Part shown: one piece after another, positions 1 to 64,000 of the stretch
How the letters are laid out: each line of letters opens with the position of its first letter
Numbering within the stretch: position 1 is the stretch's first letter
Assembly: GCF_003841465.1 (NCBI RefSeq)
Contig: NZ_REFZ01000004.1
Coordinates: 186,001 to 250,000, forward strand
DNA length: 64,000 bases
Reading direction: 5' to 3'
Origin: Natrarchaeobius oligotrophus
Lineage (GTDB): Archaea > Halobacteriota > Halobacteria > Halobacteriales > Natrialbaceae
The notes under the pieces: generated by a model
The model's input: only the letters and a program-made list of their open reading frames with translations
Database searches by the model: none
Told to the model about the DNA's origin: nothing
Position numbers and translations under genes: made by a program

Positions 1-22
1 CTGTTCATCCATACTATCGCAG

Positions 23-1138
23 TCACACGAGTTCCATCGCCCGTTCGGTCAGCCGGTATCGGTACGCCGGTTGGACGAATACGATTTGCCCGTACTCCTC
101 CGACTTCGTGACTTCGTCAGAGGAGTCGATTGCTTCGACAGCCGTGTTGAGTCGATCCACCGGATCGCCAGATCGAAGGAAGTCCGCGACTCGCTCCGGC
201 TCGATACCGAACTCGGAAGCGAGGATGCTCCGAACCGTTCGACCGGCTCCGTCGGCGATTGCTACAGACGGCCCTGAAGCACGCGTTTGCGGTTCATCTC
301 GTTCCGCAGCGTCCGCCGAAAGCGACGTAACCTGCAGTTCGTCGTCAATATGCGCGATGAGTGCATCCAAATTCGTCTCCGCCTCTTCGGTCACTTGGCC
401 ATTCACGATTTCGTCGAGCCGTTCGCTAATCGCAAAGACGTCCGGCCCAGAGGGTGCCGTCTGATCGAGCACCCCGACATCCACCAGGTGATTCAGCACC
501 GTCTGCGGTTGGTATTCGATATCGACATCGAGCGAGTCCAGCAGCTCAGTTCGTTTGACACTCTCGCCATCCGGACCGATACCGGCGTCGTAGAACGCCC
601 TTGCAACGGTTATCTGATCGTCGATACTGTGCGTGTTTGCCTTTCGTTCACGAATGTACGTCTCTACGCGGCCGAAATCGGTCCGGCCGTTCGTGTCAAT
701 CCGGAGGGTGTCCGTGATCTGTTCCGGAAGCTCCGGACGCGGGGCATCTCGGTGTCGTTGAGCTTTCTCCGAGAGGCGCGTATTATCGTAGAGGGCGCGG
801 GCGACGGGGAGTCCTCGGAGATAATTATACTCGTAGAGGATCTCTACACCGTGTTCAGTCGGACCGTAGAACTGCGATGGAAGATCGCGTGAATCCTCGT
901 TCGGTGGGTGCCGATAACAGTCGATGATGCCGCTGTCAGTGAGCACCTCCAGCTGGTCCCTGATTGCAGCCTTGTTTTTCGGCATCATATACGCCAACTC
1001 ATCGAGTGACGGGAGATGTGCCGGGTGACCAAGGATGTGCTGCAGGATCAAGTGTCGCGTCTCCTGGGAAAGCAACTCATAGATCTGCCGTTGTTCCTCG
1101 AACGGACCGTCACCCTCCACGGCAGGCGCGTCACTCAT
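23..1138 (-). CDS. Winged-helix transcriptional regulator, two-domain
   Basis: A 371-residue cytoplasmic protein read from the ATG at 1138; an in-frame ATG at 1186 would add 16 basic, less typical residues. Residues about 20-105 look like an ArsR/MarR-type winged helix: a helix with SQETRHLILQHIL, a recognition region around MPKNKAAIRDQLEVLTDSGI, and a wing containing FYGPTEHGVEILYEY. A weaker repeat of the same plan follows at about 165-260 (VARAFYDAGIG, then VLNHLVDVGVLDQ), so it may be a duplicated wHTH protein. The ligand and targets are unknown. It is divergent from an unknown accessory-type gene and probably controls that promoter or its own. Regulator identity is fairly sure; specificity is not. 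Confidence 0.7.
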   Translation of the reverse strand: MSDAPAVEGDGPFEEQRQIYELLSQETRHLILQHILGHPAHLPSLDELAYMMPKNKAAIRDQLEVLTDSGIIDCYRHPPNEDSRDLPSQFYGPTEHGVEILYEYNYLRGLPVARALYDNTRLSEKAQRHRDAPRPELPEQITDTLRIDTNGRTDFGRVETYIRERKANTHSIDDQITVARAFYDAGIGPDGESVKRTELLDSLDVDIEYQPQTVLNHLVDVGVLDQTAPSGPDVFAISERLDEIVNGQVTEEAETNLDALIAHIDDELQVTSLSADAAERDEPQTRASGPSVAIADGAGRTVRSILASEFGIEPERVADFLRSGDPVDRLNTAVEAIDSSDEVTKSEEYGQIVFVQPAYRYRLTERAMELV

Positions 1139-1259
1139 AGTCTCACGAGGAAGTAGCCCGGCGACGCGAATAATACTTTGGGTCAACCGATGTGGTCAAA
1201 TAGCGTATTAGGAACATCAATTAGCAACCTATATGGTCACTCCTCGTGAAATTTAGTCT
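1139..1259. promoter_or_regulatory. Divergent promoter region with GGTCA repeats
   Basis: This 121-bp AT-richer spacer serves the regulator (minus) and the unknown gene starting at 1260 (plus). The pentamer GGTCA occurs three times on the plus strand, at 1181, 1194 and 1235, the second and third as TGTGGTCA and TATGGTCA. They could be regulator half-sites, but spacing is uneven (13 and 41 bp) and no palindrome is clear. TATA-like stretches occur near 1170 and 1228. Confidence 0.3.
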
Positions 1260-2018
1260 ATGTCCGATCCCGGTCCCCCTCCGAACGCGGCAGAGATCAT
1301 GGAGAGCGTGGACGACGCACTCCAGGGCCTCGAACTAGAGCCTCACGAAACGTCGGAAATACTGGGATTTGCCAACCGAGAACTCCCGCACCTCCACACT
1401 CCCGAAGAGTCGTATTTCGTTCTCGGCAGCTACCGCGACCCGTACCTTCGACGGCTCCGCATCGTCCAGAACGAACTAGACAAGCGCCTTGGGACGTACG
1501 CGTTTCTGATGGCCGATCTCCCGGAATTAGATATCGACCGGCTCCCCGTCTTTCGCATTCGATTCAACGTACTGGCTACGCACGCCGACACCATCGTCGC
1601 CGTCTACGAACAGGACGCCGGCGGTGAAATCACCGAACTCGGAAAAATCAGCACCACGCCGTACTTCGACAAATCATACGTCCTGCCTCGAGACTACGCG
1701 TGGATGACTAAACGAAATCTTACTACCGAAGCAGCTGTCGTCGCCGCAGCAGCGTCCGTCTACTTCAATGACGACCTCGACGACTCTACTACCGAAGAAG
1801 AACTCGACTCGCTCGTCACAGCAGCCAGCAACAACGACATCACCCTCACGAAAGCAGACGTCATCGAACGACTGGAAGATCGTGAAGACAGCGAACGCGC
1901 ACCCGTTTCGTACAGCTGGGTTCACCTCAACGAATTCCGCATCTTCGAACTCCACGGACAGTGCTTCGCATGGTCCTGTCCGGACGACTTACGTGATATC
2001 GTCGGTGAGGTTCCGTAG
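1260..2018 (+). CDS. Unknown haloarchaeal accessory protein
   Basis: A 252-residue protein of unknown function, without signal peptide or membrane segment. The most distinctive stretch, about residues 45-75, contains YFVLGSYRDPYLRRLRIVQ followed by an alternating hydrophobic region ending in AFLMADLPE. That resembles the first strand and helix of a small Rossmann-like fold, as in nucleoside-deoxyribosyltransferase or TIR-like domains, but this is only an impression. Lower-GC codons such as aaa, act and tac are more frequent here than in the housekeeping genes, which suggests acquired DNA. It is divergent from the winged-helix regulator. A defence or stress role is possible but not shown. Confidence 0.55.
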   Translation: MSDPGPPPNAAEIMESVDDALQGLELEPHETSEILGFANRELPHLHTPEESYFVLGSYRDPYLRRLRIVQNELDKRLGTYAFLMADLPELDIDRLPVFRIRFNVLATHADTIVAVYEQDAGGEITELGKISTTPYFDKSYVLPRDYAWMTKRNLTTEAAVVAAAASVYFNDDLDDSTTEEELDSLVTAASNNDITLTKADVIERLEDREDSERAPVSYSWVHLNEFRIFELHGQCFAWSCPDDLRDIVGEVP

Positions 2019-2113
2019 GCATCGATAGCTCGCCGCTCGTCTCCGGAGACCTCTACTCGATCAACCGGTCAGTATCCTAACGTTCTTTACGATTGGTTGC
2101 GTACCGAACAAAC

Positions 2114-2197
2114 GCGCACGAAAGTGCGCCGAGCCGGAGTTCAGCGGCCAAGCATGACACTCCGGCTCATACACTTGCCCCCGCGTAGCGGGAGCAA
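2114..2197. other. Cluster of three consecutive hairpins
   Basis: The roughly 300 bases between 2018 and 2319 hold no convincing gene but contain three inverted repeats in 84 bp. Hairpin 1 (2114-2129) is GCGCAC/GTGCGC around a GAAA tetraloop, stable if read as plus-strand RNA. Hairpin 2 is GAGCCGGAGT (2131-2140) paired with ACTCCGGCTC (2159-2168), a perfect 10-bp stem with an 18-nt loop. Hairpin 3 (2175-2197) is TTGC-c-CCCGC-gta-GCGGG-a-GCAA. It may be a terminator array, a structured RNA, or the right end of a decayed IS200/IS605 element; in haloarchaea such ends often carry a short GC hairpin like the third. Confidence 0.45.
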
Positions 2198-2318
2198 TCC
2201 ACCATTGACGTTGGCGAAATAAAGACCTGCCGACGTCCCGCCGACCCAGTCGCAACTGTGGCTGGTTCTCACGCTGGGTTGCGTACCGCCGCGTCGGGGC
2301 CGACGAACGGAGACAGAC

Positions 2319-2495
2319 ATGGCCTCGAGAATCACCATCCACTGCGATTGCGGTACCGACCTCCGCGGAGCGACGACCGACGGTCCGGTCACGTGTCCGG
2401 ACTGCGAGTCGACGTTCGCCGCGAGAATCATCGAACTCCCCGACGGCGATGCACCCGGCTATCGCCACGGCACCCGGTCGTGTCGCGGGCCGTGA
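2319..2495 (+). CDS. CPxC-type zinc-finger microprotein (58 aa)
   Basis: A 58-codon ORF with haloarchaeal codon use. It carries two cysteine pairs: C9-D-C11-G near the start and C26-P-D-C29 fifteen residues later, the spacing of a single zinc ribbon. The centre is acidic and the C-terminal tail short and basic (GTRSCRGP). Small CPxCG-type zinc-finger proteins are a recognised abundant class in haloarchaea, and several affect biofilm, motility or stress phenotypes. The exact role here cannot be read from sequence. The cysteine arrangement makes chance unlikely despite the short length. Confidence 0.6.
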   Translation: MASRITIHCDCGTDLRGATTDGPVTCPDCESTFAARIIELPDGDAPGYRHGTRSCRGP

Positions 2496-2721
2496 AGACC
2501 GCGAGCGTACGGCGCTGCCACCGCTGTCCGAGACCGCCGATCCCGAGGCGCTGGCCGCGCTGCTCGAGTCTCGCCCTCGCTCGCGTCGGGTTCGTCCAGC
2601 AGTTCGTTCCGCGAGGTGACCCTCGAGACGCCGTCGCCGACAACCATCGGTCGCGATACTCGACCGTCACCGAACGAGGGGCGGATTGCCCGTCGAATCC
2701 GTCGAATAGGTGGATTCCCGG

Positions 2722-3102
2722 TTACGAGAGCTGTGCGGTCACGTCCGTCGAGGAGACCATGCCGACGTACTCGTCGTCGTTGTTGGTCACCGGGAGGTGT
2801 TTGATCCCGAAGGTGGTCAGCATCGCGGCGACCTCCTCTAAGTAGATGTCCGGCGGGACGGTCTCGACCGACTCGGTCATCACGTCGGTCACCGGCACGT
2901 CGCCGGCGTTGCGTCCGTCGGCGGCGACCGTGAGGACGTCCGTGCTGGTGACGATCGACGGCGGATCGGTGGTCACGACAAGCGCGCTGATCTCCTCGTC
3001 TCGCATCCGCTTTGCCGCGTCTTGCACCGTCGCGTTCTTCGAAATGGTTTCGAGCGGGCTCGACATCACTTCGCCAACTTGCACTCTGGCATCCGTATTC
3101 AT
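2722..3102 (-). CDS. Two-CBS-domain protein
   Basis: A 126-residue soluble protein made almost entirely of a CBS pair. The first CBS motif (about 8-60) begins VGEVMSSPLETISKNATVQ and includes ISALVV and IVTSTDVL. The second (about 72-125) begins VTDVMTESVETVPPD and includes GIKHLPVTNN and VGMVSSTDV. Bateman modules bind adenosine nucleotides or SAM and usually act as energy or ligand sensors for a partner. No partner domain is fused and no obvious partner is adjacent. The family is clear; the regulated target is unknown. Confidence 0.85.
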   Translation of the reverse strand: MNTDARVQVGEVMSSPLETISKNATVQDAAKRMRDEEISALVVTTDPPSIVTSTDVLTVAADGRNAGDVPVTDVMTESVETVPPDIYLEEVAAMLTTFGIKHLPVTNNDDEYVGMVSSTDVTAQLS

Positions 3103-3219
3103 AGGACACGATAGGGGAAGGTCCAGTATGGAAGTTTCCCTGTCGGGGCGGCGGACTGAGCGGCCGCTCGAGCACGTCGAACCGAATCACTTTCCCCACC
3201 CCGGTGCCACCGCGACACT

Positions 3220-4200
3220 ATGACACACGAGATCGTCGTTATCCCAGGCGATGGCATCGGACAGGAAGTTACGCCCGCGGCCGTCCGCGTCCTCGAGTTC
3301 CTCGACCTCGCGTTCGAGTTCCACGAGGCCGACGCTGGCGACCACGTCCTGGCGGAGACGGGCGAGGCCCTGCCCGAGGAGACGTACGAACTCGCGGCGT
3401 CGACGGACGCAACCCTGTTCGGGGCGGCCGGGGAGACGGCGGCGGACGTCATTCTGCCGCTTCGGACGGCGGTCGACTCGTTCGTCAACGTCCGGCCCGC
3501 GACGGCGTATCCGGGCGTCGACGCGCTTCGACCCGAGACCGACCTGGTCTTTCTCCGCGAGAACACCGAGGGCGTCTACTCCGGACACGAAGATCGACTG
3601 AGCGACGACCTCTCGACGCTGACGCGCGTGGTCACGTCCTCGGCCTCCGAACGGCTGGCCGAGTTCGCCTGCGAGTTCGTCGAAGACGGCGGTTACGACG
3701 GCTTTCACGTCGCCCACAAGGCGAACGTGATGCGCGAGACCGACGGCCGCTTTCGCGATTCGGTCGTCTCGGTCGCCGAGGAACGCGGCGTCGAGACCGA
3801 GGAAGTGTTGATGGACGCGTTCGCGACGCACGTCTGTCTCGATCCCACCCAGTTCGACGTCGTCGTCTGTCCGAACCTCGCGGGCGACGTCCTCTCGGAT
3901 CTGGCGGCCGGGCTCGTCGGCGGGCTCGGCATGCTCCCCAGCGCCAACATCGGCCCCGACCGGGGACTGTTCGAACCCGTCCACGGCTCCGCGCCCGACA
4001 TCGCGGGCGAGGGCGTCGCCAACCCCGCGGCGACGATCGTCTCCGCCGCGATGATGCTCGAGTATCTGGGTCACGACGACGAGGGCCAGCGCATCCGGGA
4101 CGCCGTCGAAGCGGTCCTCGAGGACGGTCCGCGGACGCCGGATCTCGGCGGCGACGCCTCGACCGAAGACGTGACGGACGCCGTCATCGAGCGGCTGTAA
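3220..4200 (+). CDS. leuB: 3-isopropylmalate dehydrogenase
   Basis: This 326-residue enzyme belongs to the beta-decarboxylating dehydrogenases (IPMDH/ICDH family). It would oxidise and decarboxylate 3-isopropylmalate with NAD in leucine synthesis. Landmarks are [12 protein letters not shown] at 6-17, the substrate loop with [15 protein letters not shown], the REN-TEG-Y motif of the family, the metal-binding segment [16 protein letters not shown] and HGSAPDIAG before the nucleotide site. The length is on the short side, as in archaeal LeuB proteins. Isocitrate or homoisocitrate dehydrogenase activity cannot be excluded by sequence alone, but the Leu-type substrate loop favours leuB. No other leu gene is adjacent. 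Confidence 0.85.
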
Positions 4201-4275
4201 GACGTCACTACCGGAACGTTCCCTTCTCCCGCGTTCGAAGCGCTCGTCGCCCGCCGCTTCGATCCCGTCTCACAA

Positions 4276-4306
4276 ACCGTTACAGCAGACCGTTACAGCA
4301 GACCGT
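4276..4306. repeat. Tandem 13-bp repeat between convergent genes
   Basis: The unit ACCGTTACAGCAG occurs twice head to tail (4276-4288, 4289-4301) and a third copy begins (ACCGT at 4302). It sits in the short gap between the convergent leuB and diphthine synthase ends. No function is evident; slippage-generated repeats are common in such gaps. Confidence 0.6.
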
Positions 4307-4307
4307 A

Positions 4308-5096
4308 TCAGGCGACCTCGAGCGCCTCACGATCCGCGCCGGCGAGTTCGACCAGCGCGTCGGCCTCGAGGGGGTGACACTCCCCGGGAATCACGAGCAG
4401 GTGCAGCGGGTCGCCGAACTCGCGCTCCGCGAGATCGGCCATCGTCCCCGCCTCGACGAGCGGAGCGGGGCTGCCCGCGCGAGCGACAGCGACTCCCACG
4501 AGATCGGGGTACGCGTCGGCGAGTAGGTCGGCGCCGATGTCGGCGGTCATGTACTCGTCCTCCTCGACGCGCTCGTGTCCAACCTTGATGTCGAGGTAGA
4601 CGACCGTGTGGAGGCCGTCCGCGCGATTGTCGTCGATCGTGTCGGTTACGCTCGCCGGGAGCCCGTCGGCACCGTGGGCGTACGGAAACGGCAGCGTCGT
4701 GGCCTTCCCGAAGCGGTAGTTCTGCAGGCCGGTGAGCGCGCTGGTCGCCGTCTGGGCCGTGACGCCGTGGATCACGCGCGTCTCGAGCCCCCGGTCGCGT
4801 GCGCGGAGCCTGAGGTCGACGTGCGTCGTCGAGATCATCGTGTCGCCGGCGGTCAGGAAGGCGACGTCCTCGGTTTCTGCCGCCTCGAGGATGTCGTCCG
4901 GGCGTTGCTCGACGCCGGCCCGATCGCGCACGTCGATTTCGACGTCGTGGTAAGACTCGAGGTCCGCGACGGTCGTCCCGATCAGTTCGCTGGTGTAGAA
5001 TTCGGCGTAGACGCGGTCGGCACTCCGGAGGGCGTCTCGTCCCTCGACGGTGATCGACCGTTCGTCGTACAGACCGAGACCGATGAACGTGAGCAT
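4308..5096 (-). CDS. dph5: Diphthine synthase
   Basis: A 262-residue SAM-dependent tetrapyrrole-methylase-fold protein. It methylates the modified histidine of elongation factor 2 during diphthamide synthesis, an archaeal/eukaryal pathway. The ATG at 5096 is chosen because the family starts with MLTFIGLGLYDERSITVEG; an upstream in-frame ATG at 5204 adds a basic non-conserved tail. Other family landmarks are FLTAGDTMISTTHVDL, the nucleotide-binding region GVTAQTATSALTGLQNYRFGK at about 94-114, and a C-terminal acidic segment. It converges on leuB. Confidence 0.9.
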   Translation of the reverse strand: MLTFIGLGLYDERSITVEGRDALRSADRVYAEFYTSELIGTTVADLESYHDVEIDVRDRAGVEQRPDDILEAAETEDVAFLTAGDTMISTTHVDLRLRARDRGLETRVIHGVTAQTATSALTGLQNYRFGKATTLPFPYAHGADGLPASVTDTIDDNRADGLHTVVYLDIKVGHERVEEDEYMTADIGADLLADAYPDLVGVAVARAGSPAPLVEAGTMADLAEREFGDPLHLLVIPGECHPLEADALVELAGADREALEVA

Positions 5097-5237
5097 ACTC
5101 GCCGTAGTCGGTAACGAGATTATAAGATTGCGTGTCGTCACCGCCGTGTGCGATCGGCCGTGAGGACTCCGTTCCGTCGCCCTGCGCGGTCGCTCGGTTC
5201 CCACGGGAGACGTCGGTGTCAGCTACTGACTACGGAG

Positions 5238-5255
5238 GATTAGACGAGCCTAATC
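5238..5255. promoter_or_regulatory. DtxR/MntR-like palindromic operator
   Basis: The sequence GATTAGACGAGCCTAATC is an 18-bp near-perfect palindrome with one mismatched pair, 51 bp upstream of the metal-binding lipoprotein gene. TTAG...CTAA arms are characteristic of boxes bound by DtxR-family metal repressors, including archaeal members. This suggests metal-dependent repression of the importer; the repressor is not in this window. Confidence 0.5.
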
Positions 5256-5305
5256 GAATTTGTTGCATAGTAAGCTATTTCATTTAGGGCGGACAATACC
5301 GAGTC

Positions 5306-6319
5306 ATGGTAGACGATACGGTCGACGCGGAACGGTACCGGATCACGAGACGGAACGCGCTGGTCGGCGCGAGCGGACTCGCCGCTGGTGTCGCTGGCTG
5401 TCTCGGTGACGATCCACAGGACGACGCCGGCGAGCCGGAGGACGAATCCGACGACGGGGCTGGAACCGCTACCGACGACACCGGTAACGGAGCCGGCGAT
5501 ACCCAGTACACCGTCTCGACCGGCTTTCTGGCGCTGTGGGACCTGACGCGCAACGTCGCCGGTGATCGAATGGAGGTGGTCGACCTCGTTCCGATCGGCC
5601 AACACGGCCACGAGTTCGATCCCGGCCCGGGCGTCGTCTCCGACATCGAGGGCTCCGACGTCTTCATCTATCTCCGCGAGTTCGCCAGCTGGCAGGACGA
5701 CGCCGCGTCGGAACTCGAGTCCGACGACGACGTGCACGTGATCGAGGCGGCCGAGGGAATCGAGTTCTTCGACAGCCCGGCTGAAGACGACGACGAGCAC
5801 GTCTGGATGGATCCTCTCGAGTACCAGACGATGGTCGACAACGTCGCGGACGAGCTCGCGGCGTTCGATCCGGACCACGCCGACGAGTACGAGGCGAACG
5901 CCGCCGCGTTCAACGAGGAGCTACAGGCGGTTCACGAAGAGTTCGAAGACATCGTCGACCGCGCAACCGTCGATCAGTTGATCGTCGGAACCCACGATTC
6001 GTTCCAGTGGTGGCACCGACGGTACGACATCGACATCTACTCGCCCGTCGGCACGTCCCCCGACGACGAGGCGTCGGCTCGAGACGTCGAAGAGATCGAG
6101 AACGTCATGGACGAGTACGACCTCGAACACGTCCTCTACGACGTCGGGGAACCCGACAATCTGGCCGAATCGATCGCGGCCGAAACCGGCGCCGACGTGC
6201 TTCCGATCTCGCCCGTCGAGACCCAGCTTCCGGAGTACCACGAACAGGACTGGGGATACGTCGACCACTACCGCGAGGTGAACTTCCCGACGCTCGAGGA
6301 GGCGCTCCAAACGCAGTGA
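5306..6319 (+). CDS. znuA: Metal ABC transporter substrate-binding lipoprotein (ZnuA-like)
   Basis: A 337-residue TroA/ZnuA-family binding protein. The N-terminus has a twin-arginine motif (ITRRNALVG, Arg15-Arg16) and a lipobox VAGC with Cys32. It is therefore predicted to be Tat-exported, lipid-anchored and to act outside the membrane. An Asp/Glu-rich linker follows. Ligand positions of the fold are visible: His in GQHGHEFDPG, His in EHVWMDPLEY, His in GTHDSFQWWHRRYDI and an acidic residue in YDVGEPDN. A His rather than Glu at the third position favours zinc over manganese. It is the first gene of a three-gene importer operon. Confidence 0.85.
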   Translation: MVDDTVDAERYRITRRNALVGASGLAAGVAGCLGDDPQDDAGEPEDESDDGAGTATDDTGNGAGDTQYTVSTGFLALWDLTRNVAGDRMEVVDLVPIGQHGHEFDPGPGVVSDIEGSDVFIYLREFASWQDDAASELESDDDVHVIEAAEGIEFFDSPAEDDDEHVWMDPLEYQTMVDNVADELAAFDPDHADEYEANAAAFNEELQAVHEEFEDIVDRATVDQLIVGTHDSFQWWHRRYDIDIYSPVGTSPDDEASARDVEEIENVMDEYDLEHVLYDVGEPDNLAESIAAETGADVLPISPVETQLPEYHEQDWGYVDHYREVNFPTLEEALQTQ

Positions 6320-6387
6320 TTTAGCCGGCACAAATACCGAGTATAGCCTACACAAAAATTGAATTACGATTCACCATACTGATAATT

Positions 6388-7140
6388 ATGACTACTGCAA
6401 TCGCCCTCGAGGACGTGAGTTTCGCCTACGACCATCGACCCGTCGTGAGAGACGTCACACTCTCGGTCGACGAAGGGGAGTTTCTCGGGTTGATCGGTCC
6501 GAACGGTTCGGGAAAGACGACGCTGTTGAAGATCATGCTCGGTCTGCGAGCACCCGATACCGGATCGGTCGAACTCTTCGGTACGCCGGCTTCGGCGTTC
6601 GCGGACGGCGCCCGTCTCGGCTACGTCTCACAGCAGTCTTCGGAAGCCGACTCGATGATGCCCGTCACGGTTCGCGAAGTGGTCGAGATGGGCCGGTATC
6701 CCCATGCGGGGTTGCGCAGGTTGACCGGCGACGACCACCGGATCGTCGACGACTCGCTCGCGCGAGTCGAGATGGATCACCTCGCCGGCCGGCGGATCAG
6801 TCAACTCTCCGGCGGACAGAAACAGCGGGCGTACATCGCGCGGGCGCTCGCCTCCGAAGCCGATCTGCTCGCGCTCGACGAACCGACCGTGGGCGTCGAC
6901 GCAGACTCCGTCGACCGGTTCTACGACCTGCTCGACGAACTCAACGACAACGGGATCACGATCGTCCTGATCGAACACGACATCGGCGTCGTCGCCGAGT
7001 ACGCCGAGACGATGGCCTGTCTCGACTGCGAACTGTACGAACACTGCGAGACCGAACAGTTCCTCGAAAGCGGTGTGTTAGAGCGCGTCTACAGTTCGGC
7101 GCGGGTCGCCAGTTCGTGGGCACCCGCCGCGGGTGATTGA
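6388..7140 (+). CDS. znuC: Metal ABC transporter ATP-binding protein (ZnuC-like)
   Basis: A 250-residue ABC ATPase that powers the metal importer from the cytoplasmic face. Walker A is GPNGSGKT at residues 37-44, the signature is LSGGQKQR near 138, Walker B is LLALDEPT, and the H-loop is IEHDIG. The C-terminus has a small Cys cluster (CLDCELYEHC) often seen in ZnuC/MntB relatives. A 68-bp AT-rich gap separates it from the lipoprotein gene, and the permease gene follows after 2 bp, so the three are probably one operon. Confidence 0.85.
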   Translation: MTTAIALEDVSFAYDHRPVVRDVTLSVDEGEFLGLIGPNGSGKTTLLKIMLGLRAPDTGSVELFGTPASAFADGARLGYVSQQSSEADSMMPVTVREVVEMGRYPHAGLRRLTGDDHRIVDDSLARVEMDHLAGRRISQLSGGQKQRAYIARALASEADLLALDEPTVGVDADSVDRFYDLLDELNDNGITIVLIEHDIGVVAEYAETMACLDCELYEHCETEQFLESGVLERVYSSARVASSWAPAAGD

Positions 7141-7142
7141 CG

Positions 7143-8126
7143 ATGGTCGCCGAGTGCGTCGTCCGTCGTCTCACCGCCCGGGAGGAGTACGCGGTCCTTG
7201 GAAGCCTCGTCGTGATGATGACCGTCTCCGCCGCGTTCATCCTCACGGTGTTTCCAGCCCTCTACGACGCCTTCTGGGGAAGCGCGTGTACCGCCGCCGA
7301 CACCTGGCTCGTCTGTAGCGGCTTTCTCCAGCGTGGGTTCACCGCGGGCATTCTGATCGGAATCACCGCTCCAGTCGTCGGCGCGTATCTCGTCAACCGA
7401 CAGATGGCGTTGATCGGCGAGGCGCTCGCGCACACGGCGTTCGGCGGCGTCGCGATCGGACTGTTCGTCGGTGCGGCCGCTCCCCGGTTCGACTATCCGC
7501 TGGCGTTCGCCCTGGTCGTCGCGACGATCGCCGCGCTCGCGATGCAGTACGTCGCCGTCAGGACCGACGGCTACGCTGACATCCCGATTGCGATCATGCT
7601 CACCGGCGGCTTCGCGCTCGGAATCGCCGTCATCTCCTACGGCGTGACGTTTCACGCGACGGTCGAGAGCTACCTGTTCGGAGACATCCTGTTTGTTCCG
7701 TTCGAGAACGTCCAGTTGATGGTTGCGTTGACGCTCGTCGTCGTCGGCACGATCGCGCTCACGCACAAGCAGTTGTTGTTCATCACGTTCGATCGCGAGG
7801 CTGCACGTCTCGCACGAATCAACGTCGCGTTCTACGACACGCTGTTGATCGTCCTGACCGCGCTGGTCGTCGTCGCCGCGATGCAGATCCTCGGCGCGAT
7901 TCTCGTCGCCGGGATGCTCGTTATCCCGGTCGCGGCCGCGATGTTGCTCACCGACAGCTTCGATCGCGGTCTCCTCCTCTCGGTACTGCTCGGACAGGCG
8001 GCCGTCTTCGGCGGTATCTTCCTCTCGTACTCGTGGGACATCGCGACCGGTGCGATGATCATACTCGTCGCGATCGCCCTCTACGTACTGGCTCTCCTCC
8101 TCTCTGCCCTGTTACCGGGCAGGTGA
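7143..8126 (+). CDS. znuB: Metal ABC transporter permease (ZnuB-like)
   Basis: A 327-residue integral membrane protein with about eight or nine hydrophobic segments. It belongs to the ABC-3 permease family that forms the channel for zinc, manganese or iron. Family landmarks include AYLVNRQMALIGEALAHTAF near the N-terminus, which contacts the ATPase, and GAILVAGMLVIPVAAA in the second half. The ATG at 7143 follows the ATPase stop by two bases; a TTG at 7137 overlaps that stop and is less likely. Metal specificity is inferred from the binding protein. Confidence 0.85.
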   Translation: MVAECVVRRLTAREEYAVLGSLVVMMTVSAAFILTVFPALYDAFWGSACTAADTWLVCSGFLQRGFTAGILIGITAPVVGAYLVNRQMALIGEALAHTAFGGVAIGLFVGAAAPRFDYPLAFALVVATIAALAMQYVAVRTDGYADIPIAIMLTGGFALGIAVISYGVTFHATVESYLFGDILFVPFENVQLMVALTLVVVGTIALTHKQLLFITFDREAARLARINVAFYDTLLIVLTALVVVAAMQILGAILVAGMLVIPVAAAMLLTDSFDRGLLLSVLLGQAAVFGGIFLSYSWDIATGAMIILVAIALYVLALLLSALLPGR

Positions 8127-8587
8127 CGGTTTGATCCGCTGTTCCCCGACGCTCCGTTCGATCAGCCAACCCCTTCATCGCGCTCGAGGACTGTCTGCGG
8201 TCGGTGAAACGCTCGAAAACACCAATTATTACCTTAGTCTAAACTCCATTTTAGATTAGCCAATTTTAAATATCGGTGCGTTGTAGCACCGACTGCGTCC
8301 CGGAGCGACCGGGGCGTGGAATCGGTTCGTGTTCCGGGCCTCCTTCGGAACGCTGCAATCCCAGGTGAGTTCCTGTCGGACGGAACGGGAGCGTTCGTGG
8401 TCAGTCTACGCTCTCGTAACATCCCGGATGACTGCGAGAGCCGAATCGGCATGTGAGAGAGCTCCGCTCTCACCTTCTTGCGTCGCGCACCGACCGCGAC
8501 TAGCTCGAGTCACTGCGAGCACGCGCGCTCTGGAATCTCACCCTCGTTCGATGATCGTGCCACAACGTTCGTCGGAAGGACGAGGCG
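8127..8587. other. Intergenic region with inverted repeats, no clear gene
   Basis: No convincing gene is seen. An AT-rich stretch at 8222-8272 contains the inverted repeat TCTAAA-N6-TTTAGA (8238-8255), which could be promoter or operator DNA. Two hairpins follow: CGGTGC/GCACCG around a 6-nt loop (8274-8291) and GTGAGAG/CTCTCAC around a 7-nt loop (8454-8474). An open frame between them on the plus strand has no start codon and ends in TGA near 8457, so it may be a decayed gene fragment. A 79-codon minus-strand ORF (8234-8473) lacks haloarchaeal acidic composition. Confidence 0.4.
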
Positions 8588-8986
8588 TTACTCGAGTTCG
8601 TCGTCGACGATGGCCACCGCTTCGATTTCGACCAGGTGATCGGGATCGATCAGGCGGTCGACCTCCACCATGGTCGCCGCCGGGCGTACCTCCTCGAAGA
8701 CGTCGCCGTGTGCTCGTCCGATCTCCTCCCAGTCGTCGATATCCGTCACGTACAGCCGCGTTCGAACCACGTCCTCGATCGCCGAATCGGCCTCCGCTAG
8801 CGTCTCCGCGACGATCTCGAGTGCGCGCTTCGTCTGAGCGTACGGATCGTCGCGACCGACGACGTCGCCGTCGTCGTCGGTCGCGGTCGTTCCGGCGACG
8901 TGTACCTGCGAGCCGACGCGGACGGCACGCGAGTATCCGACCACTGGCTCCCACTCGGTTCCGCTCGAGACGGTTCGACGGTCCAT
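8588..8986 (-). CDS. Rid (YjgF/YER057c/UK114) family protein
   Basis: A 132-residue small trimer-forming protein of the Rid family. Members hydrolyse reactive enamine/imine intermediates from PLP enzymes or take part in specialised catabolism. It shows the usual VHVAGTTA strand, the helix PYAQTKRALEIV and the RTRLYVTDIDDWEEIG segment, whose Arg is a conserved carboxylate-binding residue. The C-terminal PAATMVEVDRL also fits. Whether it is a RidA-type deaminase or another subgroup cannot be decided. It is transcribed alone or with the upstream Rieske gene. Confidence 0.85.
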   Translation of the reverse strand: MDRRTVSSGTEWEPVVGYSRAVRVGSQVHVAGTTATDDDGDVVGRDDPYAQTKRALEIVAETLAEADSAIEDVVRTRLYVTDIDDWEEIGRAHGDVFEEVRPAATMVEVDRLIDPDHLVEIEAVAIVDDELE

Positions 8987-9028
8987 ACCGCGGCATCTCG
9001 AGGGATGGAGAAAACGATTTGGTACCCG

Positions 9029-9433
9029 TCAGAACGAGAGGTGCGACGTCGACGCGGGTCCGTCGTCGTCGCCGTCGTCGATCCCGCCGTCGTGTAGGTA
9101 GGTGACGGCGTCGTCGGTCAGGTAGACGTCGTCCCCGTCGACGGTGATCTCGACGGACGAGAGCGTCGTCTCCGCGGCGTTGCCGTTGTCGCAGTAGCCC
9201 GAACACGAGTCGAAGATCGAACCGTGTTTCGGACAGATAATGCTACCGTCGCGCATCGCCGCACCGGTGCCCGTATCGAGTCGTTGAGACTCGTGCGTAC
9301 AGCGGTTGATCCACGCTTCGACGCCGCCTTCACAGGGAACCAGAATCACTTCCTCTTTCTCGCCGTACTGATCGCGGACGGTAAACAGCCACGATCGTTC
9401 GTCGTGGACCGTCTCGACCGTCGTCAGCCGCAT
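9029..9433 (-). CDS. Rieske [2Fe-2S] ferredoxin-like protein
   Basis: About 134 residues forming a stand-alone Rieske domain. The cluster ligands are visible as C-T-H (CTHESQRL) and C-P-K-H (CPKHGSIFD), the usual CxH...CxxH pair. The C-terminus is acidic with no membrane segment, so it should be a soluble electron carrier. Starts at 9466, 9445 and 9433 are possible; 9433 (MRLTTVETVHDE) is chosen because it begins directly before the first beta strand. It could be the ferredoxin for an oxygenase such as the two-subunit system at 21.9-23.9 kb, but they are 12 kb apart and this is only a possibility. Confidence 0.8.
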   Translation of the reverse strand: MRLTTVETVHDERSWLFTVRDQYGEKEEVILVPCEGGVEAWINRCTHESQRLDTGTGAAMRDGSIICPKHGSIFDSCSGYCDNGNAAETTLSSVEITVDGDDVYLTDDAVTYLHDGGIDDGDDDGPASTSHLSF

Positions 9434-9590
9434 GCGAACGCCCATATCCGCCTCTCGTCGACGCAACCCCGAAAGCGCTTCGTCACCGGTCGGCGCGTCG
9501 GATCGTCCGTTCCCCGACGAATCCGGCCACGAGCGTTCTCCCGTGCGGAGAAAACGTCAGCGTTACGGCGGTCCTCGGACGAAACTGCGT

Positions 9591-10574
9591 ATGGAAGTCC
9601 CGTTCGTCCGGGTGGCGCGCGACCGCGGGGAGGCGACCCGTCGCGAGCTGGCCGACGCCGATCTGATCGACGACGGGTACGAGATCGACGTCGAGGGCCA
9701 GGACCTCTACATTCCGGTGGCCGACCCGGACGCCGTCCCGGTCGAGTTCGAGGTCGTGTGCCGACCCGGCGAGGAGCGCGACGCACAGACGACGCCCGCC
9801 GATCTGCTCGGCTTCGATCCCTCCTACGAGCGCCTCGGCCGAGCCGTCCTGCTGGACGAGGACGATCCCGAGCGCGCGCGGACGGTCGCCGACGCCGTCC
9901 TCGAGTCCGACCTCCCGGTCGACACGGTGGTGAACAAAGCCTCGAAGATCAAAGGCGAGACGCGCGTCCGTGACTGGGACGTCCTCGCCGGCGCGGACAC
10001 CGAAGTCGTCCACCGCGAGTACGGCTGTGAGTTCGCGCTCGACCTCGCCGCCGTCTACTTCTCGCCGCGTCTCGCGACGGAACGCCACCGCGTCGCCGAA
10101 ACCGTCGCCGAGGGCGAACGCGCGTTCGACATGTTCGCCGGCGTCGGGCCGTTCGTGATCCCGTTCGCCAAACGCGGCGCGGAGTGCGTCGGCGTCGACG
10201 TCAACGAGGACGCGATCGCCTACCTCCGCGAAAACGCCCGGCGAAACGACGTCGATGCGCGCGTGACGGCCGTCCACGGCGACGTCCGCGAGGTCGCCCC
10301 GGACTACGAAGGGTGGGCCGACCGCGTCGTGATGAACCTGCCCCACAGCGCCGACGAGTTCCTCGAGAGCGCCGCCACCGTCGCCAGCGACGACTGTCTG
10401 CTCCACTACTACGACATCCAGCACGAGGACGATCCGTTCGGTCCCGGCGAGCGTGCGATCCGCGACGCGGCGGAACCGGCGTACGACGTCTCGATCGAAA
10501 CCGAACGGATCGTCCGCTCGTACGCGCCCCACGAACTCAACGTCTGTCTGGACGTGCGACTCGAGCGGGCGTAA
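9591..10574 (+). CDS. trm5: tRNA (guanine37-N1)-methyltransferase, Trm5 family
   Basis: A 327-residue SAM-dependent methyltransferase of the archaeal Trm5 type, which forms m1G37 next to the anticodon and prevents frameshifting. The catalytic domain shows DMFAGVGPFVIPFAK (SAM-binding motif I), GVDVNEDAIAYL (motif II) and MNLPHSADEFL, the NLPH-type motif of Trm5b-like enzymes. The N-terminal D1-like region holds TVVNKASKIKGETR, typical of the group. The ATG at 9591 is preferred to a far upstream one at 9432, which overlaps the divergent Rieske gene. A tRNA gene follows 155 bp downstream. Confidence 0.88.
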   Translation: MEVPFVRVARDRGEATRRELADADLIDDGYEIDVEGQDLYIPVADPDAVPVEFEVVCRPGEERDAQTTPADLLGFDPSYERLGRAVLLDEDDPERARTVADAVLESDLPVDTVVNKASKIKGETRVRDWDVLAGADTEVVHREYGCEFALDLAAVYFSPRLATERHRVAETVAEGERAFDMFAGVGPFVIPFAKRGAECVGVDVNEDAIAYLRENARRNDVDARVTAVHGDVREVAPDYEGWADRVVMNLPHSADEFLESAATVASDDCLLHYYDIQHEDDPFGPGERAIRDAAEPAYDVSIETERIVRSYAPHELNVCLDVRLERA

Positions 10575-10729
10575 CCGCCGTCAGGCGGAGTCACGGCGAC
10601 GTCGACCGTCCGACCGCAGGTCGTCGCACGACCGGAGCGATTCGCAACCCTTATGGCCGGTATCGGCCCTACCAATGAGTACGATCGTTCCGACGTCCCG
10701 TGAAAACGGATGCGGTGGAGCGAGCGCGC

Positions 10730-10803
10730 GCCGGTGTAGCTCAGACTGGCAGAGCGAATCCTTCGTAAGGATTAGGTCGAGGGTTCAAATCCCTCCACCG
10801 GCT
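10730..10803 (+). tRNA. tRNA-Thr (CGT anticodon)
   Basis: A complete 74-nt cloverleaf can be drawn. The acceptor stem is GCCGGTG/CACCGGC, the D arm GCTC...GAGC, the anticodon stem AATCC/GGATT with loop TTCGTAA (anticodon CGT, Thr), and the T arm GAGGG-TTCAAAT-CCCTC. The discriminator is T and no CCA is encoded. No intron is present. Confidence 0.95.
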
Positions 10804-10848
10804 TGCCTTTTGCGACGAACATCCGTGAGGAGCAAAGCAAACTGTGGA

Positions 10849-10922
10849 GGATTTGAATCAGGGAGCAGCTTCGCTGCGACCGTGGGTCAAATCCCGCCGT
10901 CGGCTTCCCTTGTGCGACGAAT
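10849..10922 (+). repeat. Degenerate copy of the tRNA-Thr 3' end with internal hairpin
   Basis: The tRNA T-arm, acceptor end and the 17 bases after it (10779-10820) recur in degenerate form at about 10880-10922. Shared blocks include gggt-caaatccc, cggctt, ccctt or cctttt, and gcgacgaa. Between the copies, GGATTTGA (10849-10856) pairs with TCAAATCC (10887-10894) and encloses a smaller GCAGC-ttc-GCTGC hairpin. Duplicated tRNA 3' ends are typical scars of integrase-mediated insertion (attL/attR-like), but no integrase is present. Confidence 0.5.
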
Positions 10923-11391
10923 AGTGGTGAGCGCCGTTCGTCGTCTGGGCCACGGCGGAACGACGCGTACCGCCGGACCGAACGGAGCGTGTAGTCACGT
11001 CAGACGCGGACCCGTTCGAGCGATGGCCAACAGAAAACCGATCGGCTTTCGGTCCGATCGCGAATCGTCACGTCTCTCGAATCGGGTCGGTCTTCGACCG
11101 TGACCGAGACGCGACCCGATGAAATCAGCGCCGAACTGCTGCAAAAGAATTAATAGCAATAACCAATAACTACTAACTGCCTGCCTAGACGAGACGTCTG
11201 GAGGCACTCCCCATCCGCTTGCATTCCATCCCCCCACCCCGACGAATCGCTCGCGGTTGGGATGACGGCAGGCGAGGGTCTCGTTTCCCCTCGCTCCGAT
11301 CGTCGTACTTCCGCTAGGGAGACGCTTCGGGACGGTATCCGTCCCTTTTGAGTGGCCACTCGCGGCGAAAGTCAGTCTCTGTTCGATGAGA
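10923..11391. other. Intergenic region, no gene seen
   Basis: No supported gene. An AT-rich run around 11147-11180 contains repeated taa/ata triplets and could be an old promoter. Short minus-strand ORFs here (11150-11359, 10995-11414) lack acidic haloarchaeal composition and are treated as chance. Confidence 0.5.
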
Positions 11392-11397
11392 TATATA
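11392..11397 (+). promoter_or_regulatory. TATA box for the acetyltransferase gene
   Basis: TATATA lies 27 nt upstream of the GTG at 11424, the spacing of a haloarchaeal promoter giving a leaderless transcript. It supports the GTG start over upstream codons. Confidence 0.6.
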
Positions 11398-11423
11398 GTT
11401 CCCGACGATGGCACGTCACTACC

Positions 11424-12185
11424 GTGACCGTCGAAACCGTCGTGGAACGGGCGCTATCGCTACTCGGATACCCGCCCGTGACGCACGACCTCGTGGGGCG
11501 ACTCTCGAACTCGAGTTCGTTCGAGATCGCGCAGTCGGCCCGTATTTCGAAGGGGTGTCTGCTCCGGGGAACGATCGATCTCGGGCCGAAGTCGCGGTTG
11601 AGCCGCGGTTGCGTTCTCAACGGAGACGTCACCGTCGGCAGGGGGACCAACCTCGAGCCGAACTGCGACGTCGTCGGCGACGTCGACGTCGGCAACTACT
11701 GTGCGATCGCCAGACGGTCCACGTTCCAGCAGACGAACCACGAGATGCGTCAGCCGTCGCTCCAGATCCGACTGTACGACGAGGTGTTAGAGAGCGATCT
11801 TCCGCCGACGGCGTCCGGACCGATCACGGTCGGAAACGACGTCTGGATCGGGACGCGGACGACGATTCTCTCGGGCGTGACGATCGGCGACGGCGCGATC
11901 GTCGGCGCGGGATCGGTCGTCACGGACGACGTCGAACCGTACGCGGTCGTCGCCGGCGTTCCGGCCGAACGCATCAGATGGCGATTTCCCCGGGAAGTCA
12001 GGGAGAAACTGCTCTCCCTCGAGTGGTGGGAGTGGGACGAAGAGACGATCCGCGCCCACCGTCCGTTTTTCGAGCGGAAACTCGAGCGCGCGGACGACGT
12101 CCCGTCGGTCGCCAGGGTCGCCGACGACGCGGACGCTCGAGCGCTCGAAGGAACTCCGTCGTCGTTCCGTTCGGACGACCGATAG
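11424..12185 (+). CDS. Hexapeptide-repeat O-acetyltransferase
   Basis: A 253-residue left-handed beta-helix protein of the maltose/galactoside or WcaF-type acetyltransferases, which move acetyl from acetyl-CoA to a sugar or related hydroxyl. Hexapeptide turns run from about residue 40 to 190 and include GTIDLGPKSRLSRGCVLNG, the catalytic-region TFQQTNHEMR, and GPITVGNDVWIGTRTTILSG. The latter part contains GVTIGDGAIVGAGSVVTDDV. A helical tail with WWEWDEETIRAHRPFF follows. The GTG start fits the TATA box 27 nt upstream; an earlier GTG at 11352 would precede that box. The substrate is unknown, perhaps a surface glycan. Confidence 0.8.
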   Translation: MTVETVVERALSLLGYPPVTHDLVGRLSNSSSFEIAQSARISKGCLLRGTIDLGPKSRLSRGCVLNGDVTVGRGTNLEPNCDVVGDVDVGNYCAIARRSTFQQTNHEMRQPSLQIRLYDEVLESDLPPTASGPITVGNDVWIGTRTTILSGVTIGDGAIVGAGSVVTDDVEPYAVVAGVPAERIRWRFPREVREKLLSLEWWEWDEETIRAHRPFFERKLERADDVPSVARVADDADARALEGTPSSFRSDDR

Positions 12186-12286
12186 GTCGTCGTTCGGCTC
12201 GCCGTCGTACGGGCCGTTGTCCGTCAGTTTCGGTGGGAGTGAACCGTCCCTGTAGTTGCATCGGGGCGTCGGGACGACAGCCCGTC

Positions 12287-12991
12287 TCAGAGGAACGCGG
12301 CCAGGACGAGAGCGCCCGACAGTCCCAGAACGGGAACGTCGCTGCGCGAGAACGTCAGCGGCGGCATCGTCGGGTTCCACGCGAAACACCGGGCCTGGAG
12401 CGCGAGCGCGAGCCGATCGGCTCGCTCGAACGTCCGAGTCAAGCCGAGTATCGCGATCGTGCTGGCGCGTTCGACCGGACCGCGTTCGTCGCCGAGACGC
12501 GCGGCCATCGCCTCCCGGATCGTCCGGAGGTCGGCCTGGAGAACGGGGAAAAACCGGAAGACGAGCGCGACGCCGACGCCCAGGATCTGGCCCGGCTTGC
12601 CGGGAACGGTTCGCTGGATCGCCGCGCGGGAGTGGCGAACGGGCGTCGATCGGACGTAGGCGGCGCTCACGAGGAGGATGAGGAACACGCGGTAGCTCGC
12701 GCGGGCGGAGACGATCCCGTCGTCGACGTCGATCCAGGGCGGACCGAACGTGACCGCCGCGACGAGCGGGACGAACGCGAGGACGGCCACCGCCAGCCGG
12801 TAGGCGTAGAGCGTCTCGCGTATCGGCACGCGCGCGGCTGCGAGCACGACCGCGCACAGCCCGGTGAGCGCGATCAGCGCGCGAGGAGTGGCGTGAGCGA
12901 GTGCGGCCGCGGCGAACCCGATCTGAAACGCGAGCTTCGACCGCGGATCGAGCCGGTGGACGACCGTATCGTCGGGCTCGTAGGACAACAT
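12287..12991 (-). CDS. ecfT: Energy-coupling factor transporter transmembrane protein EcfT (BioN-like)
   Basis: A 234-residue CbiQ/EcfT-family membrane protein with about five hydrophobic segments. EcfT couples ATP hydrolysis by EcfA to movement of the substrate-binding S component. The N-terminal HRLDPRSKLAFQIGFA is the usual opening. The coupling helices contain AR-rich motifs (EAMAARLGDERG and LALQARCF), corresponding to the two ARG motifs that contact the ATPase. The start overlaps the EcfA stop as TGATG, so expression is translationally coupled. With bioY next to the ATPase it forms a biotin importer. Confidence 0.85.
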   Translation of the reverse strand: MLSYEPDDTVVHRLDPRSKLAFQIGFAAAALAHATPRALIALTGLCAVVLAAARVPIRETLYAYRLAVAVLAFVPLVAAVTFGPPWIDVDDGIVSARASYRVFLILLVSAAYVRSTPVRHSRAAIQRTVPGKPGQILGVGVALVFRFFPVLQADLRTIREAMAARLGDERGPVERASTIAILGLTRTFERADRLALALQARCFAWNPTMPPLTFSRSDVPVLGLSGALVLAAFL

Positions 12992-13689
12992 CAGGGCACT
13001 CGAACCTCCAGCCCGCCGAGTTCCTCGAGCGCTCGGTCGGGAGCGTCGTCGAGAACGACGCGGCCGTCTCTCATCGCGACGACGCGGTCCGCGAGCGCGA
13101 GTACGTCGCGGAGATCGTGCGTCGCGAGCAGCACGCCGGTGCCGCGTGCGGACAGCGACTCGAGTCGCGAGAGCACCGATCGGCGTGCGGGCTCGTCGAG
13201 CCCGGTGAACGGCTCGTCGAGCACGAGGTGGGTCGGCTTCATCGCGAGCGCGCCGGCGATCGCGACGCGAGCCTGCTCGCCGCCCGAGAGGCTGTCGATG
13301 CGTTCGTCACCTCGTCCGGTCATGTTCACGGCCTCGAGCGCCGCGTCGACTCGACGGTCGATCTCTGCACGCTCGAGGCCGAGATTCTCCGGACCGAACG
13401 CGACGTCCGCGTCGATCGTCGCGGCGACGAACTGGTCGCGGGGGTGTTGAAAGACCATGCCGATGCTGGATCGCGCCGCCACCAGATCGTCCTCGACGGG
13501 TCGCTCGTCGACGAGCACCGTTCCCTCGTCGGGCGAGAGCAGCCCGTTGCAGTGGCGCAACAGGGTTGTTTTCCCGCTCCCGTTGGCGCCGGCGAGGACG
13601 ACGAACTCGCCGTCGCCGATCGACAGCGAGAGCTCGTCGAGAACGGGAACGTCCTCGAACGCGTACGAGACCGATCGGAACTCGATCAT
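12991..13689 (-). CDS. ecfA: Energy-coupling factor ATPase EcfA (BioM-like)
   Basis: A 232-residue ABC ATPase of the ECF group. The ATG at 13689 gives the canonical MIEFRSVSYAFEDVPVL start; upstream sequence in frame is basic and unrelated. Walker A is GANGSGKTT near 35, the Q-loop is MVFQHPRDQF, the signature is LSGGEQARVAIAG, Walker B is LVLDEPFTGLD and the H-loop is ATHDLRD. There is a single ATPase gene, so the motor is probably a homodimer. It follows bioY after 7 bp and overlaps ecfT. Confidence 0.87.
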   Translation of the reverse strand: MIEFRSVSYAFEDVPVLDELSLSIGDGEFVVLAGANGSGKTTLLRHCNGLLSPDEGTVLVDERPVEDDLVAARSSIGMVFQHPRDQFVAATIDADVAFGPENLGLERAEIDRRVDAALEAVNMTGRGDERIDSLSGGEQARVAIAGALAMKPTHLVLDEPFTGLDEPARRSVLSRLESLSARGTGVLLATHDLRDVLALADRVVAMRDGRVVLDDAPDRALEELGGLEVRVP

Positions 13690-13696
13690 CGGGTAC

Positions 13697-14284
13697 TCAC
13701 GACTGGATCGGGGCGATCCGACCGCTTTTGACGATGGCGATCGCGGCCGCCATCTTGAGCAACTCGCCGGGGATGAAGGGGGCGACTCCGGCGAGGAACG
13801 CCTCCCAGGCGTCGAGTTCGAGTAGCCAGGCCATGTAGCCCGCCCCGAGTCCGTAGATGACGATCGTTCCCGCCACGAGCGCGACGACGACCACCGGCAG
13901 CGGCTCCTCGGCGGGGTCGCGCAGGTCGGTGCCACGGTGGACGAGCAGACCGATCAGTCCTGCGGCGATCAGATACCCCCACAGGTAGCCGCCGGTGTGA
14001 CCGACCAGTACGCCGATGCCGCCTCGCATCTCCGCGAAGATGGGAAGTCCGGCCGCGCCGGCGGTGATGTACAGCAGGATTGAAATCGGCCCCCACACCG
14101 GTCCGAGGACGAGTCCGGCGAGGAAGACGAACAGCACCTGGAGCGTGATCGGTACCGGCGAGAAGGGAAGCGGTATCGACACGGGTGCGGCCGCTCCGAT
14201 CAGGGCGGCGAGTAACGCGGCTCGAGCGAACGATCGGACGACGGCGTCGTCGACGACCTCGACTGACTCTCGGTGGGTGTCCAT
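13697..14284 (-). CDS. bioY: Biotin transporter S component BioY
   Basis: A 195-residue membrane protein with about six hydrophobic segments. It is the biotin-binding S component of an ECF importer. Recognisable features are the SIPLPFSPVPITLQVLFV opening, GPISILLYITAGAAGLPIF and the hallmark GHTGGYLWGYL (GPTGGY in many homologues). The ATG at 14284 begins MDTHRESVEVV; longer frames upstream run through the putative operator and are not conserved-looking. It is first in a bioY-ecfA-ecfT operon. Confidence 0.9.
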   Translation of the reverse strand: MDTHRESVEVVDDAVVRSFARAALLAALIGAAAPVSIPLPFSPVPITLQVLFVFLAGLVLGPVWGPISILLYITAGAAGLPIFAEMRGGIGVLVGHTGGYLWGYLIAAGLIGLLVHRGTDLRDPAEEPLPVVVVALVAGTIVIYGLGAGYMAWLLELDAWEAFLAGVAPFIPGELLKMAAAIAIVKSGRIAPIQS

Positions 14285-14296
14285 ACCCCACTTCTC

Positions 14297-14328
14297 TCGT
14301 AAACCGAAATCAAAACTTCGATTTACGA
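14297..14328. promoter_or_regulatory. BirA-type biotin operator upstream of bioY
   Basis: TCGTAAACC, 14 bases, then GATTTACGA: an inverted repeat ending 13 bp before the bioY start. The arms differ from the published BirA consensus TTGTAAACC-N14/15-GGTTTACAA at only one and two positions, with the same spacing. BirA-like boxes were described in both bacteria and archaea with an HTH-bearing biotin ligase. It suggests repression by biotin-loaded BirA; no birA is in the window. Confidence 0.65.
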
Positions 14329-14809
14329 GGTCGGTCGTCGTCGACGGAGTCGGTGGTTCGACCGACCGGGACCGGCCGATTCGCGGGCGAACTCCGTTCG
14401 AAATGGAACGTTCCTGTCGACGCCGACGACGGTCGTCGGGAGCGACGATCTCGTGAAACCGTCGTGGCACGCTCCTCGAGCGAGTGTGAGGGGTGTTTCG
14501 CGTCTCCACGTGACGTAACCGGCGATTGTCTCCGAGCGCTAACCGAAACGACCGGGGTGCTTATGGGCCGTTTCGATCCGGTGACGTGGGACGGATGCCA
14601 TCCGGGAACAGGCGGTTCGACGGACGGGGGAATCGGTCGACGAACTCGACCTGGTCTGGGCTATCGGCGAGTGCGGACCGGGGATGGGGTCGTCCAGGCA
14701 ATAGTGGTTCGCCGCGGTCACGGCGAGTCGATCGGCGACCTCGTCCGCAGGCGCGGACGACGTGGCGTCGCGACCGACACCGACGACCGAAACTGCGGGG
14801 TCGTGATCG
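14329..14809. other. Intergenic region, no gene seen
   Basis: These 481 bases separate the bioY operator from the start of the 1408-aa protein gene. Long open frames on both strands have random-looking, Arg- or Ser-rich translations and I do not support any as a gene. The promoter of the downstream gene should lie near its end, but no clear TATA box was found. Confidence 0.45.
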
Positions 14810-17800
14810 ATGAGCGGGGCGCGCGTATCGGTCGGACTGATCGCCGTGGTGATGGTTACGAGCGTCCTCGCGCTCCCGCTGCTCGGCGGCGGACTCGGTG
14901 GGTTCACGGAAGAGGGAAGCGACGGAGCCGAAACGCAGTCGGTGCCGAACGAACTCGAAACGGCCGATTCCGGACTCGCGACGGAGGCGTCCCACCAGCC
15001 GGATGCGGCGGCGACCGGGTCGGAACTCGAACTGGTGTCGATGGACGGTGCGGAACCGACGTCGGCGTCGCTCGCCCAGGAACGCGAGGACGCCCTCGAG
15101 GCGGGCGTCGAGGAGGGAATCGAACTCGCACAGGCCCAGGGCGTCGAGGTGAGCCAGGAACAGCGAACGGCCGCGCTCGAGGGTGCGAGCGAGTTCGTCG
15201 CCCAGTACCAGGAGGCCGACGTCGAACAGGTTCAGGAGGCGACGAAGGGTGCAGTTCACGGCTCGCTGATGGGGACCGGAGCGACCGACGACGAACCGGC
15301 GGTGGGGATGGAAGACGACGCGGCCGTCGAAACGGACGACGAGGACGGAACCGAGCGGCTTCGCGGTGCGGTCGGCGGCGCGGTCGGCGGCGCGCTCTCA
15401 CAGCACCAGACCGTCGAGGCGAGTCAGATGCAGAGCGCGGCCTGGGGCGCGACCCACGGCGCGCTCGCCCAGGAACAGCGCGTCACGGTCGAACAGATCC
15501 AGGTCGCGAGCTTCGGCGCGGCTGCCGGCGCGGCGAGCGAGGCCGGCGAAACCGACGTCGAACGGAAACCGAAGATCCAGGAGGCAGCCCAGGGAGCCGC
15601 CTACGGCGCTCTCGAGCAGTACCAGAAGATCACCGTCGAGCAGCGCCAGCAGGTGACCCTCGAGCACGTCCAGCACGCGGCCGCTGGAGCGTCCGCGGGC
15701 GCGCTCGAGGGGAGTAGCGTCGTGGCTCACGAGCAGGAACAGCTCGTCGAGGTCGAACAGCACCAGCGCGTGGACGTCAAGCAGGTCCAGAAGGCGGCGG
15801 CCGGCGCCGCGAAAGGCGCACTCGTCCAGAAACAGCAGGTGACGATCGAACAGACCCAGGCGGCCGCACGCGGCGCGGGGAAGGGATCGCTGATCCAGGT
15901 CCAGTCCGTTCGAATCGAGCAGGTCCAGCGGATTTCGATCGCGGCGATCCAGCAGGCCTCCTTCGGCTCCGCCAAGGGGGCGATTCAGCAGAGCCAGGAG
16001 GCGACCGTCGAACAGATCCAGTACGCCGCGATCGGTGGCGCCCAGGGGACGCTCGTCCAGCACCAGGAGGTGTCGATCACGCAGATCCAGTACGCCGCGA
16101 CCGGCGCGTCGAAGGGAGCCGTCGAGTCGGCGGTCCAGCGACAGATCGTCGAGGTCGAGCAGATCCAGGCGGCCGCGTGGGGAGCCGGCGAGGGGGCCGT
16201 CTTGCAGACGCAGGTCGTCGACGTGACGCAGGTCCAACAGCTAGCGCGAGGTGCCTCGAGCGGCGTCCTCGTCCAGCACCAGGAGGCGACGGTCACGCAG
16301 CTCCAGGCCGCCGCACGAAGCGCCTGCGCGGAGACCGCCCGCGCGATCCAGTACCAGCGGATCAGCGTGACCCAACTCCAGATCCTGACCCAGGAGACCG
16401 CGGCCGACGCGACCGCCTACGCGGTCGACGAGGGGACCGACGACGAGACGCGGCTCGTTCAGTTCGTCGAAGTAGACGTCGTCCAGAAGCTCGAGGCGAT
16501 CGAGGAACTCGAGGGGACGGCCACGATCTCGTTCGCGGATCAGGAATCCGACGGCGAGTCGGTCGTCGTCGACGACGTCTCGCTCTCGGAAGGCGGCTTC
16601 GTGGCGGTCTACGACGGCGCGGACGTGAGCGTCGATCCGGACGGAATCCGCGGCGTCTCCGACTCCCTCGAGCCCGGCGAGCACGAGGACGTCGAAATCC
16701 CGCTCGACGAGCCGCTCGGGGAGAGCGGACCGCTGGTCGCGGTCGTCCACCACGACACGAGCGGCGACGAGACGTTCCGGTACGCGGAGACCGACGGCAC
16801 GGAGGACGAACCCTACGTCGCCGACGGCGGCGGGCCGGTACTCGACGGCGCGTTCGTCACGCTCGAGGAAGAAGAGCCCGACGACCCGGTCGACGACCCT
16901 GACGAACCGGCCGACGAGCCGGAGGTGTCGCTCTCGGTGAGCAACCAGACCGGCGACGGCGAGACGCTGACCGTCGACGAGGCGAACGCGTCGGTCGCGT
17001 ACGCGCTCGCGGTCACCGACGAGGACGGCGACGAACGCGGCGAGACCGATCCCTTCGAGGCGGGCGAACCGGTCGAAAACGAGACCGTCGACCTCGAGCC
17101 GCCACTCGAGGACGACGCCGTACTCGAGGTCGCGGTTGTCTCGACGGACGACGACGGGACGCTCGCGAACGAAACGATCGAGTACACGCTCGAGGAGCCG
17201 GTCGAAGAGCTCTCGGTCGAGTACGTCGACTGCACGGAACTCGAGGTGACGGGCACGCTCGAGGATGGCGACTCGCTCGTTCCGCGGACGCTCTGGTACG
17301 ACTCGGTCGGTCCGGGCGACACCGTCTTCCCCGGCGTCACGGCCGGCGAGGAGATCGACGCGCCGTTCACCGGAACCGTCGTGATGACGGTCGGCGAGGA
17401 GTACGACGTCGAGCGGGTCGACGACGAGACGGTCGTTCTCGAGGTTCCCGACGAGGGCGCGTTCGGCTCGTTCGTCGTCCCGTGGTTCGACCCCGCCGAC
17501 GACGCGGAAGAACAGCTCGCGTCGCCGCCGCCGGAGCTCGACTGCGGCGACGAGATCCAGCCCGACGAGCCGACGATCGACGTCGAGGACGTCGAGTGGA
17601 CGGGAAGCTTCGACGTGACCTTCAGCTACGACAACCCCAACGACGCGGCGCTCACCGGCGGCGAGTTCGTCGAGGGGACGACCGACGACGAGCCTGTCGA
17701 CCTCGAGCCGGGTGCCGACGAGTTCACCGTCGCGTGGACTCCCGAGGACGACGACGAGCGTCTGGTATGGGAGGTTCCGATGGAGAACTTCGGTTACGAC

Positions 17801-19036
17801 GAGCCGATCAGCGCCGAGACGGAGTCCGCCGGCGAGTACGACGCGCCGGGGACGGCGGACGTCGAGTTCGTCGACTGCTCGCGGGCCGAGGTGACGGGTT
17901 CGTACGAGGACGGCGAGACGGTCATCGTCGCGACGGGATTCTACGAGTCCGGCGGCTTCGGAAACACGATGGGTGAGTACGCACTCAGCGTGGGCGACGA
18001 CGTCGACGCTCCGTTCGAGGGCACGATCGTCTTCGAGATCGGCGACGAGCACGCGATCACCGAAACCGACGAGGGCGCGATCGTCGAGGTTCCGGCCGGC
18101 GAGTTCGGCGCGGCGATTACGGGCATCAGCTCGCCCGAGGCGACGCCGGGTTCGATCGACTACCCGAACCCCGACGCCTCGGCGTGTCTCGAGGAGATCC
18201 GACCGGCGCTCCCCGCGATCGACGTCCAGGAGACGACGCCGACCGACGAGGGCATCGACGTGACCTTCGAGTACGACAATCCGAACGACGCCTCGCTCGC
18301 GGTGTTGAGTTCGTTCGTCGAAGGATCGACCGACGACGAACCGGTCGACGTACTGTCGGCCGACGGCGGCGCGTTCACGGTCACGTGGACGCCCGCGACC
18401 GACGACGAACGGCTCGTCTGGGAGATCGACATGAGCAACTACGACTACGAGCCGACGGACTGGCCGGTCGCAGAGACCGCCACCGCGGGAGAGATCGATC
18501 CGCAGGATCCCGAACCCGCCGAAGAGGAGCCGACGAGCCCGGACGAAACCGACGACGAACAGCCGGAATCCGCCGCAGATGAGCCGTCGGAACCCGGTGC
18601 GGACGATCTGATCGGAGACGACGCAGAGAACGGTGACGGCCTCGAGGGCGACGACGATCCGATCGAGAATGGAGGTGATCCTGTCGATGGCGACGCAGAG
18701 AACGGGGACGATCCGGCCGGCGACGCTGATACTGGTGACGATCCGGCCGGCGACGCTGATACTGGTGACGATCCGGCCGGCGACGCTGATACTGGTGACG
18801 ATCCGGCCGGCGACGCTGATACTGGTGACGATCCGGCCGGCGACGCTGACACCGGTGACGATTCGGCCGGCGGCGACGGAGACGCTCTCGAGAACGAACT
18901 CGAGGGGCAAGCCGAGTCACAGAACGCCGGAGACGAACCAGAGAGCGACGACGGCCTCGAGGGCGGGAACGATCAAACGCAACCTGCCGCGTCGAACGAC
19001 GAGTCGGCGGCCGAACCGGCGGCCGGATCGGAGTGA
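14810..19036 (+). CDS. Giant secreted or membrane-tethered protein with Gln-rich 23-residue repeats and DUF7282-like domains
   Basis: A 1408-residue acidic protein of unknown function. Residues 5-28 are hydrophobic (signal peptide or N-terminal anchor). From about 190 to 545 runs an array of 23-residue units of the pattern GALxQxQxVTVEQIQ plus AAxGAxx, alternating a beta-like Gln/Val stretch with a small-residue helix carrying GxxxG spacing. Residues about 571-690 match the haloarchaeal DUF7282 layout (SFADQESDGESVVVDDVSL), with a similar unit to about 800. Two related domains follow (803-1015, 1016-1225), each starting V(E)(Y/F)VDC and holding a second Cys, perhaps disulfide-linked. The tail is an Asp-rich linker with ten-residue repeats; no C-terminal membrane anchor is seen. 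An extracellular structural or adhesive role is inferred. Confidence 0.75.
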   Translation: MSGARVSVGLIAVVMVTSVLALPLLGGGLGGFTEEGSDGAETQSVPNELETADSGLATEASHQPDAAATGSELELVSMDGAEPTSASLAQEREDALEAGVEEGIELAQAQGVEVSQEQRTAALEGASEFVAQYQEADVEQVQEATKGAVHGSLMGTGATDDEPAVGMEDDAAVETDDEDGTERLRGAVGGAVGGALSQHQTVEASQMQSAAWGATHGALAQEQRVTVEQIQVASFGAAAGAASEAGETDVERKPKIQEAAQGAAYGALEQYQKITVEQRQQVTLEHVQHAAAGASAGALEGSSVVAHEQEQLVEVEQHQRVDVKQVQKAAAGAAKGALVQKQQVTIEQTQAAARGAGKGSLIQVQSVRIEQVQRISIAAIQQASFGSAKGAIQQSQEATVEQIQYAAIGGAQGTLVQHQEVSITQIQYAATGASKGAVESAVQRQIVEVEQIQAAAWGAGEGAVLQTQVVDVTQVQQLARGASSGVLVQHQEATVTQLQAAARSACAETARAIQYQRISVTQLQILTQETAADATAYAVDEGTDDETRLVQFVEVDVVQKLEAIEELEGTATISFADQESDGESVVVDDVSLSEGGFVAVYDGADVSVDPDGIRGVSDSLEPGEHEDVEIPLDEPLGESGPLVAVVHHDTSGDETFRYAETDGTEDEPYVADGGGPVLDGAFVTLEEEEPDDPVDDPDEPADEPEVSLSVSNQTGDGETLTVDEANASVAYALAVTDEDGDERGETDPFEAGEPVENETVDLEPPLEDDAVLEVAVVSTDDDGTLANETIEYTLEEPVEELSVEYVDCTELEVTGTLEDGDSLVPRTLWYDSVGPGDTVFPGVTAGEEIDAPFTGTVVMTVGEEYDVERVDDETVVLEVPDEGAFGSFVVPWFDPADDAEEQLASPPPELDCGDEIQPDEPTIDVEDVEWTGSFDVTFSYDNPNDAALTGGEFVEGTTDDEPVDLEPGADEFTVAWTPEDDDERLVWEVPMENFGYDEPISAETESAGEYDAPGTADVEFVDCSRAEVTGSYEDGETVIVATGFYESGGFGNTMGEYALSVGDDVDAPFEGTIVFEIGDEHAITETDEGAIVEVPAGEFGAAITGISSPEATPGSIDYPNPDASACLEEIRPALPAIDVQETTPTDEGIDVTFEYDNPNDASLAVLSSFVEGSTDDEPVDVLSADGGAFTVTWTPATDDERLVWEIDMSNYDYEPTDWPVAETATAGEIDPQDPEPAEEEPTSPDETDDEQPESAADEPSEPGADDLIGDDAENGDGLEGDDDPIENGGDPVDGDAENGDDPAGDADTGDDPAGDADTGDDPAGDADTGDDPAGDADTGDDPAGDADTGDDSAGGDGDALENELEGQAESQNAGDEPESDDGLEGGNDQTQPAASNDESAAEPAAGSE
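18707..18856 (+). repeat. Five tandem 30-bp repeats encoding DDPAGDADTG
   Basis: Units start at 18707, 18737, 18767, 18797 and 18827, the first four identical and the last with two silent changes. A sixth, partial unit begins at 18857. They lie inside the acidic C-terminal linker of the 1408-aa protein and keep its frame. The near-identity implies recent expansion or contraction, so copy number probably varies between strains. Confidence 0.9.
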
Positions 19037-19131
19037 CGGCCGTCGAGTCGGACGAGGAGCCCGCGGCTCCGTCGGCGGGTGTACCCGACTGAGCGTCGGC
19101 TGTCGCTACCGGCTTTCGGGCTGCGTTCCGG

Positions 19132-19422
19132 TCAGTGCTGGTGTCCGGTCGCCTCCCCGAACGTGATGCCGAAGCGCTCCTCGAAGAGGTCCATCACGCG
19201 CGCTTCCTGTGCCTCGAGATCCTCGTCGGCCCCGTGGTCGTGGTGGACGAGGTGGTGTGCGCGACTCGCGAGCGAGAGTAAAACGATGTCGCCGACCGTT
19301 TCGGCTTCGGTCTGGTCACCCTCCGCGAGGAGGTCGACGAGCCCCGCCGGTACGGTGACGTCGTCGGCCGCGCCGTTTTCGGATTCGATCGAGAACGTGG
19401 TCGTCTCTACGTCGTCGGACAT
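19132..19422 (-). CDS. Small haloarchaeal acidic protein (DUF7545-like)
   Basis: A 96-residue soluble protein starting at the ATG at 19422 (MSDDVETTTFSIES). It has a short beta region, then VTVPAGLVDLLAEGDQTEAE, a helix with GDIVLLSLASRAHHLVHHDHG and a C-terminal EERFGITFGEATGHQH. The His-rich centre and tail could bind metal, though this is speculative. It looks like a small conserved haloarchaeal family of unknown function; the DUF number is from memory. An upstream ATG at 19608 gives a Ser/Arg-rich extension that overlaps the divergent small gene and is rejected. Confidence 0.65.
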   Translation of the reverse strand: MSDDVETTTFSIESENGAADDVTVPAGLVDLLAEGDQTEAETVGDIVLLSLASRAHHLVHHDHGADEDLEAQEARVMDLFEERFGITFGEATGHQH

Positions 19423-19555
19423 ACCCGTACGGTCGGGGAGCGTCCCTAAAGGTGCTGTGACTCGCCGCGGTGACCGTCCGATTCGAGCGACGGTCGCTAC
19501 CGAATCGAAAGCGCCCACCCTCGCGCTTTTGCGCGTCGACGACGTAGCGACGACT

Positions 19556-19699
19556 ATGCCCAGCGTCGAACTCGACGAAGAAACGATCCAGCGACTGGAC
19601 GCCCTCAAAATCGAGGACGAGTCCTACGACGAACTAATCACCGAACTGATCAACATTTACGAGACGAGCGAGCTGACGCTGTTTCGCGCCGGCGACTGA
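19556..19699 (+). CDS. 47-aa acidic microprotein (DUF7557-like)
   Basis: A 47-codon ORF starting MPSVELDEETIQRLDALKI. Its strand-helix-helix plan (SVELDEETIQRLDAL, then YDELITELINIYE) resembles the ribbon-helix-helix antitoxin/regulator layout, and similar small haloarchaeal proteins are grouped as DUF7557; that assignment is from memory. No toxin gene is adjacent. A perfect CGCGC-tttt-GCGCG hairpin lies 21 bp upstream of the start at 19522-19535. Codon use is strongly haloarchaeal, so the gene is probably real although very short. Confidence 0.6.
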   Translation: MPSVELDEETIQRLDALKIEDESYDELITELINIYETSELTLFRAGD

Positions 19700-19805
19700 G
19701 ACGAATTGCCGTACCACCGTGCCGATGTAACCGAAGACGGTTCGCGGTCCCACCGGTAACGACTGGCGACAGATCGTGTGAGTCGTCGATCGCGCGTGGC
19801 GACGA

Positions 19806-20258
19806 TCACTCCTCGTCGGCCGCAGCCTCACGAACCGCGTCCCAGCGGCCGTTCGATTCGAGTCGTGCCTGTAGCTCGTCGGCGTACTCCTGGGTGAGCC
19901 GTTCGGCTTCCTTCAGTTGCGCCTCGTGGTCGTCGTCACCGCCGCCGAGTCCCAGCGCGCCTTTGATGGAGTCGACGATTCCGCCGCCCGACGAGGATCC
20001 ACCGGATTCGCCGGCCATCGCGCCCATCCCCGCCTGGACGTTCTCGAGTTCGGGGATGATCTGGTCGACCTGATCCGTGTTGGCAACCATCCGCGCTCGT
20101 TCGGGGTCGTCCGGGTTTTCGATCTCGAACGTGGTCGCGGTCATGACCAGACTCCACTGCTGGTTGGAAAACTCCGAACTCTGAATCCGCGAGGAGAACT
20201 CCTGGTCGACTGTCATTCGTTCCCCGACGATCCGATCGCTCCAAGACGAGTCGCTCAT
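19806..20258 (-). CDS. Haloarchaeal conserved protein (DUF5799-like)
   Basis: A 150-residue soluble protein. It opens with MSDSSWSDRIVGERMTVDQ, then a beta-rich domain with SSEFSNQQWSLVMTATTFEI and a Val-Asp-Ile segment reading VDQIIPELENVQAGMG. A Gly/Ser linker (GESGGSSSGGG) leads to an amphipathic helical tail with EAERLTQEYADELQARL. This matches a haloarchaea-restricted family I know as DUF5799, of unknown function. It is transcribed as a single gene, close to the divergent start of the next region. The gene is confident; the function is not known. Confidence 0.75.
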   Translation of the reverse strand: MSDSSWSDRIVGERMTVDQEFSSRIQSSEFSNQQWSLVMTATTFEIENPDDPERARMVANTDQVDQIIPELENVQAGMGAMAGESGGSSSGGGIVDSIKGALGLGGGDDDHEAQLKEAERLTQEYADELQARLESNGRWDAVREAAADEE

Positions 20259-20365
20259 GGGTGGCGGTTGGGCCGGTGACGGTATCAGGGTTTCCCCTCG
20301 TCGACGTCCGACGGGGCCGAATCGTCGCCGTGCGGATTCGCTTCGGTCGCTCGCGGCGACGGTGC

Positions 20366-20866
20366 CTACTCGAGGCGCTCCGACGAGTCGGCGTACCGCC
20401 GCGAGAGTTCGGCGTACCGGTCCGCCGTCGCCTCGAGGGCGGGATCGTCGACGTCTCCTTTTGGCTCGGCGGGCGAGCCGGCCACGAGGGTCGCCGACGG
20501 AACGTGACTGCCCGCCGTGACGACGCTGCCGGCCGCGACGACGGCTCCCTCGCCGACGTGTGCGCCGTCGAGAACGACCGCGTTCATCCCGACAAGCGCC
20601 CCTTCGGCGACGGTCGCGCCGTGGACAATCGCGCTGTGACCGACGGTCGAGCGAGCGCCGAGTTCGGCGTCCTCGTGTAACACGGCGTTGTCCTGGACGT
20701 TTGCTGCTTCGCCGATCACGATCGTTCCGTGATCGCCGCGTACGGTCGCGTTCGGCCAGATGCTCGCCTCCTCTTCGACGACAACGTCCCCGATGACCAC
20801 CGCGGCCTCGTCGACGTACGCCGACTCCGCGACCCGCGGCTCGGTCTCCTCGAACGAACGTAACAT
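20366..20866 (-). CDS. Gamma-carbonic-anhydrase-like hexapeptide protein
   Basis: A 166-residue left-handed beta-helix protein of the gamma-CA/YrdA family. Zinc ligands expected for gamma-CA are present: His64 (VLHED), His77 and His82 (VGHSAIVHG), with the usual five-residue spacing of the last pair. The Arg in TVRGDHG is also conserved. Catalytic carbonic anhydrase activity is possible, but many family members lack the acidic loop needed for high activity and this one seems to lack that loop. It is cytoplasmic, with a short Glu/Arg-rich C-terminal helix. Confidence 0.82.
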   Translation of the reverse strand: MLRSFEETEPRVAESAYVDEAAVVIGDVVVEEEASIWPNATVRGDHGTIVIGEAANVQDNAVLHEDAELGARSTVGHSAIVHGATVAEGALVGMNAVVLDGAHVGEGAVVAAGSVVTAGSHVPSATLVAGSPAEPKGDVDDPALEATADRYAELSRRYADSSERLE

Positions 20867-20948
20867 GCCTCCTTCTGGTTCGAGCGCCCCCTTGAAGCTA
20901 TCTCTCGGGGCGGGAGTCGTCGACCATCGATCGAAAGATGAAACGCTC

Positions 20949-21344
20949 CTAGAACGCGTCCGCCTCGACGCCGATCTCGGCGTGCAGCGACGACTTCAGC
21001 GCGTCGTGGACTTTACACAGCTCGTTGGCTCGCTCGACGACCTCGTCGGCCGTCTCGTCGTCGACGTCGGCTTCGACGTGAACGTCGAACGAGATGGACT
21101 CGAGTTTGTCGTCCTCGTTGAGTTCGCCGGTCGACTCGATCTCGATCCGTCCGAGCTCGTCGACGCCGCGCTGTTGTCCGCCGACCCGCAGCGCCGGCAC
21201 GTAGCACGTCGCGTACGCCGACAGCAACGCCTCGAGGGTGTCGGGCGCCTCTTCGCCGGTCGCGTCGATGAGTGTCTCGAACTCGCGAACCTCGTTCGTG
21301 GCGCTGAACCCCTCCTCGGAAATCGTGGTGACCTGTTTCGACAT
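20949..21344 (-). CDS. OsmC family protein
   Basis: A 131-residue OsmC/Ohr-fold protein from the ATG at 21344 (MSKQVTTISEEG). It has the central helix APDTLEALLSAYATCYVPAL with a Cys at the position of the first peroxidatic Cys, and a second Cys in ELCKVHDALKSSL. That two-Cys arrangement fits thiol-dependent reduction of organic hydroperoxides or protection from oxidative stress. The upstream frame to 21527 reads through basic sequence and is not used. It lies downstream of the oxygenase operon, separated by 110 bp, so it may be independent. Confidence 0.82.
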   Translation of the reverse strand: MSKQVTTISEEGFSATNEVREFETLIDATGEEAPDTLEALLSAYATCYVPALRVGGQQRGVDELGRIEIESTGELNEDDKLESISFDVHVEADVDDETADEVVERANELCKVHDALKSSLHAEIGVEADAF

Positions 21345-21453
21345 GGCAGTCGAGACGACTACAGCCGGCGACGTAAACGTTGTTCTCCCGGCGGATCGCG
21401 AGCTCACACGCGATCGGATTCGAACCTCCGGATCCTGCGCCGATCGTCGACGA

Positions 21454-21933
21454 TCAGCCGTTGAGATGTTCGGCCAGAAGCTCCGTAAACGCCCGTTGAT
21501 CGAGCCGACCCACGGATCGAAGCGCACCCGCGTTCAACGCGATCGCCCGTCCGAGCTTCGGTGCCCGCACCTCGAGAAACTCGCGCTCGCCGGCGATCAC
21601 CCGGCTGACGTCGACCCGGCTGAACTCGTTCGTGATTCGTGTGAGCTCCGACCGAGAGCTCGCCTCCAGGTCGCGTTTGACCGCGCGTCCGTCGGACGGT
21701 ACTGATCCGTTTCCCTCGCGAACGGTCGCGAGGAACGCTTCCTCTTTTTGCCACGTGAGACACTCGAGCGCGATTGCGTCCAGTCGGCTCGTCGCCTCGT
21801 CGCCCTCGACGTCCAACTCGAGACGTTCCCCTCTGGGAGTCTCGATCCGTCTAACGACGACGCTGACGCCGCGTTCGGTCACCGTCGTCAGGGTTTCGGT
21901 GGTCACCAAACCGTCAGTCGAGAGCCGAGTCAT
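21454..21933 (-). CDS. Unknown protein coupled to the ring-hydroxylating oxygenase
   Basis: A 159-residue soluble protein that I do not recognise. It starts MTRLSTDGLVTTETLTTVT and has an N-terminal antiparallel-looking strand pair (GVSVVVRRIETPRGERLELDV), a helix with LDAIALECLTWQKEEAFLATV, a basic middle and a C-terminal helix with QRAFTELLAEHL. Its start overlaps the stop of the oxygenase beta subunit as ATGA, so it is translated with that enzyme. This suggests an accessory role such as assembly, substrate binding or regulation. No redox motif or membrane segment is seen. The gene is well supported by operon structure; the function is open. Confidence 0.7.
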   Translation of the reverse strand: MTRLSTDGLVTTETLTTVTERGVSVVVRRIETPRGERLELDVEGDEATSRLDAIALECLTWQKEEAFLATVREGNGSVPSDGRAVKRDLEASSRSELTRITNEFSRVDVSRVIAGEREFLEVRAPKLGRAIALNAGALRSVGRLDQRAFTELLAEHLNG

Positions 21934-22439
21934 AGGAAAATCGAGAGGTTCCTTGTCGGGAGAACGGTCTGGTCGAGGCGCACGGTTCGACGAGCCAGCC
22001 GAAACTCGCCGTCGTCGTTCCGACGGAGCACGTCCTCTCGTTCGCCGGTGATGAGATCGTGGTCGGCGTCGTCGCCCTGGCTCCGGTAGACGATGACGTT
22101 GTTTTTGACGGTGACGTCGTCGTCGGCACGTTCGACGGGCCGAACGTTACCGACGATTCGTCGCGTTCGGGACGGGGGGTTTTCGGCCCAGGCGTACTCC
22201 TTATCGTATCGTTCCACCCGAGTCTGCAACGTCCCCCTGTCGTCGCGAAAGAGAAACCCGTCGTCGCTGAACTCCGACGCCTCCGCTCCTCGTTCTCTCA
22301 TCACGCGGCGGGGCACCCGGTATTCGATGTCGTCTGTCAGGAGCTCCAGCCACTCGTGGAGACGGTGATCGTCCAGAAGCTCCGCCTCCGTTACGAGAAA
22401 CTGCCGACACTCGAGCGTGAGAAGGTGCTCGTCGTTCAT
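21930..22439 (-). CDS. Ring-hydroxylating oxygenase small (beta) subunit
   Basis: A 169-residue SnoaL-like beta subunit of a Rieske non-haem iron oxygenase. The N-terminal helix ECRQFLVTEAELLDDHRLHE and the region WLELLTDDIEYRVPRRVMR are typical. RIVGNVRPVERADDDVTVKNN and a basic ending LARRTVRLDQTVL complete the cone fold. The subunit is structural in alpha3beta3 hexamers. The ATG at 22439 overlaps the alpha-subunit stop as ATGA. A beta subunit places this enzyme with aromatic-ring dioxygenases rather than with single-subunit betaine or carnitine oxygenases. Confidence 0.85.
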   Translation of the reverse strand: MNDEHLLTLECRQFLVTEAELLDDHRLHEWLELLTDDIEYRVPRRVMRERGAEASEFSDDGFLFRDDRGTLQTRVERYDKEYAWAENPPSRTRRIVGNVRPVERADDDVTVKNNVIVYRSQGDDADHDLITGEREDVLRRNDDGEFRLARRTVRLDQTVLPTRNLSIFL

Positions 22440-23857
22440 CGCCGTTCCTCCTGATTGGGTCGGCGGTCTCGGCGTTTGGACGGGGCGTCCTCTCGCTCGG
22501 CGTCGATTCGCCGGTGTGTCATCGCTCGGTACCAGCTTTGGTAGAACGTCCGCATCGTTCCGTCCTCGAGATTCGTGTCGTAGACGTCGCCGGGACCGGG
22601 CCACTCCTCGGAGATGTCCGCCGAGTCGCTCATTTCGCCGACTCCCATCTGAAAGTTCGACGTCGACCGGTGTTTTTTCACGTAGGTACTGCCGGCCGCT
22701 TCGGCGATGCCGTCCCACACCGCGAAGTCGTCCACCTCGAAGCTTCCGGAGATGCTGAACGTCGCGATTCCGGTGTCGTAGGCTCGCTCTTTGAACTCCT
22801 CGGAGGCCGTCCGCGGAACCAGTATCCAGTTCCAGAGCTGGGTCTTCTTCGGTCCGAGCGGTTGCCACTTTCGGAGATTGAGGAAGGCGGTTACCTCTCG
22901 GTCGTCGGGATCGGCGTTGAGATTCATCTGCAGGAACGACAGGTTCGGGAAAACGGTCCCGACGCTCGAGACGAGTCCCCTGGCGATCTCGAACTGGTCG
23001 GCCGACAGTCCGTCGGCCGAAAAGACCTCCGGCGGATATCCGCCGGTGAGGGTTCCGTTCTCGAGATACGCGAGCATGCAGGAGTGACCGCTGCAGTTCG
23101 TCACGTCGGCCGGAGCGCGCTCTGCCCCGGTTGCGGAGAGTTCGGGCGGGAAGATGTCGAGGTCCATCGCGGACTTGTGGGTCGCGAGGGTGTGGTAGGA
23201 GTCGCCGGTGAAGTTGTCGGCCCCGATCTTCCAGTTCGTGTCGATCTCCCATCGGATCGGTTCGCCGACGACCTCGAACCCGTCTTCGACGAACCCCAGG
23301 TTCAGATCGAGATACCAGGTGAAATCGCCGAGGTACTCCTCGAGCGGCGGAGCGCTCTCCGAGATGGTCGCGAAGACGAGTCCGCGGTAGCTATCGACCT
23401 GTGTCGCGGACTCTAGAGCGTGTTCGCAGGTATCGAGCTCCTGGTAGAACTCGTTTTTGTAGGGAACGCCGACCAACTCGCCAGTGTTCTTGTAGGTCCA
23501 GTTGTGGTACGGACACCGGAAGTGACTGGTGTTTCCCTGCTCGGCACGAACGACTGTCGTCCCACGGTGCTGACACGAGTCGAAGAGCACCCGAATCTCG
23601 CCGGTTTCGTCGCGAACGAAAATGAACGGGCTATCACCGACGTACCGCTTCGCGTAGTCACCGGGCTCCGGTATCTCCGAGACGTGGCCGACGAACACCC
23701 ACATCTCGCCGAACACTCGCTCGAGTTCCACCTCGTGAATCTCCCGGTCGTTGTGTATTCGTGAGGGGACCTCTCCGGTTTCGGCCACCCTGCCGACGTC
23801 CTCGACGACGTCCCGGACGTCTCGAGAGCCGGACACCTGATTGCTAGTGTCACCCAT
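22436..23857 (-). CDS. Ring-hydroxylating oxygenase large (alpha) subunit, Rieske type
   Basis: A 473-residue catalytic subunit. The Rieske centre has Cys95-Q-His97 (SCQHRG) and Cys115-P-Y-His118 (CPYHNW). The catalytic iron site is visible in NFTGDSYHTLATH: His222 and His227 are ligands and Asp219 is the bridging acid, the D-x2-H-x4-H pattern of naphthalene/biphenyl/phenylpropionate dioxygenases. The substrate is probably an aromatic acid or related ring but cannot be named. No reductase is encoded nearby; the stand-alone Rieske protein at 9.0 kb is one candidate donor. It is first in the alpha-beta-unknown operon and starts 29 bp behind a shared regulatory element. Confidence 0.88.
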   Translation of the reverse strand: MGDTSNQVSGSRDVRDVVEDVGRVAETGEVPSRIHNDREIHEVELERVFGEMWVFVGHVSEIPEPGDYAKRYVGDSPFIFVRDETGEIRVLFDSCQHRGTTVVRAEQGNTSHFRCPYHNWTYKNTGELVGVPYKNEFYQELDTCEHALESATQVDSYRGLVFATISESAPPLEEYLGDFTWYLDLNLGFVEDGFEVVGEPIRWEIDTNWKIGADNFTGDSYHTLATHKSAMDLDIFPPELSATGAERAPADVTNCSGHSCMLAYLENGTLTGGYPPEVFSADGLSADQFEIARGLVSSVGTVFPNLSFLQMNLNADPDDREVTAFLNLRKWQPLGPKKTQLWNWILVPRTASEEFKERAYDTGIATFSISGSFEVDDFAVWDGIAEAAGSTYVKKHRSTSNFQMGVGEMSDSADISEEWPGPGDVYDTNLEDGTMRTFYQSWYRAMTHRRIDAEREDAPSKRRDRRPNQEERR

Positions 23858-23885
23858 GATTTACTCGTGGATAGCCGACTGTTTC

Positions 23886-23917
23886 GAGTAAAGGTTGCTC
23901 CCTACGTGTAGGGGTGT
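23886..23917 (-). promoter_or_regulatory. Shared 32-bp upstream element, copy A (oxygenase operon)
   Basis: Written on the plus strand the copy reads GAGTAAAGGTTGCT followed by CCCTACGTGTAGGGGTGT. The core CCCTAC-GT-GTAGGG is a perfect palindrome. It ends 29 bp before the oxygenase alpha start. Read towards the gene, the palindrome comes first and CTTTAC, a TATA-like box, follows, so the palindrome would be an upstream activating site. It matches copy C at 26 of 32 and copy B at 25 of 32 positions without gaps. Confidence 0.75.
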
Positions 23918-24152
23918 ACAAACCGCCTTCCGCCGGGACGGAGCGATCGAGCCCGAGCCGACGAAAGTCAATTCTCCCACCGAGAGGTAGTGTCTTCGGT
24001 CGATGGATTCGCTCGACGTCGGCTGTGTACCCGCCCTCTGATGCGGTTTACTGTCCGTCTCGACTGGATCGGCCGTTTCTCAGGAGCGTCACTGGACGTC
24101 GGATTCCCAACCCGAACGGAGCCACGGAAGGCTCGCGAGGTGGCAGGGGTAG

Positions 24153-24869
24153 TCACGCCACGGTCGTCTGGGTTCGATCGTCCGCCGAGGACTCCGTGGG
24201 ACCGATCCGGGCTCCGAGCCAGCCGAACGCTTGGTCGAGCAGGATCACGAGGATGGCACCCGGAATGGCACCGGCCAGGAGAATCTCGTTCGCGTACCGC
24301 TGTTGGCCGAGAATAATCCATTGACCCAGGCCGCCAGCACCGATGAACGCCCCGAGGTAGGCGATGCCGACGCTCAGGACGATGGTCGTCCGAATACCCG
24401 CGATGATGACCGGTAGCGCGAGCGGGAGCTCGATCCGCCACAACCGTTGCAGGGACGTCATTCCCATCCCTCGACCCGCCTCGACCTGTGCGCTTTCGAC
24501 GTTCTGGATGCCCGCGACCGTGTTTTTCAGGATCGGTAACAGTCCGTAGAGAAACAGGGCGAGGATAGCCGGCCGCGGTCCGACGCCCAGGAACGCGAAC
24601 GTGAGCGCGATGACCCCGAGCGGCGGCACCGTCTGGGCGATCGCTCCCATGTTCATCACGGCCGACCCGACCGTCGGGTGGCGAGTGGCTGCGATGCCAG
24701 CCGGAACCGCGACGGCGATGGCTGCCGTCACTCCGATCACGACCATCTGAAGGTGCTCGCGAAGCATCACTGCGAACTGGTCGGGATTCTCGAGAATGTA
24801 TTCGATCCATCCAGTCAGCAACAGCGGAATCGCCGCCTCGACGGCGGACCCGACAGCCGGTTCAAACAT
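24153..24869 (-). CDS. OpuC-type ABC transporter permease (second)
   Basis: A 238-residue membrane protein with about six hydrophobic segments. It belongs to the ProW/OpuCB family for glycine-betaine-type and other quaternary-amine solutes. The EAA-like loop AGRGMGMTSLQRLWRIELP and the GIRTTIVLSVGIAYLGAFIG segment are typical. It overlaps the ATPase gene by 8 bp. Its N-terminus is longer than that of the partner permease at 25.9-26.5 kb, so the two probably form a heterodimeric channel. The importer lies between a lyase and an oxygenase gene, which suggests nutrient uptake rather than osmoprotection. Confidence 0.85.
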   Translation of the reverse strand: MFEPAVGSAVEAAIPLLLTGWIEYILENPDQFAVMLREHLQMVVIGVTAAIAVAVPAGIAATRHPTVGSAVMNMGAIAQTVPPLGVIALTFAFLGVGPRPAILALFLYGLLPILKNTVAGIQNVESAQVEAGRGMGMTSLQRLWRIELPLALPVIIAGIRTTIVLSVGIAYLGAFIGAGGLGQWIILGQQRYANEILLAGAIPGAILVILLDQAFGWLGARIGPTESSADDRTQTTVA

Positions 24870-25869
24870 GGTTCTCCTCGATGGCTCGTGACCGGCCGTC
24901 GAAGATGCTCCTGATGTGGACTTCCGAGAGCGATCCCACGACGGTTCCGTCTTCGACGACCGGAACGACGTCCGTCTCGCTTCGGAGCCAGTTCTGGACG
25001 GCCAGACGGAGCGTATCGTCCGGCGATAGCGGCGTGCCGCCGTCGTTTGTGGGGGCCTCGTTCGCCGGACCCATGACCTCTCGAACGGCGACGGTCTGTA
25101 ACTGTGCTAACTGGCGGTCTTCTCCGAGAAACGACTCGACGAAGGCGTTGTTCGGGTTGCGAAGCAGTTCCGCTGGTGGATCGTACTGAATAAGCTCCCC
25201 GTCCTGTAACACCGCGACCTTGTCGCCCATCTTCAGCGCCTCGTCGATGTCGTGGGTGACGAAGACGATGGTCACGTCGAGACCCGCCTGGATGTCGAGG
25301 AACTCGTTCTGGAGCTGTTCGCGCGTGATCGGATCCAGAGCCCCGAACGGCTCGTCCATCAACATCACTTCGGGTTCAGCAGCGAGCGCACGCGCGACGC
25401 CGACGCGCTGTTGTTGGCCGCCCGAGAGTTCCTGCGGGTATTTTGTCCGGACGTCGTCGTCGAGACGCACCAGCTCGAGCAACTCGGTCACCCGGTTCTC
25501 GATTCGGTCGTCCGACCATCCGACGATGTCGGGAACGATGCCGACGTTCTCCTCGATCGTCATGTGCTTGAACAGCCCGATATCCTGAATAACGTATCCG
25601 ACCTTTCGACGGAGTTCGATCGGATCGTACTCGGAGACTGGCGTCTCGTCGACGGAGACGGTACCCGTGGTCGGTTCGACCAGCGCGTTGACCATCTTCA
25701 TGGTCGTCGTCTTTCCGCAGCCGGATGGACCGACGAGTGTGGCGGTCTCGCCGCTCGAAACCGAGAACGAAACGTCGGTCACCGCCTCGGTTCCGTCGTC
25801 GTACACTTTGGTTACGTTTTCGAACGCGATCGAATTGGAAGCGGTTTCGGTTGCTGTATCGTGGCTCAT
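24862..25869 (-). CDS. OpuC-type ABC transporter ATPase with CBS tail
   Basis: A 335-residue ATP-binding subunit of a quaternary-amine importer. Walker A is GPSGCGKTT (residues 47-55), the signature LSGGQQQRVGVARAL, Walker B VMLMDEPFGALDP and the H-loop FVTHDIDEAL. After about residue 250 comes a CBS-type tail (LRSETDVVPVVEDGTVVGSL), as in OpuCA, where it senses ionic strength or ligand. Homologues of this architecture carry glycine betaine, carnitine, choline or ergothioneine, so the substrate cannot be read directly. It overlaps both permease genes. Confidence 0.87.
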   Translation of the reverse strand: MSHDTATETASNSIAFENVTKVYDDGTEAVTDVSFSVSSGETATLVGPSGCGKTTTMKMVNALVEPTTGTVSVDETPVSEYDPIELRRKVGYVIQDIGLFKHMTIEENVGIVPDIVGWSDDRIENRVTELLELVRLDDDVRTKYPQELSGGQQQRVGVARALAAEPEVMLMDEPFGALDPITREQLQNEFLDIQAGLDVTIVFVTHDIDEALKMGDKVAVLQDGELIQYDPPAELLRNPNNAFVESFLGEDRQLAQLQTVAVREVMGPANEAPTNDGGTPLSPDDTLRLAVQNWLRSETDVVPVVEDGTVVGSLSEVHIRSIFDGRSRAIEENHV

Positions 25870-26516
25870 GTGTCGATAACCTCGCTGTTGGGAAGCAGTC
25901 GTACCGTGGTCGCGAGACCGTAATCGAGGACGATAGCCAGTGCGGAGAGCACGATGGTGGCACCAATGATCTGATCCGCGTTGGCGAGTCTAATACCCGC
26001 AAAGATCGATCGACCGAGACCTCCCGCACCGAAGTAGGCCGCGACCGTGGTGATGGCAATTAAGAGGACGGTGGCCTGCCGTATCCCGGCCATGATGACC
26101 GGATACGCCATCGGTAACTGTACCCGGACGAGCAACTGCCGATCGGTTAGCCCGAGACCGCGGCCGGCCTCTTTCATCGCGCCGTCGGTTTCCGCGATTC
26201 CGACGACCGTGTTTCGCATAATCGGGAGCGCCGAGTACAACACCAGCGCGACGATCGCCGGCGCCTCCCCGATACCGAAGAACGGAATCAACAGTGGCAA
26301 CAGCGCGAGGCTGGGAATCGTCAGCACGATACCGGACGCACCGAGAAGTACCTGCGAGACCCGCTCGTTGTTTCGGACGAGAACGCCTGTCGGCACCCAC
26401 AGGACGATTCCGATCACGAGAGCAGTCAGTGCGATAGACAGGTGCTGGATCGACTGCCGGACCAACACGTCGCTGTTCGCCCCCATCCACTCGACCGTTT
26501 CGACGAGACTGACCAT
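25866..26516 (-). CDS. OpuC-type ABC transporter permease (first)
   Basis: A 216-residue permease of the ProW/OpuC family with about five or six membrane segments. It has the EAA-like loop EAGRGLGLTDRQLLVRVQLP and the conserved GIRQATVLLIAITTVAAYFG. It starts 3 bp after the binding-protein stop and overlaps the ATPase start by 4 bp (ATGA), so the four transporter genes form one tightly coupled operon: binding protein, permease, ATPase, permease. Confidence 0.86.
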   Translation of the reverse strand: MVSLVETVEWMGANSDVLVRQSIQHLSIALTALVIGIVLWVPTGVLVRNNERVSQVLLGASGIVLTIPSLALLPLLIPFFGIGEAPAIVALVLYSALPIMRNTVVGIAETDGAMKEAGRGLGLTDRQLLVRVQLPMAYPVIMAGIRQATVLLIAITTVAAYFGAGGLGRSIFAGIRLANADQIIGATIVLSALAIVLDYGLATTVRLLPNSEVIDT

Positions 26517-26518
26517 CG

Positions 26519-27442
26519 TCAGATGTGGCCGTTCGTCTCGAGGTAGTCACGTGCGACGTTTTCCGGATCCTCTCCGTCGATCGAGACGCGGCCGTTGAGC
26601 CCCCGTATCGTTTCTGCGTCGAGTTCCGGGGTGACCGAATTGAACGACTCCCGTATCTCGTCTGTGACCACGTCCTGGCGGACGTTTGGCGCGGGATTGT
26701 AGATGACGAAATGATTGCGGACGTCTTCGATCACCTCGAGATCGTACCGTTCGATCTCGGCGTCGGTCTCGAACGCGAAGGCGACGTCGACCTCTCCCTC
26801 GTCGACGGCCTGTACCGCCAGACCGAGGTCCATGTTGACGGTCTCGATGTCGTCCGCGCTCTCTTCGAACTCGTAGGTTTCCGGAATGCCGGCCCACCCA
26901 TCTTCGCGCTCTTCGATTTCCGGATTCATTCCGACGCTGAAGTCCGTATTGCCTGCTTCGGCGTACTCCGCTAGCTCCTCGAGATCCGTGACGCCCGACT
27001 CCGATACCCATTCGTCGTTCGATACGATGACGTACGTGTTGTTGAACGGTGCTGGCTCGAGCCACTCGATATCGTACTCCTCTTCGTACGCCGTCGCGAC
27101 TTCCTGGTACAGCTGATCGGGATCGTCGATCGGTTCGTCCTCCTCGAGAATGTTCAGCCAGGCCGTTCCCGTGTACTCCCAGTACACTCCGACCTCCTCG
27201 TTTCGCATGGCCTCGAAATTGGCCATCGTGCCTCCGAGTCCGGTGTTGTCCTCGGTGTCGTGGCCCTCAGCCTCGAGGAGTTCTCTGCTGATGTTCGCGA
27301 GAATGAACTGTTCGGAAAACTCCTTCGAGGAAACTCCGATCGCGTCGCCGGAGAACATCCCGAGGCATCCCGAAACGCTCGCACCAACCGTACTCGCACC
27401 GATCCCCGCAAGCGCCTGTCTTCGTGAGACAGTGTTTGGCAT
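26519..27442 (-). CDS. OpuC-type substrate-binding lipoprotein
   Basis: A 307-residue exported binding protein. The N-terminus carries a Tat motif (SRRQALAG, Arg7-Arg8) and a lipobox VSGC with Cys26, so it should be membrane-anchored outside the cell. The body is an OpuAC/OpuCC-type two-lobe fold for quaternary amines: SSKEFSEQFILANISRELLE, NTGLGGTMANFEAMRNEEV, VYWEYTGTAWLNIL and PAPFNNTYVIV are recognisable. Tyr and Trp residues at WEYTGTAW could form part of an aromatic cage for a cationic ligand. A second ATG four codons upstream (27454) is possible. It is first in the transporter operon and lies behind copy B of the shared element. Confidence 0.85.
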   Translation of the reverse strand: MPNTVSRRQALAGIGASTVGASVSGCLGMFSGDAIGVSSKEFSEQFILANISRELLEAEGHDTEDNTGLGGTMANFEAMRNEEVGVYWEYTGTAWLNILEEDEPIDDPDQLYQEVATAYEEEYDIEWLEPAPFNNTYVIVSNDEWVSESGVTDLEELAEYAEAGNTDFSVGMNPEIEEREDGWAGIPETYEFEESADDIETVNMDLGLAVQAVDEGEVDVAFAFETDAEIERYDLEVIEDVRNHFVIYNPAPNVRQDVVTDEIRESFNSVTPELDAETIRGLNGRVSIDGEDPENVARDYLETNGHI

Positions 27443-27466
27443 ATGGTGTCTCATGCCGGTTCTCTC

Positions 27467-27498
27467 CAGTAATCGTTGCCCCCTACATGGAGGGGAGT
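27467..27498 (-). promoter_or_regulatory. Shared 32-bp upstream element, copy B (transporter operon)
   Basis: On the plus strand it reads CAGTAATCGTTGCC followed by CCCTACATGGAGGGGAGT. The palindromic core is CCCCT-N6-AGGGG. It ends 25 bp before the binding-protein ATG at 27442, nearly the same distance as copies A and C. It aligns with copy A at 25 of 32 positions with no gap. Confidence 0.7.
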
Positions 27499-27673
27499 TA
27501 AAGTGAGCGGGTGCAGAAGTCGATCTGTCACGATTGTCCCGATGCAAGGATGAATTCCACTTGTCGTTCGCTCGGAACGTGTACGGTTGATCGGATATTT
27601 TGCCAATCTTTCGTCCGTTCACGAAAAACATTTTGTGCTCGGAACCCGCGTTCAGACTCGATTCGGCGCCGTC

Positions 27674-29170
27674 CTAGTCGATCTCGACGCCGTTCGCTTC
27701 GACGACGTCGACGATCGTTCCCGTCCGTATCTGCTCGGTCAGTGCGGCGATGTAGTCGAGAGAGGGTGTGTCCGCGACCGGATCCTCTACGACGGCGTCA
27801 ACGTGATCGAGAACCGCTTCGAGCGCCGGATCCATCGAACCGTCCGCCGAAAGGTTGTGGTGACGGTTTGCACACAGTAGTTCTATCGCCAGCATGCGGC
27901 TCACCGTCTCGACCGTTTCGGTTAGCTTTCTCGCGCTGATCGTCCCCATCGAGTGGATGTCCTCCTGACCGCCGGAGACGGTGACAGAGTGGCTGCTGAT
28001 GGAGTCGGTCGCGAGCGTTTCGGCCAGCAATCCACTCGACGTGTACTGGACCATCATGAGCCCGGACTCGACGCCAGGGTTTGCGGCCAGGAACGGAAAG
28101 TCGTCCTGTTTGTCCCGCAGCAACAGCCTGTTTCGACTCTCGCTGATCGATCCGAGTTTGGTGACGACGTTTCGGAGGGAATCCGCCGCGCTCGCGATCG
28201 GCTGTCCGTTGAACGCACCACAGGAGTAAATCTTCCCGTCCGGAAATACGAGCGGATTGTCCGTAGCGCTCCGTAACTCGGTGTCGACGGTCTCTCGGCC
28301 GAAATCGAGGTGTGAACGGACGGTTCCGTGAACCTGCGGGATCACCCGTAACGACAGCGGATCCTGAACCATCTTCGGCGACGAGCCGTCGGCGTCCCGG
28401 TTCAGGAGCGCCCGCACGTTGGACGCAGATGTCGCGTGTCCGTCGTGTGGGCGGACGTCGCTGACGCGGTCGGCGAACGTTTCGGGCGCGTCTCCCACCA
28501 GTTCGAACGTGAGGGCGCTGACGACGTCCGCGGTCCGGACGAGTCGATCGATATCGTGAACGTTGAGCGCCAGCATTCCCGTCATAACGGCCGTTCCGCT
28601 GACCAGCGACATCGCCTCTTTCGGGGCCAGCCGCACGGGTTCGATACCGGCCCGTTCGAGCGCTTCGCCCCCAGACACGATCTCTCCGCCGATCTCCGCC
28701 TCTCCCTTTCCGAGGAGGACCAGCCCGACGTGTGCGATCGCCGTGAGGTCGTCGGTCGACCCGCCGAGAGACATTCGCGGATGAACGCCCTCGTTCAACA
28801 TCGCACACAGCTTGTGGACGATCTCCGGTCTCACTCCCGATCGACCCGCAGCGAGCGTGTTCGCCTTCGCCACCATCGCGGCGCGAGTGACCTCCGTCGA
28901 CGCGATCGGTTCGACGGCGGTGATCGTGCTCTCGATGATGTTCTCTTGCATCTCCTGAATCCGTTCTCGCGAGATGGATTTCCCGTGCAGGTCGCCGACG
29001 CCCGCATTCACGCCGTAGATGTGATAGTCGCCGCGTCGAACGATGTCGTCGACAACCGCCCGTACGTCTTCCATTCGTTCGACGGTCTCCGCGGACGGTG
29101 CAACGTCCGCGTTCTCGCGGGCGATAGCGACGAGATCCTGCGTCGTGAGTTCACCGGTTAGTTCGATCAT
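27674..29170 (-). CDS. Aromatic/histidine ammonia-lyase homologue lacking the MIO triad
   Basis: A 498-residue member of the HAL/PAL/TAL fold. Conserved landmarks are Y52-GVN (the catalytic Tyr motif YGxN), D270-P...SLR275-IPQVHG, SATDNP at 301-306, and QED at 402-404 followed by IHSMG. The MIO-forming Ala-Ser-Gly is missing: aligned on the following DL, the sequence is Ser138-Thr139-Asp140 in SLGGSTDDLTAIAH. The Asn that supports MIO (LINGT in HAL) is Ser191, and the Tyr of QDxYS is Leu272. Ergothionase, which eliminates trimethylamine from ergothioneine, is as I recall a MIO-independent member of this fold, so elimination from a betaine is a reasonable hypothesis. Classical histidase activity is unlikely. 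Confidence 0.8.
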   Translation of the reverse strand: MIELTGELTTQDLVAIARENADVAPSAETVERMEDVRAVVDDIVRRGDYHIYGVNAGVGDLHGKSISRERIQEMQENIIESTITAVEPIASTEVTRAAMVAKANTLAAGRSGVRPEIVHKLCAMLNEGVHPRMSLGGSTDDLTAIAHVGLVLLGKGEAEIGGEIVSGGEALERAGIEPVRLAPKEAMSLVSGTAVMTGMLALNVHDIDRLVRTADVVSALTFELVGDAPETFADRVSDVRPHDGHATSASNVRALLNRDADGSSPKMVQDPLSLRVIPQVHGTVRSHLDFGRETVDTELRSATDNPLVFPDGKIYSCGAFNGQPIASAADSLRNVVTKLGSISESRNRLLLRDKQDDFPFLAANPGVESGLMMVQYTSSGLLAETLATDSISSHSVTVSGGQEDIHSMGTISARKLTETVETVSRMLAIELLCANRHHNLSADGSMDPALEAVLDHVDAVVEDPVADTPSLDYIAALTEQIRTGTIVDVVEANGVEID

Positions 29171-29551
29171 AGTTATATTCGATGGCGAGTGAGTGTGCCC
29201 CGGTCCCACCGCTCGAGTCCGCCCGAGAGCGGCCGTTCGCCGAGGGTCGGTCGTACCACGCAAGCTGTGGAGTCCGGCGATCTTCGTCGACGTGCTCTGA
29301 CGTCGCGATCCGCACTCCGCGACGGAACGCGTTCCGGCCAATCGTCATCGGAGCCGGAGTGCAGGTATCCATTTCCTCGGAGACGACCTCTTTGGCGCGT
29401 TCAAAATCGGCGTGCGGAAACCGTCGATGCGCCCGTCGTCGAAGTCGTCTTCGAACGGGCCGGTGGACACGCCACAGACGAGGAGATTCTCGCCGACAGA
29501 AGCGTCGCGGGCGTTCCTCGGTTCACCCGAGCGACCGACGCGTGACACCAT
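29151..29551 (-). pseudogene. Frameshifted small ORF between regulator and lyase
   Basis: From the ATG at 29551 one frame reads 68 codons with haloarchaeal composition (ENLLVCGVSTGPFEDDFDD) and stops at 29345. Near 29410 a second frame takes over good coding character (FPHADFERAKEVVSEEM, then MTIGRNAFRRGVRIATSEHV) and runs to a stop at 29151, overlapping the lyase start by 20 bp. Joined, they would give about 133 residues that I do not recognise. The ATG lies 26 bp behind copy C of the shared element, where a first gene is expected. It may be a pseudogene, a real frameshift, or a leader without coding function. Confidence 0.35.
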
Positions 29552-29576
29552 TCGTGAGTAGGAATCTGTGCTGTCT

Positions 29577-29608
29577 GAGTAAAGGTTCCGCCCGATATAT
29601 AGGGGTGT
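29577..29608 (-). promoter_or_regulatory. Shared 32-bp upstream element, copy C (lyase transcript)
   Basis: On the plus strand it reads GAGTAAAGGTTCCG followed by CCCGATATATAGGGGTGT. It matches copy A at 26 of 32 positions without gaps. It touches the stop codon of the upstream HTH_10 regulator and points towards the frameshifted ORF and the lyase gene, whose ATG is about 400 bp away. The first possible ATG (29551) is 26 bp downstream. Confidence 0.7.
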
Positions 29609-30333
29609 TAATGGTTCGTCCGGGCGGTCGAGTGGTAGTTTTCGACGATAAATTCCGCCAGCGTTCGCGAGGCCCGGTTGATGTGCTCTCCGACGGTCGA
29701 CTTGTGCAGGTCCATCTCGTCGCCGAGTTCCTCGAGCGAGACCTTGCTGGGCTGGTCGTAGTAGCCGCGCTCCAGGGCCAGCGACAGCACCTCCATCTGT
29801 CGGTCGGTGAGTGCCGTGAGCAGCTCCGACCACGCCAGCGGGTTCGGGAGCGTCGAAAACTCGGCCCCCGAGATGATCTGTTCGATCGTCACGGTACAGA
29901 TCTCGTCCAACTCGTCGACGAGGAACGCGAGCTGCTCTCGGTTCCAGACGAGCGTGTCGAGATAGAACCAGCCGTTTCGAAAGAAGGAGGGTTCGAAGAG
30001 CAGATACTCGTTTTCGGTAATCATGCGGAAAGGCGTCATTTGATCGAACACGGCGGTGACGAAGAGAACCGCATATTTGTGTTTCACGTCGAGGGCACGT
30101 TCGATAACGTCGACTCGCACGTGGTAGGACGCGTCCCTGATGAGTTCGATCCCCTTGGCAACGTCCTCCCCGTAGAGACGAATCAATCCGGTGTAGTGGG
30201 TGTCGACCAGGCTGGCGGTGAAAATATCCCCCTGAATGTCGTATCGACCGACCTGCTCCGTCCAGTCTCCCTCCATCCGAATTCGCAATCGGACGGATGC
30301 GACCTGGCCCTCCTGTAGCTCGTTCGAACTCAT
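29608..30333 (-). CDS. HTH_10 (bacterio-opsin-activator type) transcriptional regulator
   Basis: A 241-residue regulator starting at the ATG at 30333 (MSSNELQEGQVASVRLRIR). The N-terminal 170 residues form a sensor-like domain typical of haloarchaeal Bat relatives; the C-terminus (about 175-235) is an HTH_10 with LTDRQMEVLSLALERGYYD and LEELGDEMDLHKSTVGEHI. Members of this family activate genes through upstream sites placed before the TATA box. It is the first gene of the lyase-transporter-oxygenase cluster, which carries three copies of a shared upstream element, so it is the obvious candidate activator. The inducer is unknown. Confidence 0.83.
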   Translation of the reverse strand: MSSNELQEGQVASVRLRIRMEGDWTEQVGRYDIQGDIFTASLVDTHYTGLIRLYGEDVAKGIELIRDASYHVRVDVIERALDVKHKYAVLFVTAVFDQMTPFRMITENEYLLFEPSFFRNGWFYLDTLVWNREQLAFLVDELDEICTVTIEQIISGAEFSTLPNPLAWSELLTALTDRQMEVLSLALERGYYDQPSKVSLEELGDEMDLHKSTVGEHINRASRTLAEFIVENYHSTARTNH

Positions 30334-30493
30334 TACCACGCACGGTTTCCCTTGAAACGTATAGGTATTACGCCGCCAAAAACCGACGTCCGCAGTCCTC
30401 GGACGCTCCCGCCAGAACGAGCGGGATTCACGATGGTTCGTCGTCTCGCTCGACCGCGTTTCGATCGGACCGCCCCCAACGACGCCGCAGGTT

Positions 30494-31213
30494 CTACAGT
30501 TCGAACGGTTCGTCGGCTTCGAGGAGGTGAACGTCGGCGTCGCTGCCGGTCGCCTCGACCGCACTCGAAAAGTCTTCGGGGTCCTGTTCGATCGGCGGGA
30601 AGGTGTCGTAGTGCTGCGGGAAGGCGTGATCGACGTCGAGCCAGTCGACGGCGATGGCGGCCTGCTTGGGGCCCATGGTGAAGTGATCGCCGATGGGGAC
30701 GATGGCGGCGTCGGGCGCGAGGTGATCGCCGATCACGTCGCGCATCTCGCTCATCAGGGACGTGTCGCCGGCGTTGTAGACCGCCGTCGACTCCTCGTCG
30801 GACTCGGCCGGCGGCGCGTCGGAGATGACGAACCCGGCGGGCATGCCGGCGCTCGCGTCGTTTTCGGTCATGATCCCGTTCGTGTGGTCGGCGCGCGTCA
30901 TGGTGACGTACGCGTCGTCGCACTCGACCGTCCCCCCGAGGTTCATCCCCATTCCGCCGACGGCGTCCTCGAAGCCGAACTCCTCCTCGCAGAACGAAAC
31001 CAGCTCCGGCGTCGCGACGAGCGTCGCCCCGGCGAACTCGCCAGCGTGGGCGATGTGGTCTGCGTGTCCGTGGGTCAACAACACGTAGTCGGGTTTGTCG
31101 ATCGCGGACGGCTCGAGTGCCGTCTTCGGATTGTCGAAGAACGGGTCGACCAGCAGGTCCGTCTCGCCAACGGTAACGCTCCACGTCGAGTGACCGTGCC
31201 AGGTGAGTTCCAT
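30494..31213 (-). CDS. Metallo-beta-lactamase-fold hydrolase (UPF0173 type)
   Basis: A 239-residue MBL-superfamily protein. It has the short N-terminal strand [13 protein letters not shown], the metal motif [10 protein letters not shown] and further ligands in [16 protein letters not shown] and the late His in [11 protein letters not shown]. This arrangement fits the UPF0173/UlaG-like group of small metal-dependent hydrolases. Substrates in the group are mostly unknown; lactonase or phosphodiesterase activity is possible. No signal peptide is present. It stands alone between the regulator and the next gene. Confidence 0.85.
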
Positions 31214-31426
31214 AGCGTTCCAACGGTTGCAAAGCGGATAACTTAAAATTGGGTGAGAGCGGTGAGACGTTCCGGAATCGTAGTCACCACCTTTCTCATG
31301 GAGAGTCGAAATCGCTCCGAACTATGTCAGCTGTCTGTAATTAAGGGTGGGTAGCGACGATAGCGGGCGACGAAACAGCCGCCGCCGATGCCGTGTCGTT
31401 TTTTAGCCGGGGGCCGTACGCGAGGT

Positions 31427-31690
31427 ATGCTCGCGCTGACGCTCGAGGAGTTCATGGTCGAGTTGAACGAAGGATCGATCAAAAACGTCGGACCGACGAA
31501 CAAGTCCGCGACGGTCAAACTGTTCGACGTCGAGTCCGCCGAGGCCCGTGAGTTCGGCGACAAACGGGTCAAACTCGTCTTCGAGGACGACGACGGAAAC
31601 GAGCTTCAGGTGTCGCTGTTTCCGGAGCACGTTCGCGCGCTCGTCGATGACGTCGAGGCGCTCGAGGAGGAGTCACCGGTGTTCGAGTGA
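31427..31690 (+). CDS. Conserved small acidic protein, function unknown
   Basis: An 87-residue acidic protein from the ATG at 31427, about 25 nt behind a T-rich TATA-like stretch (31400-31404). The translation has a helix (TLEEFMVELNEGSIKNVG), a beta-rich centre (KSATVKLFDVESAEARE and KRVKLVFEDDDGNELQVSL) and a final helix ending EEESPVFE. No cysteine, signal or membrane segment is present. I do not recognise the family. Strong haloarchaeal codon bias supports a real gene; an ATG 13 codons upstream (31388) is less likely because it includes the promoter-like stretch. Confidence 0.65.
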   Translation: MLALTLEEFMVELNEGSIKNVGPTNKSATVKLFDVESAEAREFGDKRVKLVFEDDDGNELQVSLFPEHVRALVDDVEALEEESPVFE

Positions 31691-31776
31691 CGGGACGCGA
31701 CGCCGAGTTTCGACCGCCGCGGGTTCCGAACGCATTTCGACAACCGTTTTAGGGCGAAACTGCTTGAACCGAATAG

Positions 31777-33888
31777 ATGGGTAACTGCATCATCTGCGGC
31801 ACACCCGTTGACGGTGAAATCTGTGAGAGCCACGAGGAAGACGTTGTCTTCGAATTTCGGGGCAACACACCCTCACAGCTCACCCCCGGCCGATACTACC
31901 GGGGAACCGTCGACGGTTACGCCGACTTCGGCGTGTTCATCGACGTCGGAGATCACGTCACGGGACTGTTGCACAGAAGCGAACTCGACCAGCGAATCGA
32001 AAGTCTCGACTGGGAGCCGGGCGACGACGTCTTCGTCCAGGTTCTCGACGTTCGCGACAACGGTAACGTCGACCTCGGCTGGTCGATTCGCCAGCGCGAA
32101 CGCGAGTTCCGCGGATCGCTGATCGAAACGGCCGACGACGAGTTCCGTCCCGAGGAGTTCGACGGGGACGAATCGTCGTCGGACGAGGAGGCGACCGGCG
32201 ACGGCTCGAGCGGCGAGTCGGTCGACGCGGATCGCGAGTCGACGGCGCCGGACGCATCGGCCGAGACCGTCTCCGGTGGCGGCTCCGTCGCCACCGAGAG
32301 CGCGGCCGTCTCGACGCCCGCGACCGGAAGCGGAACGACCGACGAGGACGACGGCGAACCGGCGCTCAAGCGAACCAGAGTCGAGGCGATCGAGAACCAG
32401 GTTGGGAGCGTCGTTCGTCTCGAGGGCGAGATTACGGGCGTCCGCCAGACCAGCGGTCCGACCGTTTTCGAGCTCCGCGACGAGACGGGAACTGTCGAGT
32501 GCGCCGCCTTCGAGGAAGCCGGCGTCCGGGCCTACCCCGACGTCGACGTCGACGACGTCGTCGCTCTCGAGGGCGAGGTCGAACGCCACAACGGCGACCT
32601 CCAGATCGAAACCGAGATGCTCGACGTGCTCACGGGCGACGATCGTGACACCGTCGTCGATCGTCTCGAGAGCGCGATCGAACGCGAGGCTCGGCCGTCC
32701 GAAGTCGTCACTCTCGCCGAGTTCGACCCAGTCACGACCGTCGAAGACGAGCTTGCGGACGCGGCGACCGCGATTCGACGCGCCGTCGTGGAAGCGCGTC
32801 CTATCGTCGTTCGACACGCCGCGACCGCCGACGGCTACGTCGCCGGCGCCGCCATCGAACGCGCCGTTCTCCCGCTCGTTCGCGAAAAACACACCCGAGA
32901 CGACGCCGAGTACCACTACTTCGAGCGTCGGCCGCTCGACGGTCGCGTCTACGGGATGGACGCCGCGACCGACGACGTCACGGCGATGCTCGAGGCTCGC
33001 GACCGCCACGGCGAACAGCTTCCGCTCGTCGTCCTCGTCGACGCCGGCTCGACCGTCGAGTCCGTCGACGGCTACGAGCTGCTCTCGCTGTACGGTGCCG
33101 ACGCGCTCGTCGTCGACGATAGTCGCGCCGACGAAGAGATCGTCGACGCCGTTGCCACGGCAGTCGCTCCGTCGCTCGCCGGCGCGGACGTCTCGGAGCT
33201 GACCTCCACGGCGCTCGCGGCGAACGTCGCCGCTCTCGTCAACGAGGACGTCCGATCCGACCTCGAGCACCTGCCGGCCGTCAGCTACTGGGAGCACGCG
33301 CCCGAGGCGTACCTCGAGCTCGCGACCGAGGCGGGATACGACGAAACCGCCCTCTCCGAGCGTCGCGAAGCCGTCGCGCTCGAGGCCTACTACCAGTCGT
33401 ACAAGGACAAACGCGAACTCGTCGCCGACCTGCTGTTCGACGACGGGGCTACCGACGAGACGACCGACGGCGACCTGGCCGCGCACGTCTCCGAGCAGTT
33501 CCGGGCCAAACTCGAGACCGAACTCGACACCGCCCGCGAGAACCTCGAGACCGAGACCGTCGACGGCGTCACCGTGGCGGTGCTCGATACGGCCGCGTTC
33601 ACCCACCGGTACAACTTCCCGACGACGAAACTCCTGCTCGACGAACTCCACCGTCGCGACCGCGACGAGGGTCCGTTCGTCACCCTCGGCGTCGGCGACG
33701 ACGAACTACACGTCCGTGCGACCGAACCGGTGAACGTCCGCGAACTCGGACGGGCCATCGCCGACGTGGTTCCCGACGGCGGCATCCGCGTCGTCGGCGG
33801 CGAGGACGGTCACGTCGAGTACCTCCCCGGCGAGCGCGACGCCGTTCGCGAAGCCGCACTCGAGGCGCTCGGCGAAACGCTCGCGTAA
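31777..33888 (+). CDS. S1/OB-fold/DHH-family (RecJ-like) protein
   Basis: A 703-residue multi-domain nucleic-acid protein. Residues 4-20 hold a possible zinc site (CIICGTPVDGEICESH). An S1 domain follows (GRYYRGTVDGYADFGVFID, about 40-110), then an acidic linker, an OB-fold (VRLEGEITGVRQTSGPTVF, about 210-285) and a DHH/RecJ-like core from about 330. The core looks catalytically weakened: motif I reads RHAATADGYVAG and the DHH position reads VDDSRAD. Haloarchaea carry several RecJ paralogues; some archaeal RecJ/GAN proteins serve with the replicative helicase as Cdc45 counterparts. A scaffold or single-strand-binding role is plausible, but nuclease activity is not excluded. Confidence 0.8.
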   Translation: MGNCIICGTPVDGEICESHEEDVVFEFRGNTPSQLTPGRYYRGTVDGYADFGVFIDVGDHVTGLLHRSELDQRIESLDWEPGDDVFVQVLDVRDNGNVDLGWSIRQREREFRGSLIETADDEFRPEEFDGDESSSDEEATGDGSSGESVDADRESTAPDASAETVSGGGSVATESAAVSTPATGSGTTDEDDGEPALKRTRVEAIENQVGSVVRLEGEITGVRQTSGPTVFELRDETGTVECAAFEEAGVRAYPDVDVDDVVALEGEVERHNGDLQIETEMLDVLTGDDRDTVVDRLESAIEREARPSEVVTLAEFDPVTTVEDELADAATAIRRAVVEARPIVVRHAATADGYVAGAAIERAVLPLVREKHTRDDAEYHYFERRPLDGRVYGMDAATDDVTAMLEARDRHGEQLPLVVLVDAGSTVESVDGYELLSLYGADALVVDDSRADEEIVDAVATAVAPSLAGADVSELTSTALAANVAALVNEDVRSDLEHLPAVSYWEHAPEAYLELATEAGYDETALSERREAVALEAYYQSYKDKRELVADLLFDDGATDETTDGDLAAHVSEQFRAKLETELDTARENLETETVDGVTVAVLDTAAFTHRYNFPTTKLLLDELHRRDRDEGPFVTLGVGDDELHVRATEPVNVRELGRAIADVVPDGGIRVVGGEDGHVEYLPGERDAVREAALEALGETLA

Positions 33889-34031
33889 ACGCGCACGCGA
33901 CGGACGCACGTCCAGTTCCTCCCGACCGCAACGTCTCGAGTGACGACGGTTCCTCTCTGTCGGATCGCCACCCGAGCCGGCGATAGGATCGGAGGAGAAA
34001 CAGTTTTCAAATCAGTGGACGAACATATCCT

Positions 34032-34535
34032 ATGAGCGACGGCCCGAGGAGCCGACTTCGCGAAAACGCCACCGAGATCGCGGCGATGGTGGTCACGGGT
34101 CTCTGGCTCGCACTGCTGTTTCTGCCGGGCGGTGGCGGCTTCTGGTTGCCGGTCTTGCTGTTCGGATACCTGGTCGTCGTTCCGATCGTCGCCCTCCTGT
34201 ACGGCGACGAGTCCGACCGGGAGACGTGGTGGGACTGGTGGGACGACGACTCCTGGGACGACTGGTGGGGCTCGAGCGAGTCCGATGACGCGAACGACGA
34301 GTCCTCGACCGCCGGTGCGGAATCTTCGAACTCCGTCGACGCGCTCGAAACCCTCCGCGAACGGTACGCCGCGGGCGAGTTGACCGACGACCAGTTCGAA
34401 CGCAAGCTCGAGCGTCTGCTCGAGACCGAGACGCTCGAGGACGTCGAGCGAGACCGACGGAACGCGAACGCCGATCGCGATCGGGGACGCGACCGAGACC
34501 GCGACGTCGATTCGAACCTCGAGTACGAAACCTGA
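34032..34535 (+). CDS. SHOCT-domain membrane protein, copy 1
   Basis: A 167-residue protein with two hydrophobic segments near the N-terminus (about 17-55), a Trp/Asp-rich linker (TWWDWWDDDSWDDWW) and a C-terminal SHOCT domain with ALETLRERYAAGELTDDQF and ERKLERLLE. The tail is rich in alternating Arg and Asp. SHOCT modules are oligomerisation elements found at the ends of many membrane and stress proteins; the function is unknown. A close paralogue follows immediately, and the SHOCT part is nearly identical between the two, which suggests tandem duplication or gene conversion. Confidence 0.8.
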   Translation: MSDGPRSRLRENATEIAAMVVTGLWLALLFLPGGGGFWLPVLLFGYLVVVPIVALLYGDESDRETWWDWWDDDSWDDWWGSSESDDANDESSTAGAESSNSVDALETLRERYAAGELTDDQFERKLERLLETETLEDVERDRRNANADRDRGRDRDRDVDSNLEYET

Positions 34536-34670
34536 TCTCCCGTCGTGGCGACCGACCCGGGAACCGGCCGACGAACGCGCGTCACTCCCGCTCTCCCGAT
34601 CCTCACGCTCGACGGCGGCTGCCCTGTCGGCGTGAAAACATCTTTCGGGTCTCCCTGTGTAAGTGTCCAC

Positions 34671-35147
34671 ATGGCCGACGACCCCGCGAATCGATTCCGT
34701 GAAAACGTCACCGAGATCACGGCGACGGTCCTCACCGGCATCTGGCTCGTCGGACTCTTCACGGGGCAGTGGTGGTGGCTCCCCCTTTTGCTCGTTAGCT
34801 ACGTCGTCATCGTGCCGCTCGTCGCGCTCCTGTTCGGCGACGAGTCCGATCGCCAGGAGTGGTGGGAGTGGGACGACGCCGAGGAGAGCGAGTCGGACGA
34901 CGATCACCCGTCGACGGAGTCCGAACCGCACGCGGCGGAGAACAACGCCGACGCGCTCGAAACCCTCCGCGAGCGGTACGCCGCGGGCGAGTTGACCGAC
35001 GACCAGTTCGAACGCAAGCTCGAGCGCCTGCTCGAGACCGAGACGCTCGAGGACGTCGAGCGGTGGCGACGGGGTGCCCGCGAGGAGCGCGACCGGAGAC
35101 GCGACCGCGACCGAGACGTCGACACCAACCTCGAGTTCGAGACGTGA
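34671..35147 (+). CDS. SHOCT-domain membrane protein, copy 2
   Basis: A 158-residue paralogue of the preceding gene. The ATG at 34671 gives MADDPANRFRENVTEITAT, which aligns with the start of copy 1. It has the same plan: two N-terminal membrane segments, an acidic linker, then SHOCT (ALETLRERYAAGELTDDQF) and an Arg/Asp-rich tail. The SHOCT-coding DNA is almost identical to copy 1 while the membrane part has diverged, so the domains evolve at different rates. An upstream in-frame start at 34545 would cross the intergenic region and is rejected. Confidence 0.8.
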   Translation: MADDPANRFRENVTEITATVLTGIWLVGLFTGQWWWLPLLLVSYVVIVPLVALLFGDESDRQEWWEWDDAEESESDDDHPSTESEPHAAENNADALETLRERYAAGELTDDQFERKLERLLETETLEDVERWRRGAREERDRRRDRDRDVDTNLEFET

Positions 35148-35258
35148 ATCGCGGTATCTCCCGACCGCTTCGTCGGCGGTTCCGTTCTCGCCGACTCGAT
35201 CGGTGCGGAAGTCTCGAGTCCGACACGCTTATTCGCGGACGGCGACGAATGCCCTGTA

Positions 35259-36920
35259 GTGAGCACCGAGACGCCCGATCCGACCGAAACGGACGCCTTC
35301 GAGCGGGTCTGTGAGACGCTCGTCGAGCGCATTCTCGCGGGCGAGATCGAGCGCGACGAGGTCGAGAAGGCCAAGCTGGCGGCCTGCTCGGAGCACTCCG
35401 CGCCGAAAGTGCCGAAGAACTCGGAGCTGCTGGATTACGCCCCACAGGAGCACCGCGAGGAACTCGAGGCGGTGTTGCAGCGCAAACCCGTTCGCACCGC
35501 CTCGGGCGTCTCGCCGGTCGCGATCATGACCTCCCCCGAGCGCTGTCCCCACGGCAAGTGTCTGTACTGTCCCGGCGGACCCGACTCGGAGTTTTCGTCC
35601 TCCCAGAGCTACACCGGCGAGGAACCCGCCGCGGCCCGCGGCGTCCAGAACGACTACGACCCCTACGGACAGGTGACGCTTCGCCTCGAGCAACTGCGGG
35701 AGATCGGCCACCCTGTCGACAAGGTCGAACTCATCCTGATGGGCGGGACGATGACCGCCCGCAGCCACGACTACCAGGAGTGGTTCGTCAAGCGCGCGCT
35801 CGAGGCGATGAACGACTTCGACGTCGAGAAGGAACCGGAGCCCGCCGAGGGCGTCAGCTTCGCTCAGGACCCCGAGGAGTACGAGTGGAAGTACGTCGAG
35901 GACGTCATCGCGGAAAACGAGACGGCGGACGTCCGCAACATCGGAACGACGTTCGAGACGAAGCCGGACTGGTGCGATCCCGAGCAGATCGACCGGATGC
36001 TCGACCTCGGCGGAACGAAAGTCGAGGTGGGCGTCCAGACCACCTACGAGCGAATCAACCGCGAGATGCACCGCGGTCACGGCGTCGCCGAGTCGATGGA
36101 GGCCAACCAGCGGTTGCGCGATTCGGCGTTCAAAGTCGGGTTCCACATGATGCCGGGACAGCCGGGGATGAGCAAAGAGATGTGCCTCGAGGACTTCCGG
36201 CGCATCTTCGAGAACGAGGCGTGGAAACCCGACTACCTCAAGATCTATCCGACGCTGATCGTCCGGGGGACGGCGACCTACGACTGGTGGCACAGAGGCG
36301 AGTACGAACCGCTCGACAACGAGGAAGCCGCCGAACTGGTCGCCGAGATCAAGGACATGATCCCCCGGTACACCCGACTCCAGCGCGTCCAGCGTGACAT
36401 CCCCGCGGACTTCATCGACGCCGGCGTCTGGAAGTCGAACCTCCGGCAACTCGCGCGAAAGCGCATGGACGAACACGGCTGGACCTGCGAGTGCATCCGC
36501 TGTCGCGAGGCCGGAATGAACGACGACGATCCAGAATCCGTCGACCTCGACGTCGTGCGTTACGACGCCTGTGGCGGAACGGAGCACTTCATCTCGTTCG
36601 AGGACTTCGAGAAGGACCTGCTGGTCGGCTTCTGTCGGCTGCGGTTTCCCGGCGACCCGGTGCGACCGGAACTCGAGAACGCCGCGCTCGTTCGCGAGTT
36701 GCACGTCTACGGCAGCGAGGTCTCGATGGGCGACGAAGGCGAGACGGATCAACACCAGCATCGGGGATACGGCCGCCGGCTGATGGAGCGCGCCGAGGAA
36801 CTGGCCGCAGACGCCGGCTACGACAAACTCAGCGTCATCTCGGGTATCGGCGCGCGCGAGTACTACCGCGAGAAACTCGGCTACCATCAGGACGGGCCGT
36901 ACGTGAGCAAGCGCCTGTAG
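35259..36920 (+). CDS. elp3: tRNA uridine(34) acetyltransferase Elp3
   Basis: A 553-residue radical-SAM/acetyltransferase fusion. It forms the carboxymethyl-type modification of U34 in tRNA wobble positions. The iron-sulfur motif is Cys96-x4-Cys101-x2-Cys104 (CPHGKCLYCPGG). The radical-SAM core continues with LILMGGTMTARSHDYQEWF and EVGVQTTYERINREMHRGH. A zinc-binding CECIRCREAG segment precedes the GNAT domain, which has HQHRGYGRRLMERAEELA for acetyl-CoA. The start is a GTG about 28 nt behind a TTATTC box, consistent with a leaderless transcript. Archaea use Elp3 alone, and no other elongator genes are nearby. Confidence 0.93.
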   Translation: MSTETPDPTETDAFERVCETLVERILAGEIERDEVEKAKLAACSEHSAPKVPKNSELLDYAPQEHREELEAVLQRKPVRTASGVSPVAIMTSPERCPHGKCLYCPGGPDSEFSSSQSYTGEEPAAARGVQNDYDPYGQVTLRLEQLREIGHPVDKVELILMGGTMTARSHDYQEWFVKRALEAMNDFDVEKEPEPAEGVSFAQDPEEYEWKYVEDVIAENETADVRNIGTTFETKPDWCDPEQIDRMLDLGGTKVEVGVQTTYERINREMHRGHGVAESMEANQRLRDSAFKVGFHMMPGQPGMSKEMCLEDFRRIFENEAWKPDYLKIYPTLIVRGTATYDWWHRGEYEPLDNEEAAELVAEIKDMIPRYTRLQRVQRDIPADFIDAGVWKSNLRQLARKRMDEHGWTCECIRCREAGMNDDDPESVDLDVVRYDACGGTEHFISFEDFEKDLLVGFCRLRFPGDPVRPELENAALVRELHVYGSEVSMGDEGETDQHQHRGYGRRLMERAEELAADAGYDKLSVISGIGAREYYREKLGYHQDGPYVSKRL

Positions 36921-37010
36921 CCGTCCCCGAACGCGAGCCCCTCGCGGCCGCTCGAGGGCCCACGTCCAGGCCGCCGCCGGCGAATCGGGCCGGGGCGTCG
37001 CCCTCCAGGG

Positions 37011-37232
37011 TCAACACCGTTCGCCCCAGTCCCGCCAGTCGAGGTCGTCGTGGAGGCGGACCTCGATCTCGATGCGACAGTCCGGACAGAAGAACGCGAC
37101 CGACCGCCGGCCCGGTTCGAACTCCCGCCACTCGTCGTGCGTTTCACAGCCGACGCGGAGGCCCCGCTCTTCCCCTTCGAGATCCTCGATCCGGTACGGG
37201 CCAACGGTTCCGAGCGCATCGGTGCCGGTCAT
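37011..37232 (-). CDS. Small conserved protein with Cys/His pairs
   Basis: A 73-residue protein from the ATG at 37232 (MTGTDALGTVGPYRIEDLE). It contains CETHDEW, then FFCPDC, and ends WGERC, so up to four Cys and one His could bind zinc. The central strand RRSVAFFCPDCRIEIEVRL suggests a single ribbon fold. I do not recognise the family and no functional neighbour is obvious. The upstream in-frame extension to 37352 is Arg/Gly-rich and not used. The cysteine spacing and codon bias support a real gene. Confidence 0.6.
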   Translation of the reverse strand: MTGTDALGTVGPYRIEDLEGEERGLRVGCETHDEWREFEPGRRSVAFFCPDCRIEIEVRLHDDLDWRDWGERC

Positions 37233-37352
37233 ACACGGAGAGTCGATTTCGCGGCCCGTAACTCCTCGGTCAGCCGTTTCCGCGTCCGACGAGCGAGTCC
37301 CACCGCCGATCCGATTTCCCGCGAGTCCGGATACCCGGTCGCCACGCGCCAA

Positions 37353-38186
37353 TCAGACGGCCAACACCGTATCCACGACGAGCATCACCGCGAACCCGAC
37401 GACGAACGTCGCCGTCGCGGTGTCGGCGTACCCGTGACCGTGGCTCGAGGGGACGAGCTCCCGAAAGACGACGGCGATCATCGCGCCCGCAGCGAAGCCG
37501 GCCGCGATCGGAAACAGTCCGGAGACGACGGCGACGAGCGCGAACCCGACCGCCGCGGCGATCGGCTCCGGAACGCCGCCGGACAGCGTCGTGTAGAGGA
37601 CGGTCTTGCTCCGGGAGACGCCCGCTCGAGCCGCCGGAACGGCCATCGCGAACCCGTCGGGAACGTTCTGGACGGCGATGGCCGTCGCGATGGCGAATCC
37701 GAGCGCGGTCTCGCCGCTGGCGAACGCGATCCCGACCGCGAGCCCCTCCGGGACGTTGTGGATCGTGACGGTTCCGCCGACGAGCGCCGCTCGGCGCAGG
37801 TCGTCGAACGCCGGTTCGGTCGCCCGGTCGTCTCGGGTCGTTCGATTCGAGGAACCGTCCGCGATCGCGCCGTCGACGACGGCCGTTCCTTCGAGTCGCT
37901 CGCCCCGAAATCGGAGGTGAACGTGCGGTAACACGGCGTTGACGGCGAGCAAGAAGCCCCCACCCAGCAGAACGCCGGCGACGACTTCGAACGGCGAACC
38001 CAGCTCGAGACCCGGCAACACGAGCGCGAACACCGCCGCTCCGACCATGATTCCCGCGGCGAGGCCGAGCGCTCCGTCGTAGACCCGGTGGCTGACCCGG
38101 TCGGTGACGAGGACGGGGAGCGCCCCGAGTCCGGTCACGCAGCCCGCGACCGCGGCGACGAGGACGACCTCGCCGAGCGACGTCAT
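37353..38186 (-). CDS. ZIP-family divalent metal transporter
   Basis: A 277-residue membrane protein with about eight hydrophobic segments. The binuclear metal site of ZIP proteins is visible: TIHNVPEGLAVGIAF in TM4 (HNxPEG) and the corresponding IAVQNVPDGFAMAVP and FRELVPSSHGHG in later segments. A hydrophilic loop with HVHLRF precedes TM4. ZIP proteins import zinc, iron or manganese down a gradient. The ATG at 38186 (MTSLGEVVLVAAVAG) starts the first membrane segment. This is a second possible zinc route besides the ABC importer at 5-8 kb. Confidence 0.85.
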   Translation of the reverse strand: MTSLGEVVLVAAVAGCVTGLGALPVLVTDRVSHRVYDGALGLAAGIMVGAAVFALVLPGLELGSPFEVVAGVLLGGGFLLAVNAVLPHVHLRFRGERLEGTAVVDGAIADGSSNRTTRDDRATEPAFDDLRRAALVGGTVTIHNVPEGLAVGIAFASGETALGFAIATAIAVQNVPDGFAMAVPAARAGVSRSKTVLYTTLSGGVPEPIAAAVGFALVAVVSGLFPIAAGFAAGAMIAVVFRELVPSSHGHGYADTATATFVVGFAVMLVVDTVLAV

Positions 38187-38280
38187 ACCCCGCGTTCGGT
38201 TCGAGAACGGATATGACTGCCGTCGACGACCGCGCGATGAGCACGCTGGCACGCCGGTACAATCGGCTCATATCGGTCGG

Positions 38281-38286
38281 TTATAT
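38281..38286 (+). promoter_or_regulatory. TATA box for the TenA-like gene
   Basis: TTATAT lies 29 nt upstream of the ATG at 38316, the spacing of a leaderless haloarchaeal promoter. Confidence 0.55.
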
Positions 38287-38315
38287 CACGTTTCCCGTCG
38301 TCGGTACCGGTCGGA

Positions 38316-38975
38316 ATGTCGTTCAGCGATTATCTCCTCGAGGAGGGGACCGACGTCTGGGAGGCACAGCTGAATCACCCGTTCGTTCGCGAACTCGCCG
38401 CCGGAACGCTGGACGAGGCGGCGTTCGAACACTGGGTGAAACAGGACTACCGGTACCTGCTCGACTACGCGCGGCTGTTTTCGATCGCCGGCGCGAAAGC
38501 GCGCGACGAGCAGACGATGACGCACCTGCTCGGCGTCGCCCACGAGGTGCTCGATCACGAGATGGACCTCCACCGGTCGTTCGCGGCCGACTACGGTATC
38601 TCGCGCGCGGAACTCGAGACCGTCGAGAAAGCGCCGACCTGCGTCGCCTACACCAGCTTCCTCGTCCGAACCGCCTACGAGGGATCGATCGCCGAGATCG
38701 CCGCCGCGCTGTACCCGTGCATGCAGGGCTACCTCGACGTCGCCGAGCACATGGCCGACTTGGCCGAGGAGGAACACCGCTACACGCCGTTCATCGAGAC
38801 GTACACTGGCGAGGAGTTCCGCGAGGCGACGGCCTGGTGTCGGGAGTTCGTCGACGACTGCGGCGAGCGCTATCCCGGCGAGCACGAGGCGATGACCGAC
38901 GCGTTTCTCACCAGCGCCAGACTCGAGTACCGGTTCTGGGAGATGGCCTACACGCTCGAGGGGTGGGACATCTAA
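38316..38975 (+). CDS. tenA: TenA family protein (thiaminase II type)
   Basis: A 219-residue all-helical TenA protein that hydrolyses aminopyrimidine thiamine-breakdown products so the pyrimidine can be salvaged. The family opening FVRELAAGTLDEAAFEHWV is followed by KQDYRYLLDYARLFSIAGAK. The catalytic Cys lies in AALYPCMQGYLDVAEHM and the C-terminal acidic residue in LEYRFWEMAYTLE. Length and motifs match full-length members. It may belong to a thiamine regulon, but no other thi gene is near and no TPP riboswitch was recognised. Confidence 0.88.
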   Translation: MSFSDYLLEEGTDVWEAQLNHPFVRELAAGTLDEAAFEHWVKQDYRYLLDYARLFSIAGAKARDEQTMTHLLGVAHEVLDHEMDLHRSFAADYGISRAELETVEKAPTCVAYTSFLVRTAYEGSIAEIAAALYPCMQGYLDVAEHMADLAEEEHRYTPFIETYTGEEFREATAWCREFVDDCGERYPGEHEAMTDAFLTSARLEYRFWEMAYTLEGWDI

Positions 38976-39021
38976 CCGATCGGCCGCATCGGAGACCGGG
39001 GTCCGTCGATCTCGAGGTCGG

Positions 39022-39672
39022 TCAATCGATCGTGATCTCGAGTCCGAGCACGCCGAGGTACGAGGGGGCGTTGCCGCCGCTGGTCCGGAACTCGGTGGGC
39101 GTCGAGTCGACGTACTCGTAGAACTCCGACTGGGTCGACGGGAGCACCGTCGAGCCGTCTTCGCTCTGGAGGAACGCCGGCGCGTTCGTCCGCCGGATGC
39201 GCTCGACCTGTTGCTCCCAGTCCTCGCCGCTGTGTACGAAGACGCCGAACGAGAACCGGCCCGCCAACACCGCCTCGCGCTTGCTGGAGAAGTAGTCGGC
39301 CTCCTCGACCCGATACTCCTCGTCGCTCAGCCACGCGATCGCCGCGAGACCCTCCGTTCGCAGGAGGTAGGCGTTCCACGTCAGCGTATCGTCGAAGATC
39401 TCCCAGGCGTTCCGGGGACCGATCGCGTCGACCTCGACGCTGAACGCCGGTCGGCCGCGGGAGCCGGTCGGTTCGTGGACGAACGTCGCGTCGTAGCCGG
39501 GCACGCGGATCCCTCTGTCGTGGTAGACGATGCCGTCGATCTCGAGGCCGAGGTCGTGTTCGTCGTCCAGGCGCTCGAGGAAGTCGCGGACGGGCACGCC
39601 GCCGGTCTCCTCGAGTCGGTCGAAAAACGCAGGGAGTTCGTTGATCTCGGACCACCCCGCCGGTGTGCTCAT
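39022..39672 (-). CDS. Conserved haloarchaeal protein, function unknown
   Basis: A 216-residue soluble protein from the ATG at 39672 (MSTPAGWSEINELPAFFDRL). It begins with a helical segment, then beta-rich sequence around DLGLEIDGIVYHDRGIRVPG, and an alpha/beta core with AWEIFDDTLTWNAYLLRTEG and FSFGVFVHSGEDW. Neither catalytic motif nor membrane segment is evident. I do not recognise the family. A much longer open frame continues upstream to 40815, but it is antisense to the RqcH gene and is not coding. Confidence 0.6.
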   Translation of the reverse strand: MSTPAGWSEINELPAFFDRLEETGGVPVRDFLERLDDEHDLGLEIDGIVYHDRGIRVPGYDATFVHEPTGSRGRPAFSVEVDAIGPRNAWEIFDDTLTWNAYLLRTEGLAAIAWLSDEEYRVEEADYFSSKREAVLAGRFSFGVFVHSGEDWEQQVERIRRTNAPAFLQSEDGSTVLPSTQSEFYEYVDSTPTEFRTSGGNAPSYLGVLGLEITID

Positions 39673-39804
39673 GCTCGAGTGAAGCGTCCCGGTCCGGATT
39701 AGCCTTTCCGACCGGCTGCGGCCGATCGATCCGTCGACACCGAGAGACGGCGACCGCCAGCACGGAGCGACACGCCTTTTTGACAGCACCGGGCAGTGTA
39801 CGGT

Positions 39805-41973
39805 ATGGATCCAAAGCGGGAGCTTACGAGCGTCGACCTCGCCGCCCTCGTCGGGGAGCTGGGGACCTACGAGGGTGCGAAAGTCGACAAGGCCTACCTC
39901 TACGGCGACGACCTCGTCCGGTTGAAGATGCGGGATTTCGATCGCGGCCGAGTCGAACTGTTGCTCGAGGTCGGCGAGGTCAAGCGGGCGCACACGGTCA
40001 CCCCCGAGCGAGTCCCCGACGCGCCGGGACGACCGCCGCAGTTCGCGATGATGCTTCGAAACCGCCTGTCGGGGGCCGACTTCGCCGGCGTCTCCCAGTA
40101 CGAGTTCGATCGCATCCTCGAGTTCGTCTTCGAACGCGACGACGGCACTACCCGGATCATCGTCGAACTCTTCGGCCAGGGTAACGTCGCGGTCACCGAC
40201 GGCGAGTACGAGGTGATCGACTGCCTCGAGACCGTCCGCCTGAAGTCCCGAACCGTCGTCCCCGGTTCGCGCTACGAGTTTCCCGACACGCGGACGAATC
40301 CGCTGACGATCGACCGCGAGGCGTTCGAACGCGAGATGGAGACCTCCGACACGGACGTCGTTCGCACGCTCGCGACCCAGCTCAACTTCGGGGGACTCTA
40401 CGGCGAGGAGGTCTGCACCCGCGCGGGCGTCGAGAAGGCGATGGACATCGCCGACGTCGACGACGGGGTTTACGACCGACTTTACGGCGCGATCGAACGC
40501 CTCGCGCTCGACGTTCGCAACCGAAACTTCGAGCCCCGGCTCTACTTCGAGCGACCGGACGAAGAGGGAAGCGCCGCCGACGGCGGGACCGAGGACGCGC
40601 CAGACTCGAGCAGCGCCCGCGTCCTCGACGTCACTCCGTTTCCGCTCGAGGAACGCGGGGAGCTGGCCGCGGAGGCCTACGACTCGTTTCTCGCGGCGCT
40701 CGACGACTACTTCGTCCGACTCGAACTCGACGAGGAGTCGGAACCGGACCCGACCGATCAACGACCGGACTTCGAGGAGGAGATCGCCAAATACGAGCGG
40801 ATCATCGAACAGCAACGAGGCGCGATCGAGGGGTTCGAACGGGAGGCCGAATCCATGCGCGAAAACGCCGAGTTACTGTACGCCAGGTACGGCCTCGTCG
40901 ACGACGTCCTCTCGACGATTCAGGACGCTCGCGAGCGGGATCGCTCCTGGGAGGAGATCGAAGAGCGCTTCGAGGAGGGGAGAGACCGCGGCATCGAGGC
41001 CGCCGAGGCCGTCGTCGGAATCGACGCCGGCGAGGGCATCGTCACCGTCGAGCTCGACGACGAGCGGATCGACTTGCTCGCTCACGACGGCCTCGAGCAG
41101 AACGCGGATCGCCTCTACACCGAAGCAAAGCGCATCGAGGAGAAAAAAGAGGGTGCCCTCGCCGCGATCGAGGACACCCGTGAGAACCTGGAGGAGGTCG
41201 AGCGCCGGCGCGAGCGGTGGGAAGCCGACGACGGTGACGGTGACGACCCCGACGAAGCGGACCCGGACGACGACGATCGCGACTGGCTCGCCGACCCCTC
41301 GATTCCGATCCGGGAGAACGAACCCTGGTTCGATCGGTTCCGGTGGTTTCACACCAGCGACGGCTACCTCGTCATCGGCGGCCGCAACGCCGATCAGAAC
41401 GAAGAACTCGTCAAAAAATACCTCGAGCCGGGCGACACCGTCTTGCACACTCAGGCTCACGGCGGCCCCGTCACGGTGTTGAAAGCGACCGATCCCAGCG
41501 AGGCGTCGTCGTCGGACATCGAACTGCCGGAGTCGAGCGTCGAGGAGGCCGCTCAGTTCGCAGTGTCGTACTCGTCGGTCTGGAAGGACGGTCGGTACGC
41601 GGGCGACGTCTACGCGGTCGACTCCGAGCAGGTGACCAAGACGCCCGAAAGCGGCGAGTACCTCGAGAAGGGTGGATTCGCGATCCGCGGCGATCGGACG
41701 TACTACGACGACACGCCGGTCGGCGTCGCCGTCGGCATCCAGTGTGAGCCCTACACCCGCGTGATCGGCGGCCCGCCGTCGGCGATCGAAGAGCAGGCGG
41801 CGGCGACGATCGAACTCGAGCCGGGCCGATACGCCCAGGCCGACGCGGCGAAACGCCTGTACCGGCGGTTCCGCGAGCGCTTCGAGGACGAGACGTTCGT
41901 CCGAAAGATCGCGAGTCCGGATCGGATTCAGCACTTCATGCCCCCCGGTGGCAGTCGGATCGCCGAGGAGTGA
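39805..41973 (+). CDS. rqcH: RqcH/NEMF (NFACT family) ribosome-quality-control protein
   Basis: A 722-residue NFACT protein. It binds obstructed large ribosomal subunits and, in bacteria and probably archaea, recruits Ala-tRNA to add C-terminal Ala tails. The NFACT-N start MDPKRELTSVDLAALVGEL and the DR motif needed for tRNA recruitment (FDRILEF, Asp102-Arg103) are present. A coiled-coil middle (about 300-460) includes IEEKKEGALAAIEDTRENL. The C-terminal NFACT-R domain has WFDRFRWFHTSDGYLVIGG. The ATG at 39805 is preferred over a GTG three codons upstream. Confidence 0.9.
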   Translation: MDPKRELTSVDLAALVGELGTYEGAKVDKAYLYGDDLVRLKMRDFDRGRVELLLEVGEVKRAHTVTPERVPDAPGRPPQFAMMLRNRLSGADFAGVSQYEFDRILEFVFERDDGTTRIIVELFGQGNVAVTDGEYEVIDCLETVRLKSRTVVPGSRYEFPDTRTNPLTIDREAFEREMETSDTDVVRTLATQLNFGGLYGEEVCTRAGVEKAMDIADVDDGVYDRLYGAIERLALDVRNRNFEPRLYFERPDEEGSAADGGTEDAPDSSSARVLDVTPFPLEERGELAAEAYDSFLAALDDYFVRLELDEESEPDPTDQRPDFEEEIAKYERIIEQQRGAIEGFEREAESMRENAELLYARYGLVDDVLSTIQDARERDRSWEEIEERFEEGRDRGIEAAEAVVGIDAGEGIVTVELDDERIDLLAHDGLEQNADRLYTEAKRIEEKKEGALAAIEDTRENLEEVERRRERWEADDGDGDDPDEADPDDDDRDWLADPSIPIRENEPWFDRFRWFHTSDGYLVIGGRNADQNEELVKKYLEPGDTVLHTQAHGGPVTVLKATDPSEASSSDIELPESSVEEAAQFAVSYSSVWKDGRYAGDVYAVDSEQVTKTPESGEYLEKGGFAIRGDRTYYDDTPVGVAVGIQCEPYTRVIGGPPSAIEEQAAATIELEPGRYAQADAAKRLYRRFRERFEDETFVRKIASPDRIQHFMPPGGSRIAEE

Positions 41974-42199
41974 GGCGGTCTGCCGTCGGTCGTCGTCGGT
42001 GAGACCGCAGACGGATCGCGGTTGTACCGGTACGTGAGGGTGTCGTAGAATACGTCGCACACGAAAGGGCAAGGTTGAGAAGCCGTGTCCAGCAGCACTC
42101 AAACCCTGCAAGATGATCCTTGGATAGATGAGTTCTTTAGTAGGTGAAACTATCGTCACCTCCGACAAATATTTATTAACAGTCGGTGAACGCAGAAGT

Positions 42200-42568
42200 A
42201 TGTCGGATACGTCCGAGCTATCGAAATCCCCATCGGATCGAACGACCGCGCTCGGAATCGTTGTTCACGTGGTCGGACTCTTTTTCGGCGCCATTGGTGC
42301 CGGAATCATCTACCTGGTCTCCAGTGAGGAGTCGACGAAAGTAAACGCGCGAAACGCACTCAACTGGCAAATTTTCTTTCTGTGTGCGTTCGCGACACTG
42401 TTCATCCTCGGTGTTATTCTCCAGACAGTCTCCGGTTCGCTTGCGCTTCTTGCGATCCTACTCATCGTCGCGTTGGTAGTAGCCGACGTCGCCTTTTGTC
42501 TATATGCTGCATTGAAAGCGAGCAAGACGGACCAGTGGACGTATCCACTGGCCCCAACGATCGTTTGA
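42200..42568 (+). CDS. DUF4870-domain membrane protein
   Basis: A 122-residue protein with three or four predicted membrane helices. The DUF4870 pattern is seen: TALGIVVHVVGLFFGAIG, YLVSSEESTKVNARNALNW and a C-terminal hydrophobic pair. Members are small integral membrane proteins of unknown function, sometimes near Tic20-like proteins. The ATG at 42200 lies about 20-25 nt behind the AT-rich AATATTTATTAA box (42169-42180), so it is probably leaderless. It is upstream of, and possibly co-expressed with, the GIDE-like membrane protein. Confidence 0.8.
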   Translation: MSDTSELSKSPSDRTTALGIVVHVVGLFFGAIGAGIIYLVSSEESTKVNARNALNWQIFFLCAFATLFILGVILQTVSGSLALLAILLIVALVVADVAFCLYAALKASKTDQWTYPLAPTIV

Positions 42569-42641
42569 CCGGTATGGAGCCAGACAAAAAAGCAAACTAC
42601 TGATTGAGGAACGGACGTCACTGGAGTAGAGGCCTTCCGAC

Positions 42642-43466
42642 ATGATCTCCACCCTACTTTCGATCGCGATCCTGGTGCTCGCAGTTGGCGTTCTCGGGAT
42701 AGGTGGACTGTATTTGTATCGCGCCAGCCGCTCGTTTCGATCGGCATATACGCTTCGCCAGCGCTGTCGGACTCCGATTCGGGAGGCGGTCGATCACTCC
42801 GGGATGGTCGAACTCGAGGGAACTGTTGCCCCAATCGACTCGAAAACCGTTACAGCGCCGTTTTCGGGAACTGACTGTCTCGCTTACATTTATCGAACGA
42901 AAGAGCGGATCGATTCGAGTACACCCGCGGACGCACCGCGATCGAGCGACGGGAAGTACGCACTTCTCGATGAGGGGACAGAGGCTGTGGAATTTTTCCT
43001 CGAAGACGAGACCGGGCGCGTCCGCGTCGACCCGACCAGCGGGGAGTTCGAATTTTCGACGGAAACGTACGAACACATGCCGTGGCGTGATCTCCCGGAG
43101 CCAATTACACGGTACGTCGAGTCGACTCCCGCGGTCGACAGCCAAGACCCTGTCCTCGATTCAGTCCCGATACTGAGCGCCATCGCGACGTGGCTCGTGC
43201 GGAACGATCGTCGATTCGTCGAGGGACGAATAGAGTCTGGACAATCGATTTACGTCCGCGGATCGGTCGAACCTGATTCCCGATGGGAAACGGGTGCGGA
43301 CGCTATCGTCGAGAGCGGATCGGAGCCATCGTCGATCGTGATTTACAACGTTCCGAAGCGGGCGACAGCGTGGCGGTTCGCAAAGCGCGGCGGCAGGGAA
43401 TTGGTTCTTGGTGTCGCCGCACTGAGTGCAGTAGTTGTGCTCGGGTACGGCTACGTGTTCGTATGA
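42642..43466 (+). CDS. GIDE-domain membrane protein (MUL1-like, no RING)
   Basis: A 274-residue protein with a hydrophobic N-terminus (residues 3-26) and a C-terminal membrane segment (about 253-273). Between them the sequence follows the GIDE domain of eukaryotic MUL1/MAPL and its prokaryotic relatives: VELEGTVAPIDSKTVTAPF, CLAYIYRTKERI, a strand pair with EFFLEDETGRVRVDP, and FVEGRIESGQSIYVRGSV. Eukaryotic proteins add a RING ubiquitin ligase, which is absent here. The function in archaea is unknown; a membrane-stress or scaffold role is only a guess. It follows the DUF4870 gene by 73 bp. Confidence 0.7.
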   Translation: MISTLLSIAILVLAVGVLGIGGLYLYRASRSFRSAYTLRQRCRTPIREAVDHSGMVELEGTVAPIDSKTVTAPFSGTDCLAYIYRTKERIDSSTPADAPRSSDGKYALLDEGTEAVEFFLEDETGRVRVDPTSGEFEFSTETYEHMPWRDLPEPITRYVESTPAVDSQDPVLDSVPILSAIATWLVRNDRRFVEGRIESGQSIYVRGSVEPDSRWETGADAIVESGSEPSSIVIYNVPKRATAWRFAKRGGRELVLGVAALSAVVVLGYGYVFV

Positions 43467-43749
43467 GTGGCACTCACCTGGATCGGTTTGGGCGGGGAAA
43501 GACGGACTGAAAATAGGTCGATCGTGTCTGCGAACTAGTCATAAAATATCCACCGACATCGACTTTCTTATTGGCGAAATCTCGGTTCTGAGCAACAAAA
43601 AACGAGTGAGTTGGGAACGAACGTGCCCGAGAAGACCACAGTAGTTCGTACAACCCGTGCGCCAACACCCGATCAGGTAGCGACTCGAGCGAACCAACGG
43701 CTCCAGCGGAACGTGTTCGATCGGTTCGCTTGTCGGCAATTAATCGCGC

Positions 43750-44604
43750 TTACAGCGGCGAATTACAGCCGATACTCGCTCCGTCATCGCTCATGGTAAC
43801 GCTACAATCGAAATCGAGACTGGCTGCGAGCTGACAGTTGAAGGGGCTACACGGGTTTTCGTCAGGAATCGCCAGTTCTCCGTCGACTCCGAAATTAAAT
43901 CCGTCGCTGGTGATCGTCCCGCCGAGACAAACGGAAAACCCGCCGGGAACTTTCGGTGGGCTCCCGGTGGCACAAATGGGGTTTTCGTCATCGCCAATTG
44001 CCCCGAGACCGCCGCCGATGATCGTCACTTCGGTCCCACCGACGATGAGAATAATATTCAGTTCGCCACCGAGATCCGGCCACGATTCGATGACGATATC
44101 GTAGCCGACTTCTACCGATTCGCCACCGTACCGGGGCACGACGCTCGGAACCGAACCGATAGTCCACGTGTTTCGAAGTGTATCGAAACTTTGCACGTGG
44201 ACCTGTTCAGATAACGGGGTCGCGTTCTTGAACCGTCCTGCGTAAATGTAACTGCCTTCAGGAGGCCCATCGTATCCGCGGAAATCGTTCCGTTCAAGTT
44301 TGTTGTAGTACGCTTGAATCGCTTCGATATTATCGTTGCGTGGGGCCCTTACTTCCTCGCGGATGGTCTCGGGCCGCTCAACGAGTATTACGTCGTCGTC
44401 CTCTTCTTCTTGAAGGATTTCTTCCCATTCCTCTTCGGTGGGCTGTTTGTTCTCCGGCGGTTCCCGTCCCGGTTTGCCCCGATTGTCGTCCTGATTTGGA
44501 CCTGGGTCGGCGCTAACACCGCTCGTTCCGATCACTGCACTACTGAATGCGGCGGTACTCAACAATACTTTTCGCCGGTACTCTCTGTTGTTGTTTCGAG
44601 ACAC
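43750..44604 (-). CDS. Secreted Cys-rich protein, function unknown
   Basis: A 284-residue exported protein starting with GTG at 44604. The signal peptide has a twin-Arg motif (YRRKVLLS) and a likely cleavage after SGVSA. An acidic Pro-rich segment (KPGREPPENKQPTEEEWEE) follows, then a beta-rich domain with YDIVIESWPDLGGELNIIL and VGGTEVTIIGGGLGAIG. The C-terminal 75 residues hold six Cys (PICATG, SVCLGG, NPCSPFNCQ, DFDCSV, IGCNSPL), suggesting disulfides. I do not recognise the family. Codon use is less GC-rich than its neighbours, and the promoter lies in an AT-rich island beside a broken transposase, so recent transfer is likely. Confidence 0.65.
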   Translation of the reverse strand: MSRNNNREYRRKVLLSTAAFSSAVIGTSGVSADPGPNQDDNRGKPGREPPENKQPTEEEWEEILQEEEDDDVILVERPETIREEVRAPRNDNIEAIQAYYNKLERNDFRGYDGPPEGSYIYAGRFKNATPLSEQVHVQSFDTLRNTWTIGSVPSVVPRYGGESVEVGYDIVIESWPDLGGELNIILIVGGTEVTIIGGGLGAIGDDENPICATGSPPKVPGGFSVCLGGTITSDGFNFGVDGELAIPDENPCSPFNCQLAASLDFDCSVTMSDDGASIGCNSPL

Positions 44605-44714
44605 ACCAATACATTCCTACTATAATATATTGGAATTTTATAATCAGGATATATCTAGCAACACAAAAAATATAAAACTAATTTATTTATAAAGTAAATA
44701 ATATAATATTAAAA
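44605..44714. other. AT-rich island at the insertion-element boundary
   Basis: About 110 bases of strongly AT-rich DNA, unlike anything else in the window. It contains TATAATATATTGG and, nearer the transposase, runs of TAA and ATT. CCAATA (44604-44609) and TATTGG (44626-44631) form an inverted repeat. It probably contains the promoter of the secreted-protein gene and the end of the decayed insertion sequence; no terminal repeat could be confirmed. Confidence 0.5.
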
Positions 44715-45733
44715 TTAGTGTGGTGGGGCGTCTACAGAACCCGCCTCATAGCTTCTCATAGCCCGATTCGTTTCCTCGTTGTAGTTAGTGATTGCAACAA
44801 CGAGCCGGAGACACAGCGCAAGGGACCTTCTGTTCGTGCGTGGACGCGGCCTCGGGCGCGGACGTGCCCGAGGCCGCAGTCCTTGACTTCGTCGTTGATT
44901 CGTTCGACTCCTGTCCGGTTGTTGTACGTCTCGTCCAAGATGGACTGTTTCAGCTGAACGTCCTCGCTGTGTTCCTCGATTCGGTCTTTGATCCTGTACT
45001 CAATGTCTTTCGGGTTTTCAGTGTCTCGCAGATTGTATGGGGCGATTGGCACGAGCCCTGCGGTCAGCTGGTGGTCGTGGCAATCGAGGATGTTGTAGGC
45101 GCTGTCTCCATGCATCCAGATCGGTGTATCGACGGCGAGTGCGTCACGTGTGACGCGCATCGCCGTCTCTTAGTCTGCTTTTGGCCTGTGTGAACTCCGC
45201 TGCTATCGGGGTCTTTGCGCCAGTTGAGACGATCGTAGAGCCGAAGCCGTAGTAGTACGCTTCGGCTGTTGGATCGTCGTTCCACGAGGCAGCGTCGTTG
45301 TACTGGATCGCCTCGACGTGTGTCGAATCGATGGAATATATGGAGTCGAGCAGGCCGCGGGCGGCGGCCTGCTCGACGAGCCTGTCGAAGACATCGTCAA
45401 CGACGTGTTCGAGGTCGGTGTGAAACCGATCAATCGTGTCTCTGGAAGGTGGTTTGTCGAGTCCGCAATAGCACCAAACGAGGCCGTGCTGGAGTTCTCG
45501 TCCAACCAGACGTGTGCCGTAGATGTCCTTGTAGTAGCAGTGTAGAAAGCCGCGAAAAAGGTCTGGTGGGTGGTGAACTCGTGTTCGCCCCCGCTTCGAG
45601 GGGCGAACACGTCGTACTCCAGCAGAAACTCGAACTCAAGGTGCTCGAACAGTGGTACTGTCTCGGTAGCCGCGACATTCAAGAAGTCGTCTACCGAAGC
45701 CAGGTCTTGCAGGGTTGCGCTTGTGTTGGACAC
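44715..45733 (-). pseudogene. Decayed DDE transposase (IS4/IS5-like)
   Basis: Read on the minus strand, the protein is split over frames. Frame 1 runs from the ATG at 45733 to EYDVFAP (near 45605). A second frame continues with RGFLHCYYKD, SRDTIDRFHTDLEHVVDDVF, the DDE-region YSIDSTHVEAIQYNDAASW and ends after AAEFTQAK near 45180. A third begins MRVTRDALAVDTPIWMHGD and has the final-acid motif DETYNNRTGVER. A fourth shift restores ALCLRLVVAITNYNEE and a stop at 44715. At least three frameshifts inactivate it. The family resembles haloarchaeal IS4/IS5-type elements; the exact name is uncertain. Confidence 0.75.
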
Positions 45734-45901
45734 ACTTTGCGCACCCTGCTGCTTCGTACGTGACGCTTTCTATGACACGCTCGTACGTCGGTACGACGCT
45801 CCGCGAGAAATTCGAGGTCGTTATCGTGTGGCGTCGTCCCCGCGTCGAACCGAGATAATCGATCGACGTTCGACGGGGGTCCGTCGAGTACTCCGCCGGT
45901 C

Positions 45902-46549
45902 TCAGAACGCGTTCTCTTCGATCAGCCGCGCCTGTCCCCGCCGCAATCGCTCGCTGACTGCCTGGGGAGAGATCTCGAGAACGTCGGCGATCGCCGCGAG
46001 GGTCGTCTCGCGCGGCACGTCGAAGAACCCGCGTTCGTAGGCGATTTCGAGCGCCTCCCGCTGGGAGTCGGTCACCGTTCCGCCCGCGTCGCGCCACTGG
46101 GCGTCCGCCCCGCTCGCCAGACGGTGTAACTCGAACTCGACGCGTTCGTCCTCGAGGAACGCGTGGTAGCTGACGAACGATTCGCGGTCGGGAAATCGCA
46201 TCTCGACTTCCCAGTTGGCGTCACACCCGCGACAGTCGAGCAGTTCTCCGCCGGCGGCGACCCACTGCCGGTACGCCTGTATCACGCCCGAATCGCTCCG
46301 GCGCAGCCGATACAGCGTTCGGTCGGTTCGCTCGGCGATCCGCTCGAACTGGTCGATCGTCCCGTCGGCCTCGAGAGCCTCCTCGAGCCGATCGCGGTCC
46401 CGACAGGTCGTCCAGCAGAACGCGATCGGTCGGTCCGGATCGAGCGCGTACAGTCGTTCGATTTCGACGACGAGCGACGGCACCGCCTCGAACGTCGGGC
46501 CGAGGACGAACTCGGGTGATCTCGCTTCGAACTCAGCGAGCAGACTCAT
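45902..46549 (-). CDS. HTH_10 (bacterio-opsin-activator type) regulator
   Basis: A 215-residue regulator from the ATG at 46549 (MSLLAEFEARSPEFVLGPT). The N-terminal half is the GAF/HTH-associated sensor typical of small Bat-like proteins, with a short Cys pair (ELLDCRGCDANW) that could bind metal. The C-terminus is an HTH_10 with VTDSQREALEIAYERGFFD and LAAIADVLEISPQAVSERL. It is a single gene between the decayed transposase and GGGP synthase. The target is unknown; the photosensory genes 2-6 kb away are a possibility because Bat-family proteins often control retinal proteins. Confidence 0.82.
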   Translation of the reverse strand: MSLLAEFEARSPEFVLGPTFEAVPSLVVEIERLYALDPDRPIAFCWTTCRDRDRLEEALEADGTIDQFERIAERTDRTLYRLRRSDSGVIQAYRQWVAAGGELLDCRGCDANWEVEMRFPDRESFVSYHAFLEDERVEFELHRLASGADAQWRDAGGTVTDSQREALEIAYERGFFDVPRETTLAAIADVLEISPQAVSERLRRGQARLIEENAF

Positions 46550-46691
46550 TGCACCGTGTGGTGTGCGAAGACGCAAAACCGTTTAGGCCAAAAGCGCTTT
46601 TTCGGACGCTCGAACGACTAATACCAATCGTTACGCGTCGAAGTCGACGGATCGAGCAGGGTGAGTGCCTCGGGGGCAACCCCGAGATACG

Positions 46692-47393
46692 TCACGCGTC
46701 CGAGGCGGCCTCCACGGTCTCGCGGACGGCCTCGACGCCCTCGTCGTGGCCGAGGTCGCCGACGACGATCACGTCGGCGTACTGGGCCATCGCGTACGCC
46801 GAGTCGTAGTCGTGGATGCCACCCCCGTAGAACAGCGTCGCCTCGTCGGTCGCCTCACCCGCGGCGGCGACGATCTCCTCTTCGCCCAGCGTTCCGGAGT
46901 ACTCGACGTAGACGATCTCCTGGCCGAACATCCGCTCGGCGACGGTGGCGTAGGAGGCGACGTCGTCGGCGTCCAGATCGCAGTCGGCTTCCGTGTACGT
47001 CGCCACGTCAGCCTCGGGATTCATGACGATGTACGCTTCCGTCGTCGTCCGATCCCAGTCGAGGCCGTCGTCGATGCGCACCCACTCCTTGTGCGCGCCC
47101 GTGATCCAGAAGGGAGAGCCGGCGTTGAAGACGGTCGGAATGAGATACCCCTCCAGCGCGTCGTTGTCGATGACGACGTCGGGGCTCGAGGGTTCCTGGT
47201 AGAGCGGGACGTCGTGTTCGGCGCAGGCGTCGACGACGGCTTCCATGTTCCGTTCGGTGATGCCCATCGTGCCGCCGACTTCGATCGCGTCGGTGCCGGT
47301 CGCACAGAGATCGCCGTAGGTGGTTCCCTCGGGGAGATCCTTGTCGGGATCGATCTTGAGGACGTGATTCCAGTCGTCCCAGGGGGTAGACAT
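46692..47393 (-). CDS. Geranylgeranylglyceryl phosphate synthase
   Basis: A 233-residue TIM-barrel enzyme of the GGGPS/PcrB family. It makes the first ether bond of archaeal membrane lipids from glycerol-1-phosphate and geranylgeranyl diphosphate. Family features are [43 protein letters not shown], the conserved [11 protein letters not shown] strand and the phosphate-binding YGGGIHDYD followed by [14 protein letters not shown]. The ATG at 47393 ([15 protein letters not shown]) fits the family; an ATG nine codons upstream is unlikely. It is expected to be essential. Confidence 0.92.
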
Positions 47394-47553
47394 ACCGCCC
47401 CGTTTCCCGACAACCAGCAAAAACGCTACGAATCGGCCGACGCGGGGAGTAGCCCGTCGGCCTCGAAGGACGCGGTGGCCCTGCGAGCCTTCGTCCGCCG
47501 GAGTTACCGGATCGGACGTCGACCGCCGGCACGTCCGCTGTCCGGCGAGCGGA

Positions 47554-48288
47554 CTACTCGATCGTCACCGTCGTCAGGTCCTCCGCGAACCTGACGTCGC
47601 CGTCGTAGTGTGCGCCGATCGACTCGAGCATCTCGCCGTGGCGACCGTCGGTGTGTGGGTAGAGGTGGGTGAGGTAGACCCGACCGATCTCGCGGCCGGC
47701 GAGTTCGCGCCCGAGGAGGTCCGGGGTCGGGTGGTTCGAGACGTCCACGTCGTCGGGAAACGAGCAGTCGTGAGCGAGGATCGCCGACCCGTCCGCGAAG
47801 TTCGCGAGGCCGGCGAACGCCTCGCTGTCGCCGCTGAAGGTGAACCGATCGTCGAAGCGGTAGGCCAGACAGGGCAGGGAGTGGCGGGTTTCGTACGCCG
47901 AGACGTCGAAACCGGCGACCGAGAACTCGCCCGCGACGACCTCCCTGACCTGGAGGTCGAGTTTATCTTGCATGTACTCGTGGACCGACAGCAGGTCGTC
48001 GACGAGCCCTTTCGTCCCCTGGGGTCCGACGACTTCGAGGTGTTCTTCGCCGGCGAGCCAGCGGGCTTTCATCAGCGGGAGCAGGTCCGCCACGTGATCG
48101 AGGTGGTGGTGAGTGAGCAAGACGGTGGAGACGGCCTCGTAGCCGATACCCGACTGCTGGAGGCGGTGAAGCACCCCGCAACCGCAGTCGATCAGAAGCG
48201 TTCGGCCATCTTCCTGAACGACCAGTCCCGTCTGGAACCGCTCGCCGGTCGGCATCGCGCTTCCCGTGCCGAGAAAGGTGACGCGCAT
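47554..48288 (-). CDS. RNase-Z-like metallo-beta-lactamase-fold protein
   Basis: A 244-residue MBL protein. It opens [19 protein letters not shown], has the metal motif [14 protein letters not shown] and further ligands in [11 protein letters not shown] and [14 protein letters not shown]. The plan is that of RNase Z and related short MBL hydrolases, but the exosite arm is small, so a general phosphodiesterase or arylsulfatase-like role is also possible. The ATG at 48288 is the first after a short Pro/Gly stretch in frame. It is a single gene between GGGP synthase and the rhodopsin operon. Confidence 0.83.
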
Positions 48289-48347
48289 GTGCGTTGGTGC
48301 ACCCGGTCCGGGCAAAAGAATTGCGACGACTCGATAGTCGTCGCTGT

Positions 48348-49055
48348 TCAGCCCGACCGCGAAACCTCGCCGACGATCTCCGATCCCGATTCACCGTGGA
48401 TAATTGTGCTCGCGTTGATCGCGATAAGTCCGAACCCAACCTTGGTTAGCAGGTCGAGATAGGTGATCAGCATCACGTCGACCTGAATCGTTAGTGCGTC
48501 GATGCCGGGCGGACCAAGTAACCAGACGAGCGGATAGACAGACCAGAGCACGACGGTAAGGTTCCTGAGACTCGTAAAGAGTGAGTTGACGCCGTTCTCT
48601 CGTCGTCGAGCGCGCTCGCTCATCGATCCCAGGATCAGGTACAACATAATAGCGTACGCGACCGTCGCCAGCGCGAATAGCCCGAACCGAAGCGGTCCCG
48701 TGAGGAGCGCACCGACGAAGCCGCCGACCATCACGACGGTGTTCACCGAGACGACGAGCGCAAGCTCTCGCTGATTGCTTCCAGCGAGCATTCCGAGAAA
48801 TACCAACAGTAGCGGCGTCGTGAGTATCCAGTCGACGTAACGCGGCACGAAGACGATCCGGTCGTCGACGGAGACCCAGCCGATCTCCAAGCCCATCGTC
48901 ACGTACGCCACCATCGCGATCGAGCTGATCGCCGCGAGAACTGCAGTGTACCTGGCGTCAGTTCCGAAGCCGGTGACGCCGCTCCAGACGAAAACGACCG
49001 TGCCGACACCCATTCCAAACGCGCCAAGCCAGAACACGCTCGTCGGATCGATCAC
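48348..49055 (-). CDS. sop2: Sensory rhodopsin II
   Basis: A 235-residue seven-helix retinal protein. The counter-ion motif [11 protein letters not shown] has Asp75, and the retinal Schiff-base lysine is Lys205 in [10 protein letters not shown]. Tyr199 and Thr204, which link the pigment to its transducer, are present at the same numbers as in Natronomonas SRII. Asp193 is also kept. Ion-pumping residues of bacteriorhodopsin (the second carboxylate donor) are absent, which fits a sensor. It senses blue-green light and signals repellent responses through HtrII, whose gene overlaps the start by four bases (ATGA). Confidence 0.95.
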
Positions 49056-50728
49056 GCCGTCTCACCTCCATGGCTCAGGACCGTCTTTGACTCTCCGCCA
49101 ACGCTTTCGTTCGACACTCGGGTGTCACCGAGCACCGAAAGGAGCGTTGTGGCGTCGTCCGAGAGCGACTCTGCTCGCCCGAAGACGCCACGGGCCAACG
49201 CCGATTGAGCTTCGGCTGCACTTGCAACGTCACTTGCTTCGTCCGCGGTTGCCTCCGAAATTTCCGAGACGTCGTCGACCATTGTTCCTACCTCGATCGC
49301 GGACGACGCCTGCTGGTCGGTCGCTTCGTTAATTCCTTGGATGCCAGCGTTTGCGCGTTCGACGGCCTCGACAATCCGTTCGAGGGAGCCGACAGTTTTC
49401 TCTACCGTCTCGACGCCGCTCGAAATCCGCTCGCTCGTTTCCCTGACGTCTTCGACGGTAGTTTCGGTTCGGTCTTGAATCCGTTCGATCGAGTCGTCGA
49501 TCTCGGCGGTCGCCGCTTTGGTCTCCTCGGCGAGCGATTTTACCTCGTCAGCGACGATGGCGAACCCATCACCGTTACTTCCGGCTTTCCCGCCGGCGTG
49601 AGCCGCCTCGATCGAGGCGTTGAGCGCGAGCAGGTTCGTCTGATCAGCAATCTCCGCAATGATATCGGTTACGTCCCCGATCTCCTGGATCTCCTCGTAG
49701 AGGAGTTCGATCGTCTCGACGGTCTCCTCGGTCTGGATTTCGACTGCGCTCATCTCCGTGATCGCTTCTTGTGCAGTCTCGAGTCCGCTCTCGCTTGCGG
49801 TTGCTGCGTCTCGAGATATCGCGGCCACTTCGGCTGCACTGGCTGCCATCTCTTCTGTCGTCGCCGAGATGTCGTCCATCTCCCTCGCGATCGTTTGAAT
49901 CCGCTCCGTTTGCGTGTCTGCGCCGCGGGAGATCTCCTCGATCGTCTCGTTGACTTCCTCGCTTCGTTCCATCACGTGCTCGGCGTTCGAGCGAACCTCC
50001 TGGCTCGCGTCCGTGACGTCGGTCGCGAATCGGTGAATGCGGCCGACAAGCGATTCGAAGCCGTCCATCATCTCGTTGAACGACGTCGATATCGATTTCA
50101 TCGTCTCGTTGTCACTGTCGAGGTCCATCCGGGCGGTGAGGTCGCCGTCTGCACATCGGGCCATTACCTCGCTGAATCTCTCGGCGTCGGCCTCGAGCGC
50201 GGCATTGACGTCCGCCAAGCGCTCGCGCTCGCGTTCGGCCTCCCGCTTTGCCTCTTCGGCCCGCTCGCGCTCGCGCTCTGCGTTTCGTCGCGCTTCATTT
50301 GCCTCCTCGCGCGCCGTTTCCGTCTCCTCGAGCGACTGTTGCAGCGAGCGGCGCATCTCGTCGAAAGAGTCGTATAAGTCGCCGATCTCGTCACGTCTGC
50401 GCGTCCGTAACTCGACGTCGAGTTCGCCGTTTCCCATCCGGGTCGCCGTCGCCGACAGCGACGAAAGCGACGCTGCCGTGTTCCCGCCGACGGTCGCGGC
50501 GACCAGTCCGAGGTTGACGACGGTCAGCACGATCAGTCCAAGAATCGACGACGTCGCGACGGTGCCGACGACCGACGGATCACCGCTGTCGACCGCGGCC
50601 GTTATCTCGAGGTACGTCGCAGCGCCGAACGCCAGCGTCACTCCGACAACGAGCGTGAAGATTGCCCCCAGCTTTGCCGTGTAGCTCCGTCGAACGCGGC
50701 TCGGCAGAAGGGCGTTTGTCACAGTCAT
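49052..50728 (-). CDS. htr2: Sensory rhodopsin II transducer HtrII
   Basis: A 558-residue methyl-accepting transducer. The ATG at 50728 gives [20 protein letters not shown], matching the known opening LLPSRVRxSYTxKxGA. Two membrane helices (about 18-40 and 60-82) are close together, so there is almost no extracellular domain, as in haloalkaliphilic HtrII. A HAMP domain ([19 protein letters not shown]), a long helical region rich in Arg/Glu, and the signalling hairpin with [19 protein letters not shown] follow. Methylation-region Glu pairs are visible. It passes light signals to CheA. It is first in the operon with sensory rhodopsin. Confidence 0.95.
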
Positions 50729-50936
50729 GCCACAGCGTGTGGAGTAGGGTACATTAACGATGGTGGCCACATAGTTGGGGAACCCGTCGTCGTTAGCCAC
50801 ACGTTTGATTACCCCGTTGGCGAAACCCAGATTCGATGCAGCGTCTCGATGAGTCGACGCCGCGTTTGTTCGTGCCGTTTCGACTCCGTACGATCGAACC
50901 GACGATCGGCCGTAACCTGTTCGACGATAGAGATCG

Positions 50937-51743
50937 ATGACCAGTCCGCCGAGTTATCTGACGTTTCTCGTGATCTTCATCCTCGGACCGATCGCGTGTC
51001 TCGGGTGGCTTGCCTACCGACGGGAGCACGCCTTGTGGGGCCGCGGTCCGCTGTCAGGCGTCGCGATCGTCGTCTTTCTGGCCGTCGTCTACACTACGCC
51101 GTGGGACAATCTTCTCATCGCTGAGGGTGTCTGGTGGTACGGCGATGACGTCGTCGCGGCGACGGTGTGGCACGCCCCCGTCGGGGAGTATCTCTTTTTC
51201 ATTCTCCAGCCGATTCTGACCGCCTTGTGGTCGTTTCAGCTCGCCAGTCACCACGAACACAGTGCCGATCGATCGCTGTGGATTCCTCGTGTCCACCGCG
51301 CGATCGGTGCCATCTGCGGACTGTTCATTGCCGCCGCCGGATTGTTTCTCCTCCGAACCCAGTCGACGTTTTACCTTGGCGCAATTCTGTTCTGGGCAGG
51401 ACCGATCCTCACGATCCAGTGGTCTTTCGGAGTGACCTATCTCGTTGCGCTCCGCCGACAGCTCGCGCTCGCAGTCACCGTTCCCACGCTGTACCTGTGG
51501 ATCGCGGACCGCGTCGCGATCGGTCTCGGAATCTGGCACATCTCCGAGCTCCACACGACCGGCTACGCCGTGTTCGGTCTTCCCATCGAGGAGGCGCTGT
51601 TTTTCCTCGTCACGAACGTCTTCGTCGTGCAGGCGCTCTTTCTCTACCTGTGGTTGCTCGAGCGGCGGGACGATATCGCGACCCTCTCGCAATTTTTCGG
51701 CCGATCGTCGACGCTTTCCGGCGGTGACCTCGATGGATCGTGA
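50937..51743 (+). CDS. crtY: Lycopene beta-cyclase (CrtY, archaeal fused type)
   Basis: A 268-residue integral membrane protein with about seven hydrophobic segments. It matches the CarR/CrtYcd-type lycopene cyclase found in haloarchaea as a fusion of two homologous halves. Characteristic stretches are [19 protein letters not shown] in the first half and [18 protein letters not shown] in the second, each followed by a Pro-x-Glu motif ([20 protein letters not shown]). It makes beta-carotene, the precursor of retinal. It overlaps the blh start and faces away from htrII, so the region links pigment synthesis with photoreceptor. Confidence 0.9.
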
Positions 51744-52776
51744 GATAGTTGTCACGCCCGCCAGCGAGACTCGAGCGCGTGCCGCAACCCTCGCGCTTGT
51801 GACCGCCGCGGCGGCCGTCGTCGTTGGCCTGACACTCGTGACGGTGTTCGAGTCACTTCCGCTTTCCGTCCAGTTCGTCCCGCTCGTCGCCAGCGTTCTG
51901 CTCGTCGGACTCCCACACGGTGCCGTCGACCATCTTGTGATTCCGCGAACTCGCGGCGAGCCAGCCACCCTACGGTGGATTGCAGCCATCGGGTTGCTCT
52001 ATCTCGTTCTCGGCGGTGCGTATCTTGTCCTGTGGTTTCTCGAGCCGACCGCGGCGTTCGTCGGTTTCCTGTTCCTGACGGTCGTCCATTGGGGTCAAGG
52101 CGACGTCTACGCGCTGGTAGAGCTCGTCGGCGTGGACCACCTGCGGACTAGGTTCGACCGGCTCTTGGCACTTTTCGTGCGCGGTGGAACGCCGATAGTC
52201 GTTCCGCTCGTCGCGTTTCCGGATCAGTACGCGTTCGTCGCAGGTACGATCGTCGGCGCGTTCGACTCGGACGCCGCGCCCGCGCTCGCTGCGGCGTTCG
52301 ATCCCATGGTTCGGGGTGCGATCGGCGCAGTATTCGTCACGCTGGTTATCGCGTCGCTCGTCCGGGGATTCCGGAGGGCCGATTCGATTCGAAGCTGGCT
52401 GATCGACGTCACCGAGCTCGGTTCCCTCGTCGTGTTCTTCGCGTCCGTTCCACCCATCCTCGCGATCGGGCTCTACTTCTCGCTCTGGCACTCGGTTCGC
52501 CACGTTCTTCGAGCGATGCTCGTCGACGACCGCGCTTCGGCTGCGATAGAGCGTGGAGACGTTCGCGCGGCGAGCGTTCGGTTCGCTCGAGACGCCGCAC
52601 CGCTTACCGCCGGTGCGGTCGTCATCGTCGCCGGCCTCGCACTGCTCGTTCCTCGAACGCCCACGACGGTTCCTGAGGGGGTCGCCGTCTACCTGGTCAC
52701 CCTCGCGGCGTTAACGCTCCCCCATGCGGTCGTCGTTTCGGCACTCGACCGGGAACAACGGCTGTGGTCAGTGTAG
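51733..52776 (+). CDS. blh: Beta-carotene 15,15'-dioxygenase (Brp/Blh family)
   Basis: A 347-residue membrane protein with about nine hydrophobic segments. Brp/Blh enzymes cleave beta-carotene to two retinal molecules. Conserved His residues of the iron site are seen in GLPHGAVDHLV, VVHWGQGDVYAL, YFSLWHSVRHVLRAML and ALTLPHAVVVSALD. The ATG at 51733 overlaps the crtY stop by 11 bp, so the two are co-translated. This supplies the chromophore for the adjacent sensory rhodopsin II and any other rhodopsins of the cell. Confidence 0.92.
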   Translation: MDREIVVTPASETRARAATLALVTAAAAVVVGLTLVTVFESLPLSVQFVPLVASVLLVGLPHGAVDHLVIPRTRGEPATLRWIAAIGLLYLVLGGAYLVLWFLEPTAAFVGFLFLTVVHWGQGDVYALVELVGVDHLRTRFDRLLALFVRGGTPIVVPLVAFPDQYAFVAGTIVGAFDSDAAPALAAAFDPMVRGAIGAVFVTLVIASLVRGFRRADSIRSWLIDVTELGSLVVFFASVPPILAIGLYFSLWHSVRHVLRAMLVDDRASAAIERGDVRAASVRFARDAAPLTAGAVVIVAGLALLVPRTPTTVPEGVAVYLVTLAALTLPHAVVVSALDREQRLWSV

Positions 52777-52802
52777 CGCCTGATACGGATTGCCGTAACT
52801 GT

Positions 52803-52844
52803 GTACCGGAGCGACCGCGGGACGGCACCCGGTCGCTCCGGTAC
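52803..52844. terminator. Long perfect hairpin after blh
   Basis: GTACCGGAGCGACCG (52803-52817) pairs with its exact complement at 52830-52844 around a 12-nt loop: a 15-bp stem 27 bp after the blh stop. No poly-T tract follows, so it is not a classical archaeal terminator. It could still pause transcription or stabilise the mRNA end, or be a small mobile palindrome. Confidence 0.5.
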
Positions 52845-52989
52845 TGACGCACGGTAAACCGTATGATGGACCGAGTATACCCAGACTGAGAGCATCGTCG
52901 CCACCGCGCTCGAGACGACGGCATCCGCTAATTTCACTTTCACCGCGCCGTCCAAACCCTCTTACGCGCCGGGTTCTCAGACGGGGATA

Positions 52990-55875
52990 ATGGCTGGGAA
53001 CGAGCGCCTCGAGTTGCCGGTCTCCGACGACGCGCTCCCGTTCGATCCGGACGCCGTCGAGATCGAAGACGGCGACGTCTTCGCGTTGCTCGAGCCCGCG
53101 GTACAGCGGTGGTGGCTCGAGGAGTTCGGCGCGTACGTTCCCGAGAACGGCGGCTTTTTCACGCCGCCCCAGCGGGGCGCGATCCCGAAGATTCACGAGG
53201 GGACGAACACGCTGATCTGTGCGCCGACGGGATCGGGAAAGACCCAGGCGTCGTTCGCCGCGATCGTGAACGAACTCTACCGCCGCGGACGCGAGTCTGC
53301 CGACGGCCTCGAGAACTCCGTCTACTGCCTCTACGTCTCCCCGCTGAAGTCGCTCGCCAACGACATCCACCGCAACCTCGAGCGACCGCTCGAGGGGATC
53401 GAGTCGATCGCCGAGGAGCTGGCTGCTCTCGACGCTGACGCCATCGATCCGCTCGAAGACGCCGATGCAGACGCCGACGGCTCGCTCGAGACCGTTGACG
53501 GCGATCGGTCGGGCGCGGGCTCGCCGGCTGAGATCCGCCACGCCATCCGCCACGGCGACACGGACTCGAGCGAGCGCCGGAAGATGCTCGAGGAGACGCC
53601 GCACATCCTCAACACGACGCCGGAGACGCTCGCGATCCTGCTTAACTCGCCCAAGTTCCGCGAGAAGCTTCGAACCGTCGAGTACGTCATCGTCGACGAG
53701 ATCCACTCGCTCGCCGCCGGCAAACGCGGGACGCACCTCTCGGTTAGTCTCGAGCGCCTCGCGGCGATGGTCGACCACGACGTCACGCGAATCGGCTGTT
53801 CGGCCACGATCGAACCGCTTTCGGAAGTCGCGGAGTTTCTGGTCGGCTGCGAGGCGCCACGAGCCTCGGACGAGCGAGCGGGTCGCTTCACTCCCCGCTC
53901 CTACGAGATCGTCGACGCCAGGTTCGCCCGGGAGTTCGACCTGCAACTCGAGTGTCCCACCGACGATCTCGTCAACACGCCGCGGGAGCTCGTCCAGGAC
54001 CGGTTCTACCGCCGTCTCCACGAGCACGTCCAGAAGCACACGAACACGCTCGTCTTCACGAACACCCGCTCGGGTGCCGAACGGGTGTTGCACAACCTGC
54101 GCGAGCGCTTCGACGAGTACGACGAGGACAACTCCGGCTGTCACCACGGCAGCCTCTCGAAGGACGTCCGCCACGGAATCGAGACGCGGCTCAAGGCGGG
54201 CGAACTCGACGTCGTGACCTCCTCGACCAGCCTCGAGCTGGGGATCGACATGCCTCACGTCGACCTGGTGGTCCAGGTGGGTTCGCCGAAGTCCGTCGCC
54301 GCGTTGCTCCAGCGAGTCGGTCGCGCCGGCCACCGCGTCGGCCAGACCGTCACGGGACGGGTGATCGCGCTCGACCGCGACGAGTTGCTCGAGTGTGCGG
54401 TGATGCTGAAGAAAGCCAGGGAGGGATTCGTCGACTCGGTGTCGATTCCACAGAACGCCCAGGACGTCGCGGCCCAGCACGTCTACGGCATGGCGATCGC
54501 GGAGATTCGACCGGAGGCCGAGGTGCTCGAAACGCTGCGTCGCGCCTACCCGTACCGAGAGTACGCCGACGAGGAGTTCGAGTCCCTGATGCGCTATCTG
54601 ACGGCCGACTACGCCGGCATGGAGGACAGAAACGTCTACGCGAAGGTCTGGCGCGACGAGAACGATCCGCCGGAGGGAGAACACCACCACGAGAAGTTTC
54701 CCGTCGGAAAGCCCTTGATCGGCAAGCGCGGCCGACTCGCTCGGGTGATCTACATGACCAACGTCGGGACGATCCCGGACTCGTTCACCTGCGACGTTCA
54801 CACCAGGGCCGGCGACGAGTGGGTCGGCCAGCTCGACGAGGACTACCTCGACACGCTCGAGAAGGGGGACGTGTTCGTCCTCGGCGGCGATCACTTCGAG
54901 TACCGGTACCGCCGCGGTTCGAAAGTCTACGTCGATCGAACCGCTTCCAGACCGACGGTCCCGTCGTGGTACTCGGAGCGGCTCCCGCTGTCGTACGACC
55001 TCGGTTGCGAAATCCTCGCCTTCCAGGACGAGCTGCTCGCTCACTACGCGGAAGGGGGACCACCGCGCGTGCGCGCCTGGCTCCGGGAGTTCCCCCTCGA
55101 CGACGACAGCGTGCGAGCGATCGCGCGACTGTTCGACTATCAGTTGCGTTACGCCGGCGAAGCGAGCGTGAGCACGCCCGACCGGCTGGCGATCGAGGTC
55201 GAACGCGACCGCGACGAGTACGAACGACACTACTACGTCCACTCGGCGTACGGCCGAAAGTTCAACGACGGACTCTCCCGGCTGCTGGCGTACCGCTGCG
55301 CGCAGGAGGCGACCGCCAACGTTCGCGTCGCGGTCGCGGACAACGGGTTCGTCCTCTCGATGCCGCTGAACCGGAAGGTCGACCTCGAGGGGATCGTCGC
55401 GGACCTCGAGCCCGACGCCGTCCGCGAAGACCTCCGATCGGCGCTGTCCGGAACCGACCTCCTCAAGCGCTACTTCCGGATCAACGCCACGCGGTCGCTG
55501 ATGATCCTCAAACGCTACAAGGGCTACGAGAAGTCCGCGAGCGAACAGCAGGTCTCGAGCGAGATGCTGCTTGGCTTCGCGGAGGAGCTGTCGGAGTTCG
55601 CCGTTCTCGAGGAGACCTACCGCGAGATCCTCGAGGACAGGCTCGCGGTCGCCGAGATCGAGTCGTTCGTCGCGGCCCTCGAGTCCGGAGAGATCGCGGT
55701 CGAGCGGCGGCTGTACGATTCGCCCACGCCGCGGGCGTTCGGGCTTGCGACGCTGTCGGCGAGCGACGTCGTCCTCGCGGAGGACGAAAGCGCCGCCCTG
55801 CAGGCGTTTCACGAGCGCGTTCTCGAGGAGATCGGTGGCGAATCCGTCCCCGGCGTCTCGTCGGGCGGGGAGTAA
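52990..55875 (+). CDS. lhr: Lhr-type superfamily 2 ATP-dependent helicase
   Basis: A 961-residue helicase of the Lhr family (Lhr-core). The Q-motif FFTPPQRGAIPKIH, Walker A APTGSGKT (residues 78-85), DEIH box IVDEIHSLA (about 234-241) and motif III SATIEPL are present. In the second RecA domain TLVFTNTRSGAERVL and the arginine-finger motif LLQRVGRAGHRVG are seen. The winged-helix and C-terminal Lhr-specific region runs from about 480. Lhr proteins unwind DNA or RNA:DNA forks with 3'-5' polarity and act in repair. The ATG at 52990 is supported by MAGNERLELPVSDD and a short upstream spacer. Confidence 0.9.
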   Translation: MAGNERLELPVSDDALPFDPDAVEIEDGDVFALLEPAVQRWWLEEFGAYVPENGGFFTPPQRGAIPKIHEGTNTLICAPTGSGKTQASFAAIVNELYRRGRESADGLENSVYCLYVSPLKSLANDIHRNLERPLEGIESIAEELAALDADAIDPLEDADADADGSLETVDGDRSGAGSPAEIRHAIRHGDTDSSERRKMLEETPHILNTTPETLAILLNSPKFREKLRTVEYVIVDEIHSLAAGKRGTHLSVSLERLAAMVDHDVTRIGCSATIEPLSEVAEFLVGCEAPRASDERAGRFTPRSYEIVDARFAREFDLQLECPTDDLVNTPRELVQDRFYRRLHEHVQKHTNTLVFTNTRSGAERVLHNLRERFDEYDEDNSGCHHGSLSKDVRHGIETRLKAGELDVVTSSTSLELGIDMPHVDLVVQVGSPKSVAALLQRVGRAGHRVGQTVTGRVIALDRDELLECAVMLKKAREGFVDSVSIPQNAQDVAAQHVYGMAIAEIRPEAEVLETLRRAYPYREYADEEFESLMRYLTADYAGMEDRNVYAKVWRDENDPPEGEHHHEKFPVGKPLIGKRGRLARVIYMTNVGTIPDSFTCDVHTRAGDEWVGQLDEDYLDTLEKGDVFVLGGDHFEYRYRRGSKVYVDRTASRPTVPSWYSERLPLSYDLGCEILAFQDELLAHYAEGGPPRVRAWLREFPLDDDSVRAIARLFDYQLRYAGEASVSTPDRLAIEVERDRDEYERHYYVHSAYGRKFNDGLSRLLAYRCAQEATANVRVAVADNGFVLSMPLNRKVDLEGIVADLEPDAVREDLRSALSGTDLLKRYFRINATRSLMILKRYKGYEKSASEQQVSSEMLLGFAEELSEFAVLEETYREILEDRLAVAEIESFVAALESGEIAVERRLYDSPTPRAFGLATLSASDVVLAEDESAALQAFHERVLEEIGGESVPGVSSGGE

Positions 55876-55996
55876 CGGCCGTACCGCCCTCGAACGTGAC
55901 GCCGGTGGCCGTCCTCGAGAGCAGCGCACGTACCGCCCTCGAGACCGACCGCGTCACGACTGCGACGAACGGGAACGGTCCCCCGCGCCGGCCGAC

Positions 55997-56455
55997 TTAC
56001 TCGGCTCGCGCGATGAGGAACTTCATGTCGCCCTCGAAGACGACGGTTTCGTCCTGGTTCGTCATGACGGTGTCGAGGACGACGAGACCGGCGTCGTCGT
56101 GGGAGACGTCGTTCTTCTCGGTCACCTCCATTTCGAGCGAGAGCGTATCGCCGATGTAGACGGGGTTGGGGAGGTCCATGTAGTTCATCCCGAGGAAGGC
56201 GTAGGCCGTCCGCTCGACGATCCCACACCGGTAGACGAAGCCGGTGGCCTGGACGAACGTCATCGGACCGTGGGCGATCCGTCCGTCGAAGGGACCGTCC
56301 TCGGCGTACTCCGCGTTGGTGTGAAGCTCCGTCCAGTCCCCGCTCAGCGCCGAGTGCATGACGAAGTCCGTCTCGGTGACCGTCCGACCGACGCTCTCGA
56401 ACTCCTGGCCGACCTCGAACTCCTCGAAGTGGTGCGGTTCGTAGCTGTAGGGCAT
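55997..56455 (-). CDS. MaoC-like hotdog dehydratase
   Basis: A 152-residue hotdog-fold protein of the MaoC/(R)-hydratase type. Expected active-site residues are in TVTETDFVMHSALSGDW with the D-x5-H-like pattern around HTNAEYAED, and FDGRIAHGPMTFVQATGFV. It would hydrate an enoyl-CoA. The ATG at 56455 starts MPYSYEPHHFEEFEVGQEF. It lies next to the phenylacetyl-CoA oxidation genes, with which it may share a pathway (ring-cleavage products need hydratase steps), though it is transcribed in the opposite direction. Confidence 0.85.
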   Translation of the reverse strand: MPYSYEPHHFEEFEVGQEFESVGRTVTETDFVMHSALSGDWTELHTNAEYAEDGPFDGRIAHGPMTFVQATGFVYRCGIVERTAYAFLGMNYMDLPNPVYIGDTLSLEMEVTEKNDVSHDDAGLVVLDTVMTNQDETVVFEGDMKFLIARAE

Positions 56456-56486
56456 ACGCTCACAACCAGATCGCGTGTGAAATACG

Positions 56487-57131
56487 TTACCTCGAGCCGA
56501 ACAGCTGTCGAAACAGCGCCGCTTCGCCCCGGCGCAGGCGCTCGAGAAACGCGGACTTGCTGATGCCGAGTTCGTCGGCGACCGCCTGCGAGGACGTTCC
56601 ACGGGGGATCGAAAAGTACCCCATCTCGAGTGCCGTCCGGATGCACTCCTCCTGGGCCGGCGTCAGATCCCACCGCTGGCTTGGCGGCTCGTTCGCGTCC
56701 GCCCGCATGGGATAGACTCGCTCCAGGCGCACGCCGACGGTTTCGCCGGCCGCCGCCATCACGCCGTTCAAGACCTCGCGACCGACGACCGCACCGAAGA
56801 TCAGGGCGACGCCGTCGCGGTACTCGAGCGTCTCGACGATCAAGCCGCCGTCGATCAGCTCGCGGACGACGCAGGGTCGTTTGGACAGACACCGGTACCG
56901 GGACCGTCCGTCCGACCGCGAGACGTACAGGTAGGAGATGCGATCGTCCTCGTCGAGCACTTCCGTGAGCTCGTCGGATTCTGGCGCGCTGAACTGGAGG
57001 AGGTCGTAGCCGTCGCTGCGCCGTTGCGGCGGCCGAGCGTCGACGGTGACGCCGCTCTCTCGCGTCGCCTCGGCGAGCGGACAGCCGTCGTTTCGGACCC
57101 GAAACTCGACCGCGAGACACTCCTCGATCAT
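56487..57131 (-). CDS. HTH_10 regulator divergent from the paa operon
   Basis: About 214 residues from the ATG at 57131 (MIEECLAVEFRVRNDGCP); a GTG seven codons upstream is also possible. The N-terminal part is the small-ligand sensor domain of Bat-like proteins, with VVGREVLNGVMAAAGETVG. The C-terminus is an HTH_10 with LTPAQEECIRTALEMGYFS and AVADELGISKSAFLERLRR. It is divergent from paaABCD across a 95-bp spacer with an ATTTAAAT stretch, so it probably controls phenylacetate oxidation genes. The inducer, perhaps phenylacetyl-CoA, is inferred from context. Confidence 0.82.
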   Translation of the reverse strand: MIEECLAVEFRVRNDGCPLAEATRESGVTVDARPPQRRSDGYDLLQFSAPESDELTEVLDEDDRISYLYVSRSDGRSRYRCLSKRPCVVRELIDGGLIVETLEYRDGVALIFGAVVGREVLNGVMAAAGETVGVRLERVYPMRADANEPPSQRWDLTPAQEECIRTALEMGYFSIPRGTSSQAVADELGISKSAFLERLRRGEAALFRQLFGSR

Positions 57132-57226
57132 CCGAATGTTGGGCGTTACCACGAACCACGATTTAAATCCCCGTTATGTGGCGGTCAACCGCTAAGGACG
57201 TCCCCGGGCTCCGTTCGAACGGACCA

Positions 57227-58165
57227 ATGAACCTCGAGACGGTCAGAGCGCGGGCCGGCCCGCGGGCGTTCAGTCCCGCCGACGACCTCCCCGAGGAGTA
57301 CCGCGAAGCGGCGACTCGGATGATCGAGTTCCACGCCAACAGCGAGATCATGGGCGCGTACCTCGAGCGGCCGTTCATCCGGCAAGCGCCGAGCATCGAC
57401 CGCAAGCTCGCCTACTCCGCGAAGGTGCAAGACGAGATCGGCCACGGACAGCTGCTCTATCGCGCCGCGGAGTCGCTCGGCGTCAAGAGCCGCGAGGAGA
57501 TGCTCGAGGACCTGGCGAACGGCGACGGCAAGTTCCTCAACTGCTTTCACTACCCGATGGAGTCGTGGGTCGAGACGCCGATGATCGCGTTCTTCGTCGA
57601 CGGCGCGGCCATGCGCAGGCAGGCGACGCTGCGTCGAACCAGCTGGGAGCCCTACGCCCACGCCATGGACAAGGTGTGCTTCGAGGAGGGATTTCACGTC
57701 AAACACGGCGAAGACATCCTCCGGGAGCTGATGACGGGCTCGCGTAAAGAACGGCGACTGACCCAGGAGGCCTTCGAGACGTGGTGGCCCCGTATCATCC
57801 AGTTTTTCGGCCCGACCGACGATCGAAGCACCCACCACGACTTCGCCGTTTCCGTCGGCCTCAAACAGCGGTCGAACGACGAGCTGCGAAACGCCTTCCT
57901 CGACCAGTACATTCCGAAGGCGCGCAACTACGGCCTCGAGATCCCCGACGAGCCGCGCATCCGCGAGCGCGAGGACGGCACCTACGAGGTCGAGGAAGGC
58001 GACCTCGACTGGGACGAGTTCTTCACGGTCGCGAAAAACGAGTACGAGCCCGGACGGGAGCAGATCCGGGGCAGACGGACCGCACAGGAGGCCGTCCAGT
58101 GGGTTCGGGAGGCGATCGAACGCGACGGAGCCGCCGGGAGCCACGCGCCCCGGGCGGCCGACTGA
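57227..58165 (+). CDS. paaA: 1,2-phenylacetyl-CoA epoxidase subunit PaaA
   Basis: A 312-residue di-iron monooxygenase subunit. PaaA holds the catalytic centre of the complex that epoxidises the ring of phenylacetyl-CoA. The carboxylate/His ligands appear in EFHANSEIMGAYLE, KVQDEIGHGQLLYRAAESL and CFEEGFHVKHGEDILREL. The ATG at 57227 (MNLETVRARAG) is used; the frame is open from an ATG at 57176, which would put the promoter inside the coding region. It is first in paaABCD, with gaps of 2 bp or overlaps between genes. Confidence 0.92.
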   Translation: MNLETVRARAGPRAFSPADDLPEEYREAATRMIEFHANSEIMGAYLERPFIRQAPSIDRKLAYSAKVQDEIGHGQLLYRAAESLGVKSREEMLEDLANGDGKFLNCFHYPMESWVETPMIAFFVDGAAMRRQATLRRTSWEPYAHAMDKVCFEEGFHVKHGEDILRELMTGSRKERRLTQEAFETWWPRIIQFFGPTDDRSTHHDFAVSVGLKQRSNDELRNAFLDQYIPKARNYGLEIPDEPRIREREDGTYEVEEGDLDWDEFFTVAKNEYEPGREQIRGRRTAQEAVQWVREAIERDGAAGSHAPRAAD

Positions 58166-58167
58166 CG

Positions 58168-58485
58168 ATGATCTGGGAGGTCTTTCGACAGGAGCGACCG
58201 GGCGAGTACCACGCCCACTGCGGCAACGTCCACGCGCCCGACCGCGAGCTGGCGAGGCAGTTCGCCGCGATCCAGCACGGACGACGCAAACCGACGAACA
58301 GCCTCTGGGTCGTTCCCCGCGACGAGATCGGCGAGATCGACGCCGAAGACGTCGCGTTCGGGGGAACGACCGACAAGAGCTACCGGTGGGCAACGACCTA
58401 CAGCACCGCCGGAGCCGACGCGAGCGAGGTCGCCGAGTCCGAAGACGACCAGGCCGACGCCGAGCAGCGACGGGGTGAGAGCTGA
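58168..58485 (+). CDS. paaB: 1,2-phenylacetyl-CoA epoxidase subunit PaaB
   Basis: A 105-residue small subunit starting MIWEVFRQERPGEYHAHCG. The bacterial family signature region is recognisable around HAPDRELARQFAAIQHGRR and PTNSLWVVPRDEIGEI. An acidic haloarchaeal tail follows (EDDQADAEQRRGES). PaaB bridges PaaAC heterodimers in the epoxidase. The gene starts 2 bp after paaA and its stop overlaps the paaC start (TGATG), so the proteins are made in step. Confidence 0.9.
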   Translation: MIWEVFRQERPGEYHAHCGNVHAPDRELARQFAAIQHGRRKPTNSLWVVPRDEIGEIDAEDVAFGGTTDKSYRWATTYSTAGADASEVAESEDDQADAEQRRGES

Positions 58486-59393
58486 TGGCGGGCTCGTTCG
58501 AGGCCTCCGACGGCCTCTCGTCCCGCGAACGCCGCGCCCTCGAGACCCTGCTGACGCGCCTGGGTGACGACGAGTTCGTCCTCGCGGAGCGCTACACGGA
58601 GTGGCAGGTTCGCGCGCCCTCCCTCGAGTCGGATCTCGCACTGGCGAACAACGCACAGGACGAACTCGGCCACGCTCGGCTCTGGTACGACGTGCTCGCC
58701 GACGTCGGCCTCGACGAGCGCGCGTTGGCCTACGAGCGCGATCCGGCCGACTTCCGCCACGGCACGCTCGTCGAACTGCCGTTCGAGACGGGCGACTGGG
58801 CCGACGCAGTCCTCCGGTCGTACCTCTACGACGTCGCGGAGGATCTGCGACTCGAGGCGCTGACGGCGTCGTCCCACCCGAAGATCGCAGACCGCGTCGG
58901 CAAGATCCGGAGCGAGGAGAAGTACCATCGCGAGCACGCCCGGAGCTGGCTCGAGCGTCTCGCCGAGGACGACGACGGACGCGGGCGGTTGCAGGACGCG
59001 CTCGATCGGCTGTTCCCGCACGCGCTGACGTTGTTCGAACCGGCGGTACCTCCTCGACTCGGGGCGAAAGCGAGCGAGAACGACGTGGCGAAAGCGGCCG
59101 CCGTCGACGCCGACGTCGTCGATCTCGGACTTCGAACGGCGACGCTCGAGGAGCTTCGAAGCGAGTGGCTGTCGATCGTCGTCCCGTTCCTCGAGTCGCT
59201 CGACCTCGCCGTCGCGGTCGACCGGGACGCCGAGAATCCCGAGGCCGACCTCGACGCGTTGCTTCCCGACGCTCGAGGCCGCGACGGCGCACACACCGAG
59301 GCGTGGTTCGATCTCCACGACGAACTGACCCGCACGTACCGCGAACTCGGACGAACCGAGACGACGACGATCATGGAGGCACCCGACGGATGA
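58485..59393 (+). CDS. paaC: 1,2-phenylacetyl-CoA epoxidase subunit PaaC
   Basis: A 302-residue structural partner of PaaA with the same four-helix di-iron fold but without a complete metal site. Recognisable parts are DDEFVLAERYTEWQVRAPS, ALANNAQDELGHARLWYDV and IRSEEKYHREHARSWLERL. The C-terminal half is more acidic and variable. Its ATG overlaps the paaB stop, and paaD overlaps its own end by 4 bp. The complete PaaABC oxygenase core is therefore encoded in one run. Confidence 0.9.
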   Translation: MAGSFEASDGLSSRERRALETLLTRLGDDEFVLAERYTEWQVRAPSLESDLALANNAQDELGHARLWYDVLADVGLDERALAYERDPADFRHGTLVELPFETGDWADAVLRSYLYDVAEDLRLEALTASSHPKIADRVGKIRSEEKYHREHARSWLERLAEDDDGRGRLQDALDRLFPHALTLFEPAVPPRLGAKASENDVAKAAAVDADVVDLGLRTATLEELRSEWLSIVVPFLESLDLAVAVDRDAENPEADLDALLPDARGRDGAHTEAWFDLHDELTRTYRELGRTETTTIMEAPDG

Positions 59394-59854
59394 CTCACGA
59401 CGGAACCGCCGGCGTGGAGGGCGGCGACCTCGACGACGAGGCCAACGACGCCGATCGCGACCATGGGTCCGTCTGCGCGTACACGGAGTACCGGCGCGGG
59501 GACGAGTCCCCCACGGACGTTCCGAGGACAGGTGCGGCGGCTGACGGCCTCGAGGAGGCGGTCTGGGACGCCCTCGCCGGGGTCGAGGACCCCGAAATGC
59601 CGATCGGCGTCGTCGATCTCGGACTGATCTACGACGTTCGCGTCGACGACGGGTCGGTCGTAGTGGAGATGACGCTGACGTACTCCGGCTGTCCGGCCCG
59701 AACCATGCTCACCGAGAACGTCGAGGAGGCGGTCGCGGCGGTCGACGGCGTCGACGACGTCGGCGTTCGGCTCGTCTGGAGTCCGGAGTGGACCGTCGAG
59801 ATGGTCTCCGAATCGGGGAGAGACGCCCTGCGAGAGTTCGGACTGAGCGTATGA
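59390..59854 (+). CDS. paaD: PaaD, MIP18-type assembly protein (zinc ribbon missing)
   Basis: A 154-residue protein. After an acidic haloarchaeal N-terminus (about 50 residues), the MIP18/DUF59 domain begins EAVWDALAGVEDPEMPIGV and continues VDLGLIYDVRVDDGSVVVE and YSGCPARTMLTENVEEAV. That includes the conserved Cys. PaaD matures the metal centre of the epoxidase. In bacterial PaaD a zinc ribbon follows in the same chain; here the frame stops after REFGLSV and the ribbon is encoded by the next small gene in another frame. Confidence 0.85.
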   Translation: MTHDGTAGVEGGDLDDEANDADRDHGSVCAYTEYRRGDESPTDVPRTGAAADGLEEAVWDALAGVEDPEMPIGVVDLGLIYDVRVDDGSVVVEMTLTYSGCPARTMLTENVEEAVAAVDGVDDVGVRLVWSPEWTVEMVSESGRDALREFGLSV

Positions 59855-59882
59855 GCCCGCGTCCCGACCTCGAGGTGTGCGG

Positions 59883-60050
59883 ATGAGACGCTCGGATCCG
59901 AGCGTCGAGACCGGCGGCGAGGACGCGGGCGCTGAGTGTCCGTACTGCGGCTCGAGCGACACCGTTCGCGAGCACCCCAAGGGGCCGTCGCTCTGTCGCT
60001 CGATGCACTTCTGTCGGGCGTGCCACCAGCCGTTCGAAACGTTCGGGTGA
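59883..60050 (+). CDS. Stand-alone PaaD-type zinc ribbon (55 aa)
   Basis: A 55-codon ORF carrying ECPYCGSSDTVREH and, about 20 residues later, HFCRACHQPFETF: two CxxC pairs forming a zinc ribbon. The layout CPxCGSxxT...CxxCxxPF is that of the C-terminal ribbon of bacterial PaaD. It is in a different frame from paaD, separated by an 11-codon ORF (59851-59886) whose start and stop each overlap as ATGA, so ribosomes may be handed along. It is too short for routine gene finding, but motif and position make it convincing. Either PaaD was split or the domain was never fused in this lineage. Confidence 0.75.
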   Translation: MRRSDPSVETGGEDAGAECPYCGSSDTVREHPKGPSLCRSMHFCRACHQPFETFG

Positions 60051-60127
60051 GCGACCGGGATCGGCGCTCGAGAGCGGGATCGAACGCTCCCCCACCGCTT
60101 TACTCGTCGGCGTCGAACCCCTCTCGT

Positions 60128-60514
60128 ATGGACGTCGAAGCGTTCTTCGAGGAGATGCCGTTCGCGTCGCTGCTGGGGATCGAGCTCACGGCGTGTGCCG
60201 ACGGCCACGCCGAGGGCCGACTCGAGATGACCGACGACCTCTCGTGGGACGACGATCGGCTGGTCGCCCACGGCGGCGTCACGTTCACGCTGGCGGACAC
60301 CGTCGGCGGCGCGGCGCTGGTCTCGCTCGTCGACCGACCCGTGCCGACGATCGACATGCGTATCGACTACCTGGACGCCGGGACCGGAGATCTCTACGCG
60401 GAAGCCGACGTCGTCCGCCGAGGAGGCGACGTTGGCGTCGTCGACGTCGCCGTCTACGCGGCCGACGACGACGCGCTCGTCGCCGACGCTCGAGGCGTGT
60501 ACAAGACCGGCTGA
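60128..60514 (+). CDS. PaaI-type hotdog thioesterase
   Basis: A 128-residue hotdog thioesterase from the ATG at 60128 (MDVEAFFEEMPFASLLGIE). The catalytic region is AHGGVTFTLADTVGGAALV and the following strand carries PTIDMRIDYLDAGTGDLYA. The family hydrolyses phenylacetyl-CoA or hydroxyphenylacetyl-CoA-type esters and is thought to free CoA from dead-end pathway products. It follows the paa operon by 77 bp and probably belongs to the same pathway. Other acyl-CoA substrates cannot be excluded. Confidence 0.85.
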   Translation: MDVEAFFEEMPFASLLGIELTACADGHAEGRLEMTDDLSWDDDRLVAHGGVTFTLADTVGGAALVSLVDRPVPTIDMRIDYLDAGTGDLYAEADVVRRGGDVGVVDVAVYAADDDALVADARGVYKTG

Positions 60515-60577
60515 TGCCGATAGCGATGGACATCGCTGAACGGCGAGCGCTCGTCACAGCGTGTCGCGACGCCCGAC

Positions 60578-60629
60578 CGTCACAGCAGGACACGAACTCC
60601 GAGCGTCACAGCAGGACACGACCTCCGAG
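60578..60629. repeat. Tandem 26-bp repeat between convergent genes
   Basis: Two adjacent 26-bp units, 60578-60603 and 60604-60629, differ at one base. Each starts CGTCACAGCAGGACACGA. They lie in the gap between the thioesterase and the convergent oxidoreductase gene. Part of the unit (CGTyACAGCAG) resembles the repeat at 4276-4306, which also lies between convergent genes. Confidence 0.75.
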
Positions 60630-60634
60630 CGCGT

Positions 60635-61639
60635 TCACAGACGCGGCGCGACCTCGCCGCCCAGACGACGAACGCAGTCGACCATCGCCCCGGTTTCGAC
60701 CCCGGGGTAGTACGTCCGGAAGATTACGTGAACGTCCCCGCCGATCGCGTCCGCGTACCGCTCGAGTTCCTCGGCCACCGTTTCCGGCGGGCCGAAGGTC
60801 GCCTCCGACTTCAGCTCGCGCTTTCGCTCGTCCGCGAGTTCCCCGACCGACTCCCCGGAGAAGATCTCGGCGTACCGTCGCTGGAGGTGGAAGTACCCCT
60901 CGCGCATCGCCTCCCAGGCCGCCTCGCGGGAGTCGTCGACCCAGCCGTGTTCGAGGACGTAGATCGAGAACTCGCCCTCGACGTTCTCTTTCTCGCGGAC
61001 GGTCCGGATATCTTCGACGCGTTTTCGGACGCCCTCGAGCGACAGCGACGAGGGCGCACACCAGCCGTCGGCGATTCGAGCCGCCCGCCGCACCGCCGGT
61101 TTCGCCGCGCCGCCGAGGACGATCGGAACCGAGCCGCCGGTCGGCGTCGGGGTGATCGTGACGTCGGTCGGAACGTCGTGGAACGTGGACTCGTACTCGA
61201 GCGGACCCTCGCTCCAGGCGGCACGCAGAAAGGCCACGAGGTCCTCGAGGCGTTCGGCACGCTCCTCGCGAGGCACGCCGAAGACGTCGAACTCCCGCGG
61301 ATTCGAACCGATCGCCAGGCCCAGGGTGAGCCGATCGCTCGAGAGCAGATCGACCGTCGCCGCGTCCTCCGCGAGGTGGATCGGATCGTACAGCGGCCCG
61401 AGCGCGACGCAGGGTCCGATCTCGATCTCGTCGGTCGCGGCGGCCATCGCGCCCAGGGCCGGAAACGTTCCGGAGAGGTACTCGTCGCGCTGGAAGTGAT
61501 GTTCGGAGACCCACGCGCTGTCGAGACCGGCGGTCTCGATTTCGTGGGTCAGCGCCACCAGTTCCTCGTACCGCGCGCTCGGCTCGCGGTCGTCGTCGGG
61601 TCCCCGCTGGGCGGTGAACAGTCCGGTCCCGAGTCGCAT
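60635..61639 (-). CDS. LLM-class flavin-dependent oxidoreductase
   Basis: A 334-residue luciferase-like monooxygenase-fold protein. It starts MRLGTGLFTAQRGPDDDRE and has SAWVSEHHFQRDEYLSGTF, IGPCVALGPLYDPIHLAED, RLTLGLAIGSNPREFDVFG and GGSVPIVLGGAAKPAVRRA as family landmarks. It would use FMN or coenzyme F420. In haloarchaea many such proteins are F420-dependent. The substrate is unknown. The ATG at 61639 is used rather than an upstream one at 61804 with a Ser-rich lead. Confidence 0.83.
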   Translation of the reverse strand: MRLGTGLFTAQRGPDDDREPSARYEELVALTHEIETAGLDSAWVSEHHFQRDEYLSGTFPALGAMAAATDEIEIGPCVALGPLYDPIHLAEDAATVDLLSSDRLTLGLAIGSNPREFDVFGVPREERAERLEDLVAFLRAAWSEGPLEYESTFHDVPTDVTITPTPTGGSVPIVLGGAAKPAVRRAARIADGWCAPSSLSLEGVRKRVEDIRTVREKENVEGEFSIYVLEHGWVDDSREAAWEAMREGYFHLQRRYAEIFSGESVGELADERKRELKSEATFGPPETVAEELERYADAIGGDVHVIFRTYYPGVETGAMVDCVRRLGGEVAPRL

Positions 61640-61848
61640 ACTCCCGACGTTCACGGTGACGGCCTTAGTTGTTGGTCCGCTTCGCCGGGACCGCGTTCGC
61701 GGACTACGATCGGAATCGACGACGGTACGAGAGCCTGTGAACGTCGACGCACAGTCGATCGCACAGCCGTCGTGAGACGATGAGGAAACCGTTTCAGTTG
61801 ACACTACAGCAAGAACGTTAATACGTGACCGAATTCAGATCACGTCTC

Positions 61849-63870
61849 ATGAGGGGGAACGGTTCTAGTTCGTGGGATCGACGACAGTTCCTGAAGACTG
61901 CAGGAGTGTCGACGGCCGGAACGGCCGCAGTTATTCAACCGGCAGCAGCGAACGAAGACGATGTAGAAGTGTCGATTGAATTTCACGATCAAGAAACTGA
62001 CGGCACGTACGTCGTTATCGAATCGCTTTATACCGAGGCCGACGCAGAAGTGATAATTTTCCATGCAGAGGGAGACAGAGAGGTCTACAGACGGTTGATT
62101 CTCGAGGGTGGGGTTGAACTTTCCAACGAACGGATCGAACTCGACGAGCCGATTCCGGAAACGCAGCTAATTTCGATCTCCGTTCAACCCCCGGAAGGTG
62201 GAGGGACGTACGGTGGAAGCCGGGCTACGGTAACTGTCGACGGGTCGCGGGAGACCCCTCCTTCAGAAAATACAGTTCGAATCGATCACCAGGAAACAAT
62301 TGGCACGGCGATAGTCGTCCAGGAACTGTCCACCGTCGAATCCGGTCAGCTGGAGATCAGTTCTGCGAGCTTTACTCCAACAGACCACTATACCGAGATC
62401 GAGCTAGCGGGAGGAGAAACCTGGACGGACGAGCTAGTCGAACTGTCCCAGCCGCTCAGAGATCACGATTACCTCTACGTGACGCTCCGGATCGATGGCC
62501 AAGCGAGATCACAAGACCGGGCACTGGTTACGGCGGGCGTGCCACCAGTTGAAGTCGATCCGAACGACGTGCTTCCGGAGGGGTACGAACACGTCCCAGC
62601 GGATGTCGAAGCGGGCTTTCACTATCCCTACGTTCTCTATCGACCAGCGGTCGAAATGGAGACAGAACGCCCGTTATTCGTGGGTGGCCTGAATTCCCCC
62701 ACGACCGCCGACCGGCTGGACTTGTTGGTGGCGCTCCATACGCACGCAGCATCGTTTGTCCGAGACGTCGAGTCCCTGAACGTACCGGTTATGATAGCCG
62801 GATTCCCCCGCACACCGGAGGATGGAAGCGACCTCGTTCAGAGTCTGGCGTACGAAGCAGTCGCCCCAAATCGGGATATAGACGAGATTGCGACCGACGC
62901 GTTCCCCGCGGACTCGTTACAACAGATCGACGAACAGACTGTGGCAATGATTGACGATGCTAGACGGCGCTTGGCCGACGAACGGTATGACGTGACCGAG
63001 CGCGTTCACATGGACGGATTCTCGTCAGGGGCCAACTTTGCCGACCGGATGGCGCTTCTCCATCCGGACTACGTGAGTACAATTTCGATAGGTGGAAATG
63101 GAGCGTTCGTGTTACCGCTCGAGCAGTGGGAAGGACACGAACTACGCTATCCGATCGGTGTCGCCGATTACGAGACGCTAACTGGACGGGAGTTCGATAT
63201 CGATAGCTGGCGCGATATTAATCGATTTATCTACCTAGGTCGAGAGGACCAACCCGAGCCGGGGGACCGGGGATACCACGGAATCGCACCCTGGGGAGAA
63301 AACGGAAGGATCGCCATAGAGATATTCGGGAAAAACCGTGTCACGGAACGGTTTCCAACGACGAAAGAACTGTACGAAGATGCCGGAGCGTCGGCCGAAT
63401 TCAAACTCTACGAGGGCGTCGGTCATCGGACGTCCGGGGAAATGAGAACGGATGTGAGGGCGTTCCATCGAAACCATATGGATGCACAACACGCGACGTT
63501 CGATTTTGCGTTTGATCGGTCCCACGATCGGATCGCTATCGGAAAACCGATCACAGTAACCGGTAGCGTCGAGAATCTCGTCGAAAGAACGGCGACTGCA
63601 ACCCTGACGTTGCGCATCGATGGCGAATCCGTGGAAACAACTGAGACGGAAGTCGCTGCCGGTGAGACCGCAGACACCGAATTCACTCATACGTTCGACA
63701 GCCAAGGAGAGTACACCCTGCGTGTAAATGGAACTGCGATCGGTGACACTCCGGTAGAAGTAGTCGAGCGGTCTGAGGCCAGTCCCGGGTTCGGGGCTGT
63801 GGCTACACTCGGCGGGATCGCGGGAGCCAGTTATTTGGCTTGGCGACGAACTGGAGAGAGCGATACGTAA
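61849..63870 (+). CDS. Tat-exported DUF7282/serine-hydrolase protein with PGF-CTERM-like anchor
   Basis: A 673-residue surface protein. The ATG at 61849 lies about 30 nt behind a TTAATA box; a GTG at 61825 would add eight residues. The Tat signal is DRRQFLKTAG (Arg11-Arg12). Two DUF7282-like units follow (about 38-130 and 140-225), then an alpha/beta-hydrolase-like domain with the nucleophile motif HMDGFSSGANFADRMALL (G-x-S-x-G) and a late His in GVGHRTSG. A CARDB-like Ig domain (about 545-635) precedes SPGFGAVATLGG, a PGF-CTERM-like archaeosortase signal with membrane helix and basic end. Polyesterase- or esterase-like activity is possible. Codon use is less GC-biased than its neighbours. 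Confidence 0.78.
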   Translation: MRGNGSSSWDRRQFLKTAGVSTAGTAAVIQPAAANEDDVEVSIEFHDQETDGTYVVIESLYTEADAEVIIFHAEGDREVYRRLILEGGVELSNERIELDEPIPETQLISISVQPPEGGGTYGGSRATVTVDGSRETPPSENTVRIDHQETIGTAIVVQELSTVESGQLEISSASFTPTDHYTEIELAGGETWTDELVELSQPLRDHDYLYVTLRIDGQARSQDRALVTAGVPPVEVDPNDVLPEGYEHVPADVEAGFHYPYVLYRPAVEMETERPLFVGGLNSPTTADRLDLLVALHTHAASFVRDVESLNVPVMIAGFPRTPEDGSDLVQSLAYEAVAPNRDIDEIATDAFPADSLQQIDEQTVAMIDDARRRLADERYDVTERVHMDGFSSGANFADRMALLHPDYVSTISIGGNGAFVLPLEQWEGHELRYPIGVADYETLTGREFDIDSWRDINRFIYLGREDQPEPGDRGYHGIAPWGENGRIAIEIFGKNRVTERFPTTKELYEDAGASAEFKLYEGVGHRTSGEMRTDVRAFHRNHMDAQHATFDFAFDRSHDRIAIGKPITVTGSVENLVERTATATLTLRIDGESVETTETEVAAGETADTEFTHTFDSQGEYTLRVNGTAIGDTPVEVVERSEASPGFGAVATLGGIAGASYLAWRRTGESDT

Positions 63871-64000
63871 CCGACCGATTCGCCGCCTCGGACTCGAGAA
63901 CGCTCGTATCCGTCGTGTAATTCAGGTTGGCCCGGAACTGGAACCTGATCGTCAAACCGGGTCTGATGGACGCGAAACTCGCGTCGGTTTCGACGCCAGT

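Follow-up and report, generated by a model that had tools for sequence, protein, structure and literature searches.

A 498-amino-acid homologue of the aromatic amino acid lyases, encoded in the window (the whole 64,000-nucleotide stretch of Natrarchaeobius oligotrophus DNA that was analyzed), lacks the MIO triad and is probably a betaine trimethylamine-lyase, that is, a beta-eliminase on the histidine ammonia-lyase fold that would act on an aromatic or imidazole betaine independently of MIO. This degree of confidence applies to betaine trimethylamine-lyase chemistry in general, whatever the substrate. The MIO-less lyase itself is real, conserved and under selection, beyond chance or reading error. 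The gene and the positions discussed below are:

27674..29170, reverse strand: MIO-less aromatic-lyase homologue, 498 amino acids, predicted betaine trimethylamine-lyase (open reading frame, PF00221, dN/dS).
28730..28765, reverse strand: loop G136-H147 (GGSTDDLTAIAH) in place of the MIO loop, with S138-T139-D140 encoded by codons 28751-28759.
28598..28600, reverse strand: S191, where the MIO-supporting Asn stands in lyases (translation and alignment).
28355..28360, reverse strand: P271-L272, where QDAYS has Ala-Tyr (translation and alignment).
28925..28927, reverse strand: T82, where HAL has the substrate-site His (translation and alignment).

Residues 8-457 match PF00221 with 448.2 bits in a profile search (curated cut-off 27.3), which places the protein within the superfamily. 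The fold is shared with HutH, as are Tyr52, Gln269, Arg275 and Glu403, but the window protein carries Ser for Asn, Leu for Tyr and Thr for His, has no Ala-Ser-Gly (ASG), and scores 399.2 bits against the hutH NCBIfam equivalog (TIGR01225), below the histidine ammonia-lyase cut-off of 539.15. MIO is known to form by cyclization of Ala-Ser-Gly. A scan of all 498 residues found this triad neither in the loop, where the sequence-only reading had allowed that an intact copy might lie, nor anywhere else, so that the known cyclization is impossible in this protein. The features of MIO-dependent ammonia-lyases and aminomutases are thus missing together: the triad, the supporting Asn (S191) and the Tyr of QDxYS (L272).

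The same reading had described Ala-Ser-Gly as replaced by Ser138-Thr139-Asp140. The residues are as it named them, but a gapped alignment with 14 ASG-bearing haloarchaeal lyases (HutH-type loop GSLGASGDLAPLAH) shows a three-residue deletion after S138 that removes the Ala and the two residues before it, while the MIO Ser aligns to T139 and the MIO Gly to D140. Its span for the change, 28745-28764, overlaps these codons and extends from L142 to part of G136. The substitutions Ser191 and Leu272 and the retention of Tyr52, Arg275, N305-P306 (DNP) and Q402-E403-D404 (QED) were all borne out by translation and alignment. Its statement that MIO cannot form and that the chemistry must differ agrees with the missing triad but is not new in itself, as ergothionase, which is reported to lack MIO (PMC13405746), is a precedent.

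In the HAL of G. kaustophilus, mutation of Y52, H82, N194 or E411 abolishes activity (PMC11432326); the window lyase retains the Tyr and the Glu (E403) and alters the His (T82) and the Asn (S191). Together with L272 and the absence of ASG, these two changes make histidine ammonia-lyase chemistry very unlikely for this protein. The genome contains two PF00221 genes, the window lyase and a normal ASG-bearing HutH on contig C2, which adjoins hutU and hutI in a complete-looking hutU-hutI-hutH locus; the urocanase gene of this locus is the only one in the genome. Comparison of the window lyase with that of the congener G425 (78% identical) gave a dN/dS of 0.18, by which measure the gene is under purifying selection. 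A pseudogene or a sequencing error was ruled out by this value and by the deletion being common to relatives. A single-sequence AlphaFold model was unusable (mean pLDDT 36.8).

The MIO-loop deletion is common to 14 aligned haloarchaeal proteins, which are not all independent: some rows are near copies or one locus drawn from two collections (two Haloarcula, two Halocatena-type). Thirteen of the proteins have Asp at position 140 and the remaining one has Glu, positions 271-272 are Pro-Leu throughout, position 191 is Ser or Asp, and position 321 is Asn in 14 of 14 whereas the 14 ASG-bearing lyases have His. Tyr52, Gln269, Arg275, Asn305, and Glu403 are invariant. All 14 proteins form one clade in the tree (support 100/100), within which subclade A has support 98/91 and subclade B, which includes the window protein, 91/62. 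Position 82 is Thr in the window, Ser in G425, His in hut-linked relatives and Asn in urocanase-linked relatives; loss of His82 as a sure mark of a non-imidazole ring was rejected because the urocanase-linked relatives also lack it.

Searches with score cuts set to exclude HutH found relatives in 4 of 125 genomes of the family and 12 of 392 of the order, and a draw of 393 genomes from the phylum yielded, among 30 loci read, the query and 29 ASG-bearing lyases. Haloarcula, Haladaptatus, Halocatena, and Halomicrococcus carry further relatives on megaplasmids. No lyase relatives were found on viral contigs, and a scan of the genome-contig collection with the query (P0001) returned a single match, a distant ASG-bearing lyase. 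In the plasmid collection, 197 Klebsiella plasmid records had a match to the lyase query.

Proteobacterial genes annotated as hutH whose products carry a GYLTH loop (Pseudomonas/Rhizobium/Burkholderia type) have the same three-residue deletion and, like the window lyase, a Leu for the Tyr (Tyr280), but these proteins retain Asn195 and form a separate clade (100/100). The joint clade of GYLTH and archaeal MIO-less proteins has support 77/91, and a topology that instead joins the archaeal MIO-less proteins to archaeal HutH was not rejected (p-AU 0.447), in trees that contain no true ergothionase sequences. One MIO loss may be common to both clades, a proposal that the trees neither show nor reject. 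The bacterial GYLTH members are L045, L046, L047, L058, L061, L062, L066, L074, L087, and L112, of which the plasmid-borne L045-L047 are named hutH and adjoin an amino-acid ABC importer, plus hutC in two cases. An assignment of the Burkholderia and Rhizobium plasmid genes as ergothionases was dropped, the Rhizobium protein being closer to HALs than to the ergothionase 6s7j. A very divergent PF00221-like protein (L116, from G807) likewise lacks ASG in its loop, GSLGAADLAQLAQ.

In the window, the lyase gene stands in a cassette with a regulator and the genes of a predicted betaine importer:

29608..30333, reverse strand: HTH_10 regulator, the cassette's first gene (PF04967; conserved beside the cassette).
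26519..27454, reverse strand: OpuAC substrate-binding lipoprotein of the predicted betaine ABC importer (PF04069; alignment to ProX).
25866..26516, reverse strand: ABC permease 1 (PF00528).
24862..25869, reverse strand: ABC ATPase, ProV-like (TIGR01186, 308.6 bits, under the cut-off of 326.6).
24153..24869, reverse strand: ABC permease 2 (PF00528).

The ligand residues of ProX (aromatic cage and carboxylate) we take to be K13, Y63, T66, Y111, R149, Y190, and Y214. In an alignment with ProX of A. fulgidus, the OpuAC domain of the window binding protein retains all of these except Y190, which is Phe. The retained residues point to a quaternary ammonium compound with a carboxylate, i.e., a betaine, as the ligand. 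The binding protein matches ProX with 125 bits and the ergothioneine transporter EgtUC with 106 bits.

Gene-order comparison showed the full set (HTH_10 regulator, binding protein, permease, ATPase, permease, lyase) together in subclade B, namely in the window, G425, G938, G948, Haladaptatus, and Halocatena/G1123. A ProX/OpuC-type importer adjoins all subclade-B lyases and 4 of the 6 subclade-A loci. In G938 and G948, which belong to the same genus and count as one case, the cassette lies directly next to hutU, hutG, and hutI, which are accompanied by an ASG-bearing HutH. Each of the subclade-A loci (G406, G404, two Haloarcula, Halomicrococcus, and G1105) encodes an additional urocanase (HutU_a) together with a hydantoinase-like amidohydrolase, and five of the six have a D-aminoacylase. 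This gene content suggests ergothioneine catabolism, with HutU_a below the NCBIfam cut-off for thiourocanate hydratase and the amidohydrolase below that for ErtD. In Halomicrococcus and G1105 the importer is replaced by a gene for an MttB-type trimethylamine methyltransferase, accompanied in Halomicrococcus by a corrinoid protein. No ergothioneine catabolic genes were found near the lyase in the window. A divergent protein in G1104 has none of the subclade A or B neighbors.

In the window genome and in G425 the cassette runs on into three further genes:

22436..23857, reverse strand: Rieske ring-hydroxylating dioxygenase alpha subunit (PF00355, PF00848; nearest PDB entry 2b1x).
21930..22439, reverse strand: Rieske dioxygenase beta subunit (PF00866; NF007479 above its cut-off).
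21454..21933, reverse strand: small gene accompanying the Rieske pair (also beside it in G425, G396, and G397).

The PDB entry nearest to the alpha subunit is a naphthalene dioxygenase, and the score of the beta subunit lies above the threshold for the 3-phenylpropionate/cinnamate dioxygenase beta subfamily; Pfam and NCBIfam searches with the small gene gave no match. The whole block of cassette and Rieske genes is missing between the flanking genes in the congeners G424 and G426. The Rieske pair and the small gene recur together in G396 and G397 (alpha 76-77% identical), there beside a second, ASG-bearing lyase. A shared arylacrylate substrate would be the simplest link between the lyases and the Rieske genes. 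The second lyases (L179 and L180) have Asn at the HAL His position, score above the hutH cut-off and have an aminotransferase class I/II gene nearby; they are probably not histidases, and both genomes carry another PF00221 gene with His at that position, plus one urocanase. Two other homologues of the Rieske alpha subunit in the window genome (C2:203456-204784 and C9:114785-116173) contain one stop each inside the aligned stretch and are possibly decayed copies.

In enzymes that use it, the electrophilic MIO serves to activate an amine that is a poor leaving group. MIO would be unnecessary in the proposed reaction because a trimethylammonium group departs as neutral trimethylamine. An aromatic or imidazole amino-acid betaine would be taken up by the ProX/OpuC-type importer and bound with its carboxylate at Arg275 and its ring at Glu403. 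Tyr52 may then act as the base that takes the beta proton and Asp140, at the former MIO Gly site, may stabilize the cation, so that the quaternary amine would leave as trimethylamine and an aryl- or imidazolylacrylate would be released. In the hut-linked relatives this would convert hercynine to urocanate, and in subclade A, which has a urocanase of its own, probably ergothioneine to thiourocanate; in the window the acrylate would probably be handed to the Rieske dioxygenase. We infer the activity, the residue roles and the substrate from the observed sequence changes, the clade, the gene neighborhoods and the importer's ligand residues. The MttB gene in Halomicrococcus and G1105 and the corrinoid protein argue for trimethylamine handling beside the lyase. 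Against the betaine-lyase reading count the greater distance of the lyase from 6s7j than from MIO-bearing HALs, the scores of HutU_a and the amidohydrolase below their cut-offs, the restriction of hut adjacency to one genus, and the Rieske partner, which fits neither known hercynine nor known ergothioneine catabolism.

The Rieske dioxygenase in the cassette and the loss of His82 suggest that ergothioneine may not be the betaine cleaved in the window. Our tentative proposal is an aromatic betaine that is neither ergothioneine nor hercynine (e.g., tryptophan, phenylalanine, or tyrosine betaine), whose arylacrylate would be oxidized by the linked cinnamate/naphthalene-type dioxygenase; His82 is missing in G425 as well, and in G396 and G397 the Rieske trio stands beside a lyase with the His to Asn change. 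It is more doubtful that the window lyase, as in relatives, releases trimethylamine from hercynine (histidine betaine) and passes urocanate on to the hut enzymes. In favor are the hutU-hutG-hutI-hutH genes directly beside a cassette of this type in G938 and G948, the hut locus of the window genome and the retained Glu403; against it, the His that is essential in GkHAL (PMC11432326) is replaced by Thr in the window lyase and by Ser in that of G425 yet remains His in the hut-linked relatives, and the window cassette is tied to Rieske genes rather than hut genes.

An ordinary archaeal ergothionase, converting ergothioneine to thiourocanate and trimethylamine, is unlikely in the window. The window cluster has no urocanase or hydantoinase of its own, the sole urocanase of the genome belonging to the hut locus, a Rieske dioxygenase is linked instead, His82 is gone and the binding protein is closer to ProX, even though the family offers an MIO-free precedent (PMC13405746), ergothioneine-like gene sets adjoin subclade A and EgtUC is also matched by the binding protein. 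Loss of MIO together with its supporting Asn and Tyr could also mean a catalytically dead protein retained as a regulator or scaffold, but this is improbable given the five residues invariant over the clade, the conservation of the replacement residues and the linked importer. An amino-acid ammonia-lyase with a different electrophile built from the new loop is scarcely credible: the fold and the ring and carboxylate residues would allow it, but we know of no precedent, an ASG-bearing HutH is already present in the genome and the constant neighbor of the window type is a betaine importer.

Among the known systems close to the proposed enzyme is the ergothionase of T. denticola (PDB 6s7j/6s7q), a homologue in the same family (6s7j, E = 9e-43 in a PDB sequence search) that removes trimethylamine from an imidazole betaine and is reported to lack MIO (PMC13405746, citing Maurer 2019). 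It differs in that 6s7j is more distant in sequence from the window lyase than MIO-bearing HALs are (in PDB searches with lyase queries it ranked 14th to 35th), and in that the window locus has a Rieske dioxygenase in place of ergothioneine-pathway genes. Phenylalanine and tyrosine ammonia-lyases and aminomutases share the fold, and an arylacrylate is the product proposed for the window lyase as well, but they use MIO and have Gln where the window lyase has Glu403 (tyrosine aminomutase alignment). MIO-free elimination is therefore already known from bacterial ergothionase, while the archaeal clade, pathway and substrate look new. With the proposed activity, elimination without the cofactor on this fold would reach into the archaea, in a conserved clade equipped with an importer. 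It would suggest as a rule that MIO is absent where the amine to be expelled is quaternary from the outset, and could be a trimethylamine source in hypersaline environments. The label "ammonia-lyase" on MIO-less members is probably wrong.

Elsewhere in the window, a 1408-amino-acid open reading frame (14810-19036, forward strand) encodes glutamine/alanine-rich repeats, with GDDPAGDADT repeated in tandem close to the end of the frame.
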